Assembly (NCBI RefSeq): GCF_000447795.1
Contig: NZ_AUNI01000014.1
Location: 124,001 to 188,000 of the forward strand
Direction: 5' to 3'
Length of the DNA: 64,000 nt
From: Bacteriovorax sp. Seq25_V
GTDB lineage: Bacteria > Bdellovibrionota > Bacteriovoracia > Bacteriovoracales > Bacteriovoracaceae
The notes under the pieces were generated by a model that worked only from the letters and a program-made list of their open reading frames with translations, was not told the origin of the DNA and ran no database searches. The translations under genes were made by a program, and so were the position numbers. How positions within the stretch are numbered: position 1 is the first letter of the stretch; every line of letters begins with the position of its first letter. Below, in pieces: positions 1-64,000 of this stretch.

Positions 1-1446
1 GAACTTGATTACGAAGACATCGATTCGGAAGATGAACTCGACGAAGATGATGAAGAGTATGAATACGAAGATGATGAAGACGAAGAGTCAATAGAACTCG
101 AAGATGCCGAGGAATATGAAGACGAGCACGACGAAGAGGTTGAGTTCACTCAAATGCCAAAGCCTCCACAGTCTGAAATAGAAGAAGATGGCGACGAGTC
201 AATCGAAGATATTCTTGAAAGAGAAAACGAAAACTTATCCGCAGAGAGTAGCTCTGACGATGACGATGACGACGAATACGAAGATGACGACGAATATGAA
301 GTCGCTGACGGTACAATAGAGTTCGAAGTTCCAACAAAGCCAAAAGTTCCACTTATGGCAAAAATGAAGGGACTTTTCTCAAAGAAAGAGATTGTACAAA
401 ACGATGATGACGAAGTTGATTATGAGGATCGATTTGATCGTACTTCACTGTCTTCAAAAGCAAAAACATTTACAGATAAATTAAATATTACAGATGTTTT
501 ACCTGAGCAGGTGATCCCTACTCTTGTCGGTAAAACGAATCAACCGTTTATTCATCAATCATTTTTAGTGGTGCTAACATTTGTTTCTTTTTATACGATT
601 GGAAAAACAATCGCCCTTTGGACAGGGAGTGAAAAGCCTAGTTCAAAACTCGCGACAAATAGAGATCAGGTGGCCAGCTACAGCCCAAGAAAAGATGTCA
701 GTGTTATCAAGGTTAACAATATTTTCAACGTCAGAGAAAGTGAATTTGAAAAAGTAAAAGTTGTTAAAGAGAAAAAGCCAGAAATAAAAGTATGTAAAGT
801 TGCAGACAAGAAAACTTCTCTCCCAATGAAGCTACTTAATACAATCGTTCTTCAGGACTCTGTTAAGTCAGTAGCTTCTGTTTCCGAGCGTGGAAAGGTA
901 TTTAGCTACAGAGAGGGCGATAAGATTGGAACATTCGCTGAAATTGGTAAAATTGATCGTCTTAAAATGGTTTTTAAAAACCTAAGAAGTGGTCAATGTG
1001 AATTCTTAGAAAATGTTGATCCAGCTGAAAAGAAAATCGCGAAAAAGAAAGTTAATGTCATTCCAGCGAGTAAAGGAAAGAAACTACTTGATGAAGCAGC
1101 TAAAAAAGAAATCGCAGTTGATGGAAATAATTTCACGATCAAGAAAGGACTTAGAGATAAGCTTCTTTCAAATATCGGGGATGTCTTAACTCAGGCCCGT
1201 GCGATTCAAATCAAAAATGCTGACGGTACCCTATCATACAAGATGACAGAGATCGTTCCTGGAAGTATTTTTGCAAACCTAAATATTATGGATGGGGATA
1301 TCGTTACAGGTATCAACGGAAAGAAAATTAATAACGTAAATGAACTCATGTCAATGTTTGGGAAACTAAAAGAGAATGACAACTATGAGATCACTGTAAA
1401 ACGTAATGGAATGGACACTAACTTAAATTACAACTTTGTAGAATAA
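1..1446 (+). CDS. gspC: Type II secretion protein GspC, 5' end outside window
   Basis: The reading frame is open from base 1, so the true start lies upstream. GspC is the inner-membrane protein that links the cytoplasmic-membrane platform to the secretin. The first 140 or so codons here are extremely rich in Asp and Glu, including one run of seven acidic residues near 256-279. A single membrane segment lies at about 556-625, followed by a periplasmic homology-region-like part. A PDZ domain (roughly 1200-1440) ends the protein; PDZ domains are typical of GspC. The gene sits 21 bases before gspD. The long acidic cytoplasmic tail is unusual, because classical GspC has only a short N-terminal segment before the membrane helix. 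The call rests on position in the operon plus TM and PDZ order. Confidence 0.85.
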   Translation, partial: ELDYEDIDSEDELDEDDEEYEYEDDEDEESIELEDAEEYEDEHDEEVEFTQMPKPPQSEIEEDGDESIEDILERENENLSAESSSDDDDDDEYEDDDEYEVADGTIEFEVPTKPKVPLMAKMKGLFSKKEIVQNDDDEVDYEDRFDRTSLSSKAKTFTDKLNITDVLPEQVIPTLVGKTNQPFIHQSFLVVLTFVSFYTIGKTIALWTGSEKPSSKLATNRDQVASYSPRKDVSVIKVNNIFNVRESEFEKVKVVKEKKPEIKVCKVADKKTSLPMKLLNTIVLQDSVKSVASVSERGKVFSYREGDKIGTFAEIGKIDRLKMVFKNLRSGQCEFLENVDPAEKKIAKKKVNVIPASKGKKLLDEAAKKEIAVDGNNFTIKKGLRDKLLSNIGDVLTQARAIQIKNADGTLSYKMTEIVPGSIFANLNIMDGDIVTGINGKKINNVNELMSMFGKLKENDNYEITVKRNGMDTNLNYNFVE

Positions 1447-1467
1447 TTACCAAGGATTGGTTAACGT

Positions 1468-3774
1468 ATGAAAAAAACACTCTTAAGTCTTTCAACTATC
1501 GGATTAATCACGGGCCCTACGTATGGTCAGTTTAATCAATTCAAATCTCCAACGAAATTTGATAAAAGTGAAGCACCTGTTTCAAAACTTCTTGATGAGG
1601 CACCAACTGGAACTGATGTTTTTGGGAGAGAGGCAAAAGATTTACCAAAGACTGATACGAGCTACGTAAACCTGAATCCAGAAACTGCTTTTGGACCAGA
1701 AGTTATTACAAGCTTTGACTTCCCTAATACTTCTCTTCAAGACCTAACTAAGCACATGCAAAAGCTTACTGGTCTTAATCTTATTATCGATAAAGATTTA
1801 AAAGGAAAGATTTCAATCTCAGCACCTACTCCAATTACAGTTGGTGATGCATGGAAAGCATTCCTATCAGCATTAAATATGAATGGTCTTACAATGGTTA
1901 AGAGTGGTGCCTTTTATAAGATTGTTCAAGCTAGAGACATTAGATACGTTCCAACAAAGATCTATACAGGTAATTTTGTTCCAGAAACAGAAAACTACAT
2001 GATGAAAATTATTGCTCTAAAAAATATTGATTCTACTGAAGTTTCAAGAAGTTTTAGACCATTCATGTCTCGTTACGGAAGAATTATCGAAATAAAACAA
2101 ACAAATACAATCATCGTGCAAGACACAGGGGAAAATATCAATCGTCTAATGAGACTGATTAAGTTTATTGACGTCCCAGGGCATGAAGAAACACTTCAAA
2201 TTATCCAAGTTAAGAATACTTCTGCGACAGAAATTGCAAAACTTCTTGATACGATTCTAAAGAAAGACACATCAAAGAAATTTAATGCGACCAATAAGCA
2301 AAACGAAATAATTTCTAAGATTACAGCGGAACCGAGAACAAACTCAATTATCGCGATGGCAAATAATGATGGCGCCAAAAGACTAAGAGACCTCATTGAA
2401 AAACTAGACGTAAAACTAGTTGCTGCAAACAATGAGCAAGTACATGTTTATTACCTCTTCCATGGTGATGCAGAAGAGCTTTCAAAAACTCTTTCAACTC
2501 TTGTGTCGAGCTCTACAAAAACAACAACAGCAAGAACAAGTCGTTTCTCTAGAACAGCAGCTGACGATGGGAACAACTCACTATTTAATGCTGAAGTTAG
2601 AGTAACTGCAGACAAATCAAACAACGCCCTTGTTGTTACAGCCTCTCCTACTGACTGGCTAACGCTTGAGAAAGTTATTACAAAACTAGATGTAAAAAAA
2701 GAACAAGTATTTGTTGAAGGTCTTATCATGGAGACAAATATTTCTAAATCAAGAAATGTTGGTGTAAGTATTATCGGTGCCTATGGTACAGGAAATGCTG
2801 ATAGAGCTGGTTTTGTTGGTGGAGAATCAGGAACAAACCTTCTTAACCTTCTTGGTGGTCAATGGCAAAGCTTAGGTGGTCTATTTGCTGGTGGTGGTAT
2901 CGGTAGCAAAGTAACTACAACAGTTGGTGGACAAGAAGTTACAGTAAAATCTGTTAACGCTCTTATTTCAGCGGTAGCTAACAACGGAAACTCAAACGTA
3001 CTAGCAACTCCACAGTTACTTGTTCAAGACAATACTGAAGGTATTTTTGAAGTTGGTGAAACTGTTCCAGTTCCTGAAAGATCAAATGCAACAAACGGAA
3101 CTTCTACAACATCAATCAAACAACAAAAAGTTGCTTTAACTTTAAAGATCACACCACAGATCAATAAGGTTACACGTTATATTAAAATGAAAATCGATCA
3201 AAAGATTGATGATTTCTCAAATAGACAGCTACCATCAGGTGTTGCATCTGAAGGTGTTGGAACGAATACAAGAAGTACTGTAACAACTGTTACAGTTAGA
3301 GATAGAGATACTATCGCAATGGGTGGTTTAATGAGAGACAAAACTTCTGAATCAGAAAGTAAAGTTCCTCTACTTGGAGATATCCCAGTTCTTGGTTGGC
3401 TATTTAAGAATAAAACTAATCAAGTTGAAAAAGTTAATATGCTATTTTTCTTAACTCCTAAAATTCTTTCAAACTACGAGAAAGATGTTGCAGGAACAGT
3501 TAAAGATGAGCTCAACAGAAGAGCTGCTCACCTTAAAGATGTTCATGCAGGAGAAGATCCATTTGGAACAACAGCTAAAGGTATTTACGAAAAAGCTAAG
3601 AACCAAGAAAATGGTCCTCTTTACAATAAAGAAGATGCTGAATACTTCAAAAAGCAAAATCAAGAAAGTATTCAAAATGAAAATGGTGCAATTCTGGAAT
3701 CATCAAACGATATTCCAGACTACAAGCAATTAACTCAGAAGATCAAAACGAAGCAATCTTCTGTTAAGAAATAA
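1468..3774 (+). CDS. gspD: Type II secretion secretin GspD
   Basis: This is the outer-membrane secretin channel of the type II system. A signal peptide (MKKTLLSLSTIGLITGPTYG) is followed by an N0 domain, then N1-N3 domains with repeated NNAL/TNSI-type motifs. The C-terminal secretin domain carries the glycine-rich gate (about residues 450-500) and the conserved VPLLGDIPVLGWLF motif near 640. At 768 residues it is a little longer than usual. The last 100 residues form a charged Lys/Glu/Gln-rich tail that could contact a pilotin or the outer membrane. It lies between gspC and gspE with short gaps. Confidence 0.97.
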   Translation: MKKTLLSLSTIGLITGPTYGQFNQFKSPTKFDKSEAPVSKLLDEAPTGTDVFGREAKDLPKTDTSYVNLNPETAFGPEVITSFDFPNTSLQDLTKHMQKLTGLNLIIDKDLKGKISISAPTPITVGDAWKAFLSALNMNGLTMVKSGAFYKIVQARDIRYVPTKIYTGNFVPETENYMMKIIALKNIDSTEVSRSFRPFMSRYGRIIEIKQTNTIIVQDTGENINRLMRLIKFIDVPGHEETLQIIQVKNTSATEIAKLLDTILKKDTSKKFNATNKQNEIISKITAEPRTNSIIAMANNDGAKRLRDLIEKLDVKLVAANNEQVHVYYLFHGDAEELSKTLSTLVSSSTKTTTARTSRFSRTAADDGNNSLFNAEVRVTADKSNNALVVTASPTDWLTLEKVITKLDVKKEQVFVEGLIMETNISKSRNVGVSIIGAYGTGNADRAGFVGGESGTNLLNLLGGQWQSLGGLFAGGGIGSKVTTTVGGQEVTVKSVNALISAVANNGNSNVLATPQLLVQDNTEGIFEVGETVPVPERSNATNGTSTTSIKQQKVALTLKITPQINKVTRYIKMKIDQKIDDFSNRQLPSGVASEGVGTNTRSTVTTVTVRDRDTIAMGGLMRDKTSESESKVPLLGDIPVLGWLFKNKTNQVEKVNMLFFLTPKILSNYEKDVAGTVKDELNRRAAHLKDVHAGEDPFGTTAKGIYEKAKNQENGPLYNKEDAEYFKKQNQESIQNENGAILESSNDIPDYKQLTQKIKTKQSSVKK

Positions 3775-3792
3775 CTCATTTAGGAGAATAAA

Positions 3793-5532
3793 TTGAAACT
3801 AACAGAAAATATGCTTCAAAAAGTCGAAGGCCAAAAAGAAAAAATTGGCCAGCTTCTACTAAAGCACACATCTCTTTCAGAAGAGCAGCTTAATGAAGCT
3901 CTACAAATTCAAAGAGAGTCTGGACTTTTAATTGGGGAAATCCTTCTAAAGAAGAACTATATTCATCCTCATGATATTGTCAAAGTTATTTGCCATCAAA
4001 TCGATATCCCATATATTCAGGAAATTGATGTTGATGCTATTGATGTTGATATCATTCACAATATCCCTATCAACTATGCTAAAAATCACGAGTTAATCCC
4101 AATCATTGAAACAGAAAAGAATATCACTGTTATTATGACAGATCCTTTCAATTTTGATGCTATCAATGACCTTAGGGAAATATTTAAAAAAGATATCAAT
4201 GTTATCGTAAGCTCCCCTCTAAAAGTAAACGATGCAATCAATAGAGTTTATGAACGTGCCAACAAGAACATGGTTCAAAGTTTAGAGGATAACTTTGAAG
4301 ATAATCTTGATCTTGATGGGCCAATCGATATTTTAGATGCTGGAGCGGATGAAGCTCCCGTAATTCGTTTTGTTAACTCAATTATTTTTCGTGCCGTAAA
4401 AGAGCGCGCGACAGATATTCACATCGAGCCATATGAGAAAGAATCTGTTTACCGTTTTCGTATCAATCGAGTTATGACTGAAATTCTTAGACAACCATTG
4501 AAAACACATTCTGCAGTTGCTTCAAGAATTAAAGTTATGGCAAAACTTGATATTGCGGAAAAACGTTTACCGCAAGATGGTCGTATACCAATTAAAATCG
4601 CAGGAAAAGATATTGATATCAGACTTTCAACTGTTCCAGTTGGAAACGGCGAAAGAATCGTAATGAGGGTTCTTGAAAAAAACAATAATATCTTACGCCT
4701 TGAAAACCTTGGCTTCCACGGACAAGTACTTACTGACCTCGACGACCTTTCTTCGAGAAAGCACGGAGTTGTTTACGTCTCGGGTCCAACAGGTCATGGG
4801 AAGACAACTACTCTATTCGCGATGCTAGATCGTATTAATACGCCAGATAGAATGATCATCACTGTTGAAGATCCAGTTGAATACGAAATTCCAGGAATTT
4901 CACAAATTCAAGTAAATCACAAGATTGATCTCTCTTTTGCAAAAGCACTAAGAGCAATTTTAAGGCAGAACCCTGATGTTATCATGGTTGGGGAAACCAG
5001 AGACCAAGAAACAGCAGAGATGGCACTTCAAGCATCTTTAACTGGTCACTTTGTTCTTTCTACAATTCACACGAACGACGCTTCATCTGTACCTAATAGA
5101 TTGATTGATATGGATGTTCAACCGTTCATGATTGCTTCTTCACTCGCTGGAGTTCTTGCTCAACGTCTTATTAGAACGCTTTGCAAAGAGTGTAAAACTC
5201 CTAAGAAAGTAACTAAGTACGATCTTGAAGTTCTTGGTATTGATTCAATGCCAAAGAATGCGGAACTCTATGAGTCTCATGGCTGTCCAAAGTGTGACTA
5301 TAAAGGTTATGATGGAGTAACAGTTGTTTGCGAGCTTCTGATGATTAATGATGAGATTAGAACTTTAATCATTAACAAAGCGGATGCAGGGAAAGTTAAG
5401 AAAGCCGCCCAAAAATATGGGATGAAAACTCTTAGACAAGATGCAATTGAGAAAGTTTTGATGGGAATTACTTCTGTCGACGAGATGGTAAGAGCTATCA
5501 ACGTTGAAGAAGAAAATGAAGAAGAAGAATAA
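3793..5532 (+). CDS. gspE: Type II secretion ATPase GspE
   Basis: GspE is the cytoplasmic hexameric ATPase that powers pseudopilus assembly. The N-terminal T2SSE_N region (about 1-150) binds GspL. The Walker A loop is at residues 331-339 (GPTGHGKTT, Lys337), where His replaces the usual Ser. The Asp/Glu boxes and the Walker B-like GETRD follow at about 357-404. Four cysteines in two CxxC pairs (464/467 and 498/501) make the zinc module typical of GspE rather than of every PilB-like ATPase. The start is a TTG with AGGAGAA just upstream. Two bases separate its stop from gspF, which suggests coupled translation. Confidence 0.97.
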   Translation: MKLTENMLQKVEGQKEKIGQLLLKHTSLSEEQLNEALQIQRESGLLIGEILLKKNYIHPHDIVKVICHQIDIPYIQEIDVDAIDVDIIHNIPINYAKNHELIPIIETEKNITVIMTDPFNFDAINDLREIFKKDINVIVSSPLKVNDAINRVYERANKNMVQSLEDNFEDNLDLDGPIDILDAGADEAPVIRFVNSIIFRAVKERATDIHIEPYEKESVYRFRINRVMTEILRQPLKTHSAVASRIKVMAKLDIAEKRLPQDGRIPIKIAGKDIDIRLSTVPVGNGERIVMRVLEKNNNILRLENLGFHGQVLTDLDDLSSRKHGVVYVSGPTGHGKTTTLFAMLDRINTPDRMIITVEDPVEYEIPGISQIQVNHKIDLSFAKALRAILRQNPDVIMVGETRDQETAEMALQASLTGHFVLSTIHTNDASSVPNRLIDMDVQPFMIASSLAGVLAQRLIRTLCKECKTPKKVTKYDLEVLGIDSMPKNAELYESHGCPKCDYKGYDGVTVVCELLMINDEIRTLIINKADAGKVKKAAQKYGMKTLRQDAIEKVLMGITSVDEMVRAINVEEENEEEE

Positions 5533-5534
5533 GT

Positions 5535-6743
5535 ATGGCATTATATAGTTACAAAGGTATAGATAGAACGGGGGCCGAAACTAAGGGTTCCGTTAACGCT
5601 GAGAATATCAATCTAGCAAAGAGTAAAGTTAGAGCTCTTGGAATTATGCTTACTGATATTAAGGAGCAAAAATCTGAGCCGAAGGCCCAAAAGAATATTT
5701 CTTTTGGTGCTGCTGTAAGTATTAATGACCTATCACTTATGACAAGACAGCTTGCGACTCTCATTAAAGCAAGAATTCAGATTGTGGAGTCATTTAATGC
5801 TCTTATTGAACAATGTGAAAATCCAAAATTGAGAGTAATTCTTTCTGAAGTTCGTCAAAAAGTTAATGAAGGTAGTTCTCTTGCAAAAGCATTGTCCGAT
5901 TACCCAAAAGTTTTTGATACAATCTACGTCAACATGGTTGAGGCCGGAGAATCCTCAGGAACGCTTGATATCGTTCTTCTTCGTCTTGCAGAATTTACTG
6001 AAGCACAAGTAAAACTAAAAAATAAAGTACGTGGAGCGATGATGTATCCAATCATCATGCTTTGTGTTGGAGCAACGGTTATGAGTATTATTCTTGTGCT
6101 CGTTATTCCAAAAATTACTAAAATCTTTGTCACACTAAAAAAAGAACTTCCACTGCCAACTCAAATTTGTATATGGCTATCGTCATTTATCAAATCATAC
6201 TGGTGGGCGATTATTCTCGGAATTTTTGCAGGTATATATCTACTAAAGAAATATATTGCCACAAAAAAAGGCAGAGCTGTTTACGATAGTATTGTTCTAA
6301 AAATTCCTGTCGTTGGTGGACTTGTGACGATGGTAAATGTGAGTCGTTTCTGCTCGACACTTGGAACACTACTCAATTCAGGTGTTCCTATTCTTATGGC
6401 AATGAATATTGTAAAAAACCTGATAAGTAACGTTCATATGCAAAAGGCGATTGAAAGATCGCGCACAAATGTTTCAGAAGGTTCTTCACTCGCAGGCCCC
6501 CTAGCAGAGAGTAAACTATTTCCAGTTATGGTGACTCACATGATTAGTCTAGGGGAAAAGTCAGGTGAATTAGAACCAATGCTTAACATTATTGCTGAGA
6601 ACTATGAAGACCAGGTAGAATCTAAACTTAATGGACTTACCTCTATTTTAGAGCCTATAATGATGGTCGGAATGGGTGGCGCAGTTGCATTTATTGTTAT
6701 GTCGGTAGTTGTACCGATGATGGAACTCAACTCAGTTAAATAA
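5535..6743 (+). CDS. gspF: Type II secretion inner-membrane protein GspF
   Basis: This is the polytopic platform protein that works with GspE. The 402-residue length is standard. The N-terminal segment beginning MALYSYKGIDRTG is typical of GspF and PilC. Two T2SSF domains follow, each preceding a hydrophobic region: membrane helices lie at about 168-195, 218-236 and 375-398. The repeated signature MVEAGESSGTLD / MISLGEKSGELE is seen in both halves. It sits directly behind gspE. Confidence 0.96.
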   Translation: MALYSYKGIDRTGAETKGSVNAENINLAKSKVRALGIMLTDIKEQKSEPKAQKNISFGAAVSINDLSLMTRQLATLIKARIQIVESFNALIEQCENPKLRVILSEVRQKVNEGSSLAKALSDYPKVFDTIYVNMVEAGESSGTLDIVLLRLAEFTEAQVKLKNKVRGAMMYPIIMLCVGATVMSIILVLVIPKITKIFVTLKKELPLPTQICIWLSSFIKSYWWAIILGIFAGIYLLKKYIATKKGRAVYDSIVLKIPVVGGLVTMVNVSRFCSTLGTLLNSGVPILMAMNIVKNLISNVHMQKAIERSRTNVSEGSSLAGPLAESKLFPVMVTHMISLGEKSGELEPMLNIIAENYEDQVESKLNGLTSILEPIMMVGMGGAVAFIVMSVVVPMMELNSVK

Positions 6744-6766
6744 TTTTAAAAAATAAAGGAGAAAAG

Positions 6767-7261
6767 ATGTCGTTAAAATCTTTAATGATGAAAATGAAAA
6801 TTAAAAACTCTACTTTCAAGACTGAAGTACTAAAGAATAATAAGGGGATGACTCTTATTGAAATTCTAATCGCTCTAACTCTTATCAGTTTAATGGGTAC
6901 ATTTATTGCTGGTAAAGTTTTCGATATGCTTTATGAAGGCCAAGTAAAATCTGTAAATATTCAAATGAAAGGTTTCGAAGCTCAACTTAAAGAGTTTAGA
7001 AGAAAATGTGGATTCTACCCTACTACAGAGCAAACTCTTGATGCCCTTATCACTAAACCAACGACAGGAAGAGAATGTAAGAACTACCCACCAGAAGGTT
7101 TCATCGATGGAGATTCAATCCCAATGGACCCATGGGATAACGAATATATTCTTATTTCTGACGGGAAAGATCTAGATATCATCTCTTACGGACAAGATAA
7201 CGTTGAAGGTGGAGAAGGAAAAGATGCAGATATTCACCTAAGGAAACCAAAGCAACAATAA
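6767..7261 (+). CDS. gspG: Major pseudopilin GspG
   Basis: GspG is the main subunit of the type II pseudopilus. The prepilin peptidase site is at Gly27/Met28 (NNKG^MTLIE), with the essential Glu at mature position 5, followed by a hydrophobic helix. The C-terminal part has the GspG signature: Pro-Thr-Thr-Glu-Gln near residue 85, then MDPWD and ISYGQD motifs that belong to the calcium-binding fold. The 27-residue leader is long for the family. I keep the first ATG because AAAGGAGAA lies just before it; internal Met codons could give a shorter leader. Confidence 0.96.
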   Translation: MSLKSLMMKMKIKNSTFKTEVLKNNKGMTLIEILIALTLISLMGTFIAGKVFDMLYEGQVKSVNIQMKGFEAQLKEFRRKCGFYPTTEQTLDALITKPTTGRECKNYPPEGFIDGDSIPMDPWDNEYILISDGKDLDIISYGQDNVEGGEGKDADIHLRKPKQQ

Positions 7262-7926
7262 TGATTAAGGGTCACGAACAATCTGGTTTTACATTACTTG
7301 AAATACTAGTTGCACTGGCCCTTGTTACTATCGTCCTAATGATGGTGGCAGGGACAAGTTTCTCTAGCCGCCAAAATCTCGATGAAATGCTAAATAAAGT
7401 CGAGCGAATCGTAAGATTCGCTAGTGACGAAGCCTCCCTAAAAAACCAATTCATTCGCTTAAGTGTTGAACTCGACACTGAAGAGCAAAAAATCAAGCTC
7501 GAGTATGCAGATGATGCTAATCTCGTTCTTGAGGCCCCAAAAGAAAATCCAGATGATGAAATTCGGGATGATGACAAGAAAGAAAAGAAGAAGGAAGAAG
7601 ATAAGTCATTCTCCACTGTTTCTGACTTTGATTCCGATGAATTCAGTCTTCCTGTTGGTGTAAAATTTGTTGCGATAGGCACAAGTCTTTCAAAAAACCT
7701 TATAAAAAATTCTACTGCACCAATCTATTTTTATCCGACAGGAGAGAAAGACTCTGCTATAATAATCTTTGCAACAGATACAGAAATTGCAACAGTCGAA
7801 ATAAAGTCTTTTGGTCAAGTGATTGATCGAAACTATTACAAGCTCGATGAAACAAATTTTGATATCGTGAATGAAAAGACACTCGAACTTGCTGATGGAT
7901 TATACAAAGAATGGTTAGAAAAGTAA
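7261..7926 (+). CDS. gspH: Minor pseudopilin, GspH-like
   Basis: The N-terminus is a short leader with the prepilin cleavage motif QSG^FTLLE (Glu5 present) and a hydrophobic helix. The position between gspG and gspI and the length of 221 residues fit GspH. An insertion very rich in Asp, Glu and Lys lies at about residues 98-120, where ordinary GspH has a short loop. The ATG overlaps the gspG stop region by one base. The globular domain is divergent, so the H assignment relies on order and on the leader. Confidence 0.85.
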   Translation: MIKGHEQSGFTLLEILVALALVTIVLMMVAGTSFSSRQNLDEMLNKVERIVRFASDEASLKNQFIRLSVELDTEEQKIKLEYADDANLVLEAPKENPDDEIRDDDKKEKKKEEDKSFSTVSDFDSDEFSLPVGVKFVAIGTSLSKNLIKNSTAPIYFYPTGEKDSAIIIFATDTEIATVEIKSFGQVIDRNYYKLDETNFDIVNEKTLELADGLYKEWLEK

Positions 7927-8426
7927 GAAATAAATCAGGATTCACACTCATTGAAGTAATGATTGCTCTTGCTATTTTTGGTGTATTCATCGTCTCTTTT
8001 ATGGCCTCCCAGGGTTATAACGTTACAGACTCTTCTTCAATGAGAGCTGAGCTCAAGCTTAAAGAATTAGTTCAAGCAAAAGTTAATGAGATCATCGTTG
8101 CACCGCCAGAGCTCACAGATGCACTTACATTGAAGGCAACTCAAGGTAAATTCGAAAAAGATGAAGGATTTAAGTACGAGATTACTTATAAGAAATTTAA
8201 GGTTCCCGATCTCGACAAAATCAAAGGCAATGAAGAATCTTCAAACGAAGATGATAGTGCTGAAAGTGCAATTGAAAAAAAGATCTTTGATAATGTTGCA
8301 AAAAATCTCGAAACAGTACTTTGGCAAGTTCAAGTTAAAGTTATCAACGAAGTAAGTGGACAAGAAATGGTAATGTCGACATGGTTACTTAATGACAAGG
8401 CCGAAATTATATTGGAGACAATATGA
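7911..8426 (+). CDS. gspI: Minor pseudopilin GspI
   Basis: This is a prepilin-like protein of 171 residues with leader MVRKVRNKSG, cleavage before Phe11 and Glu at mature position 5 (FTLIE). GspI belongs to the I-J-K tip complex of the pseudopilus. It overlaps gspH by 16 bases and gspJ by 4, so translation is probably coupled. A charged insertion (about residues 100-122) interrupts the usual short domain. Confidence 0.9.
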   Translation: MVRKVRNKSGFTLIEVMIALAIFGVFIVSFMASQGYNVTDSSSMRAELKLKELVQAKVNEIIVAPPELTDALTLKATQGKFEKDEGFKYEITYKKFKVPDLDKIKGNEESSNEDDSAESAIEKKIFDNVAKNLETVLWQVQVKVINEVSGQEMVMSTWLLNDKAEIILETI

Positions 8427-9361
8427 AATCGCCTAAGATTAATAACCAAGCAGGTTTTACACTACTTGAAGTTCTAATTGCCATAACGATTCTCTCGCTC
8501 TTGATGGTTTCTATATATTCAGTCATTGAAAACTCGACAACGACTAAGGATAAGATCATTGCCGAAGATAGGGACAAGATGCAGCTAGAAATGGCCCTTG
8601 CAAGAATTGAAACTGATCTGGTTTACATATACTCTCCTCTTTATTACGAGTCGACACAGAAAGAAGATACGGCACTTTACACAAAGGCCTTTAAGAAAGC
8701 TCCTCCAGGTCAAGACCAGTCTGAAGACGATCAAAATTCAGTTTATGATGAAAAGAAGTCTCGTTATGACAGTCTTGAACAATATGTCGGACTCTCTGAA
8801 AGTGGAAACCCTGTGCCTAAAGTTGTAAGTGACGATACCAAGAGCTTAGTTTTCTTTTCTTCGGCTGGACGACGTCTCATTAGAGACTCTAAGCAAAGTA
8901 AATTCACATGGATTAAGTACAGTGTCGAGAATGCTAAAGACCCAGTTAATAAGGATGCACCACTAGTGCTTATGCGTTCAACAATCACTGAGAATATCTT
9001 CAATGATGAGCTTGAATGGGACAAGGTGAAGGCCCAACCTTTACTTGAAAATATAAAAGAACTCAAATTTTCTTTCTACGATGAAAAACGTGAAAAATAT
9101 GTTGATACAATCAAAGAACTAACTGTTTCACCACAAACTCCCCGCCTAATTAAAATCACTCTCGCCTACCAATCAGAAAGTGGTGAGGTCTATGAGGGCG
9201 AGAGGACATTTAGACCAATATGGCCAAAAGTTGATACAAGAAAAGCCCTTGAAGAAAAGTATAAGTTTCAAAACAATGGCCCTACAGGTGGTCAAGTTGG
9301 TGGAAATGGTGATTCTTCTGGTGGAATAATTGGTGGTTCAGGAGATGGTGATGATGAGTAA
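8423..9361 (+). CDS. gspJ: Minor pseudopilin GspJ
   Basis: The leader MKSPKINNQAG is cleaved before FTLLE, with Glu5 conserved. The body fits GspJ, including the late segment about TPRLIKITLAY and the GERTF strand that end the GspJ fold. At 312 residues it is longer than typical (about 200). The additions are an acidic insertion at about 98-120 and a Gly/Asp-rich tail over the last 30 residues. It starts on an ATGA overlap with gspI, and its tail overlaps the start of gspK. Confidence 0.9.
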   Translation: MKSPKINNQAGFTLLEVLIAITILSLLMVSIYSVIENSTTTKDKIIAEDRDKMQLEMALARIETDLVYIYSPLYYESTQKEDTALYTKAFKKAPPGQDQSEDDQNSVYDEKKSRYDSLEQYVGLSESGNPVPKVVSDDTKSLVFFSSAGRRLIRDSKQSKFTWIKYSVENAKDPVNKDAPLVLMRSTITENIFNDELEWDKVKAQPLLENIKELKFSFYDEKREKYVDTIKELTVSPQTPRLIKITLAYQSESGEVYEGERTFRPIWPKVDTRKALEEKYKFQNNGPTGGQVGGNGDSSGGIIGGSGDGDDE

Positions 9362-10733
9362 GTTAAGAAAAATCACCTCAAATGAAAGTGGAATGGCCAT
9401 TATCATGGTAACGACAGCTGTTGCTATATTAACTTTTATCCTCGTTGAGTTTACCTTTGAGACTAAGTTGAATAAAATTCGAGTAGAAAATCAAGTTGAC
9501 CGTTATCAAGCCAGACTTAATGCTGAAGCAGGAATCAAATTCGCTCTAGCGAAACTAAAAATCTACCGTGTCGCATGGAATACACTTGAAGACAATGAAT
9601 CAATGAAAAAGACTGTCTCACCTAGCATGGCCGAGAAAGTTGTAACCCAACCATTTTTCTATCCTATCCCACTCGATAAGAGAGCTAATATCATTCAAAA
9701 GAATGCCGTTGCCGAATTTGAGAAGAACAACCTCATAAATGGTGAGATGAATGTTGAAATTCAACCTATTACTGGCTTTTTAAATCCAAATACACTTAAA
9801 GTTATTAAAGAAGCTAATTCAAATCAAAATCAAGGACAAGATAACAATGATCGTGATGACAATAACGAAACATCAAATCTTAAGCCATTTCAGTTCATGG
9901 AAAAAACTTTTTTTGAAACACTCGAAAAACTAGTAAAAGACAAGAATGAAACAGATGAAGAATTTGCACTAAAGTATTCAAACTTAAATGTAGAACTCCT
10001 TATAAAAGAACTTAAGTACTATGTTAATAATCCAAAAGATTACGACGAGCCAGAGAAAGCTGATATTGAAAAGAACTATGAGCTAGCAGGAATAAAAGCT
10101 AAGCACGCTCCATTAGAAACTCTCGATGAAATGTATATGCTACAAGGCTGGGACGATGAAATAGTTAACCTCTTAAAAGACAAAATGAGCGTTCATCAGG
10201 TTTCAGTTATTAATATCAACGAAATTACTGAAAATCAGCTTAGAGTACTCTTCCCTGCTATTACAAATTTTCAAGTTGAAACATTTTTCAAAAGAAAAAA
10301 TGGTGACGATGAACAAGGTCAGAAAGCGAAAGATTTTCAAGATGAACCAGAGTTTAAAAAATATATTACAGAAGAGCTAGGTGTTCTAGACGCCTCTTCA
10401 TATGACAAGAGAATTGCCGAGTTCAAAAAAGCAAGAATCACTCTTGGTGTTGCTGCAAAATTATTTAAAGTTATATCTAAAGGAGCAATTGGAAGAACGA
10501 GCTACACTCTCGAGGCTTTTATTGACCTTCCAGTAAAACCAGAACCTCCAAAAGAAACTAAACCAAAATCAAATACTTCGAGAAATGGCCAAGAAAACAA
10601 TTCTGATCTAAATGGAGAAGATGGCGATAATGGAAATTCTCAATCTAATTCTAATGAGAATGATGGGAAAGAAACTAAACCAGCGAAGATCTATCTTCTT
10701 GAACCTAGAATCGTAGAAATTCGACAAATATAA
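9351..10733 (+). CDS. gspK: Minor pseudopilin GspK
   Basis: The leader ends SNESG and is followed by MAIIMVTTAV; the Glu at mature position 5 is absent, which is the known hallmark of GspK, the tip subunit. Large size (about 460 residues) and a helical middle region with an INEITENQL motif also fit GspK. The start at 9351 (or 9354) is preferred over upstream TTG/ATG codons because GGAG at 9341-9344 is correctly spaced. It overlaps gspJ by about 11 bases. Asn/Asp-rich low-complexity stretches near residues 155-170 and 405-440 are unusual. Confidence 0.9.
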   Translation: MMSKLRKITSNESGMAIIMVTTAVAILTFILVEFTFETKLNKIRVENQVDRYQARLNAEAGIKFALAKLKIYRVAWNTLEDNESMKKTVSPSMAEKVVTQPFFYPIPLDKRANIIQKNAVAEFEKNNLINGEMNVEIQPITGFLNPNTLKVIKEANSNQNQGQDNNDRDDNNETSNLKPFQFMEKTFFETLEKLVKDKNETDEEFALKYSNLNVELLIKELKYYVNNPKDYDEPEKADIEKNYELAGIKAKHAPLETLDEMYMLQGWDDEIVNLLKDKMSVHQVSVININEITENQLRVLFPAITNFQVETFFKRKNGDDEQGQKAKDFQDEPEFKKYITEELGVLDASSYDKRIAEFKKARITLGVAAKLFKVISKGAIGRTSYTLEAFIDLPVKPEPPKETKPKSNTSRNGQENNSDLNGEDGDNGNSQSNSNENDGKETKPAKIYLLEPRIVEIRQI

Positions 10734-10762
10734 TCAGGTAATTAATTCCTTAAAAAAAAGTC

Positions 10763-10785
10763 ACCAAAAGTCAGATGTTTTTGGT
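10763..10785 (+). terminator. Hairpin between gspK and gspL
   Basis: ACCAAAA (10763-10769) and TTTTGGT (10779-10785) can pair, and the second arm runs into AAAATTTT. It is a weak intrinsic-terminator or attenuator shape inside the operon. It could trim expression of gspL-M-N relative to the pseudopilins. The stem is A/T-rich and I cannot show that it works. Confidence 0.35.
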
Positions 10786-10796
10786 AAAATTTTATC

Positions 10797-12380
10797 ATGA
10801 GTAATTTAATTATTGATAGCGGAAGCTATAGCGTAAAATTCATTGAAGGTAAATTTCAACGCAAGAACTTTAAAATTGAAAGTTATGATGAAGTTCTTCT
10901 CGCAGACATCAGAGACCCCTCTGACACCGAAACAACTGACTTAGAATATCAGCAACAAATAATCAAACAATATCTTGAACAAACTAAATTTACAGGAAAG
11001 ATAATCTATCAGCTTTCTAATAATTTTTTAACTACAAGATATATGGATCTACCTGTTCAAAATAAAAAGAAAGCAGAGTTGATGATCCCATTCCAACTTG
11101 ATGAGGATCTTCCATTCCCTGCGAATGAAGCTCATTACACAAATACGTTTTACAAAAATACCAATGGTAATTTCTCAAGTGTTGTTCAAATTACAGAAGA
11201 TGAAACATTCAAGGACCTTCACTCTGCAATGAAGATGAATCACACGATTCCTTCAGTTCTAACGAGTGAACTTAGTGTCTTTCAAAGTTATATTGAAGAT
11301 CGTAAGTTTGGTGGTCATGTTTGTATTATCGACATTGGACATAACACAACGAAAGCCTATCTTGCATTTAATGACAAGCTTCTCTCAAACCATATCTCAT
11401 CAATTGCAGGTTCTACTTTTGATGAAGTAATAGCTAGCACTTATGACATTAGTGCAGACGAGTCTCGTATCTATAAACATGAAAATGCTTTCTTCTTAAC
11501 TGATGGTCAACTTGATCAAGTATCAGCAGATCAAAGAGAGTTCGCAATTATCATGAAACAAGCATGCTCTCCCCTTATTCAACAATTACAAAGATGGTTA
11601 CTTGGATACAGAATTAAGACAGGCTTTAGCATTGAAAAAGTTTATATTTGTGGAGGAACTTCAAATATCAAAAATATTGATACGTTCCTTACTGAAAGAC
11701 TAGAAACTCCCGTTGAAGTTTTGAAAATTACTTCTCTCGAGTCGCAAGTAAATCCAAGGGAAGGATTGTCACTGACTCTCCCTTACCTAATGGCCCAGTC
11801 GCAAAAATTCAAAACAGTCCCAGTCAGCTTCCTGACAAAGAACTACGCTTCGGGACTTCTCAATGGTGTAACTCTTGAAGACAGTGCTTTTAACTTTTAC
11901 AGAATTGCTCTTGTTGCTCTGGTAATATCTCTTGGTGTGAATCTCGAAACATTTTTATTCCTAGAGAAAAGTAAATCAGACTACAATGCAAGCGTTAGAA
12001 AAACTATTAAAGATCCTGAATTAGATGTTCCAGTGAAGCTTCAAAAGTCTTTTCTAAAAAAACCAGAGACTGTTTCAAAATATCTTTCAACAAAAGAAAA
12101 AGTCGTAGCAGCTGACTTGAAAATTCTTCAAGCGACTAATACATCAAATGCAATAATTCCTCTCGCGAAATTGAGTGCAGGAATTAAGAGAAATGAAAAA
12201 GTTTCTCTGATTAGCTTTACGTCAAAAGATAATACAAATATTGCAAAATTTAAGGGTGATACTCAACGAGATATCATGCAAGTCAAAGAACTTATCAAGA
12301 CTTTAAATTTTGACGGATTGAATATAAAAGAAAGTGCTGATCCACTTAACCTAGAAATTAGTTTTAACTCAGGTAATTAG
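10797..12380 (+). CDS. gspL: GspL-like actin-fold protein of the type II system
   Basis: GspL recruits the ATPase GspE to the membrane. The N-terminal 340 residues have the actin/PilM-like fold pattern: an opening LIIDSGSYSVK phosphate-loop-type segment, IIDIGHNTTK near residue 180, and the CGGTS motif near 285. A single membrane helix at about 365-385 is followed by a periplasmic part of about 140 residues. This soluble-TM-periplasmic layout matches GspL. It stands 63 bases after gspK and 4 bases before gspM. Confidence 0.85.
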   Translation: MSNLIIDSGSYSVKFIEGKFQRKNFKIESYDEVLLADIRDPSDTETTDLEYQQQIIKQYLEQTKFTGKIIYQLSNNFLTTRYMDLPVQNKKKAELMIPFQLDEDLPFPANEAHYTNTFYKNTNGNFSSVVQITEDETFKDLHSAMKMNHTIPSVLTSELSVFQSYIEDRKFGGHVCIIDIGHNTTKAYLAFNDKLLSNHISSIAGSTFDEVIASTYDISADESRIYKHENAFFLTDGQLDQVSADQREFAIIMKQACSPLIQQLQRWLLGYRIKTGFSIEKVYICGGTSNIKNIDTFLTERLETPVEVLKITSLESQVNPREGLSLTLPYLMAQSQKFKTVPVSFLTKNYASGLLNGVTLEDSAFNFYRIALVALVISLGVNLETFLFLEKSKSDYNASVRKTIKDPELDVPVKLQKSFLKKPETVSKYLSTKEKVVAADLKILQATNTSNAIIPLAKLSAGIKRNEKVSLISFTSKDNTNIAKFKGDTQRDIMQVKELIKTLNFDGLNIKESADPLNLEISFNSGN

Positions 12381-12384
12381 AAAT

Positions 12385-13002
12385 ATGAAGAGTAGTGTTT
12401 TTCAAAAAATTGATGAAGCAATAAATGGCCAAATCTCAGCAATGAGGGGCCAAGATTTCTTCCATAAGACGTCTGAACTTCTAAGATCTTTTTCAGAGAA
12501 AGAGCAACTAGCAATTAATCAAATAACATCTCTTATATTTATTCTAAGTCCAATTGCAATAATCATCGTCAGTATAGTTTTTAGATTTACCACGGCATCT
12601 GACTTAGAAAAGCGAAAAGATGTTTACGACAAGATTGTTTCAATCAAAGAGAAAACATCTACCCTATCAAGTTTAGAAAATAGCTTGATTGCCAAAGAAG
12701 TTATCGAAGACAAGAAGTCACTCGTTGATGCAATTGAAAAAATTATTGAATCAAAGAAAATGAATAAGACGAATATTATCGTTGATAACTTCAGTATCGC
12801 TGCAGAAGGTGGAACAGTTAAGAAGATCGAAGCCTCAATCAAGTTTAAAGACCTGACAGCTGCAGACTTCTCAAATATTATTCTTGAAACGCAAGTGAGA
12901 CTGAAAGCAAATATCACTGATATAGAAATCACCAAAAATGAGTCCAAATCACTCTTACTTGGATCATTTAATATTACACTTTTTTCAAAACAAGCTAGGT
13001 AA
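12385..13002 (+). CDS. gspM: GspM-like inner-membrane protein
   Basis: This 205-residue protein has one membrane helix (about residues 44-68) after a cytoplasmic stretch of some 40 residues, then a periplasmic part with a coiled-coil-like Lys/Glu/Ser region. GspM pairs with GspL in the platform. The sequence itself is weakly conserved, so the assignment rests on size, topology and position between gspL and gspN. Confidence 0.72.
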   Translation: MKSSVFQKIDEAINGQISAMRGQDFFHKTSELLRSFSEKEQLAINQITSLIFILSPIAIIIVSIVFRFTTASDLEKRKDVYDKIVSIKEKTSTLSSLENSLIAKEVIEDKKSLVDAIEKIIESKKMNKTNIIVDNFSIAAEGGTVKKIEASIKFKDLTAADFSNIILETQVRLKANITDIEITKNESKSLLLGSFNITLFSKQAR

Positions 13003-13007
13003 TACCA

Positions 13008-13928
13008 ATGAACATAAGTAGCATGCAAGATCAAAAATCAGAAATCTATAATGTAGGAGCAAAAAAAGTTATTCTTCTAACTCTTGTTTCTCTTGGAGCG
13101 CTTTTCCTAGGCTTCACTTTCAATTTCTCTCTTGATCAAAAAATTCTTTCGCTACTTGAAACTAATGTTAAAAGAAATAACAAATGTCCAATGAAGTATG
13201 ACTCGGCAAATGTAAGTTACCTTCTTCCTGGACTAAGTTTTAAAAATTTTGAAATATCAGCGTTTTGTTTAAAATCTAGTACGCCGCTAGTTTTAAAAAA
13301 TATTTCTACTTCTGTTAGTTTACCAAGTTTTTCTCCACTAGGTCTTGGAATGAAAACAGTGGTAAGAGATCAGTTCAGTACTATCAATCTACTATCAGTC
13401 CATGGGATTGGTACTCATTACTTGAAAATTAATGCCGATAAATTAAAGTCGCAGACTCTTAATCCTCTGCTTGGTGAATTTAAACTCGGTGGAGACTTTA
13501 CCCTTAACTCAAATATCGATATTTCTAAAAATCAATTAAGTGACCTTGATCTACAAATTAAGTCACAAAACTTTTCTGTCCCTGCACAATTTCTACAGGG
13601 CTTTGAATTACCTGTTATTAATATTGGTCCACTTTCACTAAAGGCCACAATGAAAAAGAAGAATCAACTTAATATCGTTGAGTTAATTCTTGGAAATGAA
13701 CTATCTCCTATCAGAGCTGACATCAAAGGTGATGTCGAGTTAAACCAATATAATATGACGCGCTCCAAATTAGACCTCATTGCAACGGTAAAATTCTCAG
13801 CATCTTTTATTGAAAGCTTTTCGATTCTTAACCTCTTTCTCGATTCATCTAAGCAAGACGAACAAGGTTTCTACAAGATTAAAATTGGTGGACAGGTGGC
13901 AAAACCAAGTACAGAATTTCTTAAGTAA
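13008..13928 (+). CDS. gspN: GspN-like type II secretion protein
   Basis: This is the last gene of the secretion operon. One membrane anchor lies at about residues 20-42, followed by a periplasmic domain with repeated beta-strand patterns such as LPGLSFKNFEIS and a central FKLGGDFTLNSN stretch. This is the AsmA/GspN-like architecture found at the end of type II operons in Bdellovibrio and other former Deltaproteobacteria. It lies five bases after gspM. GspN is not needed in every system, and its exact role is unsettled. Confidence 0.72.
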   Translation: MNISSMQDQKSEIYNVGAKKVILLTLVSLGALFLGFTFNFSLDQKILSLLETNVKRNNKCPMKYDSANVSYLLPGLSFKNFEISAFCLKSSTPLVLKNISTSVSLPSFSPLGLGMKTVVRDQFSTINLLSVHGIGTHYLKINADKLKSQTLNPLLGEFKLGGDFTLNSNIDISKNQLSDLDLQIKSQNFSVPAQFLQGFELPVINIGPLSLKATMKKKNQLNIVELILGNELSPIRADIKGDVELNQYNMTRSKLDLIATVKFSASFIESFSILNLFLDSSKQDEQGFYKIKIGGQVAKPSTEFLK

Positions 13929-13962
13929 TTGACAATTTCGTCATTCTATAAGAAAAGTTTGT

Positions 13963-14871
13963 ATGCCAACAGAACAACTAAATAAGAATCTTAAACAACA
14001 TATCAATAAAGAAATCTACGACAATTTTTTTAGTGATCCCTATATTTACTCACTCTTCCCAGCTGGAAAACTTTTTCGTCCACTTATGGTTTGGTCAGTA
14101 AGTAATGACTTCTTTGGTGAGTTTAATAATAATAGCGCTCTTATTGCTTCATTCACTGAAGTTCACCACACCTATACACTCATCCACGATGATATGCCCT
14201 GTATGGATGACGATGACATGAGACGTGGACGTCCATCAACACACAAGCAGTTTGGCCAGTGGCAAGCACTTCTAAGTGGAGATGGCCTACTAAATGCCAG
14301 TTATGGAATTCTATCACGCATTCAAGGTCACAATCTTGGAGCAGTACTTCGTTATGCATCGTGGGCACTTGGACCAAAAGGCCTCATTCTAGGTCAGGCA
14401 CTTGATCTCTCTGGCGTCATGACTGAAAGTTTTAATGACCTCGTATTAACTCATAAATTAAAGACAGCAAGACTAATTCAAGTGTGTCTAGTTGCTCCAA
14501 TTTTGGCCCAGGAAGGCTTCAAAGACACGAAGAAGCTAAAAGACCTGCACCGTCTTGGTTATCACATGGGAGTTGCCTTTCAGATCTTAGACGATCTATG
14601 TGAGTTAACAGATGAAGTTTTAAGTGAGCACGAGAATGAAGTAAATCCATGGCCTCGCTTTACGAAGCAATGTGCAGAGGAACTAAATCAATCCCTAATT
14701 GGTATCGAGAAATTTTTTAATAAATATGAGAGTAAGAACCTGAGAAAAACTTATGCAAGTTACTTAGAAAAAATAAAGACCCAAATTAATGGGTCTGAAA
14801 ATATCATTGAAGGTCACATAAATACGGATCTACGCCCAATTATGCTTACCCTTGATCGTCTTTGCTCTTAA
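13963..14871 (+). CDS. ispA: Polyprenyl (farnesyl/geranylgeranyl-type) diphosphate synthase
   Basis: The enzyme condenses isopentenyl diphosphate with allylic diphosphates, feeding quinones and undecaprenyl carrier synthesis. The first Asp-rich motif is clear at residues 76-90 (HDDMPCMDDDDMRRGRP). The second, near 208-214, reads FQILDDLCE, so Glu replaces the final Asp of the usual DDxxD. The 302-residue length fits short-chain IspA enzymes. It follows gspN by 34 bases. Its 3' end overlaps the convergent MerR gene by about 40 bases. Chain length of the product cannot be told from the sequence. Confidence 0.88.
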   Translation: MPTEQLNKNLKQHINKEIYDNFFSDPYIYSLFPAGKLFRPLMVWSVSNDFFGEFNNNSALIASFTEVHHTYTLIHDDMPCMDDDDMRRGRPSTHKQFGQWQALLSGDGLLNASYGILSRIQGHNLGAVLRYASWALGPKGLILGQALDLSGVMTESFNDLVLTHKLKTARLIQVCLVAPILAQEGFKDTKKLKDLHRLGYHMGVAFQILDDLCELTDEVLSEHENEVNPWPRFTKQCAEELNQSLIGIEKFFNKYESKNLRKTYASYLEKIKTQINGSENIIEGHINTDLRPIMLTLDRLCS

Positions 14872-15261
14872 AAGAATTTTAGACATAGCATCTTTTGCAT
14901 CAACCAATTTCTTAAGGTCGCGTCCATCAAGTTCCATTTTTAGTTGTGGTCTTGATAGATCTTGTGCCTGAAGTTGATCGTCAGTCTCAAGGTGTGTAAC
15001 GATATGACTTAATGAATCTTTCAGACTATTTTTTGCCTGCTCAATCGTTAACTTTTGATTAAATAACAATTCCTTCACCATCAAAATAGATTCGATGTCT
15101 TTATGCTCAAATAATTTTTGACCAGTTGATGAAACCATCGGAGATATCTCTTCGAATTCAGTTTCCCAAAATCTCAAAACATATGGCTTCACACCAGTTA
15201 TTGAGCAAACTTCATCTAGCTTGAATAGTGATTTATTAGGAATTCTTATTTCTGATTGCAT
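14830..15261 (-). CDS. MerR-family transcriptional regulator
   Basis: This 143-residue protein has an N-terminal winged helix in MerR style: FKLDEVCSITGVKPYVLRFWE near residues 13-33, then the second helix FEHKDIESILMVKELL. A short helical tail follows in place of a ligand domain. The gene lies three bases downstream of ihfA on the same strand. An ihfA-merR pair is common in this part of the bacterial tree. No target is evident. Confidence 0.85.
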   Translation of the reverse strand: MQSEIRIPNKSLFKLDEVCSITGVKPYVLRFWETEFEEISPMVSSTGQKLFEHKDIESILMVKELLFNQKLTIEQAKNSLKDSLSHIVTHLETDDQLQAQDLSRPQLKMELDGRDLKKLVDAKDAMSKILLRAKTIKGKHNWA

Positions 15262-15264
15262 TTA

Positions 15265-15669
15265 TTAATCATCCAAGTCTAAACTTTCATCAATATTGTT
15301 CATGAAAGAGCTTAATGCTTTTGGAATACCATCACTTACACTTAGTGAAGTATCTTCCTTACCATCATCGCTAATTCTGTGACCAAAACGATTAGTAACG
15401 TCTTCTTTTAATACTTGTGAAGGTTTAAATGTTAATACTCTTCTTGCAGAGATTTCCATCGCTTCACCAGTTTGTGGATTACGCCCAACACGAGTTGATT
15501 TGTCACGAATTGAAAAGTTACCAAATCCTGAGATTTTAACTTTCTCTCCACGAGCTAACGTGTCTTTAATTACCTTAAATACTAGGTCTACAAGGTCGGC
15601 AGCTTCTTTTTTAGAAAAACCTGCTTCTTTATAAACTCTCTCTACAATATCCGCTTTGGTCAAGCTCAT
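15265..15669 (-). CDS. ihfA: Integration host factor alpha-like DNA-bending protein
   Basis: This HU/IHF-family protein bends DNA and organises the nucleoid. It opens MSLTKADIVERVY, typical of IHF-alpha, and contains the family signature GFGNFSIRDKSTRVGRNPQTG near residues 47-67. The usual 95-residue core is followed by about 40 extra residues rich in Ser and Asp, an acidic tail not found in E. coli IHF. A strong GGAGG precedes the ATG. It is probably co-transcribed with the merR gene. Confidence 0.93.
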   Translation of the reverse strand: MSLTKADIVERVYKEAGFSKKEAADLVDLVFKVIKDTLARGEKVKISGFGNFSIRDKSTRVGRNPQTGEAMEISARRVLTFKPSQVLKEDVTNRFGHRISDDGKEDTSLSVSDGIPKALSSFMNNIDESLDLDD

Positions 15670-15738
15670 TATTTTCCTCCATGAAACTAATAAGAACCTT
15701 TTTATATTAATAGGTTAGCAGGAAAATCATTTGTTTAC

Positions 15739-15767
15739 AAAAAAAAATTACAGAGGCAATTTTTTTT
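15739..15767 (-). terminator. Probable intrinsic terminator of the lone receiver gene
   Basis: Read on the minus strand, ATTGC and GTAAT pair around a CTCT loop, flanked by an A-run before and a T-run of nine after. It overlaps the stop codon of the receiver gene. The A/T extension of the stem strengthens it. Moderate confidence. Confidence 0.45.
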
Positions 15768-16149
15768 ATATCTGACTGATATTCTCTACCAATTTTTTTA
15801 TCTCATCAAAGTCGAATGGTTTCACAAAGAAGCCTCTAGCACCTTTGTCCAACGCTTTTGATATATAATCATCACTGCCATATGCACTCATCATATACAC
15901 AGGGACATGAGAATATTTTTCCCTTAACTCATCTAAAAATTCAAATCCATTCATCTCCGGCATATTAATGTCAGATAAAATTAAATCGACTTCTGAATTT
16001 TTCGCGAGAGAAGAGAGACACTTTGTCGCCAAATCAAAATAAGTAATTTTTAAATCGGCATTTTCGATTTCAGATTCAAAAAAAGCTTTGAACAACATTT
16101 CAACCGCATGCTCATCGTCAACAACGATAACGTTTAAAACCTTACTCAT
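15766..16149 (-). CDS. Single-domain response regulator (receiver)
   Basis: This is a CheY-like receiver of 127 residues. The acidic pocket is at DD11-12, the phospho-acceptor at Asp60 (LILSDINMPEMNG), and the conserved Lys is in FFVKPF near residue 110. There is no output domain, so it probably signals by protein contact. No kinase is adjacent; its upstream neighbour is topoisomerase subunit A. Confidence 0.93.
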   Translation of the reverse strand: MSKVLNVIVVDDEHAVEMLFKAFFESEIENADLKITYFDLATKCLSSLAKNSEVDLILSDINMPEMNGFEFLDELREKYSHVPVYMMSAYGSDDYISKALDKGARGFFVKPFDFDEIKKLVENISQI

Positions 16150-16168
16150 TTAAGCTCCAGCGACATTA

Positions 16169-16208
16169 AAAACTATTTACCTATTCATTATCGTAGATAA
16201 ATAGTTTT
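16169..16208. repeat. 11-bp inverted repeat between parC and the receiver gene
   Basis: AAAACTATTTA (16169-16179) is repeated in reverse complement as TAAATAGTTTT (16198-16208), with CTA/TAG inside extending the match. It lies between the parC stop (16221) and the receiver start (16149), both on the minus strand. It may be the parC terminator, or an operator for the receiver gene; the sequence does not decide. Confidence 0.6.
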
Positions 16209-16220
16209 ATTGTCAATGCA

Positions 16221-17681
16221 TCATTTCTTTTTCTTGAGAGCCTTTTGGGCTTTTTTCTTACCAAGCTTTTCTTGCTCTTTTTCAATCTTCTTAATGAGCT
16301 TTTCTCTTTCCTTATCTTTTGCAGCTCTCCAAGCCGTTAGCTTTTCACTAACATCTTCAAGTTCTTCGATAAGTTTTTTCTCAATAAGCTTCTTACTCTG
16401 AGCAATTTTTGTATACTCTTTAAGCTTAGCAGTATCTTCTTTGATTAGAAGCTGTCTTTTTTCAACTTCTTCTTTAGTCATACGATAGATTGGCATATCT
16501 GCAAGGTAGTCAGCATAAACATATTTTTTCTTTTGAAGGTATTCAACAAAAGACTTTCTGTTTTTCGACTTAGTCGCAACTTCGTATTCTTTATTTTTAA
16601 TGAATTTAATAATCTCATTATTCTGAGTTATCTTATTTGTAAGTTCCTCACAAAGAAGCTCATATCTTCTTTTTACAACTTCAAGACGTTGTTGAGTGAA
16701 GATTTCGATAATTGACTCCGCGTAATCAAAGATCCTAACCCCTCTCTCACTAATAAGAGTATAATTTGGAACCTGAGTAGATGTTGTTCCAATTGTTTTT
16801 TTGACCTCTTCAAGAGTTGGCGTTTCACCTTTTTTGAAAAGAAGTTCAATACTAATTTTATTATCAACACTCGAGTCAATGAAGTCTTTTAAGTATCCAT
16901 CCTCAATAAACTTGTTTAAGTGCTTATAAATCTTTGTCGAATCATATCCACGAGGAACTTCAGTGATAACGATACTTCCATCAATTTTCTCAAATCCCAT
17001 TTCAAATATAAGTCTTCCCGACTTATCAACTTCGATAGGAAGAGAATAGTCATGAACAAAAGGCTTAAGTTTCTTCGCTTTCCCTGTTTCAACATAAGAG
17101 ATCATCGATTTAACGATATCTTTGTGATTAAAACTTGGAATTGTTGAAGAGAAACCTGTCCCAATCCCCTCTGCCCCATTCAGAAGCATCAGTGGAAGCT
17201 TTGGAAGAAGAGCAACTGGCTCCATTGTCCTTTCATCATAATTAGGAATCATTTCGACTTGGTTCATATCATCGAAAAGTAAAATATCAGAAACCTTACC
17301 AAGCTTACATTCAATATACCTTGAAGCAGCAGCTTGAGTTTCCATTCTCTCCCCAAAGTATCCTTTCTTATCAATTAAAGGATAGTTATTAGAAAAAGTG
17401 TAATCCTGTGCCATATTAACAATTGCCGACTCAACAGAAGCTGGTCCGTGAGGGTGAAGAGTTAGAACAAGACCGGTAGCAGAGGAAACTTTCATTAACC
17501 CCTTTGATTGATTTTTCCAAAGAGTGTAAAGAATTCTTCTCTGACCTGGCTTTAAACCATCCTGTAGATATGGAATCGCACGATCCATCAGTGTATAGAT
17601 TTGATACGTTCTATATTCCTCTCTCACGATATCTGAAAGAGAAATTGATTCTAAAGAGTGAAGATATGTTTCATTTTTCAT
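16221..17681 (-). CDS. parC: Type IIA DNA topoisomerase subunit A, T4 gp52/eukaryote-like
   Basis: This is the DNA breakage-reunion subunit; the active-site tyrosine is Tyr122 in AAASRY. Landmarks include RAIPYLQDGLKPGQRRI (winged-helix region), HPHGPASVESAI, and LLNGAEGIGTGFSSTIP near residues 186-202. That last motif is the form seen in phage T4 gp52 and eukaryotic topoisomerase II. The protein is only 486 residues and ends in a Lys/Glu coiled coil, with no C-terminal beta-pinwheel as in GyrA or ParC. It lies 18 bases downstream of the ATPase subunit. I use parC as the closest conventional name; gyrA is excluded by length and motifs. Confidence 0.85.
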   Translation of the reverse strand: MKNETYLHSLESISLSDIVREEYRTYQIYTLMDRAIPYLQDGLKPGQRRILYTLWKNQSKGLMKVSSATGLVLTLHPHGPASVESAIVNMAQDYTFSNNYPLIDKKGYFGERMETQAAASRYIECKLGKVSDILLFDDMNQVEMIPNYDERTMEPVALLPKLPLMLLNGAEGIGTGFSSTIPSFNHKDIVKSMISYVETGKAKKLKPFVHDYSLPIEVDKSGRLIFEMGFEKIDGSIVITEVPRGYDSTKIYKHLNKFIEDGYLKDFIDSSVDNKISIELLFKKGETPTLEEVKKTIGTTSTQVPNYTLISERGVRIFDYAESIIEIFTQQRLEVVKRRYELLCEELTNKITQNNEIIKFIKNKEYEVATKSKNRKSFVEYLQKKKYVYADYLADMPIYRMTKEEVEKRQLLIKEDTAKLKEYTKIAQSKKLIEKKLIEELEDVSEKLTAWRAAKDKEREKLIKKIEKEQEKLGKKKAQKALKKKK

Positions 17682-17699
17682 TTTTTATTTTCCTAAAAA

Positions 17700-19928
17700 C
17701 TAATCTACGTAATTTACCATGTCAGCAAGAACTCCCTTCTTATTCTTTGCAGACTTAGAAGGCTTTGTCTCTTTTACTTTCTTTGCAACTTTCTTTGTTG
17801 TAGCTTTACTCGCAGGAGCCTTTTTTGCAGGGGCCTTCTTTGATGTTGCTTTCTTAGCCGGCGCTTTAATTGCGGAAGAAGTTGTCTTCTTTGGCTTATC
17901 TGAGCCAGAATTGTAATCACCGTGAGCAGAAGTCTCTTCATTTGTCTTCCCACGTGTTACTGATGTTGCCTCACCTTCATTAATATCCATGAGAAGTTCT
18001 TTACGAAGACTTGCATCCTTTCCAAAACAAATATTTAACATCTGCTTAGCTTTAGAAGAGCTTTCGATTTCAATCTTAGTATACTTTTCTTTACTAAGAA
18101 CCCACTTCCACGCCTCTGGAGACATTTCACCAAGTCCCTTGTTTCTATAGATCTCTTTAATTTTTTCGGCGGTAGACTCTTTAAACTTCTCTAACTCAAC
18201 ATCACTTTCAAAATAGTGAGTCTTCTTATCTGTCACAACTTCAAAAAGAGGTGCCTTTGCAATCTGAATTGCACCCATCGTGTAAAGCTCAGGCCAAAAT
18301 TGAAAAAAGAAGTTAGTTAAAAGTGTATTAATGTGACCACCGTCAACATCAGAGTCAGCAAGAAATACAATATTTGCAAAACGCATCTGTTTAGGATCTG
18401 CCTCTTGTCCAAGCACAAGGCCAACTGAAGACATAATGTCTAAGAATTCTTGATTAGCAAGAATATCTTTAATTGTTGCCTGAGCAACATTCATCGGCTT
18501 CCCACGAAGAGCGATACCACCTTGATACAGCTTATTTCTCGAAGAACGAAGACCACCAATAGCCGAATCCCCTTCACAGATAAATAATGTACAAAGATCT
18601 CTCCTCTTTCTCTCGTTGGCATCAAGAAGTTTTTCAACTCTTTGTTTCTTTTGCTTACGCGCCTTCGAAGCCGCGTCTTTCAAGTCTTGATACTTATGAC
18701 GAGATTTTGCTCTTTCAATAATAATATCAAGATAATCTTTATTCTTTCTGATAAATTTATCTACATGCTTTGTCATAAAGTCATCAATAACTTTTTCTAA
18801 CTGAGCATCACGTACGAGCTTTCTCTTCGTTTGAGATTCAAAACGTGGATTTGGCATCGTAATACCAAGAACAAATGTAATCCCTGTCAGAATATCGTTA
18901 TCAACAAGCTTAATTTTATCTTTTTTCGCCTGTCTCTCTAACTTATCTTTGATTGAATTGATAAAAACACGCTTAATTTTATCATGGTGAAAACCACCAT
19001 CATAAGTAGGTGTCGAGTTAACAAAAGAAATAAATCTCTCTCTTTCCTCACTCGATTTATCTATTGTAAAAGAAAGTGAAATATCAATTTTCCCTTTTAC
19101 TTTTTTACCTTTCGAATTCTCTGTTTCATAAACAATAACATCATCACCAAAGTGTTGCGCGTTCTTCTCATCAACTCTTTGAGCAAGCTCGTAAAGACCC
19201 TTTGTATAATGGTACTTCTCACCATTAAAATAGAACGCAAGACCTGGGTTATTGTACGCAAGGTCAATAATTCTCTTTCTTAAAAGATCAATATCAATTT
19301 TATTGTCTTTATAAACTTCTTTTGAAAGAACTACTGAAACTTTAACGCCAGAATGTCCCTCAAAAACTTTTGCCTTTGTCTTCTTCGCTTGAAGAGCACC
19401 ATCAATGAAAGTAACTGTTTGCTCTTTCTTGGAATTATAGTGCTTAACTGTTACTTTGAACTCATCGGCCGTTAAACATGTTGCCGCAGCACCAAGACCA
19501 TTTTGCCCAAGTGTTCGATGAAGAAAGCCTTTCTCATCGGTCTCTTCGTCTTTGAACTTCGATCCTGTCCTGAATTCAGAGTAAACTTGTGGAATTTTAT
19601 CCAGTGGAAAACCAATTCCATTATCTTCAATTGTCACCATTTTCTGATCTTCACTTAGAAATGTGTGAATCTCAGTAACGTGACCTCTATAATATTCATC
19701 AATACAGTTATCTAGAATTTCTTCGATGGCCTTACTTTTTGCCTGGTGGAATTTTACAGTTTGAAACTTTACGCTGTGTTCTTCATACGTATATGTTTCC
19801 AACTCTTCAATATCATTACTTCCAAAAACCAGGGTAATACGGTTTCGGCAGTGCCATCTCTGGTCCTTACTTTCAATAACAGCGTCAGTAGCCTTTCCTT
19901 TTCTCTTAACTGACTCAATGCGTCCCAT
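17700..19928 (-). CDS. parE: Type IIA DNA topoisomerase subunit B (ATPase)
   Basis: This GHKL ATPase subunit partners the A subunit just downstream. ATP-site motifs are ILDNCIDE (N-box, about residues 69-76), DNGIGFPLDKIP (about 97-108) and GQNGLGAAATCL. The Toprim domain has the EGDSA motif near 450 and DSDVDGGHINTLL near 527. The first 20 residues and the ATP domain differ from standard GyrB/ParE. The last 65 residues are Lys/Ala/Pro-rich with repeated PAKKA/SKKA units, resembling a histone-H1 tail, and end in a short hydrophobic/acidic peptide. Total 742 residues. Confidence 0.88.
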   Translation of the reverse strand: MGRIESVKRKGKATDAVIESKDQRWHCRNRITLVFGSNDIEELETYTYEEHSVKFQTVKFHQAKSKAIEEILDNCIDEYYRGHVTEIHTFLSEDQKMVTIEDNGIGFPLDKIPQVYSEFRTGSKFKDEETDEKGFLHRTLGQNGLGAAATCLTADEFKVTVKHYNSKKEQTVTFIDGALQAKKTKAKVFEGHSGVKVSVVLSKEVYKDNKIDIDLLRKRIIDLAYNNPGLAFYFNGEKYHYTKGLYELAQRVDEKNAQHFGDDVIVYETENSKGKKVKGKIDISLSFTIDKSSEERERFISFVNSTPTYDGGFHHDKIKRVFINSIKDKLERQAKKDKIKLVDNDILTGITFVLGITMPNPRFESQTKRKLVRDAQLEKVIDDFMTKHVDKFIRKNKDYLDIIIERAKSRHKYQDLKDAASKARKQKKQRVEKLLDANERKRRDLCTLFICEGDSAIGGLRSSRNKLYQGGIALRGKPMNVAQATIKDILANQEFLDIMSSVGLVLGQEADPKQMRFANIVFLADSDVDGGHINTLLTNFFFQFWPELYTMGAIQIAKAPLFEVVTDKKTHYFESDVELEKFKESTAEKIKEIYRNKGLGEMSPEAWKWVLSKEKYTKIEIESSSKAKQMLNICFGKDASLRKELLMDINEGEATSVTRGKTNEETSAHGDYNSGSDKPKKTTSSAIKAPAKKATSKKAPAKKAPASKATTKKVAKKVKETKPSKSAKNKKGVLADMVNYVD

Positions 19929-19945
19929 TGTTTATTTCCCCTGTC

Positions 19946-19974
19946 TAGATAGTCGTGGTAAAATCATTTTACAA
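19946..19974 (-). promoter_or_regulatory. Candidate promoter of parE-parC with internal palindrome
   Basis: On the minus strand TTGTAA (complement of 19969-19974) and TATCTA (19946-19951) stand 17 bases apart, a sigma70-like pair. The perfect 15-base palindrome GTAAAATCATTTTAC (19958-19972) overlaps the -35 box and spacer. Such a position is typical for a repressor site. The regulator is unknown. Confidence 0.5.
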
Positions 19975-20013
19975 CTAAGCATAGGGCATGGTCCCGAGTA
20001 CTGAAAAGAGACA

Positions 20014-20601
20014 ATGCGTTATCTTACTAAAATTATACAACTTTTTATTACCCTAATTTTTACTCAAATCCTTTATGCAAAGGACCTTCAAAGTATCGAT
20101 GAAAAAATTGGAAAAATTATTCAAGACGGGAAGATATATCGCAAAGCAGTAGTAAATTCAGACAAGGGAATTCAAAGTCTTGATTATCAAATTCACGGCA
20201 TCCATCCGAACAAGTGCAGCTCTGCACTAAAAAAACTCTCACGCTACGAGAAGTTCCATGAGTACCTCGATATCGTGAAACTTTCAGGATATTCAGACAA
20301 AAAAGGAGAAATTTATCTCTTTCTCGACTCTAGCCTCATGCCCTTCCCAATGTCACTTCATTTCAAAATTGAACGCATTACCAAACCTGGTAAGTACCAA
20401 TTCTCTTTTGATAAAGGATTTCTCAAGGGCCTACTTGGAACAATCGAAGTCACTCAAACCCCAAAAGGCTGCTACTTCTACGCAAATTCCCACTGGAAAG
20501 GAAAGGCCTCAAAGATACCTGATTCAGTTTTTGAGATTTTTAGTGAAACAATCGGCGAACTTGCCATGAAAAATCTCTTTAGAGTCTCTACTCAGCTCTG
20601 A
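20014..20601 (+). CDS. Secreted START/SRPBCC-like protein
   Basis: A signal peptide of about 22 residues ends at YAKD. The rest has the pattern of a START/polyketide-cyclase-like (SRPBCC) lipid-binding fold: an N-terminal helix, LDYQIHGIHP, then strands such as LHFKIERITKPGKYQFSFD and a final helix ending KNLFRVSTQ. It is probably a periplasmic protein; ligand and role are unknown. It is divergent from parE, 85 bases away. The fold is inferred from pattern only. Confidence 0.6.
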   Translation: MRYLTKIIQLFITLIFTQILYAKDLQSIDEKIGKIIQDGKIYRKAVVNSDKGIQSLDYQIHGIHPNKCSSALKKLSRYEKFHEYLDIVKLSGYSDKKGEIYLFLDSSLMPFPMSLHFKIERITKPGKYQFSFDKGFLKGLLGTIEVTQTPKGCYFYANSHWKGKASKIPDSVFEIFSETIGELAMKNLFRVSTQL

Positions 20602-20762
20602 TAAACTGCCCCCTTCCAATGGTGTTGACCTAGGTTCTTTGCTCCTCAATTTTAACAAGTTAACCGTCACTGTTGTTTACTGTTCAGTTTAAGTACGAGA
20701 AGCCCCTTACGGCATCCCCGTTTCCAAAATATATAACACCATTGCTGTGGGGCAGTTCAGAG
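20596..20762 (+). ncRNA. Candidate structured RNA with long closing stem
   Basis: Distant segments pair. CTCTG (20596-20600) pairs with CAGAG (20758-20762), AACTGCCCC (20604-20612) with GGGGCAGTT (20749-20757), and CAATGGTGTT (20617-20626) with AACACCATTG (20735-20744). Only a small internal loop (20613-20616/20745-20748) and a 3-base bulge interrupt them. About 108 bases lie inside. The size, near 165 nt, and the long closing stem recall 6S RNA, but I could not derive a convincing 6S terminal stem. It overlaps the end of the upstream gene. It could instead be a 23-bp terminal-inverted-repeat element (MITE-like). It fills the largest gene-free stretch in the window. Confidence 0.35.
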
Positions 20763-20854
20763 ATTGTGAATATCTCCCCTAAGTGTCAGTTCGCAGTTAA
20801 TAAATGACTTTTTGTAACCACTCTGTTAAAAACTAGGAACACGGGAGAACAAAC

Positions 20855-21292
20855 TTGGAAGTTAAACAAATCAGTGCGAGAGATACGTACCCAATAAGAC
20901 ATAAAATCTTAAGACCTGGACGTGAATTTGAGACGTGCATCTTCGAAGGAGATGACGACGAACAGACGATACACCTAGGTGCTTTTGTTGAAGGACGTCT
21001 TGTATCAGTAGCGTCACTTTATTATGAAAAAAATCCATTATTCGAGGGTGAGAATCACTTTCAACTCCGTGGAATGGCAACACTTGAAGAATTCCAAAGA
21101 AAGGGATTCAGTAGAGAACTTTTAAAAGTTGCTTTTCCAATTATTAAGCAGAATTTCTGTAATCTTGTATGGTGTAATGCACGAGTAGAAGCACGACCAT
21201 TCTATGAGAAACTTGGTTTTGAATCATTTGGAGAAATTTTTGAAATTCCAGATGTGGGACCACATATTCTAATGTCAAAGGTGATTGCGTAG
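20855..21292 (+). CDS. GNAT-family N-acetyltransferase
   Basis: This is a small GNAT protein of 145 residues. The acetyl-CoA loop region is RGMATLEEFQRKGFSRELL (about 70-88), matching the RxxGxG/A pattern with a divergent second half. The late motif ARVEARPFYEKLGFESFGEIF is typical of the fourth GNAT motif. Start is TTG at 20855 with GGGAG correctly spaced upstream. Substrate unknown. Confidence 0.85.
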   Translation: MEVKQISARDTYPIRHKILRPGREFETCIFEGDDDEQTIHLGAFVEGRLVSVASLYYEKNPLFEGENHFQLRGMATLEEFQRKGFSRELLKVAFPIIKQNFCNLVWCNARVEARPFYEKLGFESFGEIFEIPDVGPHILMSKVIA

Positions 21293-21302
21293 GCCATCAC
21301 CT

Positions 21303-21608
21303 TTAGTTGTCTATTGGCTTACAATAACGATCAGTTCTTGATTTTTGCATTCCAGCTTCTTGGGCCTGAAAGCACTCGGGCTGATTGCTATATTTTCTGA
21401 TATTCAGGCAGCTTGGTAACTTACAATTCACTAGAGAATCCCTATTTATACAGGCAAAGTGCTTATACTCACAGTCGTAAACGAGGTACTCTCCGCGACG
21501 ATATTTTTGGTTTAGTTGAACCTCTTCAATATTACGCTTGTAATACTCAAATTCATCGCCAAAAGTGAAGAAGCTAAATAGTAGGAAAATCATGTTTTTA
21601 CTCAACAA
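21303..21608 (-). CDS. Small secreted cysteine-containing protein
   Basis: This protein of about 100 residues is unfamiliar to me. The N-terminus is hydrophobic (MIFLLFSFFTFG), suggesting a signal peptide if translation starts at the ATG at 21593. A TTG at 21608 gives a slightly longer form; neither has a good ribosome site. Six cysteines follow in the mature part, including two CxxxC-like spacings, so disulfides are likely in the periplasm or outside. It converges on the acetyltransferase gene, 10 bases apart. Confidence 0.55.
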   Translation of the reverse strand: MLSKNMIFLLFSFFTFGDEFEYYKRNIEEVQLNQKYRRGEYLVYDCEYKHFACINRDSLVNCKLPSCLNIRKYSNQPECFQAQEAGMQKSRTDRYCKPIDN

Positions 21609-21667
21609 TTGATGCTTTTTCTAATATTATAGCTCAGATAATCTCTTTTTAACAAAGCGGAATAAAA

Positions 21668-23422
21668 ATGACTGTGATGCACAATAAAATTTTAAATGAA
21701 CTTAAAAACCTTATCGTGAATGCTGTGAAGCAAACTCACCCGGAGTATCAGGTCGATGAGCTTTCAATTTACAATAGCATCACAGAACCACCAAATTTAA
21801 AAATGGGTCACTTCGCTTTTCCATGTTTTCTTCTTTCAAAAGACTTAAAGAATGCGCCGGTTAAGATTGCTGTCGAATTGAAAGAGAAAATTGAAACTTC
21901 AGAATTTGTAAGTGAAGTGATTCTTCAAGGTCCATATGTAAACTTCAAGCTAACAGCAAAAGCATTTGGGGAATACCTACTAAGTGACATCAATTCAGGG
22001 GAATTTTTCACGCGCACACTTACAAATGATCGACCAAAAACGATGATCGAATACTCTCAGCCAAATACACATAAAGAGCTACACGTAGGACATATGAGAA
22101 ATCTTTGTCTTGGAAACGCGCTTGTTCATATTAAGCAGTATTGTAACCAAGATGTCGTTCCTGTTACTTACCCTGGAGACTCGGGAACTCACGTTGCAAA
22201 ATGTCTTTGGTATTTGAAATATCATAACAAAGAAGCAATTCCTGAGACCGGAAAAGGTGAATGGCTTGGCCGTATGTACTCGACGGCAAACCTTATGCTT
22301 GAAGATCAACTTGGTACGGAAAAAGAAGACGAGAACCGTGCGCAACTGACAGAGATTTTGAAGCAGCTTCACGCAGGTAGTGGTGAGTTTTTCGACCTAT
22401 GGACTGAAACAAGACAGTGGTCGCTTGATCTCATGCAAAAAACTTATGATTGGGCCGATGTTAAGTTTGATCGCTGGTTCTTTGAGTCAGAGATGGATGC
22501 ACCTTCACTAAAACTGTGCCAAGAATATTATGAGAAAGGTCTATTTGTTAAAGACGACGGCGCAATTGGAATGAATCTCGAAGAAGATAAGCTTGGCTTT
22601 TGCATTCTTATTAAGAGAGATGGAACTGGGCTTTATGCAACTAAAGACGTTGCACTTGCGATTAAGAAGTTTGAAGAATTTAAAGTTATTAAAAATATTT
22701 ATATCGTCGACTCACGTCAGGCATTCCACTTCAAGCAAGTTTTCAAGGTGCTTGAGCATATTGGATTTGACCAAGCAAAAGACTGCTACCACCTTCCATA
22801 TGAGATGGTTGAATTAACTGATGGAGCAATGAGTTCACGTAAAGGAAATATCGTTGCCCTAAGTGATCTTATTAGTAATATGCAAACTTCGATCAAGACA
22901 AACTACCTTGATAAGTATACTGGTGAGTGGAGCCAAGAAGAAATAGAAACAACGGCAAAGCAAATTGCAAGTGGTGCCATCAAGTATGGAATGGTGAAGA
23001 TGGATAATAACCGTAAAATCGTATTTGATATGAACGAGTGGTTAAAACTCGACGGTGATACAGGTCCTTACCTTCAGTACGTTTATGCTCGTATTAACTC
23101 ACTTCTTGCCAAGCAAGGATATAACGAAGTTGACAGTGTCGACTACTCTACTCTACAAGCAGAGACTGAATTCACTCTGATGCAAAAACTTAGCTTCTTT
23201 AACGATATTGCATTTAAGTCACACGAACAAAATAAGACAAATGTTGTAACAACTTACCTTTTTGAACTTGGAAAAGTTTACAATAGCTTCTATGCGGATT
23301 GTCCAATCAGTAGTGCTGAACCAGAGACAAAGAAAGCAAGATTGGCCCTTTCAAAAGCAACGGCCTCTGTGATGAAGCAAGGTCTGGCGCTTCTTGGTAT
23401 TGAATGTCCAAATAGAATGTAA
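21668..23422 (+). CDS. argS: Arginyl-tRNA synthetase
   Basis: A class I aminoacyl-tRNA synthetase that charges tRNA-Arg. The HIGH motif appears as HVGH (residues 139-142) within the ArgRS-specific SQPNTHKELHVGHMRN. The KMSKS equivalent is MSSRKGN near 392. The N-terminal additional domain (about 1-110) and the C-terminal all-helical DALR anticodon domain (from about 460) are both present. At 584 residues it is complete. It converges with no gap on the solute-binding protein gene. Confidence 0.97.
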   Translation: MTVMHNKILNELKNLIVNAVKQTHPEYQVDELSIYNSITEPPNLKMGHFAFPCFLLSKDLKNAPVKIAVELKEKIETSEFVSEVILQGPYVNFKLTAKAFGEYLLSDINSGEFFTRTLTNDRPKTMIEYSQPNTHKELHVGHMRNLCLGNALVHIKQYCNQDVVPVTYPGDSGTHVAKCLWYLKYHNKEAIPETGKGEWLGRMYSTANLMLEDQLGTEKEDENRAQLTEILKQLHAGSGEFFDLWTETRQWSLDLMQKTYDWADVKFDRWFFESEMDAPSLKLCQEYYEKGLFVKDDGAIGMNLEEDKLGFCILIKRDGTGLYATKDVALAIKKFEEFKVIKNIYIVDSRQAFHFKQVFKVLEHIGFDQAKDCYHLPYEMVELTDGAMSSRKGNIVALSDLISNMQTSIKTNYLDKYTGEWSQEEIETTAKQIASGAIKYGMVKMDNNRKIVFDMNEWLKLDGDTGPYLQYVYARINSLLAKQGYNEVDSVDYSTLQAETEFTLMQKLSFFNDIAFKSHEQNKTNVVTTYLFELGKVYNSFYADCPISSAEPETKKARLALSKATASVMKQGLALLGIECPNRM

Positions 23423-24124
23423 TTAAGGATTAATAATTTTTTTGAAGCTCTCGTCTGTGATGAGAGTTTTAATATTTCTATTCATTTCTTCGATTCGCTT
23501 GTCTCCCTTTTTGAAGGCTACAGCAACGGGACTCTTCATTGTCTCTCCCGCACGAATAATGGAGTAGGAAGACTTATTCTTCAATAAGTATTTTCCTACA
23601 CGCAAGGGAGCAATAACACCGGAAACTTTTCCTGAAATCAAATTTTGAAAAGCTTTTTCTTTAGTTTGAAAGTACTTTAATCGAATATCAAATTCTTCAT
23701 GGGCCTTTAAAAAGTTGTCTAGCCTCGAGTCCTTATCTCCACTTATTACTTTGTCTTTCAAGTCAGTAAATGAAGAAATTTTTGAAGAACTTAGAACAAA
23801 AAGAACAGATTCACGATAATAGAGAACTTCAGAAAAAGCGAAGCGCTGATCTCTCTTTTCCGTTATCTCCATTCCCATAAGACAAACCGGCTCACCTCGA
23901 AAGTAGAATGAACTAACCAATGCATCCCAGTTATTTTGAGTAATCCCAATATCTGTATCAAACTTAAGGTTGTATAATTTAATAATCTCAGCATCAATAC
24001 CATGGGGTACTCCGTTTTCAACGTATTGATACGGTGGATACCCTGTAGACAAACCACAGGTCACACCTTCAACGGCCATGACTGAAAAACTTAAAAATAT
24101 CAGAATATATTTGTATAAATGCAC
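23423..24124 (-). CDS. Periplasmic solute-binding protein (family 3)
   Basis: A signal peptide (to about VEG20) is followed by an SBP_bac_3 domain. It has the opening CGLSTGYPPYQYVENGVPHGIDAEI, then FSEVLYYRESVLFV near the hinge and FKKGDKRIEEMN near the end. Proteins of this kind bind amino acids or related small molecules. No ABC permease or ATPase is adjacent, so it may supply a distant transporter or act as a sensor. The start is GTG at 24124 and lies only a few bases from the divergent pseudouridine synthase. Confidence 0.82.
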   Translation of the reverse strand: MHLYKYILIFLSFSVMAVEGVTCGLSTGYPPYQYVENGVPHGIDAEIIKLYNLKFDTDIGITQNNWDALVSSFYFRGEPVCLMGMEITEKRDQRFAFSEVLYYRESVLFVLSSSKISSFTDLKDKVISGDKDSRLDNFLKAHEEFDIRLKYFQTKEKAFQNLISGKVSGVIAPLRVGKYLLKNKSSYSIIRAGETMKSPVAVAFKKGDKRIEEMNRNIKTLITDESFKKIINP

Positions 24125-24163
24125 CTATTCATTATACTTGAAATGAAAGTAAAAACAAAATTT

Positions 24164-25432
24164 ATGAAAAGAAAAAATTTACAAATCAGACTAGACATCA
24201 ATGATATTCTCTTTGAAAGCGAAGATTATATCGCAGTTAACAAGAAAGCGGGCTGGCCAGTTCATAGTACAGTCGATAAATCACGTTCAAATCTCTTTGA
24301 TGCACTAAAATCATTTATCAAGCAAAGAGATAAAATCAATGAAGATCCCTACCTTGCTCTTCATCATCGCCTTGATGTTGACACCTCAGGTATCGTCATC
24401 TTTGCAAAATCAAAACGTGCAAATCCTATACTCAGTGATATTTTCTCAAAGCATCTAGGCACAAAGAAGTACCAGGCAATTTGCCTTGGAAAGCCAAAGC
24501 ATAGCGTAGGAGAATTACATCACTTTCTAAAAAAAGAGAAAGTTGGTCGAATTGAAAAAATGGTAGTTGTTCGCTCAGGTGGACAGAAGGCCATTCTTGA
24601 ATACAAACTTATTCAAAGTAAACAGAGCTTAAGTATTGTTGAATTTAACTTAATCACAGGTCGTATGCACCAGATCCGTATCCAAAGCGCGACCGAAGGT
24701 TTTCCAATCCTTGGAGATACTCTCTACGGTGATGATATTAAGAACACGAATTATGCAACAAATGGACAACTCCTTCATTGTAAAGAGCTAAGTTTCTTTG
24801 ATAAAATATCTAATCAAGAAATTTCAATTAAATGTGATGCACCTTTTTCATTGGATTCTCTTGGTCAAAAAGCAAATGACAACAATCTACAATATATACT
24901 TTTTAATAAGCCATTCAATGTTCTTTGCCAGTTTACAAAACAAAATGAAAATGAGCTTTGCCTCGGTGACTATAACTTACCAGCAGGAGTATACGCAGCA
25001 GGAAGACTCGACAAAGATAGCGAAGGCCTTCTTCTTCTAACTAATGATGGAAAGCTTATCGATGAGATGGCCTCACCAAACTATAACAAAGAAAAAACAT
25101 ACCACGTCCAGGTTGAAAATATTCCAAGTGAAAGCTCTCTGGAAAAACTTAGAAAAGGTGTGCTAATTCAAGGAAAGAAAACCAGACCTTGCAAAGTTCG
25201 AATTCTAAAAGAACTCAACGTTGAACCTCGTGATCCCCCAATTAGGGAGCGTGCAAATATTCCAACATGCTGGCTTGAAATCAAAATCACCGAAGGCAGG
25301 AATCGCCAAGTGAGAAGAATGACAGCAGCAATAAATCATCCCACGCTAAGACTTATTAGAGCAGCAATTGATCATTTAAAAATTGGAAATTTAAAACCTG
25401 GTGAGTATAAGAAAATAGATTTAAAGAAATAA
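24164..25432 (+). CDS. Double pseudouridine synthase: RluA-type plus RluE-type
   Basis: Two catalytic domains of different pseudouridine synthase families are joined in one frame. The first half is RluA-like: catalytic HRLDVDTSG (Asp codon 24374-24376) and ITGRMHQIRI. The second half is RsuA/RluE-like: LFNKPFNVLCQF, catalytic AAGRLDKDSEGLL (Asp codon 25010-25012), then PPIRERANIPTCWL and EGRNRQVRRMTA, which closely recall E. coli RluE. Both aspartates and flanking motifs are intact. Likely targets are two uridines in 23S rRNA, or one in tRNA. The start is uncertain: ATG codons at 24119, 24143 and 24164 lack clear ribosome sites. Confidence 0.9.
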   Translation: MKRKNLQIRLDINDILFESEDYIAVNKKAGWPVHSTVDKSRSNLFDALKSFIKQRDKINEDPYLALHHRLDVDTSGIVIFAKSKRANPILSDIFSKHLGTKKYQAICLGKPKHSVGELHHFLKKEKVGRIEKMVVVRSGGQKAILEYKLIQSKQSLSIVEFNLITGRMHQIRIQSATEGFPILGDTLYGDDIKNTNYATNGQLLHCKELSFFDKISNQEISIKCDAPFSLDSLGQKANDNNLQYILFNKPFNVLCQFTKQNENELCLGDYNLPAGVYAAGRLDKDSEGLLLLTNDGKLIDEMASPNYNKEKTYHVQVENIPSESSLEKLRKGVLIQGKKTRPCKVRILKELNVEPRDPPIRERANIPTCWLEIKITEGRNRQVRRMTAAINHPTLRLIRAAIDHLKIGNLKPGEYKKIDLKK

Positions 25433-25434
25433 AA

Positions 25435-25455
25435 AAGGCCTCTTAGAGAGGCCTT
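25435..25455 (-). terminator. Bidirectional hairpin terminator
   Basis: AAGGCCTCT (25435-25443) and AGAGGCCTT (25447-25455) form a nine-pair stem with a TAG loop. On the minus strand it is followed by six T, so it best serves the small secreted protein gene. On the plus strand a weaker ATATATATTTT follows the pseudouridine synthase. Confidence 0.85.
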
Positions 25456-25464
25456 ATATATATT

Positions 25465-25761
25465 TTAAAGTGTTGTTTGTTCGTACGCAACAACATCACA
25501 CTTTGCATCAACATCTACGTAGTACTTGAAAACACCAGAGTATGTATTGAATAAGAATTCATACTTCTCAACACCATCTTGAAGCTCTTGAGTTTTTGTT
25601 GAAGTCATTTGATACTCATTTGTAACTTCTTCAATGCTAACTCCAAGATCATCAGCAAGAATATACTGTGCTTGAGTTTCAACTTCATCTCTACACTGAT
25701 CTGCAAAAGAAGCAGAAGAGATTAAAGCCACTGTAAAAATCAATTTCAATAAATTTTTCAT
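25465..25761 (-). CDS. Small secreted protein, 98 residues
   Basis: A clear signal peptide ends at SASFA^DQ. The mature part of about 78 residues has two cysteines (CRDEVET near the start, KCDVVAYE near the end) that could form a disulfide linking the termini. I do not recognise the family. The AGGGGACATAA region upstream of the ATG gives a plausible ribosome site, and a strong terminator follows. Isolated single-gene unit. Confidence 0.75.
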   Translation of the reverse strand: MKNLLKLIFTVALISSASFADQCRDEVETQAQYILADDLGVSIEEVTNEYQMTSTKTQELQDGVEKYEFLFNTYSGVFKYYVDVDAKCDVVAYEQTTL

Positions 25762-25883
25762 TTATGTCCCCTAAGTAATTCTTTTAATTGCTTGGAGAAA
25801 TATCACTATTGAAATGAAACGAAAAGAGCCTAAATATAACTATGTATTTCCTACAAGATAGCTTTTTACCTAATAAATTTCAA

Positions 25884-26702
25884 TTAATTACGATCTTTTA
25901 GTCCCAATACCAGCCCTGTTCCCATACCAAAGACAAGCCCTGCACCGTGTGCCCAGTTTGCAGCAGAAAATGAGAAGACATCGAATAAGCAAAGAAAGAA
26001 CCAACCAATCATTAGAACAACATCCCTTTTTGGAAGTGAAAATTCACTCTCTTTATTCACTCTTGAATAAATCCATAGATATCCAAGTAGCGCATAAACA
26101 ACACCAGAGAGACCACCAAAGTTAGGTCCTGCAAAGAAGGCCTGAAAAAAATTTGAGAAAGCGGAACTTGAGACCAAAAAAAGCAAAAGAAAGAAAGGGC
26201 CCTTAGTATTTTCCAGAATATTTCCAAGGTCCTTCCACCACATGAGATTAAAGAGAATATGCATAAAACCAAAGTGAATTAGTGCAGGAGTCATAAGTCT
26301 CCATAGCTGACCGGCCTCAATTAAGACAAATGTCAGTTCTTTTTGTGGAGGACCAAACATAAGCATATTATAGACATCAGCGTACTCCATAAAGTAGCCA
26401 AAAAAGTAAATAAGAATACAAACGATAAGAATTGAAAAAGTAAAATTCCCCATTGGAAGCTTCTGGATTTTTTCCCATTCAGGATCAATTTCAATTGGTT
26501 TTTTTACTCCAATTAAAACTCTAAAATGATCAACGGCTACAGGGAGGTCTTTTTCATCAGTCACATAAAGATGGTGCATACCTGACTCATCTGTTTCGAT
26601 ATCAACAGTAACACCGATTTTAGCCATTTCCCGACACGCGGACTCAGCTATTTTATAGTCAGCAAGGGAACCATATATAATTTTTTTATCAGTACTATCC
26701 AA
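25884..26702 (-). CDS. glpG: Rhomboid intramembrane serine protease, GlpG-like
   Basis: Rhomboids cleave membrane helices of other proteins. The catalytic Ser199 lies in GGLSGVVYA and His252 in NWAHGAG, almost the same numbering as E. coli GlpG (201 and 254). The HFGFMHILFNLMWW motif of the second helix supplies the oxyanion residues. An N-terminal cytoplasmic domain (about 1-70) with EIDPEW linker precedes six membrane segments, which is the GlpG layout. It is divergent from the 26806 gene. Confidence 0.92.
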   Translation of the reverse strand: MDSTDKKIIYGSLADYKIAESACREMAKIGVTVDIETDESGMHHLYVTDEKDLPVAVDHFRVLIGVKKPIEIDPEWEKIQKLPMGNFTFSILIVCILIYFFGYFMEYADVYNMLMFGPPQKELTFVLIEAGQLWRLMTPALIHFGFMHILFNLMWWKDLGNILENTKGPFFLLLFLVSSSAFSNFFQAFFAGPNFGGLSGVVYALLGYLWIYSRVNKESEFSLPKRDVVLMIGWFFLCLFDVFSFSAANWAHGAGLVFGMGTGLVLGLKDRN

Positions 26703-26805
26703 ACTTTATCTCCAATAAATGCCATTTTCAGTTATAATACCAAAGCTTTCTATAAACGAAAATGAAGAATTACCGATAAGCCTTAGCAGGAAGCAGGAGG
26801 TTAAA

Positions 26806-27036
26806 ATGAATAAAGCTATTTTAGATAGAGTAGCCTACTTACTTGATTCAAAATCACCACAACAAGATTTCGACTTACTTATTAGTTTGCAAAAAGAGCA
26901 AGCTCCATGGTTGTCTAATGAAGAAGCAATTGACTGTGTTATATTCTCGCTAGTGAGATACTATGAAGATTATCAACTAAGTTACCTATGGTGGAACGAG
27001 ATGACTCAATCACACTATGAACAAAGAGCTGCATAG
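26806..27036 (+). CDS. Small conserved-looking protein, 76 residues
   Basis: I do not recognise this protein. The ATG at 26806 has an exact AGGAGG at 26795-26800, five bases away, and is preferred over the upstream in-frame ATG at 26719. The product is soluble, mostly helical, and rich in Gln, Glu and aromatic residues (LSYLWWNEM near the end). Its stop abuts the convergent hydroxylase gene. Confidence 0.7.
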   Translation: MNKAILDRVAYLLDSKSPQQDFDLLISLQKEQAPWLSNEEAIDCVIFSLVRYYEDYQLSYLWWNEMTQSHYEQRAA

Positions 27037-27795
27037 CTACTTGAATGGATAAGTAAACAGAAAGGAAAGGCTTTGCGCCTTTTTCCTTTCGACTCCATTC
27101 AACCCCAACTTAAAATTGTTTTCAATATCTTTTGTCTCTAAAAATTTTCCAAATAAACGATCCCAGATATTAAAAATTGTTCCAAAATTTGAATTCATTT
27201 CTTTATTCTTATTACTATGATGAATCTGGTGAAGCTCTGGAGTGATAAATACAAGACCTAAAAATTTACTTAAATTTTGATTTAATTTGGAATTGGAATG
27301 TCCAAAGATTGCAAATGTTACAAGAATAGTTTCAAAGAGGAAGTAGTTCTTCAAACTGATGCCAAGTAATATACAAAGACTTACTTTATAAAAAAGAGAT
27401 AAAATAAGTTCGATTGGATGAAATCGAATCGCCGATGAACAATCCAATAAAGTATCGCTGTGATGAACTCGATGAAGACGCCATAGAAAATTTATTTCAT
27501 GCGTGAGATAGTGCTGCAGCCAAACAAAAAAATCAAGAAGAAGTAGACTTATAATTGTCTCGATTATTGAGTGTAAACGAAACAATTGTAAAAGCCCTAT
27601 TTCATAAATTTCAAAGACTCCAATAATTACAGGAACTAGAAAAATTAAAATAATCTTTGTCAAAAAATATAATGATAAGTTTGTAACATAATGAGACAAA
27701 CTTTCTTTCAAAGTCGTCTTATGAATTGGTTTAACAAGCTCATAGATAACAAGGATTAAACCAAGGCTATAAGGTAAGTATTTTACCGAGTCCAT
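27037..27795 (-). CDS. Fatty acid hydroxylase / sterol desaturase family membrane enzyme
   Basis: This is a di-iron membrane oxygenase family. Histidine clusters are QHYLTHEINFLWRLHRVHHS (about residues 96-115) and ELHQIHHS (about 210-217), with FHP between them; these bind two irons. Four or five membrane helices surround them. Members hydroxylate lipids, sterols or carotenoids. It lies three bases after the REC/HD-GYP-like gene, so they are probably co-transcribed. Confidence 0.88.
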   Translation of the reverse strand: MDSVKYLPYSLGLILVIYELVKPIHKTTLKESLSHYVTNLSLYFLTKIILIFLVPVIIGVFEIYEIGLLQLFRLHSIIETIISLLLLDFFVWLQHYLTHEINFLWRLHRVHHSDTLLDCSSAIRFHPIELILSLFYKVSLCILLGISLKNYFLFETILVTFAIFGHSNSKLNQNLSKFLGLVFITPELHQIHHSNKNKEMNSNFGTIFNIWDRLFGKFLETKDIENNFKLGLNGVERKKAQSLSFLFTYPFK

Positions 27796-27798
27796 TAA

Positions 27799-28968
27799 TT
27801 ATTTTATACCTTCGACACATTTAAGGGCCTTTCTAAAATGCGGTCCTTTCATTTTACTTCGATACTTTTTGACAAAATTTTCAACCTTCCATTTTTCATT
27901 TTCAATTATATAGTCTGCTAATAGGTGCGAAACGATAAAAATTGAGGCCAGTGGTGTGATGCGTTTATTATCAATTCCAGCAGGAAAACCACTACCATCA
28001 GGCATCTCGTGATGTTGTTCTATTATCGTGTGAACATCTTGTGGAATATCATTCTTATGCTCAATGAGTGTCTTACTTGCCAGAGGATGAAGATTAACAA
28101 GTTTCTTTGCATCTTGTGAAAGAGAATCATCACTTTCAAATTCTGCCTTTGTTTTATATTGAGCAAGTTTTGAACTATCTCCAAGGGAAATATCATGAAG
28201 ATATGAAGCATAGATAAACTTTTCAAGTGTCTGTTCACTCCCCCAGTCCATTTGCGTAGCGATCCCTGTTGATATATTAATAAGTAAACCAATATGGGTC
28301 ATCAGATAAGGATCATCTTTCGTCGCCTTAAGCTTTTTAAAAAGTTCTGAGAGCTTTGGATTTCGTTGAACCTTATCGAGAAACTTTGTAACTTTGCGAT
28401 CAAGGTCTTGAATCTTAAATGGAGCTGTGACGGCAGGATTGAAAACATCGAGAAAAACTTTTTCGTTATTAAATTCTATTTCTACCTTACGTACCTCATC
28501 ACCTTCAGGAAGTGGATTTTCACGCTCCTTATGGGCCGGAGTCTCTGGTTCATCAGAAATAAGATTTAAATCTGAATTTGATTTCGATCGTTTTGAACTT
28601 CCAACTGCGACCAGAACTTGCGCTTGAAGATCACCTGGCTTGAATGGCTTTGCAAGAATACCAGCGAATTTATCTCTAAATTTTTCTTTAAAATCCTCAT
28701 TAATAAGACCACTCATAATAATAACTGGTGTTTCAGCATTGTCCCCAGGATTGTATTCTTTCATCATTTTGACAATTTCTGCCCCATTAGAACCAGAGAT
28801 ATCTATGTCGATTAAGACACAATCAAATTGTCTTTCGAAAAGAGCATCCTTTGCCATATCAACAGTATTGGCCTTGACAATAATTTGAAAGTCATCAACT
28901 AAGCACTCCTCAACTAAATCGAGAAGTAACACTTCATCATCAATGACTAGAATAGACTTTTGCTTCAT
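27799..28968 (-). CDS. Receiver plus degenerate HD-GYP-type protein
   Basis: The N-terminal receiver (1-120) has acidic DDE at 10-12, Asp54 in VLIDID and the Lys in LAKPF. A linker of about 100 residues (Ser/Lys/Glu-rich, then a small beta region) leads to an HD domain. That domain has YLHDIS, NLHPLASKTL, QHHEMPDGSGFPAG and RITPLASIFIVSHLL. HD-GYP domains cleave cyclic di-GMP. Here the HDxGK signature has become HDISL, the GYP motif is GFP, and the late Asp (xxDxxDA) is replaced by SHLLAD, so activity is doubtful. It may bind rather than hydrolyse the nucleotide. Confidence 0.82.
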   Translation of the reverse strand: MKQKSILVIDDEVLLLDLVEECLVDDFQIIVKANTVDMAKDALFERQFDCVLIDIDISGSNGAEIVKMMKEYNPGDNAETPVIIMSGLINEDFKEKFRDKFAGILAKPFKPGDLQAQVLVAVGSSKRSKSNSDLNLISDEPETPAHKERENPLPEGDEVRKVEIEFNNEKVFLDVFNPAVTAPFKIQDLDRKVTKFLDKVQRNPKLSELFKKLKATKDDPYLMTHIGLLINISTGIATQMDWGSEQTLEKFIYASYLHDISLGDSSKLAQYKTKAEFESDDSLSQDAKKLVNLHPLASKTLIEHKNDIPQDVHTIIEQHHEMPDGSGFPAGIDNKRITPLASIFIVSHLLADYIIENEKWKVENFVKKYRSKMKGPHFRKALKCVEGIK

Positions 28969-29053
28969 TATTCTATTTTAGGCGAAATATTAAATTCCAA
29001 CAACTTATGTAAAAAAGTTAAATAATTTCCAGTAAATAACCGATAAAATCACT

Positions 29054-31330
29054 ATGAGAATCTCACTAATTTTGACTTTATTTGTAATTTCAAGCTGTTC
29101 GACCTTCAACTATGGAACTAGATCGCAAAGGGCTCCTGCGAGTTTTAGCGTCTCCAGTTGTTTCAAATCAATAGGATCATTTCTTAATAGTATTGGAAAG
29201 TCCAAGCTTGAGTTAGCACTAGATAAACTGGAGTCAAACTCCTTAAGATTAGCAGATCGTGAAATATTAAGAGATCAAGCAAGTCAGATTCCATATCTTC
29301 AAGAACGCGAGAAATTTATTAAAGAGATTACTGAGTCAGAAATTATCTCAGATGATAATAAGAATCTCATCAATCTCTATATTAGACAAAAAAGCTCAAA
29401 GAAAGCATATCTTCAAAAAGAACTATATAGGCCAAAATATTTTGGAGGAGATGAAAACTTTCCTCTCACATTTGGTTTAGAGTTCGAACTTAAGATTTCA
29501 GAAAATCCAAATATCGTAAATGATTATCGAGTGACAGCTATAAGCGAACAAAAATGGTTACAGATGTCTTTTGAAGAAAGAAAGAAGGCAGCTATCAAGG
29601 CGCAAAAAGAAGCAACAGATATCGACCATATTCTAACAAGATTATCCTCTGCTGATCCAAGATTACCTGAGGGACTTTTCATTGAGCCCCATGGAACAAT
29701 TGAAGGTAATGGAATGGTCTTTGAAAATCTTGGAGATTTTAGAGAGTTTCTTGATTTCTACGTTGAACGTTTTGGGGCCTCGTCTTTTCAGGCCCATCTT
29801 GTCACCAAGTCACAAGCTGACCTCAAAGGAATGACGGGCTATACAATTTTTGAATATGAGAAGGCTCAGCTAAAAACTTTGGAAAAAAGTTATGATCGTT
29901 TCTTAAAAGACAATAAGGCAACTCCGGCCTCTAATCTTGTTCACCATTCTCTTGGTCCAATTGATGAAACAATACGTGCAAAGATGCTTGTTTACGAAAA
30001 TGATATCGCGGCTGGAGAGACCGACTTTTTGGCCAATGGGACCAAATCTATCTATGCTCCATCATTTCGAAATAATTCCCCATATGGAGAAGGACTGATG
30101 GGATTTGAATTAAGACAGTTTCATAAGAGATATAACGATATGTTCAGCTCTCTTAGAGAACTTGCCGAAGAATTTGAAACAAGTGGTAACCTTGAAAGAT
30201 ATAATGACTGGACAGAGGTTGAACAGGCTTCATTAGCAGGTGCTCGCCAAACTTTAGAAAGAGCACAAGTGAGCAGCGACTTAATCGACGACTTTGAAAT
30301 TTTCCATCTCGCACTCGGTGATGAAATATCAAAACAAATTAAAATTCAAGGAGGCGCCAGAACTGGAGCCGCACCAGAGAACCGTCTCTTACTCCCTCTT
30401 TTAAACTGGGAGAATAATCCAATTACAAAAGACTTGTCATCTGAAGAACTTCAAAAGATAAAAACTTCTCAACAAGAATATATTAACGAAGTGATGAGTC
30501 TAATTAAAGATCGAGATGTATCAGAGGTAACTAAAGAAGATCTTGAAAAAATTAGGATAGCTATAGCTAAATTTGCTTATAATATTAATCTTTCGAAATC
30601 ATATGATGATTTCATTAAGAACTCATCACAGAGAGCGAATAGTTTCCGTTATACCAAACTTCCTGAGCTTGAAAGTATCTTCACCAAGATTGATGATAAA
30701 GAAGGTATTCCTGTATACAAATTTAAAAGTGGAAGAAGTGGTACTTATAAAAACTATATTAGTAATACAGTCGAGATCCTTTTTAGAGATATTGGAAAAA
30801 CAGGACATATCGAGGTTAGAATTGGGAATAAGTTTTATAGCGTAAATAATATTGCCAGCACGACAGTTTCATCGTCCATCAATCGCCCAACAGGCTCAAA
30901 GGGAAGAGTTTATCTCTTTGATAGAAACAAAATTGCGCTCTTCCAAGAGAGAATTGAGAAGTATTTTAAGTCCATTGAAAGGAACAACTTCCCACCATTT
31001 GATATGTACGGAGCACTAGAAAAAGTAGAAGTTGTCTCTGGAGGATTCAAGATGGTTGATTCAAAAAATAGGTTTAAAATTAAGGCTGAAATAAGAGAAA
31101 TTGATGGCGAGAGATTCTTTGTTTCTCCTGACGAGTCAATTGTAACAAAAGTTATCACAAAGGATGGACAAGACTATATTCAAACAACAAATTGTACACG
31201 CGTTGTTAGTGATGTCTTTAGAGAGATTCTTGATTTTGATTTTGGAACTTATAACTCTGCCAAGTCTTTGGATAAAGCATTTCAAAATGGTAGCGTCAAG
31301 TTAAGACCTGATGCTGAATTCATTTATTAA
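29054..31330 (+). CDS. Large lipoprotein, possible amidoligase-like and papain-like domains
   Basis: The N-terminus is a lipoprotein signal with lipobox VISSC15. I do not recognise the whole protein. Residues 140-260 carry GLEFELK (141-147), EPHGTIEGNGMVFE and FQAHLV, a spacing that recalls the glutamate-cysteine-ligase/amidoligase fold; FELRQFHKRY follows near 355. The last 220 residues carry TGHIEVRIGNKFYS (His585) and TTNCTRVVSDVF (Cys714), a His-before-Cys order like circularly permuted papain-like peptidases. Both suggestions come from short motifs. The product is a secreted, membrane-tethered protein of 758 residues standing alone. Confidence 0.55.
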   Translation: MRISLILTLFVISSCSTFNYGTRSQRAPASFSVSSCFKSIGSFLNSIGKSKLELALDKLESNSLRLADREILRDQASQIPYLQEREKFIKEITESEIISDDNKNLINLYIRQKSSKKAYLQKELYRPKYFGGDENFPLTFGLEFELKISENPNIVNDYRVTAISEQKWLQMSFEERKKAAIKAQKEATDIDHILTRLSSADPRLPEGLFIEPHGTIEGNGMVFENLGDFREFLDFYVERFGASSFQAHLVTKSQADLKGMTGYTIFEYEKAQLKTLEKSYDRFLKDNKATPASNLVHHSLGPIDETIRAKMLVYENDIAAGETDFLANGTKSIYAPSFRNNSPYGEGLMGFELRQFHKRYNDMFSSLRELAEEFETSGNLERYNDWTEVEQASLAGARQTLERAQVSSDLIDDFEIFHLALGDEISKQIKIQGGARTGAAPENRLLLPLLNWENNPITKDLSSEELQKIKTSQQEYINEVMSLIKDRDVSEVTKEDLEKIRIAIAKFAYNINLSKSYDDFIKNSSQRANSFRYTKLPELESIFTKIDDKEGIPVYKFKSGRSGTYKNYISNTVEILFRDIGKTGHIEVRIGNKFYSVNNIASTTVSSSINRPTGSKGRVYLFDRNKIALFQERIEKYFKSIERNNFPPFDMYGALEKVEVVSGGFKMVDSKNRFKIKAEIREIDGERFFVSPDESIVTKVITKDGQDYIQTTNCTRVVSDVFREILDFDFGTYNSAKSLDKAFQNGSVKLRPDAEFIY

Positions 31331-31651
31331 TTTATCGACTTTACTCGCAAAGATAAAATCACTTTCAACAAGGTCATCAATTTTGTGCGTCCACATTTTG
31401 ATGGCCAATCGGCCATATGAAATCTCTAAATCGGGATGATGCCACTGCTCATCTGCAAGCATTGCAATTTGATTTGCAAGCTCCATTGGTGATTTAAAAT
31501 CTTTAAATTTTATCTCTAAGAAAATTTTCTTATCATCATCAATGAGCTTCCACTCGGGATTAAGTTCAGTGAGAAGTTTGTACTTATCCTCCTTACGCAA
31601 AGGAGGTACTCCACCTTTACATGGAATACAATTTTTTTGTGATAAGCTCAT
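31301..31651 (-). CDS. phhB: Pterin-4a-carbinolamine dehydratase
   Basis: This enzyme recycles tetrahydropterin after aromatic amino acid hydroxylation. The active-site signature is DEQWHHPDLEISYGRLAIKMWTH near residues 67-89, with the HHP and the later His. The N-terminal ~20 residues include CIPCKGG, a common prefix in bacterial members. Its 3' end overlaps the lipoprotein gene on the other strand by 30 bases. An AGGAGGGAAT ribosome site precedes the ATG. Confidence 0.95.
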   Translation of the reverse strand: MSLSQKNCIPCKGGVPPLRKEDKYKLLTELNPEWKLIDDDKKIFLEIKFKDFKSPMELANQIAMLADEQWHHPDLEISYGRLAIKMWTHKIDDLVESDFIFASKVDKLINEFSIRS

Positions 31652-31659
31652 ATTCCCTC

Positions 31660-32412
31660 CTACTGGCAGAATGAATCAATTTTATCAGTTCTATTATACG
31701 CCTTTTTATCAAAGTCATATATATATGAACTCGTCCAATCAAAACAATGAATTGGCTTCGCAAAATCTATATCTTCTGGAGAAGAAACAATCGGAATATC
31801 TGATGTCTTATAGATGCATGTCTTAAAGGCAAGACTAACATTCTTTGCATAGTCCTTATCTGCAGATGCTAATGCCGGGTAATCCGAAACATATAGTCTA
31901 GGATAGCTTGGTGCTTCATTAAAATAGTAGTGCTCACCATTTTTAGAGAATGATTTTTTATTATCATTCCAGCGATAATATCCATGACGATTCTTAGTCG
32001 CATCAAAGCTATTGTAAAGAGGGTCTACATCAATTGAATCAATCACCCACTCTGGATGATCAAATTTCTGATAGCTCCCATAGAACTCACGTGAAATATT
32101 TTTAAGATTAGTAAAAGAGCCATCCTGGTTTTTATAGCGTGTATATGAGCACCCCTTAATAAATTGAACAACACCATATGATTCAAGATCACTCACACGA
32201 TCTGTTTCATAAGCAATATGAGCACTCGTTCCGTACATCTTATCTGAACCAAAAGTTGTAATATAATCCTTAACAAGGATATTGAATTTTTTAAGATCAC
32301 AGCTATTCGTTTTTTTACAATTACGATTCTTGTAGGTTTCATCCATAATTGTTTTCTTTGTAACTCCTGCGTAAGAAGAGCTTATCAGTAGAAGTGGTAA
32401 AATAAGTTTCAA
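31660..32412 (-). CDS. Secreted protein of unknown function
   Basis: Unfamiliar protein of about 250 residues. The preferred start is the TTG at 32412: GGAGG lies five bases upstream, and translation from there gives a clean signal peptide (MKLILPLLLISSSYAG). The in-frame ATG at 32424 sits inside the sequence that would be the ribosome site. The mature protein is Tyr/Asp/Lys-rich with seven or eight cysteines. It lies eight bases before the pterin dehydratase gene on the same strand. Confidence 0.7.
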   Translation of the reverse strand: MKLILPLLLISSSYAGVTKKTIMDETYKNRNCKKTNSCDLKKFNILVKDYITTFGSDKMYGTSAHIAYETDRVSDLESYGVVQFIKGCSYTRYKNQDGSFTNLKNISREFYGSYQKFDHPEWVIDSIDVDPLYNSFDATKNRHGYYRWNDNKKSFSKNGEHYYFNEAPSYPRLYVSDYPALASADKDYAKNVSLAFKTCIYKTSDIPIVSSPEDIDFAKPIHCFDWTSSYIYDFDKKAYNRTDKIDSFCQ

Positions 32413-32547
32413 AGGAACCTCCATTTAATGGAGGGAAAGTACATCATTTTTAATCATCAATGTTATTTCTTGAAATCTTTACACATCGCGTCAGTGTCGT
32501 AAGTTTTTATGATAATATTTTGAAAATTTTATCCAAGGTCAAAGAGA

Positions 32548-33546
32548 ATGATTAAAAAATCAATATTATCAATAGCTTGCCTAACTACCTTTGCAACTCC
32601 TTATAACATGCAGGCCATAATCGATGGGAATAAGAAGATTATTGATGACTTTAGTTTTCTCTCTAAGGAGAAGATTAACCATCAGGCCAGCATCGCGATT
32701 ATTGGAGATTATGTTCACCCAGAGGCCTTTGATACCATCAAGACAAACGACCTTGAAATTCCTAATAACGGTATCGATGATGATCACAATGGTTATATTG
32801 ATGATTACTATGGAATGGATTTTGAGGTTGGACATGGAAGAACATCCGCACCCATTTTATCGGGTCATGAAAATGGAATCGTTTCAACTATTGATGCCAT
32901 CGTTAATCATTATAATATTCAAAATAAGATTTCGGTCATTCCGATTAATATTACCATGCATAGACTTAACTTCGATGAACTCTATATAAAAAAACTTGCT
33001 GATGCAATTGATTATGCAAGAATTAGAGGGGCCTCTGTTATTTCGATGTCTTTAGGCGTTTCTAATGCCTATCGATCATTTTTTAAATTTATCGATAATG
33101 ATTATGAAAAGTCTTTCAAGTATCTACAAGATGCGATTGATCGTGCAGTTGAAGAAGATATTCTTCTACTTTCGGCCAGTTCAAATAATTCAGGAAGAGA
33201 TCACATTCTTGATCCAGAAGTACCAACAAACAATAAGGGAGTCATCTCTGTTGCCAATGTTGATTACAGTGGAAAAATTCAAAGTGCCTACGGCGAAAAT
33301 ATAACGACAGCTTATTTTGGTACAGGAATCTATGTATGGGGTGGCGAGAAAGAAGGTGACCTCAAGCAAAAAGGCAGCTCTTATGCGACTCCCCTCGTTG
33401 CACTTTCGCTAACGATCGCCAAGGCGCAAAATCCGAAGTTGGCCTATGGTACTAAGTTACTAAATAAGATTAAGCGCGCCTGTCAGGCAAAAATCAAGGC
33501 AAAGAAGAATGTTGCTTCAAAATGTATTTTCTCTCCTAAGCTATAA
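32548..33546 (+). CDS. Divergent subtilisin-like (S8) serine protease, secreted
   Basis: The triad can be traced. Asp54 lies in IAIIGDYVHP, His107 in SGHENG, and Ser278 in GSSYATPLVA (usually GTSMATP), with Asn213/214 in SASSNN as the oxyanion residue. The GIDDDHNGYIDDYYGMDF segment (75-92) is the calcium-type insertion seen in many S8 proteases. It has a signal-like N-terminus. It lacks the usual HGTHVAG sequence around His, and no propeptide is obvious before Asp54. A substrate role in predation is possible but is inference. Confidence 0.82.
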   Translation: MIKKSILSIACLTTFATPYNMQAIIDGNKKIIDDFSFLSKEKINHQASIAIIGDYVHPEAFDTIKTNDLEIPNNGIDDDHNGYIDDYYGMDFEVGHGRTSAPILSGHENGIVSTIDAIVNHYNIQNKISVIPINITMHRLNFDELYIKKLADAIDYARIRGASVISMSLGVSNAYRSFFKFIDNDYEKSFKYLQDAIDRAVEEDILLLSASSNNSGRDHILDPEVPTNNKGVISVANVDYSGKIQSAYGENITTAYFGTGIYVWGGEKEGDLKQKGSSYATPLVALSLTIAKAQNPKLAYGTKLLNKIKRACQAKIKAKKNVASKCIFSPKL

Positions 33547-33602
33547 CCTACTGAATAGACGTAAGTAGGAAGATCAGACAAAGTAAGATTGGAGCTTTAT
33601 GA

Positions 33603-33640
33603 TAAAATAGGTTTATTTTTAACCTATTTTAATGTATAAG
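33603..33640 (+). promoter_or_regulatory. Palindromic operator or terminator before the suf operon
   Basis: An 11-base perfect inverted repeat, TAAAATAGGTT (33603-33613) and AACCTATTTTA (33621-33631), is followed by a -10-like TATAAG at 33635-33640. It therefore overlaps where a -35 box would sit. It may be the binding site of the Rrf2 regulator encoded next. It could also be the terminator of the protease gene, since T-tracts flank it. Confidence 0.5.
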
Positions 33641-33698
33641 CATCTAAACTACTGTATTTACGAAAATTTGCTTATATCCACTCTGAAGGAGAACGCGC

Positions 33699-34139
33699 TT
33701 GTTAAAAGTGAATAAAAAAGTTGAGTATGCGCTAATGGCCCTTAAATTTATGGACCAGAGGCAAAATTGCAACGAAACAAAACTTACAACTGCTCGTGAG
33801 ATTTGTGATCACTTTAAAACACCATTTGATACGGTTGCAAAAGTAATGCAATCACTCAACGCACACGATATTTTAAGCTCAGTTAAGGGAATTAAGGGTG
33901 GGTATGAATTGAAAGTTGATCTTTCAAATCTAACATATAAGCAAATTGAAAATATCATTGAGGGTAAAGATGTTCAGCATTTTTGCCAGGGCAAGAAGGG
34001 ACTTTGTGACTTGTATAGTACTTGTAACATCATTGGACCTGTAGAAAAACTCAATGCACACGTAAATAGTTTTCTTGAAAATTTAACACTTAGAGAATTA
34101 CTAGAAGATAATGGAGAACACCACAATGAGCGAAACTGA
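33699..34139 (+). CDS. Rrf2-family iron-sulfur regulator of the suf operon
   Basis: This is a winged-helix protein of the IscR/Rrf2 family, 146 residues. DNA-binding helix sequence runs from [10 protein letters not shown], with [12 protein letters not shown] as the wing. Three cysteines, Cys96, Cys103 and Cys109 ([15 protein letters not shown]), match the cluster-binding set of IscR, so it probably senses Fe-S status. Start is TTG with AAGGAGAA upstream. It is first in the suf operon and overlaps the beginning of the sufB reading frame. Confidence 0.9.
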
Positions 34140-35556
34140 ATTTCCAAGCAGTGAATATAAGTATGGTTTCTATACTGATATTGAAACTGAAGAGTTTCCA
34201 AAAGGTCTCAATGAAGACGTCATCAGACTTATTTCTGCAAAGAAAGAAGAGCCTGAATGGTTATTAGAGTATCGTCTTAAGGCGTTTGCACTTTGGAAGA
34301 CGATGACTCCTCCAAATTGGGCAAAATTAGAGATCCCTGAAATAGACTTCAATGACCTCTACTATTATGCCGCTCCAAAAAAGAAAGAAACACCAAAGAG
34401 TCTTGATGAAATTGATCCGGACCTCTTAGCGACATTTGAAAAACTCGGGATACCTCTTGGGGAACAAAAGAGAATCACAGGAGTTGCGGTAGATGCAGTA
34501 TTTGACTCCGTATCTGTAGCGACGACTTACAAAGAAGATCTCGCAAAAGTTGGAGTAATCTTTTGCTCTATTTCAGAAGCAGTAAAAGAATATCCAGATC
34601 TAGTTAAAAAATATCTTGGAACTGTTGTTCCTGTTGCAGACAACTTCTATGCTGCACTTAACTCAGCAGTTTTTTCTGATGGATCATTCGTTTACATTCC
34701 TAAGGGTGTAACTTGTCCACTAGACCTTTCAACATACTTTAGAATTAATGCGAAAGATACGGGTCAGTTTGAAAGAACACTTATCATCGCAGACGAAGGA
34801 AGTTACGTTAATTATCTTGAAGGTTGTACAGCTCCACAAAGAGATGAGAACCAACTTCATGCGGCCATTGTTGAGCTTGTTGCGCTTGATGACGCTGAAA
34901 TCAAGTACTCGACTGTGCAAAACTGGTACGCGGGAGACAAAGAAGGAAAAGGCGGAATTTATAACTTCGTTACGAAACGTGGAATGTGTGAAGGAAGAAA
35001 CTCAAAAATTTCGTGGACACAAGTTGAAGCTGGCTCTGCTATTACGTGGAAATATCCAAGCTGTATTCTAAAAGGTGAAAACTCACAAGGAGCTTTCTAC
35101 TCAGTAGCGCTTACAAATAACAAGATGCAGGCCGATACTGGAACAAAAATGATCCATATTGGAAAGAACACAAAATCAACAATTATCTCAAAAGGGATCT
35201 CTGCTGACCAATCTGAAAATAACTACCGTGGACAAGTAAAGATCATGCCATCAGCAACAGGTGCTAGAAACTATTCTCAGTGTGATTCGATGCTAGTTGG
35301 AAGTACATGCTCAGCAAATACATTTCCGTATATTGATGTAAAAAACAATACAGCTGTAGTCGAGCACGAGGCTTCAACTTCGAAAATTAGTGCGGACCAA
35401 CTTTTCTACCTGCAGCAGCGTGGAATGGACATGGAGAAATGTATCTCGATGATCGTAAATGGATTTTGCAGTGATGTTTTCAAAGAACTTCCACTTGAGT
35501 TCTCTGTTGAAGCTGTAAAATTAATTGAAATGAAATTAGAAAATTCTATTGGATAA
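34126..35556 (+). CDS. sufB: Fe-S cluster assembly protein SufB
   Basis: SufB is the cluster-forming scaffold of the SufBCD complex. The late conserved stretch [23 protein letters not shown] and the [20 protein letters not shown] core are typical. I start at 34126 (MSETEF), since GGAG at 34113-34116 is nine bases upstream and the upstream ATG at 34111 lies within that site. About 477 residues, as usual. It is followed by sufC, sufD and sufS. Confidence 0.96.
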
Positions 35557-35570
35557 TAAGGGCAAATAAA

Positions 35571-36350
35571 ATGGCAAATTTAATTGAAGTTAAAAACCTA
35601 CATGCAAAAGTCTCAGACGAAAATGGTGTAGAAAAAGAAATTTTAAAAGGAATTAACTTAGAAATCAAAGCTGGAGAAGTTCACGCGATCATGGGACCAA
35701 ACGGTTCAGGAAAGAGTACTCTTTCCAAAGTAATTGCAGGACATCCATCATTTGAAGTTATATCGGGAGAAGTTAACTATAATATCAATGGAAAGCTCAC
35801 TAACCTTCTTGACCTTGAAGCCGATGAAAGAGCAAAAAATGGAATCTTTCTTGGCTTTCAATACCCTATCGAGATTCCAGGTGTAACGAACTTTAACTTC
35901 CTTCATGAAGCATTCAATGAAGTATCAAAATCTCAAGGTGCTGGAGAGATGGATGAGAAAGCATTCAGAGAGTTTCTTGCACCAAAACTAGAACTTCTAG
36001 AAATGAGAGAGGAATTTCTATCACGTCCAGTTAACACAGGTTTTTCTGGAGGAGAAAAGAAAAAGAATGAAATTCTTCAAATGGCAGTATTAAATCCAAG
36101 ACTGGCCCTGCTTGATGAAACAGATTCTGGTCTAGATATCGACGCTCTTAAAATTGTATCAAAAGGTGTTAATGCACTTAAGTCAAGATTCAATGCTGTT
36201 GTTCTCGTAACTCACTATCAAAGACTTCTTGACTATATTGTCCCAGACCATGTTCACGTTTTATACCAAGGACAAATTATTAAGTCAGGAGGCAAAGAGC
36301 TAGCTCTTGAGCTAGAAGAAAAAGGTTACGACTGGTTAATTAAACAATAA
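35571..36350 (+). CDS. sufC: Fe-S cluster assembly ATPase SufC
   Basis: This ABC-type ATPase drives the SufBD scaffold. Walker A is GPNGSGKST (about residues 42-50), the signature is FSGGEKKKNE (about 161-170), and Walker B ends LALLDETDSGLD (about 181-192). No membrane part. Length of 259 residues is standard. Fourteen bases separate it from sufB. Confidence 0.97.
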   Translation: MANLIEVKNLHAKVSDENGVEKEILKGINLEIKAGEVHAIMGPNGSGKSTLSKVIAGHPSFEVISGEVNYNINGKLTNLLDLEADERAKNGIFLGFQYPIEIPGVTNFNFLHEAFNEVSKSQGAGEMDEKAFREFLAPKLELLEMREEFLSRPVNTGFSGGEKKKNEILQMAVLNPRLALLDETDSGLDIDALKIVSKGVNALKSRFNAVVLVTHYQRLLDYIVPDHVHVLYQGQIIKSGGKELALELEEKGYDWLIKQ

Positions 36351-36365
36351 GAAATCGAGACTAAA

Positions 36366-37616
36366 ATGAATATTGAAGAAACTTCAAAACAATATATCGA
36401 AGACCTCCAAGCAGTTGCAGGTTCGACACTTCAAATTGAAGCACTAGAACTATTTAAGAAAAGAGGCCTACCGACAACAAAGCAAGAGGACTGGCTATAC
36501 ACAAAGCTTTCTGATGTTCTACCGTCAAAGTTTGAAATTTGTAATCAACCAGGTGAGCTTGAGAATGTAAAAGTTGCTGGAAAGTATCAGATTGTTTTTG
36601 TTAATGGAGTCTACAACCAAGAAGAGTCTTTCTTCCCAGAAGATTTAATCATCGAAAACACAAGTGCAAATGATATTGATTCAAAAGATTGCATAGATGA
36701 TGAAAAAGATACTTTTGCAATGTTAAACGGCGCTGCGACGACAAAGATTTTAAACATTACTGTTCCTAAGAACGTGATTCTCGATGATGTAGTAAGTATT
36801 GTTCACCTTAGTAATTTTGAAAATTCTTTTGCTACACCCAGAGTTCACATCACATGCGAGAGATTTTCAAATTCAAATTTCGTAGAAATATTTAAGGGAC
36901 GTGACGGTTTAAAATACAACAACCTTTCAGTAACAAACTTCAAATTAGAAGACGGTGCGATTACAACACACACAAAGGTACAAACAGAAGGAAATAGTGC
37001 ATTTCACTTTTCAAGTGTTAATGCAGAGATGGCCAAAGATTCAAGCTTTAACTCATTCACATTTACTACGGGTGCAAAGAAATCAAGAAATAATATCGAT
37101 GTAAGACTAAAAGGAACAGGAGCGACAGCTTCAGTTGATGGACTTTACGCACTTCGTGGTGCACAACACTGTGATAATTTCTCACTAATTGAACATATTG
37201 AAGCTCATACAGAAAGCTCTCAACTTTTCAAAGGAATCCTTGACGATTCTTCTCGTGGAGTATTCACCGGAAAAGTTCTTATTTGTAGAGATGCCCAAAA
37301 AGTTAACTCAGAACAATTAAATAAGAATCTGCTTCTATCTAAAAAGGCACATGCTGACACTAGACCACAACTTGAAGTTTATGCAGATGACGTTAAATGT
37401 GCCCACGGTGCGACTGTTGGTCAAATGAGTGACGAAGAAGCTTTCTATCTAATGTCACGTGGACTTTCTCGTGATCGAGTACAAAAGCTACTCATCCACG
37501 CTTTCTGCGCTGATGCAATCTCAAAAATAGGCAATGATCAAATTGAAAAATTCTTATCAGAAGTTCTATTTGAATCATTTGAAAAAGATACATTCAAACA
37601 CATGGAAGAAGTATGA
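36366..37616 (+). CDS. sufD: Fe-S cluster assembly protein SufD
   Basis: This is the SufB partner in the scaffold. It has the SufBD beta-helix core, with AHTESSQLFKGILDDSSRGVFTGKV and the C-terminal CAHGATVGQMSDEEAFYLMSRG motif typical of SufD. The N-terminal helical part contains the common PTTKQEDWLYT motif. It overlaps sufS by four bases (ATGA). Confidence 0.95.
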   Translation: MNIEETSKQYIEDLQAVAGSTLQIEALELFKKRGLPTTKQEDWLYTKLSDVLPSKFEICNQPGELENVKVAGKYQIVFVNGVYNQEESFFPEDLIIENTSANDIDSKDCIDDEKDTFAMLNGAATTKILNITVPKNVILDDVVSIVHLSNFENSFATPRVHITCERFSNSNFVEIFKGRDGLKYNNLSVTNFKLEDGAITTHTKVQTEGNSAFHFSSVNAEMAKDSSFNSFTFTTGAKKSRNNIDVRLKGTGATASVDGLYALRGAQHCDNFSLIEHIEAHTESSQLFKGILDDSSRGVFTGKVLICRDAQKVNSEQLNKNLLLSKKAHADTRPQLEVYADDVKCAHGATVGQMSDEEAFYLMSRGLSRDRVQKLLIHAFCADAISKIGNDQIEKFLSEVLFESFEKDTFKHMEEV

Positions 37617-38830
37617 GCATAGACGTTAAAAGAGTAAGAAATGATTTTCCTGAACTGGAAATTCTAGTTCATGGAAAACCGCTAATCTATCTAGATAATG
37701 CAGCAAGTACTCTGAAGTGCCTTCCTGTTATTAATGCAGTAAACAACCACTACTCTCACGAAGCGGCAAATATTCACCGTGGTGTTCACTACCTGAGTGA
37801 AAGTGGAACAATCAAGTACGAAGAAACAAGAAGCAGGATTCAAAACTTCATCAATGCAAGACATGCTCACGAAGTGCTCTTTACTAAAGGAACTACTGAG
37901 TCTTTAAATTTAGTCGCACAGTCATATGTCAGTGATTTTTTAACAAAGGGTGATGAGATCCTTGTTTCAACAATGGAGCACCATTCAAATATCGTTCCTT
38001 GGCAAATTGCTGCTCAAAGAGTTGGTGCAACAGTAAGGGAAATTCCAATCAATGATCAAGGAGAGATACTTCTTGAAGAATATGAGAAAATGCTCTCAGA
38101 GAAAACAAAGATTGTATCGATCTGTCATATTTCAAATTCTCTTGGAACAATCAATCCGATCAAAGAAATGATCGACATGGCCCATAAAATTGGATCAATT
38201 TTTGTCGTTGATGCAGCTCAATCAATTTCACACGAACCAATAGATGTTCAATTACTTGATTGTGACTTCTTAGCTTTTTCTTCTCATAAGATGTTTGGAC
38301 CAACAGGAATTGGTGTTCTATATGGAAAAGAAGAGCTTCTAAATAAAATGCCTCCATACCAAGGTGGTGGAGATATGATCGATGTGGTTTCATTTGATGG
38401 AACAACATACAATGAGCTTCCGCATAAGTTTGAAGCAGGTACTCCGCACATTGCAGGGGGAATCGCTCTTAAATATGCTATCGACTATATTGAGTCTTTA
38501 AAGCTTGAATCAATCTATGCCCATGAAAAGATGCTTCTTGATTATGCAACAGAAGAAATATTAAAAATTGATGGAATTAAAATTATAGGAACTGCAAAAA
38601 AGAAAGCGTCAGTACTTGCTTTTTCAATGGCAGGAGCTCACCCTCATGACATCGGAACATTACTTGACCGTCAAGGAGTAGCAGTAAGAACAGGTCATCA
38701 CTGTACTCAACCACTAATGAAGCGAATGGGAGTACCTGCAACAACACGTGCATCTTTTAGTGTTTACAATACTTTTGAAGATGTAGATGTATTTATCCAA
38801 GCATTATTAAAGGCAAAAGAACTTCTCTAA
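37613..38830 (+). CDS. sufS: Cysteine desulfurase SufS
   Basis: This PLP enzyme releases sulfur from cysteine for cluster assembly. Lys226 in FSSHKMFGPTG binds PLP, and Cys364 in RTGHHCTQP carries the persulfide; both positions equal those of E. coli SufS. Length 405 is normal. The group II character (short catalytic loop) means it usually needs SufE or SufU as acceptor, but neither is encoded here. Confidence 0.96.
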   Translation: MSIDVKRVRNDFPELEILVHGKPLIYLDNAASTLKCLPVINAVNNHYSHEAANIHRGVHYLSESGTIKYEETRSRIQNFINARHAHEVLFTKGTTESLNLVAQSYVSDFLTKGDEILVSTMEHHSNIVPWQIAAQRVGATVREIPINDQGEILLEEYEKMLSEKTKIVSICHISNSLGTINPIKEMIDMAHKIGSIFVVDAAQSISHEPIDVQLLDCDFLAFSSHKMFGPTGIGVLYGKEELLNKMPPYQGGGDMIDVVSFDGTTYNELPHKFEAGTPHIAGGIALKYAIDYIESLKLESIYAHEKMLLDYATEEILKIDGIKIIGTAKKKASVLAFSMAGAHPHDIGTLLDRQGVAVRTGHHCTQPLMKRMGVPATTRASFSVYNTFEDVDVFIQALLKAKELL

Positions 38831-38853
38831 GAGAAGAATTACCAGGAATTTAT

Positions 38854-39417
38854 ATGAGTGATCTTGATATTTTTATTCAACCAACTCCAAATCCAAATGC
38901 ACTGAAGTTTATTCTTGATAAACCAGTGAAAGATAACGGCTCATCGACTTACCGCACTCCAATGGAGTGTGGCAATAACGAACTTGCTGTAAATCTTTTT
39001 ACGGTAAGGGGTGTTGACCAATTACATTTCTTTGAGAACGTAATTACAATTACAAAATTTAATTATGAATCATGGGATGAAATCGAACCCAAAATTATGG
39101 AAACGATTAACACATTCATGCCAATGCATAATTCTTCGTATGAAGAATACGATCCAGAAGTAGATAGAAGAAAGAATCTTTCTCCTGAATTACTTGCTAT
39201 TGAAGAAATTCTTGATCGAACAATAAGACCAGGTCTACAAGGTGATGGTGGAGATGTTCAAACCCTTTCTTATGAGGACAATGTACTTCTAATCAAGTAT
39301 CAGGGAGCTTGTGGAACCTGCCCAAGTTCAACGACTGGAACACTTGAAGCAATGAAAGCAATTCTAAGAGATGAATACAATCCAGACATCGATGTTTATA
39401 TTGCACCAGAGTGGTAG
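38854..39417 (+). CDS. nfu: Nfu-type Fe-S carrier protein
   Basis: An N-terminal Scaffold_Nfu domain (begins IFIQPTPNPNALKFIL) is followed by a C-terminal NifU-like domain. That domain has GDGGDV near 130 and the CxxC pair Cys153/Cys156 in GACGTCPSS that holds a [4Fe-4S] cluster for delivery to targets. 187 residues. It closes the suf operon, 23 bases after sufS. A GTAGGAGAG/CTCTCCTAC hairpin covers its stop codon. Confidence 0.95.
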   Translation: MSDLDIFIQPTPNPNALKFILDKPVKDNGSSTYRTPMECGNNELAVNLFTVRGVDQLHFFENVITITKFNYESWDEIEPKIMETINTFMPMHNSSYEEYDPEVDRRKNLSPELLAIEEILDRTIRPGLQGDGGDVQTLSYEDNVLLIKYQGACGTCPSSTTGTLEAMKAILRDEYNPDIDVYIAPEW

Positions 39418-39433
39418 GAGAGAACTCTCCTAC
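39414..39433. terminator. Hairpin at the convergent end of nfu
   Basis: GTAGGAGAG and CTCTCCTAC (39414-39433) are perfectly complementary around a two-base centre. The repeat spans the nfu stop and the stop of the opposite small gene. A short TTTGCTTTCT follows on the plus strand. It probably ends both transcripts. Confidence 0.6.
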
Positions 39434-39798
39434 TTTGCTTTCTCACAAAGTTTTTCTGATATTTTGTGAGCAAGCCTTACCATACCAGGTAAATCATTTA
39501 TTTTATTTTTTCTCACTCCAAAACTAACAAATAAATTATTCTGATAAACTTCACAGGCGATTTTATTAGACGCATCGATGTAAGTAAGATCCTCCAATGC
39601 CTTTTCCAAGGTGATACTATCTATTGAATAGTCATTACTGGAATTGATTTCTTTTAACTTTAAATGAAATTCCTGTAGGCCATTTTTCGTTGGTTTCTCA
39701 GAGAAAGTTGACATAAAATGCTTCAATTCATCTTGAAATGAAGCACTCGCACTTGAGAAGAAGCTACAAAAAAGTACTATCTTAATTAGTTTCCACAT
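39430..39798 (-). CDS. Small secreted protein downstream of a lytic transglycosylase
   Basis: I do not recognise this 122-residue protein. It has a signal peptide ending near SSASA and a mature part with two cysteines and a helical pattern. It overlaps the transglycosylase gene by 13 bases and shares its strand, so it is likely translated from the same message. It may act with that enzyme in the envelope. Confidence 0.65.
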   Translation of the reverse strand: MWKLIKIVLFCSFFSSASASFQDELKHFMSTFSEKPTKNGLQEFHLKLKEINSSNDYSIDSITLEKALEDLTYIDASNKIACEVYQNNLFVSFGVRKNKINDLPGMVRLAHKISEKLCEKAK

Positions 39799-42278
39799 TC
39801 GCGCTTCCCTCTTCCTTCTGTGACAGCAAGATCACCATCGATACCTCCGGTACCACCTGTTCCAGGAACATAAGAGGCAACTTCATTCTTACGTGAAGTA
39901 CTCTTACTATTATAACGATACTTTAGGTAGTGACTAAAATAATTTTTAAACTCGTCTGTAGAAAGATCTGCGAGGGATTTGTTAACTAACTTCTTTCCTG
40001 TAATCCGACCATTTCTCCCCAGCTCTTCAACACGATTATGACTTAAGTCTTTAGCGAACAACTCAAACACTGTATAAATACCTTTTTCCCCACCATTGTA
40101 CATCCAACGACTAAGTATTTTTGAAAACTCACGAACTTTATCTTTTGACATTTTCTTCTTAGATACTTTATTTATTTCATTCAACATGTATGTCGAATAC
40201 TTCTTATTTTGTTGATACATAATCATTGAAATAAAAAAGTCTTCACTTGGATTACTTGGAGCACAGAGACGAATATTTTCCTGTTTTACGACATCAGCGT
40301 GAGTTTTTCCCTTATATGGATCATTATACATACGTTTTAATCCAGCGCAATTTGGATCGTTGCTCTTAACCTTATCCTGGAGATGTGCAAGCATATAAGC
40401 AGTTAGTCTTCTTACTGGCCGATCATTTTTTTCATAATTTTCATATGCAACTGACTCATTAAGTCTTTGAATTTTTCTTGCCAAGGAGTGATTGCGATCA
40501 ATATAACTCTTACTCTCCCTAAAGGCCTGGTAGAAGTCATTGTAAGTCTTTGGAATAATCTGACCAATTCCAGTTGCAAATGTCGGACTTACCGCGGTTG
40601 GTTGAAAATGTGATTCATGATTAATTATTGGAAAGAACTCTTTGGGATCAACGCCTAAGCAACTAGCAGCACTTAAGAAGCTCTTCGCAAGGTACTCTGA
40701 CGTTTTTCTATTCGCACAGGCACGAGGTCTTTTATCAGCAAGTCGACTGTAAAATTGGCCTTTGCTATTTTTAACACGTTCTCTTATTTTTTGTGGAATA
40801 ACGTTCCCATGACTGTCTTTCTTGCATGAGGGGGCAGCATTATTCGCAGTTCCAGAAAGCATACTTTTACTAATACACTCAGTATAAGTATCAATAAGAG
40901 CACTATCAACATCACCAACTCCTGTTTTAAAATCTAAAATATTTGAAAGATAGTCATTAGGCTTTAGTGGTCCTTTATTTGTTTTAATCGTCTTATCACG
41001 GCAACTTTCATAGTCTTCATCATCAGCATATGTGTCATCAACTTCATTCGAATTATTGAGCTGACAATCAACCTCATCATACTCGACAGCTGTATTAAAT
41101 GAATTATTACTCATAATATTTCCCGCTGTATCATTAAAGTTAATACTCAAAGCTCCGGCATTATTGAGCTCATCTAGTGCATTTGCATCAAGACGATACT
41201 CAAAGCGTTCACCATTTCTTTTAACGATATAGCTACCATTAGTATGCTTACCAACAATTTCAATTCTATCATTTGCATCAAAGCTATATGATTTCCCAGT
41301 TCTTCTACCAACTGCCCTTACCTTTGCACCATCTGGAAGTTTAAAAACAAGTCCTTTCTCTAGGTTTAAAATAGAGTTAGGATCTTCCACTTCATCAAGA
41401 TTATCTATTCCCATATTTGATGGATATGTTGCAGCTAAGGTAGGAAAATCAGAGATTGCAAGTCTAGATCCTTGTGGTAAACCCACAACACTAAAACGAC
41501 AAACACCATTTTCAGATATTGACGTTTTAACAACTGTTCCCTCTGGAATAGTGTCATACTTCCCAGGAACACTAATAATAGAAGTTGATTTTCTTAATTT
41601 AAAAGTTTTTTCAGATTTCGGACACTCTGTATTTGTATAGAAAGCTTCATCAGAAGATTCATCTTCTATCTCATTTTCTTTATCCTTAGGGAAAGAAAAG
41701 CGTTTAAAAAGTAAATCAAGAGCATCTTCATTTTGTAGTATTGTAGCAGAACTTGGTGCGACTTGTTTTTTTACAACCTTATCACTTATATACCCATTTA
41801 GTGTCTGATCACCAATAGCAGCATCTCCCTTAACACCACTTGCAGAAGATAAAACGCTAATCTTTCTCTTCCATCCATCCTTAGCCCCAAGCTTTAAGGT
41901 GTCTCCAGGCTGAAGAATTACTTTTTTCTTATTCGCTAGTTCTATTTCAATTGGAGCATTAACCACTAAGATATTTTCTTCAATTGCGGCAAGAGATTTT
42001 CGCTTCAAGTACCCTTGTGAAACAAGCTCATTGTAGCGATTGTTTCCTAAAATCGCGGCCCCTCTCTTGGCCAAGGGGTTGCTCGTTTTAATAATACGTA
42101 TATGTCTCTTCCAATTCTCTGGGTCAAGTATCTCAATGGTATCTCCTTCATTGAGATATTGCTCATTTCCATCGATATACCTCACAATCACAGAACGATC
42201 GGAAGTAATAGTCATAACCTGACCAGCAAGTACTGAGAAATTTAAGAGTATAAATAGATAAAATTTAAGGAACTTCAT
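39786..42278 (-). CDS. Secreted lytic transglycosylase with SH3-like repeats
   Basis: A signal peptide (ends LAGQ) leads to at least two tandem beta-rich repeats (about 20-90 and 102-170) that share a WKRxIxxxxS pattern and resemble SH3-type wall-binding modules. More such strands lie at 220-380. The SLT-type lytic domain follows: catalytic Glu555 in NHESHFQPTAVSP, then GIGQIIPKTYNDF. It cleaves peptidoglycan glycan strands. At 830 residues it is much longer than a simple SLT enzyme. Neighbours are an L,D-transpeptidase upstream and a small secreted protein downstream. Confidence 0.85.
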   Translation of the reverse strand: MKFLKFYLFILLNFSVLAGQVMTITSDRSVIVRYIDGNEQYLNEGDTIEILDPENWKRHIRIIKTSNPLAKRGAAILGNNRYNELVSQGYLKRKSLAAIEENILVVNAPIEIELANKKKVILQPGDTLKLGAKDGWKRKISVLSSASGVKGDAAIGDQTLNGYISDKVVKKQVAPSSATILQNEDALDLLFKRFSFPKDKENEIEDESSDEAFYTNTECPKSEKTFKLRKSTSIISVPGKYDTIPEGTVVKTSISENGVCRFSVVGLPQGSRLAISDFPTLAATYPSNMGIDNLDEVEDPNSILNLEKGLVFKLPDGAKVRAVGRRTGKSYSFDANDRIEIVGKHTNGSYIVKRNGERFEYRLDANALDELNNAGALSINFNDTAGNIMSNNSFNTAVEYDEVDCQLNNSNEVDDTYADDEDYESCRDKTIKTNKGPLKPNDYLSNILDFKTGVGDVDSALIDTYTECISKSMLSGTANNAAPSCKKDSHGNVIPQKIRERVKNSKGQFYSRLADKRPRACANRKTSEYLAKSFLSAASCLGVDPKEFFPIINHESHFQPTAVSPTFATGIGQIIPKTYNDFYQAFRESKSYIDRNHSLARKIQRLNESVAYENYEKNDRPVRRLTAYMLAHLQDKVKSNDPNCAGLKRMYNDPYKGKTHADVVKQENIRLCAPSNPSEDFFISMIMYQQNKKYSTYMLNEINKVSKKKMSKDKVREFSKILSRWMYNGGEKGIYTVFELFAKDLSHNRVEELGRNGRITGKKLVNKSLADLSTDEFKNYFSHYLKYRYNSKSTSRKNEVASYVPGTGGTGGIDGDLAVTEGRGKRECGN

Positions 42279-42281
42279 TAG

Positions 42282-42311
42282 AACCCTATCGGCACTTGGG
42301 CCTATAGGGTT
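42282..42311 (-). promoter_or_regulatory. Hairpin covering the transglycosylase ribosome site
   Basis: On the minus strand AACCCTAT (42311-42304) pairs with ATAGGGTT (42289-42282). The second arm contains AGGG, the likely ribosome-binding sequence, five bases before the ATG at 42278. Folding would hide the site. It lies in the 51-base gap after the L,D-transpeptidase, so it could also act as an attenuator. Confidence 0.4.
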
Positions 42312-42329
42312 TAGAAAAACTTGATGATT

Positions 42330-43040
42330 TTACTTACATTGTGGAACGTATGAGTAAAGAAGACTTCCACCCTTTAACTTATTGATAAAACGTTTAACAA
42401 CACCTTGAGCAACCGCTGGACAACCAAGGGTCCTTCCTTGTCTAACTGGTTTATCATAAACATAAGAAGCTTCATGAATGACAACAGCATTTCTTCTGAC
42501 ATCAGATGAACTCGCTTCAAGACCATTCAAAAGAAGAGCATTTGCAGCCTTTGTTCTCTTATACTCTCCGTATGCAAACTTAGATGAGTGATAAGTCCCA
42601 TCAACTCTAATAAATCCAGGACGAGTCATCCCCCATCTTCTATGCTTTACTAGCCTCAATTTACGGGAAAATTTAGAGTGCATACAACGATCCAGCATCC
42701 CATCGTGGTTAATATCAGCAACAGGGAAACCTAACCTATTTCTTCCTGAACCATGAGCTACGTATTCTCTTTGTAGCTCACCCGTTTCCATATCCATGAT
42801 GTAGAATCTCTTATTTCTTGAATTCTGCGAATAATCAATTATCGAAACGTAACGCTGGTTAGAGAATAAATCCAAATTATTATCATAATAATTGAATGTA
42901 TCTTCAAGCGGAGTCGCTGGTACACCAAGAGAGACAAAGTGATCATACTTTTCTTCTAGGCTTAAGGTTGAAAAATTTTGAGTAGCTGCAAATACATTCA
43001 TACTCAAGGCCATCATTAGTATTTTTATCTTTAACATCAT
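42330..43040 (-). CDS. L,D-transpeptidase-like (YkuD_2-type) secreted protein
   Basis: The catalytic region has His189 in VVIHEAS and Cys207 in GRTLGCPAV, the pair found in murein L,D-transpeptidase catalytic domains of the YkuD_2 type. The N-terminus is a signal peptide ending NVFAAT. Such enzymes cross-link peptides or exchange terminal D-amino acids in peptidoglycan. It is directly upstream of the lytic transglycosylase on the same strand; in predators related enzymes remodel prey wall, which would be an inference here. Confidence 0.87.
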   Translation of the reverse strand: MMLKIKILMMALSMNVFAATQNFSTLSLEEKYDHFVSLGVPATPLEDTFNYYDNNLDLFSNQRYVSIIDYSQNSRNKRFYIMDMETGELQREYVAHGSGRNRLGFPVADINHDGMLDRCMHSKFSRKLRLVKHRRWGMTRPGFIRVDGTYHSSKFAYGEYKRTKAANALLLNGLEASSSDVRRNAVVIHEASYVYDKPVRQGRTLGCPAVAQGVVKRFINKLKGGSLLYSYVPQCK

Positions 43041-43149
43041 GCATCAATAATCTCTAACTATATGATTTAAATCAATTAGCGGAAAATATTTCGCTTTAAG
43101 TATTAAAAATTCTCTATTGCCGCCGAAAGTAGTTCATGAGACAATACAA

Positions 43150-43335
43150 ATGTTCGACAACTCAAACAACGAGGTAATCGTGATTATTCAAAACTGCAAG
43201 GAACTATTACAAGAGCTTGGTCACATCGAAAGCTATATCGAAGAAGTGGAGAGCCTGTTGAACACTTTAGGAATCGATTCAAATCGAGAGGAATTAATCG
43301 CTAAACTTATCAAGTCAAAATTCAAATCAGAATAA
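43150..43335 (+). CDS. Small coiled-coil protein
   Basis: I do not recognise this protein. It is about 60 residues, acidic, strongly helical, with heptad-like Leu/Ile spacing (ELLQELGHIESYIEEVESLL). Three starts are possible: TTG 43117, ATG 43150, or GTG 43180 with GAGG five bases upstream. The last has the best ribosome site. Cytoplasmic. No operon partner close by. Confidence 0.5.
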   Translation: MFDNSNNEVIVIIQNCKELLQELGHIESYIEEVESLLNTLGIDSNREELIAKLIKSKFKSE

Positions 43336-43433
43336 AATCTTCTTAGAGTGGGAAAATGATCCACCCTCCCACTCTTTTCAAAATCTTCTATCACTTTATT
43401 TACAGACTCAAATTTAATTGAGATTCTTTCTAA

Positions 43434-43718
43434 ATGAAAATTATTATGACACTTATACTTGCGACAAATATCTACGCTGCAGACTTTAATTTCTTTGTAT
43501 CAAAAATCCAGAGCAGCTGCTCTCTAGAGAATACTTTGATTATAAAGAAAACATTCCTTTCTCTCATTAAGGACTCTACTAACTGTAGCAATACTTTTAG
43601 TCAGGCCTTACTGGCTCAGTGTAAAGAAATCACATGCGAATCGGTATTAAATATTTATTTTGATTCACTAAATCATGGTTCAGGAAACGTTATTGGGGAA
43701 ACAAATGAAAGCAATTAA
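43434..43718 (+). CDS. Small secreted protein before an outer-membrane protein
   Basis: This 94-residue protein has a short signal peptide (ends NIYAAD). Four cysteines in the mature part suggest two disulfides. It is unfamiliar. The 3' end overlaps the start of the porin-like gene, so translation is probably coupled and the two may act together at the outer membrane. Confidence 0.6.
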   Translation: MKIIMTLILATNIYAADFNFFVSKIQSSCSLENTLIIKKTFLSLIKDSTNCSNTFSQALLAQCKEITCESVLNIYFDSLNHGSGNVIGETNESN

Positions 43719-45072
43719 TATTATTTTATGCCTTTTGGTGGCATCGTCTGTATGTGCGACAACAATGAATGAAATTGACGAACGCCTAACGGATGTTGAA
43801 ATCCATATGCTCCAAAAGAAAATTGACTTGGGTCTTGAGTTACAAATGTTTGGAGGTTATCTAAATAACGATAACTCAGAGGTGAGTAATAAGGCTTATC
43901 ACGCAAAGATATTCAAAAATAATGTTCGCTTAAAGATGAAAGGTGATCTTAATAATGACTTCCAGGTGTATACTTCATTACAAATATCTCATACCTTCAA
44001 CGACAATCTTCAAAGTGGTATTGATACAAATAACGACACATTAACACCTACGAATGGATCAAAACCTTATTTAAGAACCGCTTATTTCGATTGGAAAATT
44101 GCCAATAAATTAGTTTTCTCAGCAGGACGATTGCCAACAACATTTGGTCCACCAGAGCACCACAAACTTGGAAGGGGGAGACTTGGAACTTATCCACTAA
44201 CGTCCTTTAATTTTCCTCTAGATGGAGTCTCACTTACGTATAACCCAATGGCTTCTAGTGATTGGAGTATAATCTCAAGGAGTATCTACGTACCTGCAAC
44301 ATTCACGGAGCCATCAGCCCCTTATCAAGGACTCTCGCTAAGCTCGAATAATCCTTCAACTGCAGCTAAAGGCCATGAAGGGTTTACGCAAATGCTTGAG
44401 ATTGATTTTAATAAGAAAAATAGTTTCTTTGATTCTGCTAATACAATCTTTCAATACTCTTACCTCGAGCTTGGCTCCTTTGTTGAACGAACGGCACAAT
44501 TACAACTTCTTCCAAATACAATTGATAGAAATATCTACCGCGTTTATGCCGACGGGAAAAAACTTTCACGCATGAAGATTATCTCTTACTATCAGGACTT
44601 CAATGCTATTTTTCAGACAAAATTTGATTTCTACTTTTCTTACATGAAGTCATGGGCAAATCCACTTTCAAACATTAAGGCGGAAGTACTTAGTGATGGA
44701 ACAGGAGGCACTACTCCGGCAGGCACTCAATTCACAGTCGGCCAGTTTATCAAAAAAGGAGAAGCAGAAGGAACCAGAACAATATATGGATTAAAATATA
44801 ACTTTGAGAATTCTTTCATTGGCGGAGAATTCTGGAAGACAACTGGCGTCCCTATTCCAAACGATCTTTATAGTGATGACCCAATCGCACTTGGTGGAAT
44901 TTCTGGAGAATCTTACCATAGCTATTACACACACCAATTTTACAATAAACAAGTTTCTGTAAGAACGGGCTATGTGCATGTGAGAACAAATCGTGAATTC
45001 AATATATTCTCATACGTAGACAAGAAACAGAATATTAACCTTGCCTATACATCACTATTTGTTAGTTTTTAA
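43705..45072 (+). CDS. Porin-like outer-membrane beta-barrel protein
   Basis: The start at 43705 gives a standard signal peptide (MKAINIILCLLVASSVCA) and has GGGGAA upstream. Alternating amphipathic strands, aromatic girdles and a C-terminal Phe (SLFVSF) mark a beta-barrel of about 455 residues. The early EIDERLTDVEIHMLQKK is a short helix such as porins of this type carry before the barrel, and FSAGRLPTTFGPPEH is a typical barrel turn. It resembles DUF3373-like porins. Substrate unknown. Confidence 0.8.
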   Translation: MKAINIILCLLVASSVCATTMNEIDERLTDVEIHMLQKKIDLGLELQMFGGYLNNDNSEVSNKAYHAKIFKNNVRLKMKGDLNNDFQVYTSLQISHTFNDNLQSGIDTNNDTLTPTNGSKPYLRTAYFDWKIANKLVFSAGRLPTTFGPPEHHKLGRGRLGTYPLTSFNFPLDGVSLTYNPMASSDWSIISRSIYVPATFTEPSAPYQGLSLSSNNPSTAAKGHEGFTQMLEIDFNKKNSFFDSANTIFQYSYLELGSFVERTAQLQLLPNTIDRNIYRVYADGKKLSRMKIISYYQDFNAIFQTKFDFYFSYMKSWANPLSNIKAEVLSDGTGGTTPAGTQFTVGQFIKKGEAEGTRTIYGLKYNFENSFIGGEFWKTTGVPIPNDLYSDDPIALGGISGESYHSYYTHQFYNKQVSVRTGYVHVRTNREFNIFSYVDKKQNINLAYTSLFVSF

Positions 45073-45073
45073 A

Positions 45074-45976
45074 TTACCACTCTCTTGGGAAGTAGTACTG
45101 ATTCATTTTCTCATGTACACTTCCCTTTTCTGGTTCAAAACAATAAGTAAATTTACATCTCGCAGGAAGCGAAATCAAAATAGAATCTGTTCTTCCATTT
45201 GATTTCAGACCAAAATGCGTCCCTCTATCATGCAAAAGATTGAACTCCACATAACGTCCGCGACGGTGAAGTTGGAAGTTTTCATCCTCTTCTGTAAAAG
45301 CTTCATCTACGCGCTTTTCAACAATTGGGAAATATGAATTGATAAAGTGATTTGAAATCTCAGTAAACATCTTAAAATCGGCATCAATATCGCCTGAGTT
45401 AAAATGATCGTAGAATATTCCTCCAACTCCCCTCATCTCATTATTTCTATGCTTGTTAACAAAATACTCATCACAAGTCTTTTTCCATTGCTCATAGTGT
45501 CCATATGGAGTGCAAGCGTCTTTCCAAACCTTGTGAAAATAAGAGAAGTCTTCTTCATGAGGATAAAATGGAGTTAGATCTGCACCGCCACCAAACCAGA
45601 ACTTATCCCCGGCACAAATCATGCGGAAATTTGCATGAACAGTAGGAACACGAGGATTTCGAGGGTGAATAATCAGAGAGATTCCAGTTGCCCACATTTC
45701 ATTCTTTGTCGCTCCAATTTGCTTTGCGAACTCAGGGCTAATGGCCCCAAAGACCTCTGAAGTATTAACTCCAGCATTTTCGAAGATTTCCCCAGTAAAA
45801 GCACGTGTGATTCCACCGCCACCAGGGCTTCCCGCACTATCGACACGTTGCCACAAATCTTCTTGAAGATTAAGAGAGTTATCTATTTCACGCATCTTTT
45901 CAGTAATTTGATTTTGTAGATTCTTTACGTGATCAGCAAAGAGGTTCTTATATTGTTCAAGTGTATTTTTATCCAT
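45074..45976 (-). CDS. hemF: Oxygen-dependent coproporphyrinogen III oxidase
   Basis: The enzyme decarboxylates coproporphyrinogen III to protoporphyrinogen IX in haem synthesis. Signature segments include HANFRMI, GGGADLTPFYP near 135-145, GVGGIFYDHF and RRGRYVEFNLLHDRGTHFGL near 243-262. Length 300 is normal. It converges on the porin gene with one base between stops. No other haem genes are near. Confidence 0.97.
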   Translation of the reverse strand: MDKNTLEQYKNLFADHVKNLQNQITEKMREIDNSLNLQEDLWQRVDSAGSPGGGGITRAFTGEIFENAGVNTSEVFGAISPEFAKQIGATKNEMWATGISLIIHPRNPRVPTVHANFRMICAGDKFWFGGGADLTPFYPHEEDFSYFHKVWKDACTPYGHYEQWKKTCDEYFVNKHRNNEMRGVGGIFYDHFNSGDIDADFKMFTEISNHFINSYFPIVEKRVDEAFTEEDENFQLHRRGRYVEFNLLHDRGTHFGLKSNGRTDSILISLPARCKFTYCFEPEKGSVHEKMNQYYFPREW

Positions 45977-46014
45977 AAAAAATGGTCCTTAGTTATTAAC
46001 TTTGTATAGCGAGC

Positions 46015-46740
46015 ATGATAAGTATGGTCAAAATTAAAGAAATTCTAATGAAAACTAAAACAACCGTAATTATCGCTATATTTATACAGCTTCTGACATG
46101 TTTTGTACACGCTAGCGAGGTACAAATCGGGCCAACAGCCTCAGAGACTCAGGCCCAAGAAGAGATCTCTAAGCGTAATACTGAGTATTACTACACGTAT
46201 GTTGATCGTTCTCATACTCGTGAAGAAAATATAAATAATATTGCCGGTGTTTATGGGGTAACTTGGTTACTATACCCATTAACACAGTTTTCTACAGTAA
46301 GAGAAAACGGATCACTTGCAAAGTATCGTAAGAATTTTGGAAAGGTCGTTTTTGACCAGGATGAACCATTTTGGAATTGGTTTGTTCATCCAATTTCAGG
46401 TTCTCAGCTATTTCTATTTTATCGAGCACGAGGATACTCTCGCTCAGAGGCACTGACGATGTCCTTTATTTCTAGCTCCCTCTTTGAATTTACAGTCGAG
46501 ATTTATACTGAGCCAGCAAGCGTTCAAGACCTTTACCAGACTCCAGTTCTCGGTGCCGTACTTGGACTAGGAATTGAGAAGCTCTCTCTTTATTTATTAA
46601 ATACAGGTAATCTTCTAGGAAAGATTATTGGACATGCAATCAACCCTTCAACTCTACTTTGGTACTATGAAGGTAAGGTTCGTGTGATCCCACAAATTGC
46701 ACCGAAACAGGTAGGGTTAAATGTACAGATTGATCTCTAA
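46015..46740 (+). CDS. DUF3943-like membrane-associated protein
   Basis: A signal peptide (MKTKTTVIIAIFIQLLTCFVHA if translation starts at ATG 46048) precedes the DUF3943-type core. Motifs are FWNWFVHPISGSQLFLFYRARGYS near 120-145, then SSLFEFTVEIYTEPASVQDL and TPVLGAVLGLG. The domain occurs in outer-membrane-linked proteins of unknown role. It overlaps the next gene by 20 bases, implying a coupled pair. Confidence 0.75.
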   Translation: MISMVKIKEILMKTKTTVIIAIFIQLLTCFVHASEVQIGPTASETQAQEEISKRNTEYYYTYVDRSHTREENINNIAGVYGVTWLLYPLTQFSTVRENGSLAKYRKNFGKVVFDQDEPFWNWFVHPISGSQLFLFYRARGYSRSEALTMSFISSSLFEFTVEIYTEPASVQDLYQTPVLGAVLGLGIEKLSLYLLNTGNLLGKIIGHAINPSTLLWYYEGKVRVIPQIAPKQVGLNVQIDL

Positions 46741-47461
46741 CCTACTTATCATTCTTGCTCTTCTTGTTGGTGCCCACAAAGTACTCGCCTATGAAAATGA
46801 CTTCGCTCTAAAGGGTGGTTTTATTTTTGCTGAATCAAAATTTAATAAACTAGATGATGATGCTCCAGAGTACGAAGAACGTGAAGAGACAAAATCATTT
46901 GGTGTTCACACTTCTTTTTCATATACATGGACGAAAGTAGAAACAGGTTTTGAATCACGCATTACGCTTGGTAAAGAGGCGCAACTTAGCTTCTCTTCAA
47001 AAGGTGAAACAATTGAAGGACGAGGAAGTATTCGCTCAGTAGATATAACTCCTTTTGTTAAAGTGCGATCTAAAACTTTTCATTTCCCACAGAAAGTTCA
47101 AAGTTACTTTAACACATTAAATCTCACTCCATGGTACGCCTACTTCAAACTCGGACCATCCTGGATGATCCAGTCCGTGAATCTCGATAAGTTTAGTATT
47201 GATGCAGAACTTAGGGAGAATCATAAAATCTCATATGAATCGGTAGGATTTTCTCTTAGTATTGGTATCGAGGAAGATCTTACTTATAAAACTGAACACC
47301 CATGTTTCTTCGAAGTAAGTGTGAGCGCCTATGAGTCATATAAAGTTTCTCTTGTTGATACAACTGATTCAAAAGAAATTAATATTCTCGAACAAAGAGA
47401 TGCAAAACAAGATATTAAAACATTTCAACTTATGTTTATCATTGGGATGACTTTCTTTTAA
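46721..47461 (+). CDS. Outer-membrane beta-barrel protein, unknown
   Basis: A signal peptide ends at VLAYE. The rest alternates hydrophobic and polar residues in strand-length units (GGFIFAES, FSYTWTKVETGFES, YFKLGPSWM) and ends IGMTFF, all features of a small beta-barrel of eight or ten strands. It shares an overlap with the DUF3943 gene, so the two may form one outer-membrane unit. Confidence 0.7.
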   Translation: MYRLISNLLIILALLVGAHKVLAYENDFALKGGFIFAESKFNKLDDDAPEYEEREETKSFGVHTSFSYTWTKVETGFESRITLGKEAQLSFSSKGETIEGRGSIRSVDITPFVKVRSKTFHFPQKVQSYFNTLNLTPWYAYFKLGPSWMIQSVNLDKFSIDAELRENHKISYESVGFSLSIGIEEDLTYKTEHPCFFEVSVSAYESYKVSLVDTTDSKEINILEQRDAKQDIKTFQLMFIIGMTFF

Positions 47462-47477
47462 CTCTACAGAGGAACAA

Positions 47478-47825
47478 ATGGATAATATTCTTTACCATAA
47501 CCCAAGATGTTCAAAAAGCCGTACGGCCATCGATCTTCTAAATGAAAGTGGCATCTCATACTCGATAAAAGAATATTTAAAAGAGTCTATGAGTCTCCAA
47601 GAGCTTGAATCTATTTTTAAAAAACTCAAAATTTCATCACCACTTGATGGAATGATACGTCTTAAGGAATTTCCCGAAACAGACTTCAATACTCTCTCCA
47701 ATAAAGAGATTTTTGAATTTATCATCACCAATCCAGTATTACTTGAACGTCCAATTTTTGTAACTGAAAATACTGCTGTTATCGGGCGTCCAACTGAAGT
47801 ACTAGCACGATTTCTTGCCAAATAA
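47478..47825 (+). CDS. ArsC/Spx-family thioredoxin-fold protein
   Basis: This 115-residue protein has the reactive Cys11 in HNPRCSKSR, RPIFV near 91-95 and a VIGRP motif near 101-105, as in glutaredoxin-dependent arsenate reductases and YfgD-like proteins. Arg residues near 92 and 104 fit ArsC. No other arsenic genes are near, so it may be a YfgD-type reductase of unknown substrate. Confidence 0.88.
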   Translation: MDNILYHNPRCSKSRTAIDLLNESGISYSIKEYLKESMSLQELESIFKKLKISSPLDGMIRLKEFPETDFNTLSNKEIFEFIITNPVLLERPIFVTENTAVIGRPTEVLARFLAK

Positions 47826-47864
47826 ATTTGGGCCACTTTTCATCTAAAATGTAATTTTAGGTAC

Positions 47865-47895
47865 TTGAATAGAGTCTAAAGAAAAAAGTTATAAT
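47865..47895 (+). promoter_or_regulatory. Candidate promoter of the FecR-domain gene
   Basis: TTGAAT (47865-47870) and an exact TATAAT (47890-47895) stand 19 bases apart. The spacing is on the long side. It lies 42 bases before the ATG of the FecR-domain gene. Confidence 0.45.
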
Positions 47896-47936
47896 GTCGA
47901 ATAGCCAAAGAGTTTATTTTAAGACCTGGATACGAC

Positions 47937-49298
47937 ATGAAATCAATATTATTAAAAGCTTACACACTTTCTCTCTGTCTTCTATTTTGCGCATCTGTTA
48001 GTGCCGCTGATGGAGTTGCTAAGATCATGATTGCTAAAGGGAAAGTCCTTAACCTTTCAGATAATAAGGAACTTAAAAAAGGCGACTGGGTCAATGAAGG
48101 CGCACAAATTCAAACTAAGGAGCGAAGCTTCGTTAAACTGCTTTTCATAGATAAATCTGTTATGAGCCTAGGCCCAGCATCCCAAATGGAAGTTGCAAAA
48201 TTTCCAAAAGATAAGGCCGGAGTTATTACTCTCCTTAAAGGCCAATTAAGATCACAAGTAACAAAGAACTACATGGAAATGGATAAGAGCAAATCCAAAC
48301 TTTTTATCAAGACAAGAACTGCGGCCATGGGTGTGCGTGGTACAGACTTCCAGGTTAACTACAATCCAGAAAATATGAATACATCACTTATTACATTTGA
48401 AGGTGCTGTTGCCATGGGTGCAATCAACAATCTTAGATCAAAGATTATCAATCAAGATCGACTTGAAAAAATTGTATCTGATTCAACATCTGTTATGGTT
48501 ACGCGTGGTAATTTTTCAGGAGTTATGCCAGGAATTGATTCTAAGCCAGTTGCTCCTGTAAAAATTAATCTACAACAGCTAAAGGCCCTTGAAAAAAATG
48601 ATGGCTCAATTTTTGATGCAAAATCTTCAGATAAACCAAAGTCCGCAAAACCAATTTCTAAGAGGAGTATAATTCCTCCTGGAGTTAATAGTGCTTCATT
48701 TCAAGGAGCTTCTAAAAGTGAAGTTTTAAAAGAAATTGCTAAAGTTGATCCAAAAACTGCTGGAGCAATTAAGTCGGACATCAACAAAGAAAAAGTACAA
48801 ACAACAACGACGCCAAAAGCATCTGCTGTTACGAATGCTAAATTCAAAGATGGTGGTCTAGTTAATACGAGTGTTGTTGCCTATATCGCTCCACCAAAGA
48901 ACGCGGCCATTGACCCAATGACAAAAGAAGCAATTATACCTGTTGCAATGGGTAGTTTCGATGATAGAACTGGTGAATATAAGAATGATTACTTTGTGAT
49001 TGATAATAACTTAAACTGGGTACCTGTTGAACAGAAATTAACAGATGGTGAACCAAGTCGATTGCCAGCAAGTAACGAACCAGCACCAGAAGCACTTCCA
49101 CTTGCTCCTCCTCCACCAGTTATTGGTACATGCGAAAACTGTGATATCAAGCCTCTTGATATACCTCTTGATGGTCCAGAGATTGGAGAAATTGACCCTG
49201 ATCAACTGACAGAAGATTCACTCGAGAAAGTCGAAAACACAATTGACCAACAACAATCATCAAGTACTAGAACTAAAGTAATTTTTTCAGCAGAATAA
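47937..49298 (+). CDS. Secreted FecR-domain protein
   Basis: A signal peptide ends at SVSAAD. The FecR-like domain (about 25-160) begins VAKIMIAKGKVLN and has the conserved LKKGDWVNEGAQIQT, LLFIDKSVMSLGPAS and KTRTAAMGVRGTDFQVNY segments. The remaining 250 residues are low in structure, Pro/Lys-rich. In FecR itself the periplasmic domain reads an outer-membrane transducer. Here it stands before a TPR/barrel protein and a CHASE2 cyclase, a setting that suggests envelope sensing. No sigma factor is near. Confidence 0.85.
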   Translation: MKSILLKAYTLSLCLLFCASVSAADGVAKIMIAKGKVLNLSDNKELKKGDWVNEGAQIQTKERSFVKLLFIDKSVMSLGPASQMEVAKFPKDKAGVITLLKGQLRSQVTKNYMEMDKSKSKLFIKTRTAAMGVRGTDFQVNYNPENMNTSLITFEGAVAMGAINNLRSKIINQDRLEKIVSDSTSVMVTRGNFSGVMPGIDSKPVAPVKINLQQLKALEKNDGSIFDAKSSDKPKSAKPISKRSIIPPGVNSASFQGASKSEVLKEIAKVDPKTAGAIKSDINKEKVQTTTTPKASAVTNAKFKDGGLVNTSVVAYIAPPKNAAIDPMTKEAIIPVAMGSFDDRTGEYKNDYFVIDNNLNWVPVEQKLTDGEPSRLPASNEPAPEALPLAPPPPVIGTCENCDIKPLDIPLDGPEIGEIDPDQLTEDSLEKVENTIDQQQSSSTRTKVIFSAE

Positions 49299-49304
49299 AA
49301 ATCA

Positions 49305-49328
49305 TGTCCGGGCCAGCTTGCCCGGACA
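49305..49328 (+). terminator. Strong hairpin after the FecR-domain gene
   Basis: TGTCCGGGC (49305-49313) and GCCCGGACA (49320-49328) form a nine-pair, G/C-rich stem with a six-base loop, seven bases after the stop codon. The following T-tract is short, so termination may be partial. Confidence 0.7.
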
Positions 49329-49339
49329 ATGTTTCACAA

Positions 49340-49368
49340 TTGTCAAAAATCCCGTAACAGCTTAAAAT
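49340..49368 (+). promoter_or_regulatory. Candidate promoter of the TPR/barrel-cyclase pair
   Basis: TTGTCA (49340-49345) and TAAAAT (49363-49368) are separated by exactly 17 bases, close to the sigma70 consensus. The promoter follows directly on the FecR-gene terminator and precedes the TTG start at 49420. It would express the next two genes separately from FecR. Confidence 0.55.
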
Positions 49369-49419
49369 TAAAATAACTATTATCGATTTTTTAATCTGAT
49401 CGAACAGAGGAATGTTACG

Positions 49420-50988
49420 TTGAAGGGATTATTTTTTGCAGGTCTTTTACTGGCCAATTTGAACGCTTATAGTGCTGACTTATCAAATGTTTATAAATCA
49501 CTTAAAGATGGTGAATATGAGAAAGTAATCTCATCACTCGAATCGATAAAAAGTACAGACAAGAAATTTTTGTCAACAAAGTTCTATCTTCTAGGTCTAA
49601 GTTATTCTCGTCTACAAAATTTTCCAATGGCGATTGCGAATTACAAGCTCGCTGTTTCAGAGGGGAATAATGCTAATGATCTTTGGTATGAGCTTGGTCA
49701 AGCACTCTACGCTGAAAATGAACTTCAACTTTCACGTAAGGCTTTTTTTAGATCAGCAAAAGGTGACTATAACAGAGCTCAGTCGAATTACTATATTGGT
49801 CACATCTCTCAACTTCTTGATGATCATAAGAATGCTAAAAAGTTCTTCGAAGAAATCTTAAAAGACCCTAAAGCGGAGCTGGAGATGCAACAAGTAGGAC
49901 GTTTTCAATTAGCTGAAAGCTTACTACAAATGGCAAGAATGAAAGCTGACACAGCAACATACGTAGAAAAATATATTCTTCCTCAAATGGAAATTGCGCT
50001 TAAAACTATCCCAAAAAATGAAACAGCAAGAGACATCGAAAGAAGAATTGTTGAAATTCAAAAAGAATTTGGACTTGATCCAGCACTTATGAGAAACGGT
50101 CGCCCTCGCCCAGATAGTAAGCCTCAATATTCTTTTACACAAAGTTTTACATATGACAGTAATTTTACATTAACTAATGATCTTCCTGAAAATATATCAA
50201 CGAGTAAAGATACATTCATCATCGAAAGTGTACTTGGAATTTCTACCGCTTTTGATTTTAAAAGAAGATTTATCATCAGACCATCTCTAGACTTAACTAA
50301 AACGTCTCATACAGATCGTGATAGTGCCAGTGTTTATGCAAGTGACGGCTATAACATCAATCCCAAACTAAGAACGAGTTATGAACACAAAGCATTCTCT
50401 GCTCCGGCTTCCCTACTCCTTGATGTATCTTATGAGTATCAAGCTGAGGATAGACTAGCGCAAAAGAGTGTTATCTTTAACAACCGAACAACAAGTTTCA
50501 CAGTTGGTGAAAGATTTAAATATTTTCAAAAAGGTGAAACAACATTTAAAATTAAAAATAAATACTTTCGCTCATATAGCGAATCTCTTCACAACGACTC
50601 CGTCTCTTTCTCAATCGATCAGATTCTAATACACAACAAGGCCCTCTACGTAATACTCTTTCTGCACAATGAAATAAAGTATATAAATGCAGAATCTAAC
50701 AACGTTTCCTCAAACACACTAAGATTTGATTATATCAAGCCAAACTTTTTCTCTAAAACAAATCTTAGCCTTGGTCTATCTAACACTTGGCAAACATACG
50801 AAGACACAACAAAGGACGAGGTCCGTGGAGTTGAGACAACTCTTTCAGCTAACATGAAACTCTCACGTCAGGTAAGGAAGTTCTTCAGCGTTGATCTCGA
50901 GCACATCTACACAAAGAATAGTTCAGATCTTGAAACAAGTAATTACTCAAAAAATGAGACAACATTAAGTTTAAACTTGAGCTTATAA
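49420..50988 (+). CDS. TPR-repeat plus outer-membrane barrel protein
   Basis: A signal peptide (ends NAYSAD) is followed by five or so TPR-like helical repeats (about residues 25-190; for example LWYELGQALYAENELQLSRKAF). The second half (about 235-522) is beta-rich with strand-length amphipathic units and closes with TTLSLNLSL, like a barrel anchored in the outer membrane. Start is TTG, with GAGGAA seven bases upstream. It lies 19 bases before the CHASE2 cyclase, so it is probably co-transcribed. Confidence 0.75.
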   Translation: MKGLFFAGLLLANLNAYSADLSNVYKSLKDGEYEKVISSLESIKSTDKKFLSTKFYLLGLSYSRLQNFPMAIANYKLAVSEGNNANDLWYELGQALYAENELQLSRKAFFRSAKGDYNRAQSNYYIGHISQLLDDHKNAKKFFEEILKDPKAELEMQQVGRFQLAESLLQMARMKADTATYVEKYILPQMEIALKTIPKNETARDIERRIVEIQKEFGLDPALMRNGRPRPDSKPQYSFTQSFTYDSNFTLTNDLPENISTSKDTFIIESVLGISTAFDFKRRFIIRPSLDLTKTSHTDRDSASVYASDGYNINPKLRTSYEHKAFSAPASLLLDVSYEYQAEDRLAQKSVIFNNRTTSFTVGERFKYFQKGETTFKIKNKYFRSYSESLHNDSVSFSIDQILIHNKALYVILFLHNEIKYINAESNNVSSNTLRFDYIKPNFFSKTNLSLGLSNTWQTYEDTTKDEVRGVETTLSANMKLSRQVRKFFSVDLEHIYTKNSSDLETSNYSKNETTLSLNLSL

Positions 50989-51007
50989 GAAAATTTAAAG
51001 AGGCAAT

Positions 51008-53278
51008 ATGAAGCGATTAGTAAAGTATTTGGGGATATTCATTATCGTCATGTTCTCCGTTGTGAGTGTTTATCTCTCGATGATCTATCGTAGTATTCCT
51101 GAACAGAGTAGCCTCAAAGAAGTTTTTCTCTATACCACGTTCTTTGAAGATCGATTTTTTGACCTTAGAATGAAACAAACAATTGACGAGACTGTTAAAG
51201 ACGATCGCATGGTTTTAGCAGATATTGACGACTACTCCATTAGGAATCTAGGATCATGGCCAATCGACAGAAGTAACTGGGCGACTTTAATTGAAAAGCT
51301 TAAGCTCTATGGAGCAAAAATTATCGCCTTCGATGTTTTCTTCTCTGAGGAAAGTAAGACATGTAACGGTTTTAATCCTGACGATGAGCTAGCGAGAGCA
51401 ATCGAAAGTTTTCATGAAATTCCAAACAATAGAGTTATACTCCCATACAACCTCGATCTTGCAGGTTCTGAAAATTTTGAAACAACACCAGAAGATCTTT
51501 ATGGCTTCAGCTTTACAAGTAAAACTGGCGGAGAGGCCTATGAACTTTTACCTACGACTGTTTCAACTTCCGTTTATCCAATTAGGAAACTCATAGATGC
51601 TGAACCTTCATTAGGTTTTATTGAAGCTCGTGCTGATAAAGACGGTATTATGAGACATTACCGTGCATTAGCAAATATTTACAAAGAAATTTACGTTCCT
51701 TCATATGGCCTAAGTGTTTATCAACATACAACAGGAGAACTTGAAGAAGGTGCCGCTGAAAATGGAGTAAAAGGCACATCTTTGAATCTTTTAACACTTG
51801 ATGAGCCGTACATTGAAACAGAGAAAGGAAAAGTATATCTCAATGAAATTGGAGAAACAAAGATGCGCTGGAGTGGAGGTATTCAAAAATTCCCACGCGC
51901 TTCAATTTATGACATCATCTCAAAGGCTGATGATGATCAAGAAATGCATGAAATGTTTAAGAATAAAATTGTCTTCGTTGGAGCTTCTGCTTTTGGTGCC
52001 TACGATCTACGACATACCCCTATAGACCCAATGCTACCAGGAGTCTATTTCCACATGAACTTCACAAAAATGCTTCTTGATGGAAACTTCCTACAACCAT
52101 TCTCTGAGTCAGTTAAGTACTCATGGGCCCTACTTCTCATCTCTGTTTTATTATTACTATTAATCCAACTTCGAGAAAACCCGGTATTAGATATTTTTAC
52201 TGTTGTAGTTATTCTAGGCTCAGTTTACTACTGGGATACATATTATCTCATCCCAAAGGGTTACGAAAACAGACTATTTTTCTGCTTTCTGGCTGTTATC
52301 GGTTGTTACTCATGGAATACATTCGTGCATTTCTATATGGCAAACCAAGACAAGGCCTTCTTAAAAAATGCTTTTGGAAACTATATCTCGCCAGAACTTA
52401 TTGATGAAATGTATTCAACAGGAGAACCTCCAAAACTTGGAGGAGACAGTGGGATCAGAACAGCTTTTTTTACAGATATTCAGGGATTTTCAACCTTCTC
52501 AGAAAAACTTTCACCTACTCAGCTTGTAGAGCTTTTAAATGAATACCTCACGGTCATGACAGATATTCTCCTGGAAGAGAAAGGAACACTGGATAAGTAT
52601 GAAGGTGACGCTATTATCGCCTTCTTTGGTGCGCCAATGCCACTTGAAGATCACGCCCGCCGAGCATGTATTGTTGCTCATCGTATGCAGATGGCCTTAT
52701 TAAAATTACGTGATAAATGGACCGCCGAAGGTGATAAATGGCCAAAGATTGTTCACGATATGAGAATGAGAATTGGGCTTAATTCAGGGGAAATTGTAAC
52801 AGGAAATATGGGTTCAGCTTCACGAATGAACTATACAATGATGGGCGATTCTGTAAACCTTGCTGCTCGCCTTGAAGAATCAGCAAAACAGTATGGAATT
52901 TTTACTCAAGTAGCAAAAGACACAGTTGACCTTGCTGGTGATGAGTTTATTTTTAGAGAACTTGATACTATTCGAGTTGTTGGAAAATCGGTACCTGTTA
53001 CTACTTATGACCTACTCGGATTAAAGGGCGAAAGCGAAGCATTCCTAGAAGAGCTAGCAGAAAAATTTAAAGAAGGGATTGAAAGTTATAAGTCACAACA
53101 ATGGGATAAGGCCATCGCAATTTTCACTTATACTTTAGAACTTGAATATCAACGCTTTCCGGATCTTAAAGGTGTTAAAACAAATCCTTCAGAAATTTAT
53201 ATCAAGCGCTGTGAGGACTATAAGAAATTGCCACCTCCACCAGAGTGGGATGGAGTGTTTACGCTAACAAGTAAGTAA
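51008..53278 (+). CDS. CHASE2-domain adenylate cyclase
   Basis: One N-terminal membrane helix (about 8-28) leads to an extracytoplasmic CHASE2 sensor (about 40-365), then three membrane helices (370-440) and a class III cyclase domain. Metal-binding Asp490 (FFTDIQGFS) and Asp534 (YEGDAI) are intact. Lys530 and Asp614 specify ATP, and Asn617/Arg621 stabilise the transition state. It therefore probably makes cyclic AMP. A short helical tail (about 670-756) follows. It is the last gene of the module that contains FecR and TPR/barrel proteins. Confidence 0.95.
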   Translation: MKRLVKYLGIFIIVMFSVVSVYLSMIYRSIPEQSSLKEVFLYTTFFEDRFFDLRMKQTIDETVKDDRMVLADIDDYSIRNLGSWPIDRSNWATLIEKLKLYGAKIIAFDVFFSEESKTCNGFNPDDELARAIESFHEIPNNRVILPYNLDLAGSENFETTPEDLYGFSFTSKTGGEAYELLPTTVSTSVYPIRKLIDAEPSLGFIEARADKDGIMRHYRALANIYKEIYVPSYGLSVYQHTTGELEEGAAENGVKGTSLNLLTLDEPYIETEKGKVYLNEIGETKMRWSGGIQKFPRASIYDIISKADDDQEMHEMFKNKIVFVGASAFGAYDLRHTPIDPMLPGVYFHMNFTKMLLDGNFLQPFSESVKYSWALLLISVLLLLLIQLRENPVLDIFTVVVILGSVYYWDTYYLIPKGYENRLFFCFLAVIGCYSWNTFVHFYMANQDKAFLKNAFGNYISPELIDEMYSTGEPPKLGGDSGIRTAFFTDIQGFSTFSEKLSPTQLVELLNEYLTVMTDILLEEKGTLDKYEGDAIIAFFGAPMPLEDHARRACIVAHRMQMALLKLRDKWTAEGDKWPKIVHDMRMRIGLNSGEIVTGNMGSASRMNYTMMGDSVNLAARLEESAKQYGIFTQVAKDTVDLAGDEFIFRELDTIRVVGKSVPVTTYDLLGLKGESEAFLEELAEKFKEGIESYKSQQWDKAIAIFTYTLELEYQRFPDLKGVKTNPSEIYIKRCEDYKKLPPPPEWDGVFTLTSK

Positions 53279-53284
53279 AAAAAA

Positions 53285-53302
53285 AGGCCAGTTAACTGGC
53301 CT
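53285..53302. terminator. Bidirectional terminator
   Basis: AGGCCAGTTAACTGGCCT is a perfect 18-base palindrome. The plus strand continues CTTTTATTTT; the minus strand continues with nine T. It ends both the cyclase gene and the E1 dehydrogenase gene. Confidence 0.85.
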
Positions 53303-53312
53303 CTTTTATTTT

Positions 53313-55367
53313 CTAGTAATTTAAAATATCCCTCATGGCATTTAACACAAGGTCTGTGTTTGGAAGAATTGCTCTTTCAAGAATTCTGTTAAATCCAACA
53401 GGAGTATATGTAGAACCTACTCTCTTCACAGGAGCATCAAGGTGCTCGAAACCTTTTTCATTAATAAGAGCAACAATCTCTCCACCAAATCCACCAAATA
53501 CTTTATCTTCGTGAACAACTAGACACTTATTTGTTTTAGCAATTGATTTTAAGATTGCTTCTTCATCAAGAGGAACAAGTGATCTTAAGTCAACAACCTC
53601 AACACTTGCACCTGTTTCAGCTTGAAGTTTTTCAGCTGCTTCAAGTGAGTGGTGAACAGTATTTCCATAAGTAATAATTGTTAAGTCAGAACCTTCTCTT
53701 CTAACTTTTGCTTTTCCAAATGGAACTTCAAAATCATCAGGAACAACTGACATTGCTTGTTTTGCATTATAAAGAGATTTTGGCTCAAGATATAAAGTTG
53801 GCCCTTCAGATCTCATTGATGTTCTAAGAAGACCAGCAGCATCGTCTGCAAATGCAGGACACACAATTCTAACACCAGGAATACCCGCAAGGTTACCTTC
53901 TAGGTTTTGAGAGTGGTATAGACCTCCTCCAATATATCCCCCGGAAGCTAGTCTGATTGTAACATTTGGAGCGAAAGCACCATTTGATCTCCAGTAGTCA
54001 TGTGAACACTCAAGATATTGCTCCATTGCCGGCCAGAAGTAATCTGCAAACTCAGCACCCTCAACAACAACTCTAATATCTTTTCTGAAACGAGAGAATC
54101 CATTTGCCGTACCTAAGATATAATCTTCAGCGATTGGCCCGTTAAATACTCTCTCTTTTCCAAATTCTTGTTGCATACCTTTAGATACGTTGAAGATACC
54201 ACCCTTGTCTTTGTTGGCCATATCTTGTCCCCAAATAAAAGTATCTGGGTTATGTCTAAATTCAGCTTTTAAAGTTTCATTGAGAGCATCAATGAACTTA
54301 ATTTCCTCTCCAGTTTCATTATGAAGACCTTCTGGGTATTTTGTTGACTCGTACGCTGGTGCATATAAGAAGTCATAAATAGATGCTGGATCTGGATTTG
54401 GAGCTTTCATTGCAAGCTTATGTCCTTCTAGCATTTCTTCTTTTTTCTTTGCATCGATTGCATCAAGTTCTTTAGCTGTAAAAATTTTGTTTTTAATTAA
54501 AAGTTTTCTAAATGCTGCGATAGGATCTTGAGCTGCTGCTTCTGCTCTTTCTTCCTCATCTCTATAAAGCTCATGCTTATCAGAGTTCGAGTGCGAATGA
54601 ATCCTTACACAACGTGCGTGAACGATAACTGGCTCACTCTTTTCTAAAGCAATTTTCTTCGCTTCAGTCATTGCGTTCATTGAATCGAACATATCTTTCC
54701 CATCACAATGGATGATGTGAAGATTTAAAAATCCAGTGAAGTTGTTTGCAACAAATTCGTTAGCTGTTTGATCACATTTTGGAACCGAGATACCATAGCC
54801 GTTATCTTGGAAAACAAAAATTGCAGGAAGTTTCTCACGAGAAGCACCGTTAATTGCTTCATATACATAGCCTTCAGAAACTGAAGACTCACCTTGAGAA
54901 GAGATCGCTACACCTTTGTGGTTGTAGCGATTCATTGCACGAGCAACACCAACTGCATGTAATGGGTGGTTCCCTGTACAGCTTGATACGTTGTGAATAT
55001 TCCACTCAGGCTTTGCAAAGTGATTAGACATGTGACGTCCACCAGAAGCAAGATCTGTTGCCTTAGAAATCCCGTTTAAGATAACTTCTTCAGCAGTAAG
55101 ACCTGCAGATACTGCAGTCATCATATCTCTATAGTATGGAAAAAGATGATCAGTTTCACGATCAAAAATTTGTCCAATAGCTAACTGAATTGCATCATGC
55201 CCTGCACATGGAGCGTGATAAGACCAACCAATGGCCTGCTTTAAGTAATTAGGTGCCCTGTCATCAAGTAGTCTTCCAAGAATAAGAAGTTCATACCACT
55301 TCTTTAATACTTTCTTGTCCGTAGACTTTATCGAATAAACATTCTTAGGCTTAACGATTTCTGCCAT
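53313..55367 (-). CDS. 2-oxoacid dehydrogenase E1, fused alpha and beta subunits
   Basis: The N-terminal half is an E1 alpha-type thiamine-diphosphate domain, with QGESSVSEGYVYEAINGA and DNGYGIS near residues 157-195. The C-terminal half, from about 350, is the E1 beta-type transketolase-like domain with VVVEGAEFADYF and a closing VDLRSLVPLDEEAIL domain. Normally these are two proteins. The order resembles branched-chain or 2-oxoisovalerate dehydrogenase E1. E2 and E3 are not in the window, so substrate (pyruvate or branched-chain oxoacids) is open. Confidence 0.9.
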   Translation of the reverse strand: MAEIVKPKNVYSIKSTDKKVLKKWYELLILGRLLDDRAPNYLKQAIGWSYHAPCAGHDAIQLAIGQIFDRETDHLFPYYRDMMTAVSAGLTAEEVILNGISKATDLASGGRHMSNHFAKPEWNIHNVSSCTGNHPLHAVGVARAMNRYNHKGVAISSQGESSVSEGYVYEAINGASREKLPAIFVFQDNGYGISVPKCDQTANEFVANNFTGFLNLHIIHCDGKDMFDSMNAMTEAKKIALEKSEPVIVHARCVRIHSHSNSDKHELYRDEEERAEAAAQDPIAAFRKLLIKNKIFTAKELDAIDAKKKEEMLEGHKLAMKAPNPDPASIYDFLYAPAYESTKYPEGLHNETGEEIKFIDALNETLKAEFRHNPDTFIWGQDMANKDKGGIFNVSKGMQQEFGKERVFNGPIAEDYILGTANGFSRFRKDIRVVVEGAEFADYFWPAMEQYLECSHDYWRSNGAFAPNVTIRLASGGYIGGGLYHSQNLEGNLAGIPGVRIVCPAFADDAAGLLRTSMRSEGPTLYLEPKSLYNAKQAMSVVPDDFEVPFGKAKVRREGSDLTIITYGNTVHHSLEAAEKLQAETGASVEVVDLRSLVPLDEEAILKSIAKTNKCLVVHEDKVFGGFGGEIVALINEKGFEHLDAPVKRVGSTYTPVGFNRILERAILPNTDLVLNAMRDILNY

Positions 55368-55559
55368 AAATACCTCAATATAATCATTAGTTTATATTCA
55401 ATTTTGAAGGGGCATATTTACACACTCTACACAGATTGAGAAGTAATTTAGAACATTTCAGGCCAGATAGTTTTTGAACATGAGTAATAAATGTGACCTC
55501 AGTTGCCAAAATAGAAAAAATGAAGTACTGCTGCAGCAATCATAAGACAAGGAGAAGAG

Positions 55560-55997
55560 ATGAAGAGATTGACATTATTGCTTGCTGCATTATTTTTAGT
55601 GACTTCATGTGGAAGCGACAGTGACAACAATACTGCGCAACAAAATAAATATATTGGTATTTCTGGTCAAATGTCAGCTGAAGGACAAGCACTCCTCTCT
55701 GGTGCCTGGTGTAGGGAGATAAATGCTAAGCTTTGCGATCAAAATAACACATGCGACGCAGAGCCAGCTGTCGAGAAACTAAACTTTCAAGCGAATGGAA
55801 AGTTAACACGAGAAGTTCAACTAGATAATTATTCAGACCGTTATGAATCAACAATGGACTGGGTATTAGTTGGAACAACTCTTGAGTTCAAAATGACAAA
55901 TGGAGAAGTTATTCAAATGACAGTAAGCATTGTTAACAAGTGGACACTGAGGTTTTCAACACAGGAAGCGGGTGCCTATTTCCAAGCTTGCGACTAA
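55560..55997 (+). CDS. Small lipoprotein
   Basis: The N-terminus MKRLTLLLAALFLVTSCGSDSD is a lipoprotein signal with lipobox VTSC17 and Gly-Ser-Asp after it. The mature part (about 128 residues) is beta-rich with four cysteines and a W-C-R start (GAWCREI), then LNFQANGKLTREVQL. This recalls small lipocalin-like lipoproteins, but I cannot name the family. AAGGAGAAGAG precedes the ATG. Confidence 0.72.
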   Translation: MKRLTLLLAALFLVTSCGSDSDNNTAQQNKYIGISGQMSAEGQALLSGAWCREINAKLCDQNNTCDAEPAVEKLNFQANGKLTREVQLDNYSDRYESTMDWVLVGTTLEFKMTNGEVIQMTVSIVNKWTLRFSTQEAGAYFQACD

Positions 55998-56029
55998 CGC
56001 GACACTTAGGAAAAAGCCTCTAACTATTG

Positions 56030-56058
56030 TTGTCAAAAAAATGCACGAGGAGTAAACT
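56030..56058 (+). promoter_or_regulatory. Candidate promoter of the metalloprotease gene
   Basis: TTGTCA (56030-56035) and TAAACT (56053-56058) are 17 bases apart, sitting 26 bases before the TTG start. Four of six bases match in the -10 box. Confidence 0.45.
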
Positions 56059-56084
56059 AAGCCATCTGAACATTGGAGTTTTAG

Positions 56085-57488
56085 TTGAAGTTTTTGATCC
56101 CCCTCGTGCTTTCATTTAGTATTCTTGCAAAAAATATCGAATATAAAATCTCTTATCCTCACGGACTTTTTAAATTTGCCCTGACGGTTGGAGGGAGCAC
56201 CCATGAGTCTCTTAAGCTTTACAACGTCGCCAAAGAAAAGAATTTTTTTGAAGCGATCGATCAAGAGGAGCTAAAAGACCTCCAAGAGGCCATCTACTTT
56301 TTAGAAAAGAGCTATCCCCTAGAGATTGGTAATAACTACTCACAGAATTTAATGGATCTCTATACGATAAGAAGCATTCAAGCAATTGACCTTAATGACT
56401 TTTATGAAAGGGCAATTGGCATTCTCCCTCTTCAGATTGAGAAGAGATTCTTTGATATATTAAGAAAAATTGAACCATTTTATAAAAAAGAAATATGGAA
56501 TAATTCAATGTCTCCCTTATTGAACGTGAGACGTTCATTCGATAAATTTTCTGAAGAAATAAACCTCGATGAATTCTTCCATACATTGAAAACATTCTAC
56601 GGCTCTTCGTGGCCAGACACTCAAAAGTTCTATGTTGGTCTGCACCCAATACCAGGAAAAGACGGACATACCACGGCACAATCAATTGGTATCGTCGAAT
56701 CTGTTGGAGTATTGACAGAAGGGACTGATCTTCATGATCGTTTTGGAGTCATTATCCATGAAATGGCCCACTCGATTTATAGCGAACAAACAACTGAAAC
56801 AATTGATCTTTGGAACAAGTGGATCGATGGGACAAGTTCAAAATATATTAAAATCTTAAAGGCAAATCTAAATGAAGCTCTAGCGACAGCAATTGGTAAT
56901 GGCTACGTCTATGAAAAGCTTAGTGGCATAACTGACCAGACCCCATGGTATAACGACCCTGTTATTGAACCAATAGCAAGGGCAATGTTTCCACTAGTTA
57001 AGGAATACCTTAATCAGAAGAAGGCAATTGATGAGCAATTCTTCAAAAAAGTTACTTTAAAAATTGAAAAAGAAATACCATTTATCAATATGGCCTATGC
57101 CTCATACTTCAAACAACTTGCTTTAGTTTCAGAGTTGAAGGATATTTCTCCACCCAAATTAAGAAATATCTTAAGAGAGAACTTCCATTCGAATAGTATT
57201 TATGGACATCGACGAATCTCAAGTGAGTTTTTAAAAAATATCACCAAATACAAAAAAGAATCTCACTCTCTAGTATTAATCTCAAGAAATAAGAACTCTT
57301 TCAAAAAGATAGATTCTTTCCTTGAGAAAAAAGATAAACGAAAATTTCAAAAATATATAAAGAATAAAGACAAAACATTTTCACTTGTTGACAGCAAAGG
57401 GAATGGTTATTTCTTTTTTGCAGTGAAAGATGAAAATGATTTTCGATCTGAATTAGAAAAGCTAAGAGAATTAAAATACATCAAATAA
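56085..57488 (+). CDS. Secreted zinc metalloprotease (HExxH)
   Basis: The TTG start has GGAG upstream and gives a signal peptide (MKFLIPLVLSFSILAK). The zinc site is His225-Glu226-His229 in VIIHEMAHSIY. A second Glu264 in LNEALATAIGN, 35 residues later, is the likely third ligand, as in gluzincin-type families. The 467-residue protein has a helical N-terminal part and a charged Lys-rich C-terminal region. I cannot place it in a named family. Nine bases separate it from the aldolase gene. Confidence 0.78.
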   Translation: MKFLIPLVLSFSILAKNIEYKISYPHGLFKFALTVGGSTHESLKLYNVAKEKNFFEAIDQEELKDLQEAIYFLEKSYPLEIGNNYSQNLMDLYTIRSIQAIDLNDFYERAIGILPLQIEKRFFDILRKIEPFYKKEIWNNSMSPLLNVRRSFDKFSEEINLDEFFHTLKTFYGSSWPDTQKFYVGLHPIPGKDGHTTAQSIGIVESVGVLTEGTDLHDRFGVIIHEMAHSIYSEQTTETIDLWNKWIDGTSSKYIKILKANLNEALATAIGNGYVYEKLSGITDQTPWYNDPVIEPIARAMFPLVKEYLNQKKAIDEQFFKKVTLKIEKEIPFINMAYASYFKQLALVSELKDISPPKLRNILRENFHSNSIYGHRRISSEFLKNITKYKKESHSLVLISRNKNSFKKIDSFLEKKDKRKFQKYIKNKDKTFSLVDSKGNGYFFFAVKDENDFRSELEKLRELKYIK

Positions 57489-57497
57489 GGAGTCAGA

Positions 57498-58520
57498 ATG
57501 CCAGTAGCTAATTACGAACAGTATTGCCAAATGCTAGAAAAGGCCCAAAAAGAGGGTTACGCTTACCCAGCGATTAATGTGACATCAACATCAACTGCCA
57601 ATGCTGCTCTTAAAGCTTTCGCAGATATGAAGTCAGATGGAATCATCCAAGTTTCAACAGGTGGAGGTTCATTTGCATCTGGTTCTCTAAAAAGTGAAGT
57701 TCTTGGAGCAATTTCTATCGCAGAACACGTACACACAATGGCAAAGCATTACGACATCTGTGTAGCACTACACACTGATCACTGTCACCCAGAAAAAGTA
57801 GACAGCTTCCTTATCCCACTAATTGAAGAGACTGAGAAAAGAAGAGAAAAAGGACTTCCTAACCTATTCAACTCACATATGTTTGATGGTTCAGTTTTAG
57901 AAACATCTGAAAATATAAAAATGAGTAAAATGCTTCTTGAAAGATGTGCAAAATCGCAAATCATTCTTGAAATCGAAACAGGTGTTGTTGGCGGAGAAGA
58001 AGATGGTGTTAACAACGAAGGAGCGCCGGCCGACAAACTTTACACATCACCAGAAGAGATGGTTGAAGTTGCAAAAGTTTTAAATCCGATTGGTAAATAT
58101 ATGTATGCGGCTACTTTTGGCAACGTACATGGTGTATATAAACCAGGAAATGTAAAACTTAGACCAGAAATTCTTAAAAAAGGTCAAGAAGCCGTAGCAA
58201 AAGAGATTGGTGGTGGTTATCAACATCTACTCGTATTCCATGGAGGATCAGGAAGTGAACTTAGTGAGATTCACGAAACTCTTAACTATGGTGTAATCAA
58301 AATGAATATCGATACAGATACTCAATATGCTTATTCAAGAGAAGTTGTAGACTATATGTTTAAAAATTACGACAGCATGTTAAAAATTGATGGCGAAGTC
58401 GGAAATAAGAAATTCTATGATCCAAGAGCATGGATGAAAAAAGCAGAGGAAGCAATGGCAAAGAGAATTGCGAATGCTTGTAAAGATCTTAAGTCTGATG
58501 GTAAATCAATCCTGCTTTAA
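57498..58520 (+). CDS. fbaA: Class II fructose-bisphosphate aldolase
   Basis: This zinc-dependent aldolase cleaves fructose 1,6-bisphosphate. The catalytic Asp94 and zinc-binding His95 are in ALHTDHCHPEK. Further ligands lie in FGNVHGVY (about 207-214) and VFHGGSGSE (about 246-254). Length 340 fits the longer class IIA form. A strong terminator follows at 58532-58555. Confidence 0.96.
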   Translation: MPVANYEQYCQMLEKAQKEGYAYPAINVTSTSTANAALKAFADMKSDGIIQVSTGGGSFASGSLKSEVLGAISIAEHVHTMAKHYDICVALHTDHCHPEKVDSFLIPLIEETEKRREKGLPNLFNSHMFDGSVLETSENIKMSKMLLERCAKSQIILEIETGVVGGEEDGVNNEGAPADKLYTSPEEMVEVAKVLNPIGKYMYAATFGNVHGVYKPGNVKLRPEILKKGQEAVAKEIGGGYQHLLVFHGGSGSELSEIHETLNYGVIKMNIDTDTQYAYSREVVDYMFKNYDSMLKIDGEVGNKKFYDPRAWMKKAEEAMAKRIANACKDLKSDGKSILL

Positions 58521-58531
58521 GTTAAGAGATT

Positions 58532-58555
58532 GGCCAGCATAGCTGGCCTTTTTTT
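58532..58555 (+). terminator. Strong intrinsic terminator after fbaA
   Basis: GGCCAGC (58532-58538) and GCTGGCC (58542-58548) pair around ATA and are followed by seven T. A textbook Rho-independent terminator; the T-run reaches the stop of the convergent receiver gene. Confidence 0.92.
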
Positions 58556-58970
58556 ATTCGTCTGCCTCCGCAAGCTCCCAAATTCGAAGGATAATTTGCT
58601 CCAGATCATGAACAAAGAATGGCTTCAAGAAAAATTCTGTAACGACTCCTAATTCTAAATACCGCTTCTTATCAGCAGGATTATCACTTGAAGTTAAAAT
58701 AAAAACAGGAAATTCTTTTAAAACCATCAAATTCTCGACCAAGAAATTATAAGAAGTGGAACCAGCGATACTAATATCAAAAATAAAAACACTTCTACTA
58801 TTCTCAAAACTTCCATACTGTAGAAGGGCCTCGGTTGTCATATGCGCAACATATTCTATTTTTATATCTTTTTTTATATGAATATTTTCTATCGCCTTTT
58901 TAAAAAGGAGCTGATCGAACTCATCATCTTCAATAAAGTTATAAATTCTTACTTCTTGATTGCGATCCAA
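58554..58970 (-). CDS. Single-domain response regulator, partner of the ETR1-like kinase
   Basis: This is a receiver of 138 residues. Acidic pocket EDD at 14-16, phospho-Asp65 in FIFDISIAGS, Thr93 in ILTSSD, and Lys116 in FFLKPF. No output domain. It overlaps the end of the upstream kinase gene by 22 bases, so the two are surely made together. It may relay phosphate onward to another protein. Confidence 0.93.
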   Translation of the reverse strand: MDRNQEVRIYNFIEDDEFDQLLFKKAIENIHIKKDIKIEYVAHMTTEALLQYGSFENSRSVFIFDISIAGSTSYNFLVENLMVLKEFPVFILTSSDNPADKKRYLELGVVTEFFLKPFFVHDLEQIILRIWELAEADE

Positions 58971-60691
58971 AAGCTGGCTCCTCCATCATTATTATTAAAG
59001 AAGCCGTAACGAGAATCATGTAATTCAGCAACACGCTCTACAATAGCAAGCCCAACACCAGTCGACTTCTCTTTTGAATAACTTTTAAATATCCCGAAAA
59101 TTTTGTCTTGTATATCTTGAGAGACTCCATCTCCACTATCCTCAACATAAATAATATGTTCACTCGGAGTTTCATAATAGTTTATATTAATATACTTCAA
59201 CTCCTTATTAGAATTATTAAGAGCACGAATTGAATTACTCACAAAATTTTCAAAAACAAGTGACATCTGAAAAGGAATGCATCGTACGTTTTTCTCTGAC
59301 GGAACATTGAAATTAAATGAGATCAGGGGGTTTTCCATTTTTACTGTGTTAATGAATGTATAAAATAATTTATCAAGAGGTGTTTCGATAAACTTTTCTT
59401 TCTTCAAGTTTGCGACTTTCAAAATCCCTTCAACTAGTTCCCTAGCTCGTTGACAACTTGAATTGATGATCTCAACATACTTTTGCCTTTCATCTGGTAC
59501 TTCTAAATCCTTTAACAAGAGATTTGTAAAACTCGATATATGCCTAATTGGGGCTTGCAAATCATGAGAAATAAAATATATAAACTCCTCAAGATCTTTA
59601 GTTAACGCTTCTAGTTCTTGATTTTTTTCTACAAGAATTCTCTCCTGTTTGGATCGTTCTGTATTATCAGTAACCATAGTAAAGAAGCCTTCAACTTTGC
59701 CATGCAAGATATAAGGAAGATAAGAAACATTAAATGTAACGGGGCCATTTTCAGTCTCTAAACTAGTTTCAAAATTAACCGCCTCTCCGGCCAATGCCCG
59801 ATTGATATAAGGAAGAATATTTTCAAATAAAGAAGGAGGAAGAACCTCCTTAATAGAGTGGCCAATCATTTGCTCGACACTTTTCCCCCACGTACTCTCA
59901 TATGGCTTATTTACCAGTAAATACTTTAAGTTTTTTGAAACAATAGAAATGAGCGCAGGTACTTTATTTAAAACAAGATTAATCATTGCCTCATTTTGAT
60001 CATGGGCATCCTGTAACCTTTTAGCTTCTGTCACAATTTTAAAGATACAAATCTGGTCTGATTTTCGATGAACTATAGTGACTTTGATAAATTCTTCATT
60101 AACATTATAAACGTTATCATTTATGAAGTCTTGCCCATTGATATCGAATTTATCCTTAAATAGATCAGTGCCAGCATCAGCAGGAATAGGACCAAGAATG
60201 GTTTTAAATTTATCAGAGAGGTGCATATACTTAATTCTGTTCAAACTGCTGTCACAAATCATATAACCATCTACAATTTCATTTAAAATCGTCGAAAGCT
60301 CGTGTTCATCTTCAATTGCCAAAACATTAAAGTCTTTAACATCCCCAAGTCTTTTAAGCATTCTCGAGGCATACACGACCGTGGCAAGGGAGATAATTGC
60401 TGTTGCCATTTTTATGAGTCCAGTCGTGAAATATATGGGGAGCCAAATGGAAATAACCTCTAGAAAATGGGTAAGACCACAAAAAATGATAAATAGCTGA
60501 AATAAACGGAAGATGAGAATATTTGACAAATCTCTTCTCTTTGCTATGAAATTTTGAATGGCCAAAGGAATTAACATATAAGCAATGAATATCAGGGAAT
60601 CTGATAATGCATGTAATGCTAGTATATCCTTCCTCCAAAGGTAACAAAAACCATGGGGCATGAAATCTGGGAGATTGTACATATTAGACAT
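58949..60691 (-). CDS. Histidine kinase with ETR1-like ethylene-binding membrane domain
   Basis: Residues 28-112 form three membrane helices that match the plant ETR1 sensor. TM1 is SDSLIFIAYMLIP (Asp31, Tyr38, Ile41, Pro42), TM2 is IIFCGLTH (Ile68, Cys71, His75), and TM3 is MATAIISLATVVY. In ETR1 the equivalents bind copper and ethylene. Then follow a degenerate PAS-like region (about 125-225), a PAS domain (about 235-345) and a short coiled coil. HisKA has phospho-His376 (FISHDLQAPIR), and HATPase_c has N482, EDSGDGVS at 517-524 and GVGLAIVE at 545-552. Kinase motifs are intact. It is followed by its receiver, and a divergent receiver-kinase gene lies 58 bases upstream. Confidence 0.92.
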   Translation of the reverse strand: MSNMYNLPDFMPHGFCYLWRKDILALHALSDSLIFIAYMLIPLAIQNFIAKRRDLSNILIFRLFQLFIIFCGLTHFLEVISIWLPIYFTTGLIKMATAIISLATVVYASRMLKRLGDVKDFNVLAIEDEHELSTILNEIVDGYMICDSSLNRIKYMHLSDKFKTILGPIPADAGTDLFKDKFDINGQDFINDNVYNVNEEFIKVTIVHRKSDQICIFKIVTEAKRLQDAHDQNEAMINLVLNKVPALISIVSKNLKYLLVNKPYESTWGKSVEQMIGHSIKEVLPPSLFENILPYINRALAGEAVNFETSLETENGPVTFNVSYLPYILHGKVEGFFTMVTDNTERSKQERILVEKNQELEALTKDLEEFIYFISHDLQAPIRHISSFTNLLLKDLEVPDERQKYVEIINSSCQRARELVEGILKVANLKKEKFIETPLDKLFYTFINTVKMENPLISFNFNVPSEKNVRCIPFQMSLVFENFVSNSIRALNNSNKELKYININYYETPSEHIIYVEDSGDGVSQDIQDKIFGIFKSYSKEKSTGVGLAIVERVAELHDSRYGFFNNNDGGASFWIAIKK

Positions 60692-60749
60692 CCATATTAA
60701 AATAATATTAGTTTAATCATAACAACCCTTCAGACAAATGAGAAGAGAA

Positions 60750-61826
60750 ATGAACGTGCTACTAATTGAGGATGACAAAATAGATCAGCTCCACCTGAGA
60801 AGTATCTTATTAGATGCCTACCCAGAGATCGAGCTCTCGATTGCTGAATCGATATCAGATGCAAAGGGCTATCTCGATCAAAACAGATATGATCTTATTA
60901 TGTCTGATTACTATCTAAATGAGGAGAGCCTCGACTATCGAATGCTCAATAAACTTAACTCAATTAATACTCCTGTGATTATCACTTCTGGTCGCCTTGA
61001 ATACGAGTTCTCCAAAACATTTAATAAACTCGACCATATTACTTTTATTGATAAATTAGATATTAATAATCGAACACTTCAAACAGTTTTTACAAAACAA
61101 ATAAATGGCGCCAAGAGACAAATAACACTCATGCATGATGCCGAATTATTGAAGAAGAAAGTTGAAATTCTCGATCTCTTTACAAGTGGAATAAGTCACG
61201 ATCTCAAAAATCCATTAAACTCTATTATTGGACTCGTTGATTATCTTGAAAAAGAACTTGCAACAGACGAAGAGAAAGTTGAAGTTCTAAATATTATAAA
61301 AAGATCTGCTCACGATATAAACGAAACTCTCAACACCTTACTTAACTACGTCAAGCTTGACTACACTTGTGAAACAGATGATTCAATTACATCTAAGAAG
61401 CATATCCAAACAATATATGACGAGGTAAAAGGTCAATTCTCTAAGAGTGTCGTTAACTTTAATATAAATGGCAATGCTCTAATAAATGCTCCTCAAGTGG
61501 CTTTTGATATTATTTTCAAAAACCTTATCTCCAACTCTATTAAGTATAAAACACCAAACAGACCACTTGATATCACCGTTGATATAAGAGAATCATATAA
61601 TGATGGTGTCACAATTATATATAGTGACAATGGTCTTGGATTTACTGAAGAAAACAAAGGAGACATTTTTCTTGCGTTCAAGAGGCTTAATTCATCGAAA
61701 GATACTAAAGGACATGGGATAGGTATGACATTAGTTAAAAAGAGTATTGAACTATGTCACGCAACTATCGACTATGAGTCAACTCCAGGAGTTGGTACTA
61801 CTTTCTATATGAAATTTAGCAAATAA
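60750..61826 (+). CDS. Receiver-histidine kinase hybrid (REC first)
   Basis: The N-terminal receiver (about 1-115) has acidic EDD at 7-9, phospho-Asp53 in LIMSDYYLNE and Lys102 in FIDKLD. The C-terminal kinase has the H-box at His150 (GISHDLKNPLNS), an N-box NLISNSIKYK, DNGLGF and GHGIGMTLV. There is no membrane helix, so it is soluble. ATG 60750 is preferred over 60738 because AGAAGAG lies just before it. It is divergent from the ETR1-like kinase and may receive phosphate from that pathway. Confidence 0.92.
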   Translation: MNVLLIEDDKIDQLHLRSILLDAYPEIELSIAESISDAKGYLDQNRYDLIMSDYYLNEESLDYRMLNKLNSINTPVIITSGRLEYEFSKTFNKLDHITFIDKLDINNRTLQTVFTKQINGAKRQITLMHDAELLKKKVEILDLFTSGISHDLKNPLNSIIGLVDYLEKELATDEEKVEVLNIIKRSAHDINETLNTLLNYVKLDYTCETDDSITSKKHIQTIYDEVKGQFSKSVVNFNINGNALINAPQVAFDIIFKNLISNSIKYKTPNRPLDITVDIRESYNDGVTIIYSDNGLGFTEENKGDIFLAFKRLNSSKDTKGHGIGMTLVKKSIELCHATIDYESTPGVGTTFYMKFSK

Positions 61827-61847
61827 AAAAGGGCACTCTCTGTGCCC
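61825..61847 (-). terminator. Terminator of pepN
   Basis: GGGCAC (61831-61836) and GTGCCC (61842-61847) form a six-pair stem, with a run of A before it that becomes a T-run for minus-strand transcripts. It serves pepN and perhaps, weakly, the hybrid kinase gene. Confidence 0.75.
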
Positions 61848-61857
61848 ACTTTAACGA

Positions 61858-64000
61858 CTAAGCTAATGTCTTAGAGACAATCTCGTAAACGTTTTTAGAT
61901 AATCCGTCGATAGCAATGATTGTTTCAAGTTCAGCTCTAGCAACTTTCTGAAGATCGACTGGCATCTTCTTAAGGCCTTTAAATGCACTTGCTAGTCTAG
62001 AAGCAACCTGAGGGTTAATTTTATCAACTTCCTTAATTTGAGAAGCAACAAACTTAATCCCTCTTCCACTTTCATGATTAAACTGAGCTTTATTACCTGC
62101 AAAAGTACCAACAAGTGCCCTTACAAGATTAGGAACTGTCTTATCATAAACATCACTTTCAAGAAGCTTAAGTACTGTTTCATAAGTTGAATCATCTTCG
62201 CTTCCAGCTTGAACGCCAAGCCACTTTTGCATAACAAGAGTCTGGTCTTTAAATCTGCTATAAAATGACTCAAGACATTCTGCTTTAGAAGCTAAATTAT
62301 TGTGTACAATAACTTTTAAAGCTCCTAGTAAGTCTGTCATATTCGTTGCAGCCTTGAATTGCTTCGAAGCAAATTCATTTGCCTTAGAAGATTCACCAAG
62401 ATAAGTTAGACAAAGATTTTTAAGCTTTCTTTGCCCCATCGATTTAGCATCAACCTTAAACTCCCCTTCATTACTTACAATTGAATTATAAATTTTAATA
62501 AATTCATCTTCATATCGAAGAGCGAGGTTCTTAGTCATTGCATCGATTGCTTTCTTTGATTCCGTATAAGCATGAATTTCTTGATCTTGTACAAGATCAC
62601 TTATGCTTGGTAGAGTTAAACAGAGAGACTTAAAGTCATCATCAATTTTATCATCCGTAATAATTTTACCAAACGCTAACGCAAATTTTTCTTCAACGTT
62701 AGTAGAGCCTGTCTTCACCATCTCTTGCAGAAGTTCTTTTGCATAAGTCATAAATGATTCATAACGATTAAATTCATTTGAATCATTTGACATCAAGAAA
62801 GCTAAATCTTCTTTTGTCGTATTTGACTTGATCTTAACAGGAGCAGAAAAATCTCTATTAAATGATGGTACGACCTTTTCGGCCACCTCTGTAAAAATAA
62901 ACTCTTCTACTTCATTTTTAAGGTGAACAATCCCTCTACTGATATCTCTTTGATCTGCACGATCTTTAAGTGTTAAGAAATGATCTTCTCCATTCGCTTT
63001 AACAAGCCCAAGCTTGATTGGCATATGAAATGGTTTTTTCTCAATCGTTTCACCACCTACTTTTTCACATGACTGCTTCACTGATATTTTAAACTCTCCA
63101 GTGGAAATATCATGAGAAAAGTTAACATCCAGTTTTGGAGTTCCGGCCTGGTCATACCATAGTTTGAATTGTGAAAAGTCATAATTTCCATTTGCCACAC
63201 TCATTGCGTGTACAAAGTCTTCTGTTGTCACAGCACTTCCATCAAAAAGTTCAAAATACTTATCCATCCCCTTTCTAAATCCTTCAGGACCAAGGATTGT
63301 ATATATCATACGAATGACTTCCGAACCTTTTTCATAAATTGTACTTGTATAGAAGTTATTCATCTCAATATAAGATTTTGGTTTAATAGGGTGTGCAGTA
63401 GGCCCAGCATCTTCCGCGAATTGGAATCCACGTAGTCCATTAACATCATTTATACGACAAACGGCTCTCGAGTTTAGATCTGCCGAGAACTCTTGGTCTC
63501 TAAATACGGTTAGACCTTCTTTAAGTGTTAACTGGAACCAGTCACGACAGGTTACTCTATTTCCTGTCCAGTTATGGAAGTATTCATGTCCAATTACCGA
63601 CTCTATCCCGTAGAAATTGTCATCTGTTGCTGTTTCTTTATCAGCAAGAACATAAGCAGAGTTAAAGATGTTTAGACCTTTATTCTCCATCGCACCCATA
63701 TTGAATGAATCGACTGCAACAACCATGTAAATATCAAGATCATATTCTAAACCAAAACGGTCTTCATCCCACTTCATCGATTTCTTTAAACTCTCCATTG
63801 CGTGGTGACATTTACTCTCATTTCCCTTATCGACATAAATTCTAAGATCAATCACTCTTCCAGACATAGTCGTGAACGAATCTTGAACCAGGCCAAGATC
63901 CCCCGCAACCAATGCATAGAGATAAGCAGGTTTCGGGAATGGATCATTCCATACTGCGAAGTGCTTTCCATTATCTAGTTCTCCACTCTCAATAAGATTT
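61858..64000 (-). CDS. pepN: Aminopeptidase N, 5' end outside window
   Basis: The frame stays open to the end of the window (upstream codons read NLIESGELDNGKH and FPKPAYLYALVAGD), so the first third lies outside. This is a gluzincin M1 metallopeptidase that removes N-terminal residues. The exopeptidase motif GAMENKG and zinc site HEYFHNWTGN with a later Glu in LKEGLTVF are intact. The remainder matches the PepN C-terminal helical domains. It converges on the receiver-kinase gene; the shared terminator lies between. Confidence 0.96.
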   Translation of the reverse strand, partial: NLIESGELDNGKHFAVWNDPFPKPAYLYALVAGDLGLVQDSFTTMSGRVIDLRIYVDKGNESKCHHAMESLKKSMKWDEDRFGLEYDLDIYMVVAVDSFNMGAMENKGLNIFNSAYVLADKETATDDNFYGIESVIGHEYFHNWTGNRVTCRDWFQLTLKEGLTVFRDQEFSADLNSRAVCRINDVNGLRGFQFAEDAGPTAHPIKPKSYIEMNNFYTSTIYEKGSEVIRMIYTILGPEGFRKGMDKYFELFDGSAVTTEDFVHAMSVANGNYDFSQFKLWYDQAGTPKLDVNFSHDISTGEFKISVKQSCEKVGGETIEKKPFHMPIKLGLVKANGEDHFLTLKDRADQRDISRGIVHLKNEVEEFIFTEVAEKVVPSFNRDFSAPVKIKSNTTKEDLAFLMSNDSNEFNRYESFMTYAKELLQEMVKTGSTNVEEKFALAFGKIITDDKIDDDFKSLCLTLPSISDLVQDQEIHAYTESKKAIDAMTKNLALRYEDEFIKIYNSIVSNEGEFKVDAKSMGQRKLKNLCLTYLGESSKANEFASKQFKAATNMTDLLGALKVIVHNNLASKAECLESFYSRFKDQTLVMQKWLGVQAGSEDDSTYETVLKLLESDVYDKTVPNLVRALVGTFAGNKAQFNHESGRGIKFVASQIKEVDKINPQVASRLASAFKGLKKMPVDLQKVARAELETIIAIDGLSKNVYEIVSKTLA

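Follow-up and report, generated by a model that had tools for sequence, protein, structure and literature searches.

A probable ethylene-receptor histidine kinase with an adjoining response regulator in Bacteriovorax sp. Seq25_V

Bdellovibrionota is a phylum known for predators, and a histidine kinase gene of one of its members, Bacteriovorax sp. Seq25_V, raises the question of whether these bacteria perceive ethylene. The gene lies in a 64,000-nucleotide window of contig NZ_AUNI01000014.1. A preliminary description had read it as a histidine kinase carrying an ETR1-type ethylene-binding domain. Reading frame, strand and coordinates were correct (Table 1), and the domain assignment is borne out by a profile match, by conserved residues and by a three-helix model of high confidence. 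As analysed below, the gene likely codes for a bacterial ethylene receptor akin to AzoEtr1 and SynEtr1. The genome holds a single copy of such an ETR1_N kinase.

Table 1. Features of the receptor locus, with positions in the window.
Feature	Position	Strand	Basis
Receptor histidine kinase, 580 aa, ATG start	58949..60691	-	ORF, Pfam, full-length model (mean pLDDT 87)
PHGFC motif, residues 12-16 (H13, C16), just before TM1	60644..60658	-	Conservation among relatives
ETR1_N ethylene-binding domain, residues 23-115	60347..60625	-	PF25487, E=4.2e-26; residue check; three modelled helices
Probable first PAS fold, residues about 142-219	60035..60268	-	Model strands and helices; too divergent for Pfam, which misses it
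Second PAS domain (PAS_4), residues 241-347	59651..59971	-	PF08448, E=1.6e-14
HisKA, residues 367-429, phospho-acceptor H376 (SHDLQAP)	59405..59593	-	PF00512, E=9.7e-10; motif positions
HATPase_c, residues 476-579	58955..59266	-	PF02518, E=1.3e-12
Single-domain response regulator, 138 aa, D65 in FIFDIS, TTG start	58554..58970	-	PF00072, E=0.0012, below Pfam cut-off
GGAGGA Shine-Dalgarno-like sequence, 8 nt before regulator TTG	58979..58984	-	Sequence read
Divergent intergenic region between the two kinases, 46 bp	60692..60737		ORF ends
Divergent receiver-histidine kinase (REC-HisKA-HATPase), 362 aa, D57, H154	60738..61826	+	Pfam; receiver part below cut-off

The binding domain was evaluated using profile, residue and structural comparisons. 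The search against the ethylene-receptor family that had been suggested as a check returned ETR1_N at an E value that is not due to chance, scoring 91.5 bits where the cut-off is 27. The residues on which the proposal rested, D31, Y38, I41, P42, I68, C71 and H75, were all found where they had been placed, at a constant offset of +6 to Arabidopsis ETR1, whose numbering (D25/C65/H69/K91) agrees with PMC11819568. The gap-free spacing claimed for this comparison held through H75 and failed beyond it: K94, the counterpart of ETR1 K91, follows a TM2-TM3 loop that is three residues shorter (H75 to K94, 19 residues; ETR1 H69 to K91, 22). Likeness to ETR1 in the third helix was indeed present, in the C-terminal part of TM3 (TAIISLAT). 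Using BLASTP, the domain was 30% identical to an approximate ETR1 sequence (E=5e-9). With the exception of P42, the binding residues and the lysine ranked among the positions that vary least across Bdellovibrionota.

An AlphaFold2 model of the domain, built with 51 natural sequences, contained helices at residues 21-51, 58-83 and 87-116 (pLDDT mostly >95, mean 88.6). Conservation was one-sided on each helix, with moments at p = 0.0002 for TM1, 0.003 for TM2 and 0.0002 for TM3, and on a helical wheel the key residues lay no more than 70 degrees from the conserved side of the helix that bears them, a clustering consistent with residues that face a common site. Among solved structures, the domain had no relative by sequence and no significant fold match. 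The closest sequence compared was at most 53% identical, and the domain occupied a long, unplaced branch (length 1.01), a divergence that counts against the receptor reading given below.

Based on Pfam and the full-length model (pTM 0.52), the binding domain is followed by a probable PAS fold, a PAS domain, HisKA and HATPase_c. The first PAS region gave only a sub-threshold PAS_8 match in Pfam, covering residues 132-176. Motif positions indicated that the N, G1 and G2 boxes of the kinase are intact. The downstream regulator starts inside the 3' end of the kinase gene, the two overlapping by 22 nt, and contains the acidic pair, Asp (D65), Thr and Lys motifs; among relatives it had no clear ortholog (best E 3e-6). 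Thus, the kinase has both the intact kinase motifs and the adjoining regulator of an AzoEtr1-type two-component system.

AzoEtr1 of Azospirillum brasilense binds ethylene saturably, its C75A and D35A forms failed to restore function, and it comprises a binding domain, PAS and kinase with an overlapping 135-aa regulator, AzoRR-etr1 (PMC11819568). The Bacteriovorax protein resembles it in domain order, in the overlapping downstream single-domain regulator and in all seven residues. It differs in having two PAS domains rather than one, in the divergent receiver-kinase alongside, in its phylum and in that its ligand is predicted. SynEtr1 (slr1212) of Synechocystis also carries an N-terminal domain of the copper/ethylene type, attached to a kinase that passes its signal to a regulator by phosphorelay, and the Bacteriovorax kinase is predicted to share this plan. 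However, SynEtr1 is also a light receptor (PMC11819568), whereas no light-sensing domain was recognised in the Bacteriovorax kinase. Arabidopsis ETR1, reported as a dimer with one Cu(I) per monomer (PMC6586836), shares the three helices, the seven residues and the lysine. In ETR1, a C4/C6 disulfide region takes the place of the N-terminal PHGFC, a GAF domain that of the PAS domains, and a C-terminal receiver that of the separate regulator gene.

Since AzoEtr1 shares its domain order and overlapping regulator, the kinase belongs to a known kind and is a clear further case of a bacterial family in a little-explored phylum. Copper(I)/ethylene sensing is well supported by homology because AzoEtr1, of the same architecture, binds ethylene, and the kinase is probably a copper(I)-dependent ethylene sensor. 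We infer the following mechanism, including its metal, ligand, direction of response, partners and output. The three N-terminal helices would hold Cu(I) via C71 and H75, with D31 positioning, and ethylene or another small olefin would bind this Cu(I). Ligand binding would alter helix packing, a change that may reach the cytosolic HisKA/HATPase by way of K94 in TM3 and both PAS domains. The kinase would then alter phosphate transfer to the overlapping regulator, with the receiver of the divergent receiver-kinase as a possible second phosphate target. To our knowledge, no member of the Bdellovibrionota has been assayed for ethylene binding, and a literature search on Bdellovibrio and ethylene receptors returned only unrelated papers.

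We examined the PHGxC motif, which lies outside the Pfam match, the latter beginning at residue 23. P12, H13, G14 and C16 were kept in 97-98% of site-intact relatives. Among members that retain both C71 and H75, 83 of 86 also have HxxC, compared with 1 of 11 among those lacking either residue (Fisher p = 2e-10, a value that ignores shared descent). The sample was not chosen by motif, its cyanobacterial part consisted of the best-scoring loci only, and the N-terminal columns of the alignment were extended without gaps. As a control for general decay, the 11 site-broken members kept W83 (9/11), K94 (10/11), A98 (11/11) and D31 (8/11); H13 and C16 were each kept in just two. The kinase has F15, whereas most Bdellovibrionota relatives have H15, a difference that counts against the receptor reading, although alphaproteobacteria also have F, Y or M at this position. 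Because of their PHG[FYM]C, an exact HxHC rule was rejected, HxxC describing the motif better. Three helices would put the N-terminus on the far side of the membrane from the cytosolic kinase, so the motif is expected in the periplasm, near the copper site. It is possibly a metal-loading or capping motif and may serve in copper loading.

This linkage of HxxC to the copper residues also bears on the reading that the domain binds Cu(I) and that its natural signal is not ethylene but copper supply, redox state or another Cu(I) ligand such as CO. We consider this unlikely. It would fit the retention of the copper residues in many bacteria without obvious plant contact and the ordinary CopA-type copper ATPase in the genome. 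However, SynEtr1 and AzoEtr1, both bacterial, bind and respond to ethylene (PMC11819568, PMC6682694), and Y38, I41, P42 and I68, which ETR1 needs for ethylene beyond the copper ligands, are kept. That the binding domain is a mere membrane anchor, with the PAS domains driving the kinase, is very improbable: the kinase does have two PAS folds and some relatives without C71 retain a kinase, but all site residues are retained in an otherwise divergent protein, and degenerate relatives lose C71, I68 and PHGxC first.

The genomic setting was compared among relatives. A divergent protein of similar length also adjoins a binding-domain kinase in three further genomes of the family (L010/L214, L038/L215 and L066), with comparable intergenic gaps of 22-61 bp at L214 and L215. 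These neighbours are 25-28% identical to the receiver-kinase of the window; for those at L038 and L066, Pfam reports the ATPase part only, and the receiver and HisKA parts rest on alignment. L066 is a very divergent member of the binding-domain family. In a hand-picked set of 33 scanned neighbouring ORFs of relatives, 21 had a receiver domain. The module formed by the regulator, receptor kinase and receiver-kinase stands between fba and pepN. These two genes also lie close together in four relatives (G050, G048, G051 and G003; L210-L213), where the slot lacks the module and is occupied by different genes, among them one that resembles a fatty-acid desaturase as judged by sequence reading; the module is therefore lineage-specific at that place. 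Thus, the fba-pepN interval is a variable slot, and only this genome among those compared has the receptor module in it. Elsewhere in the window, Pfam identified a CHASE2-adenylate/guanylate cyclase, a membrane sensor some kilobases from the receptor (51008-53278), and type II secretion genes (secretin, T2SSE ATPase) near the window start (1468-5532).

ETR1_N was found above the cut-off in 60 of 369 Bdellovibrionota genomes, 44 of 146 Cyanobacteriota genomes, 20 of 289 genomes sampled from the Alphaproteobacteria (the class of a Rhodospirillales genome) and none of 14 control genomes. Genome contigs gave no match when searched with the whole protein; a motif-based scan with the domain alignment yielded at least 573 loci, the best 80 being mostly cyanobacterial. 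With hundreds of loci, the ETR1_N family is not rare in bacteria. Within the genus, four of six genomes have the domain, on different branches of the domain tree. This tree, of about 100 columns, is poorly resolved and neither places the window's sequence nor points to a donor for transfer; the Bdellovibrionota need nine changes on it, although they may have a single origin. In three relatives, a stop codon or a shift of frame breaks up the binding domain (L014, which carries TAG; L044; and L060, which lies in two frames); these are either pseudogenes or assembly errors.

Finally, stand-alone binding-domain genes were found that directly precede or overlap separate membrane histidine kinase genes. 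At five loci (L013, L015, L016, L017 and L026, of which L026 belongs to the same genus as the window), the domain makes up an entire protein of roughly 125-150 residues, and the kinase gene directly downstream encodes its own 3-4 hydrophobic segments. Together these loci make up one supported clade (99/94). A similar-looking arrangement, with kinases of other types, is seen at L024 and at the alphaproteobacterial L159 and L161, the kinase types of L159 and L161 being assigned without a Pfam check. The recurrence of this layout speaks against sequencing errors as its general cause, if not in every individual instance. Such pairs are possibly two-protein ethylene receptors. No report of this split layout was seen in the literature consulted for the receptor kinase.

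These results likely extend ethylene perception to the Bdellovibrionota. For predatory life, and for ethylene as a cue to algae, plants or biofilms, the data gave neither support nor contradiction. More tentatively, and with considerable doubt, copper-ethylene sensing in this phylum might be common, exchangeable and built in both one-piece and two-protein forms, such that bacteria of a predatory phylum could detect ethylene released by neighbouring organisms, photosynthetic or otherwise. ETR1 lacks an experimental high-resolution structure of its ethylene-binding membrane domain (PMC13012798), and the small stand-alone versions of the domain may be useful toward one. The PHGxC motif, in turn, provides a testable idea of how copper may enter these receptors.
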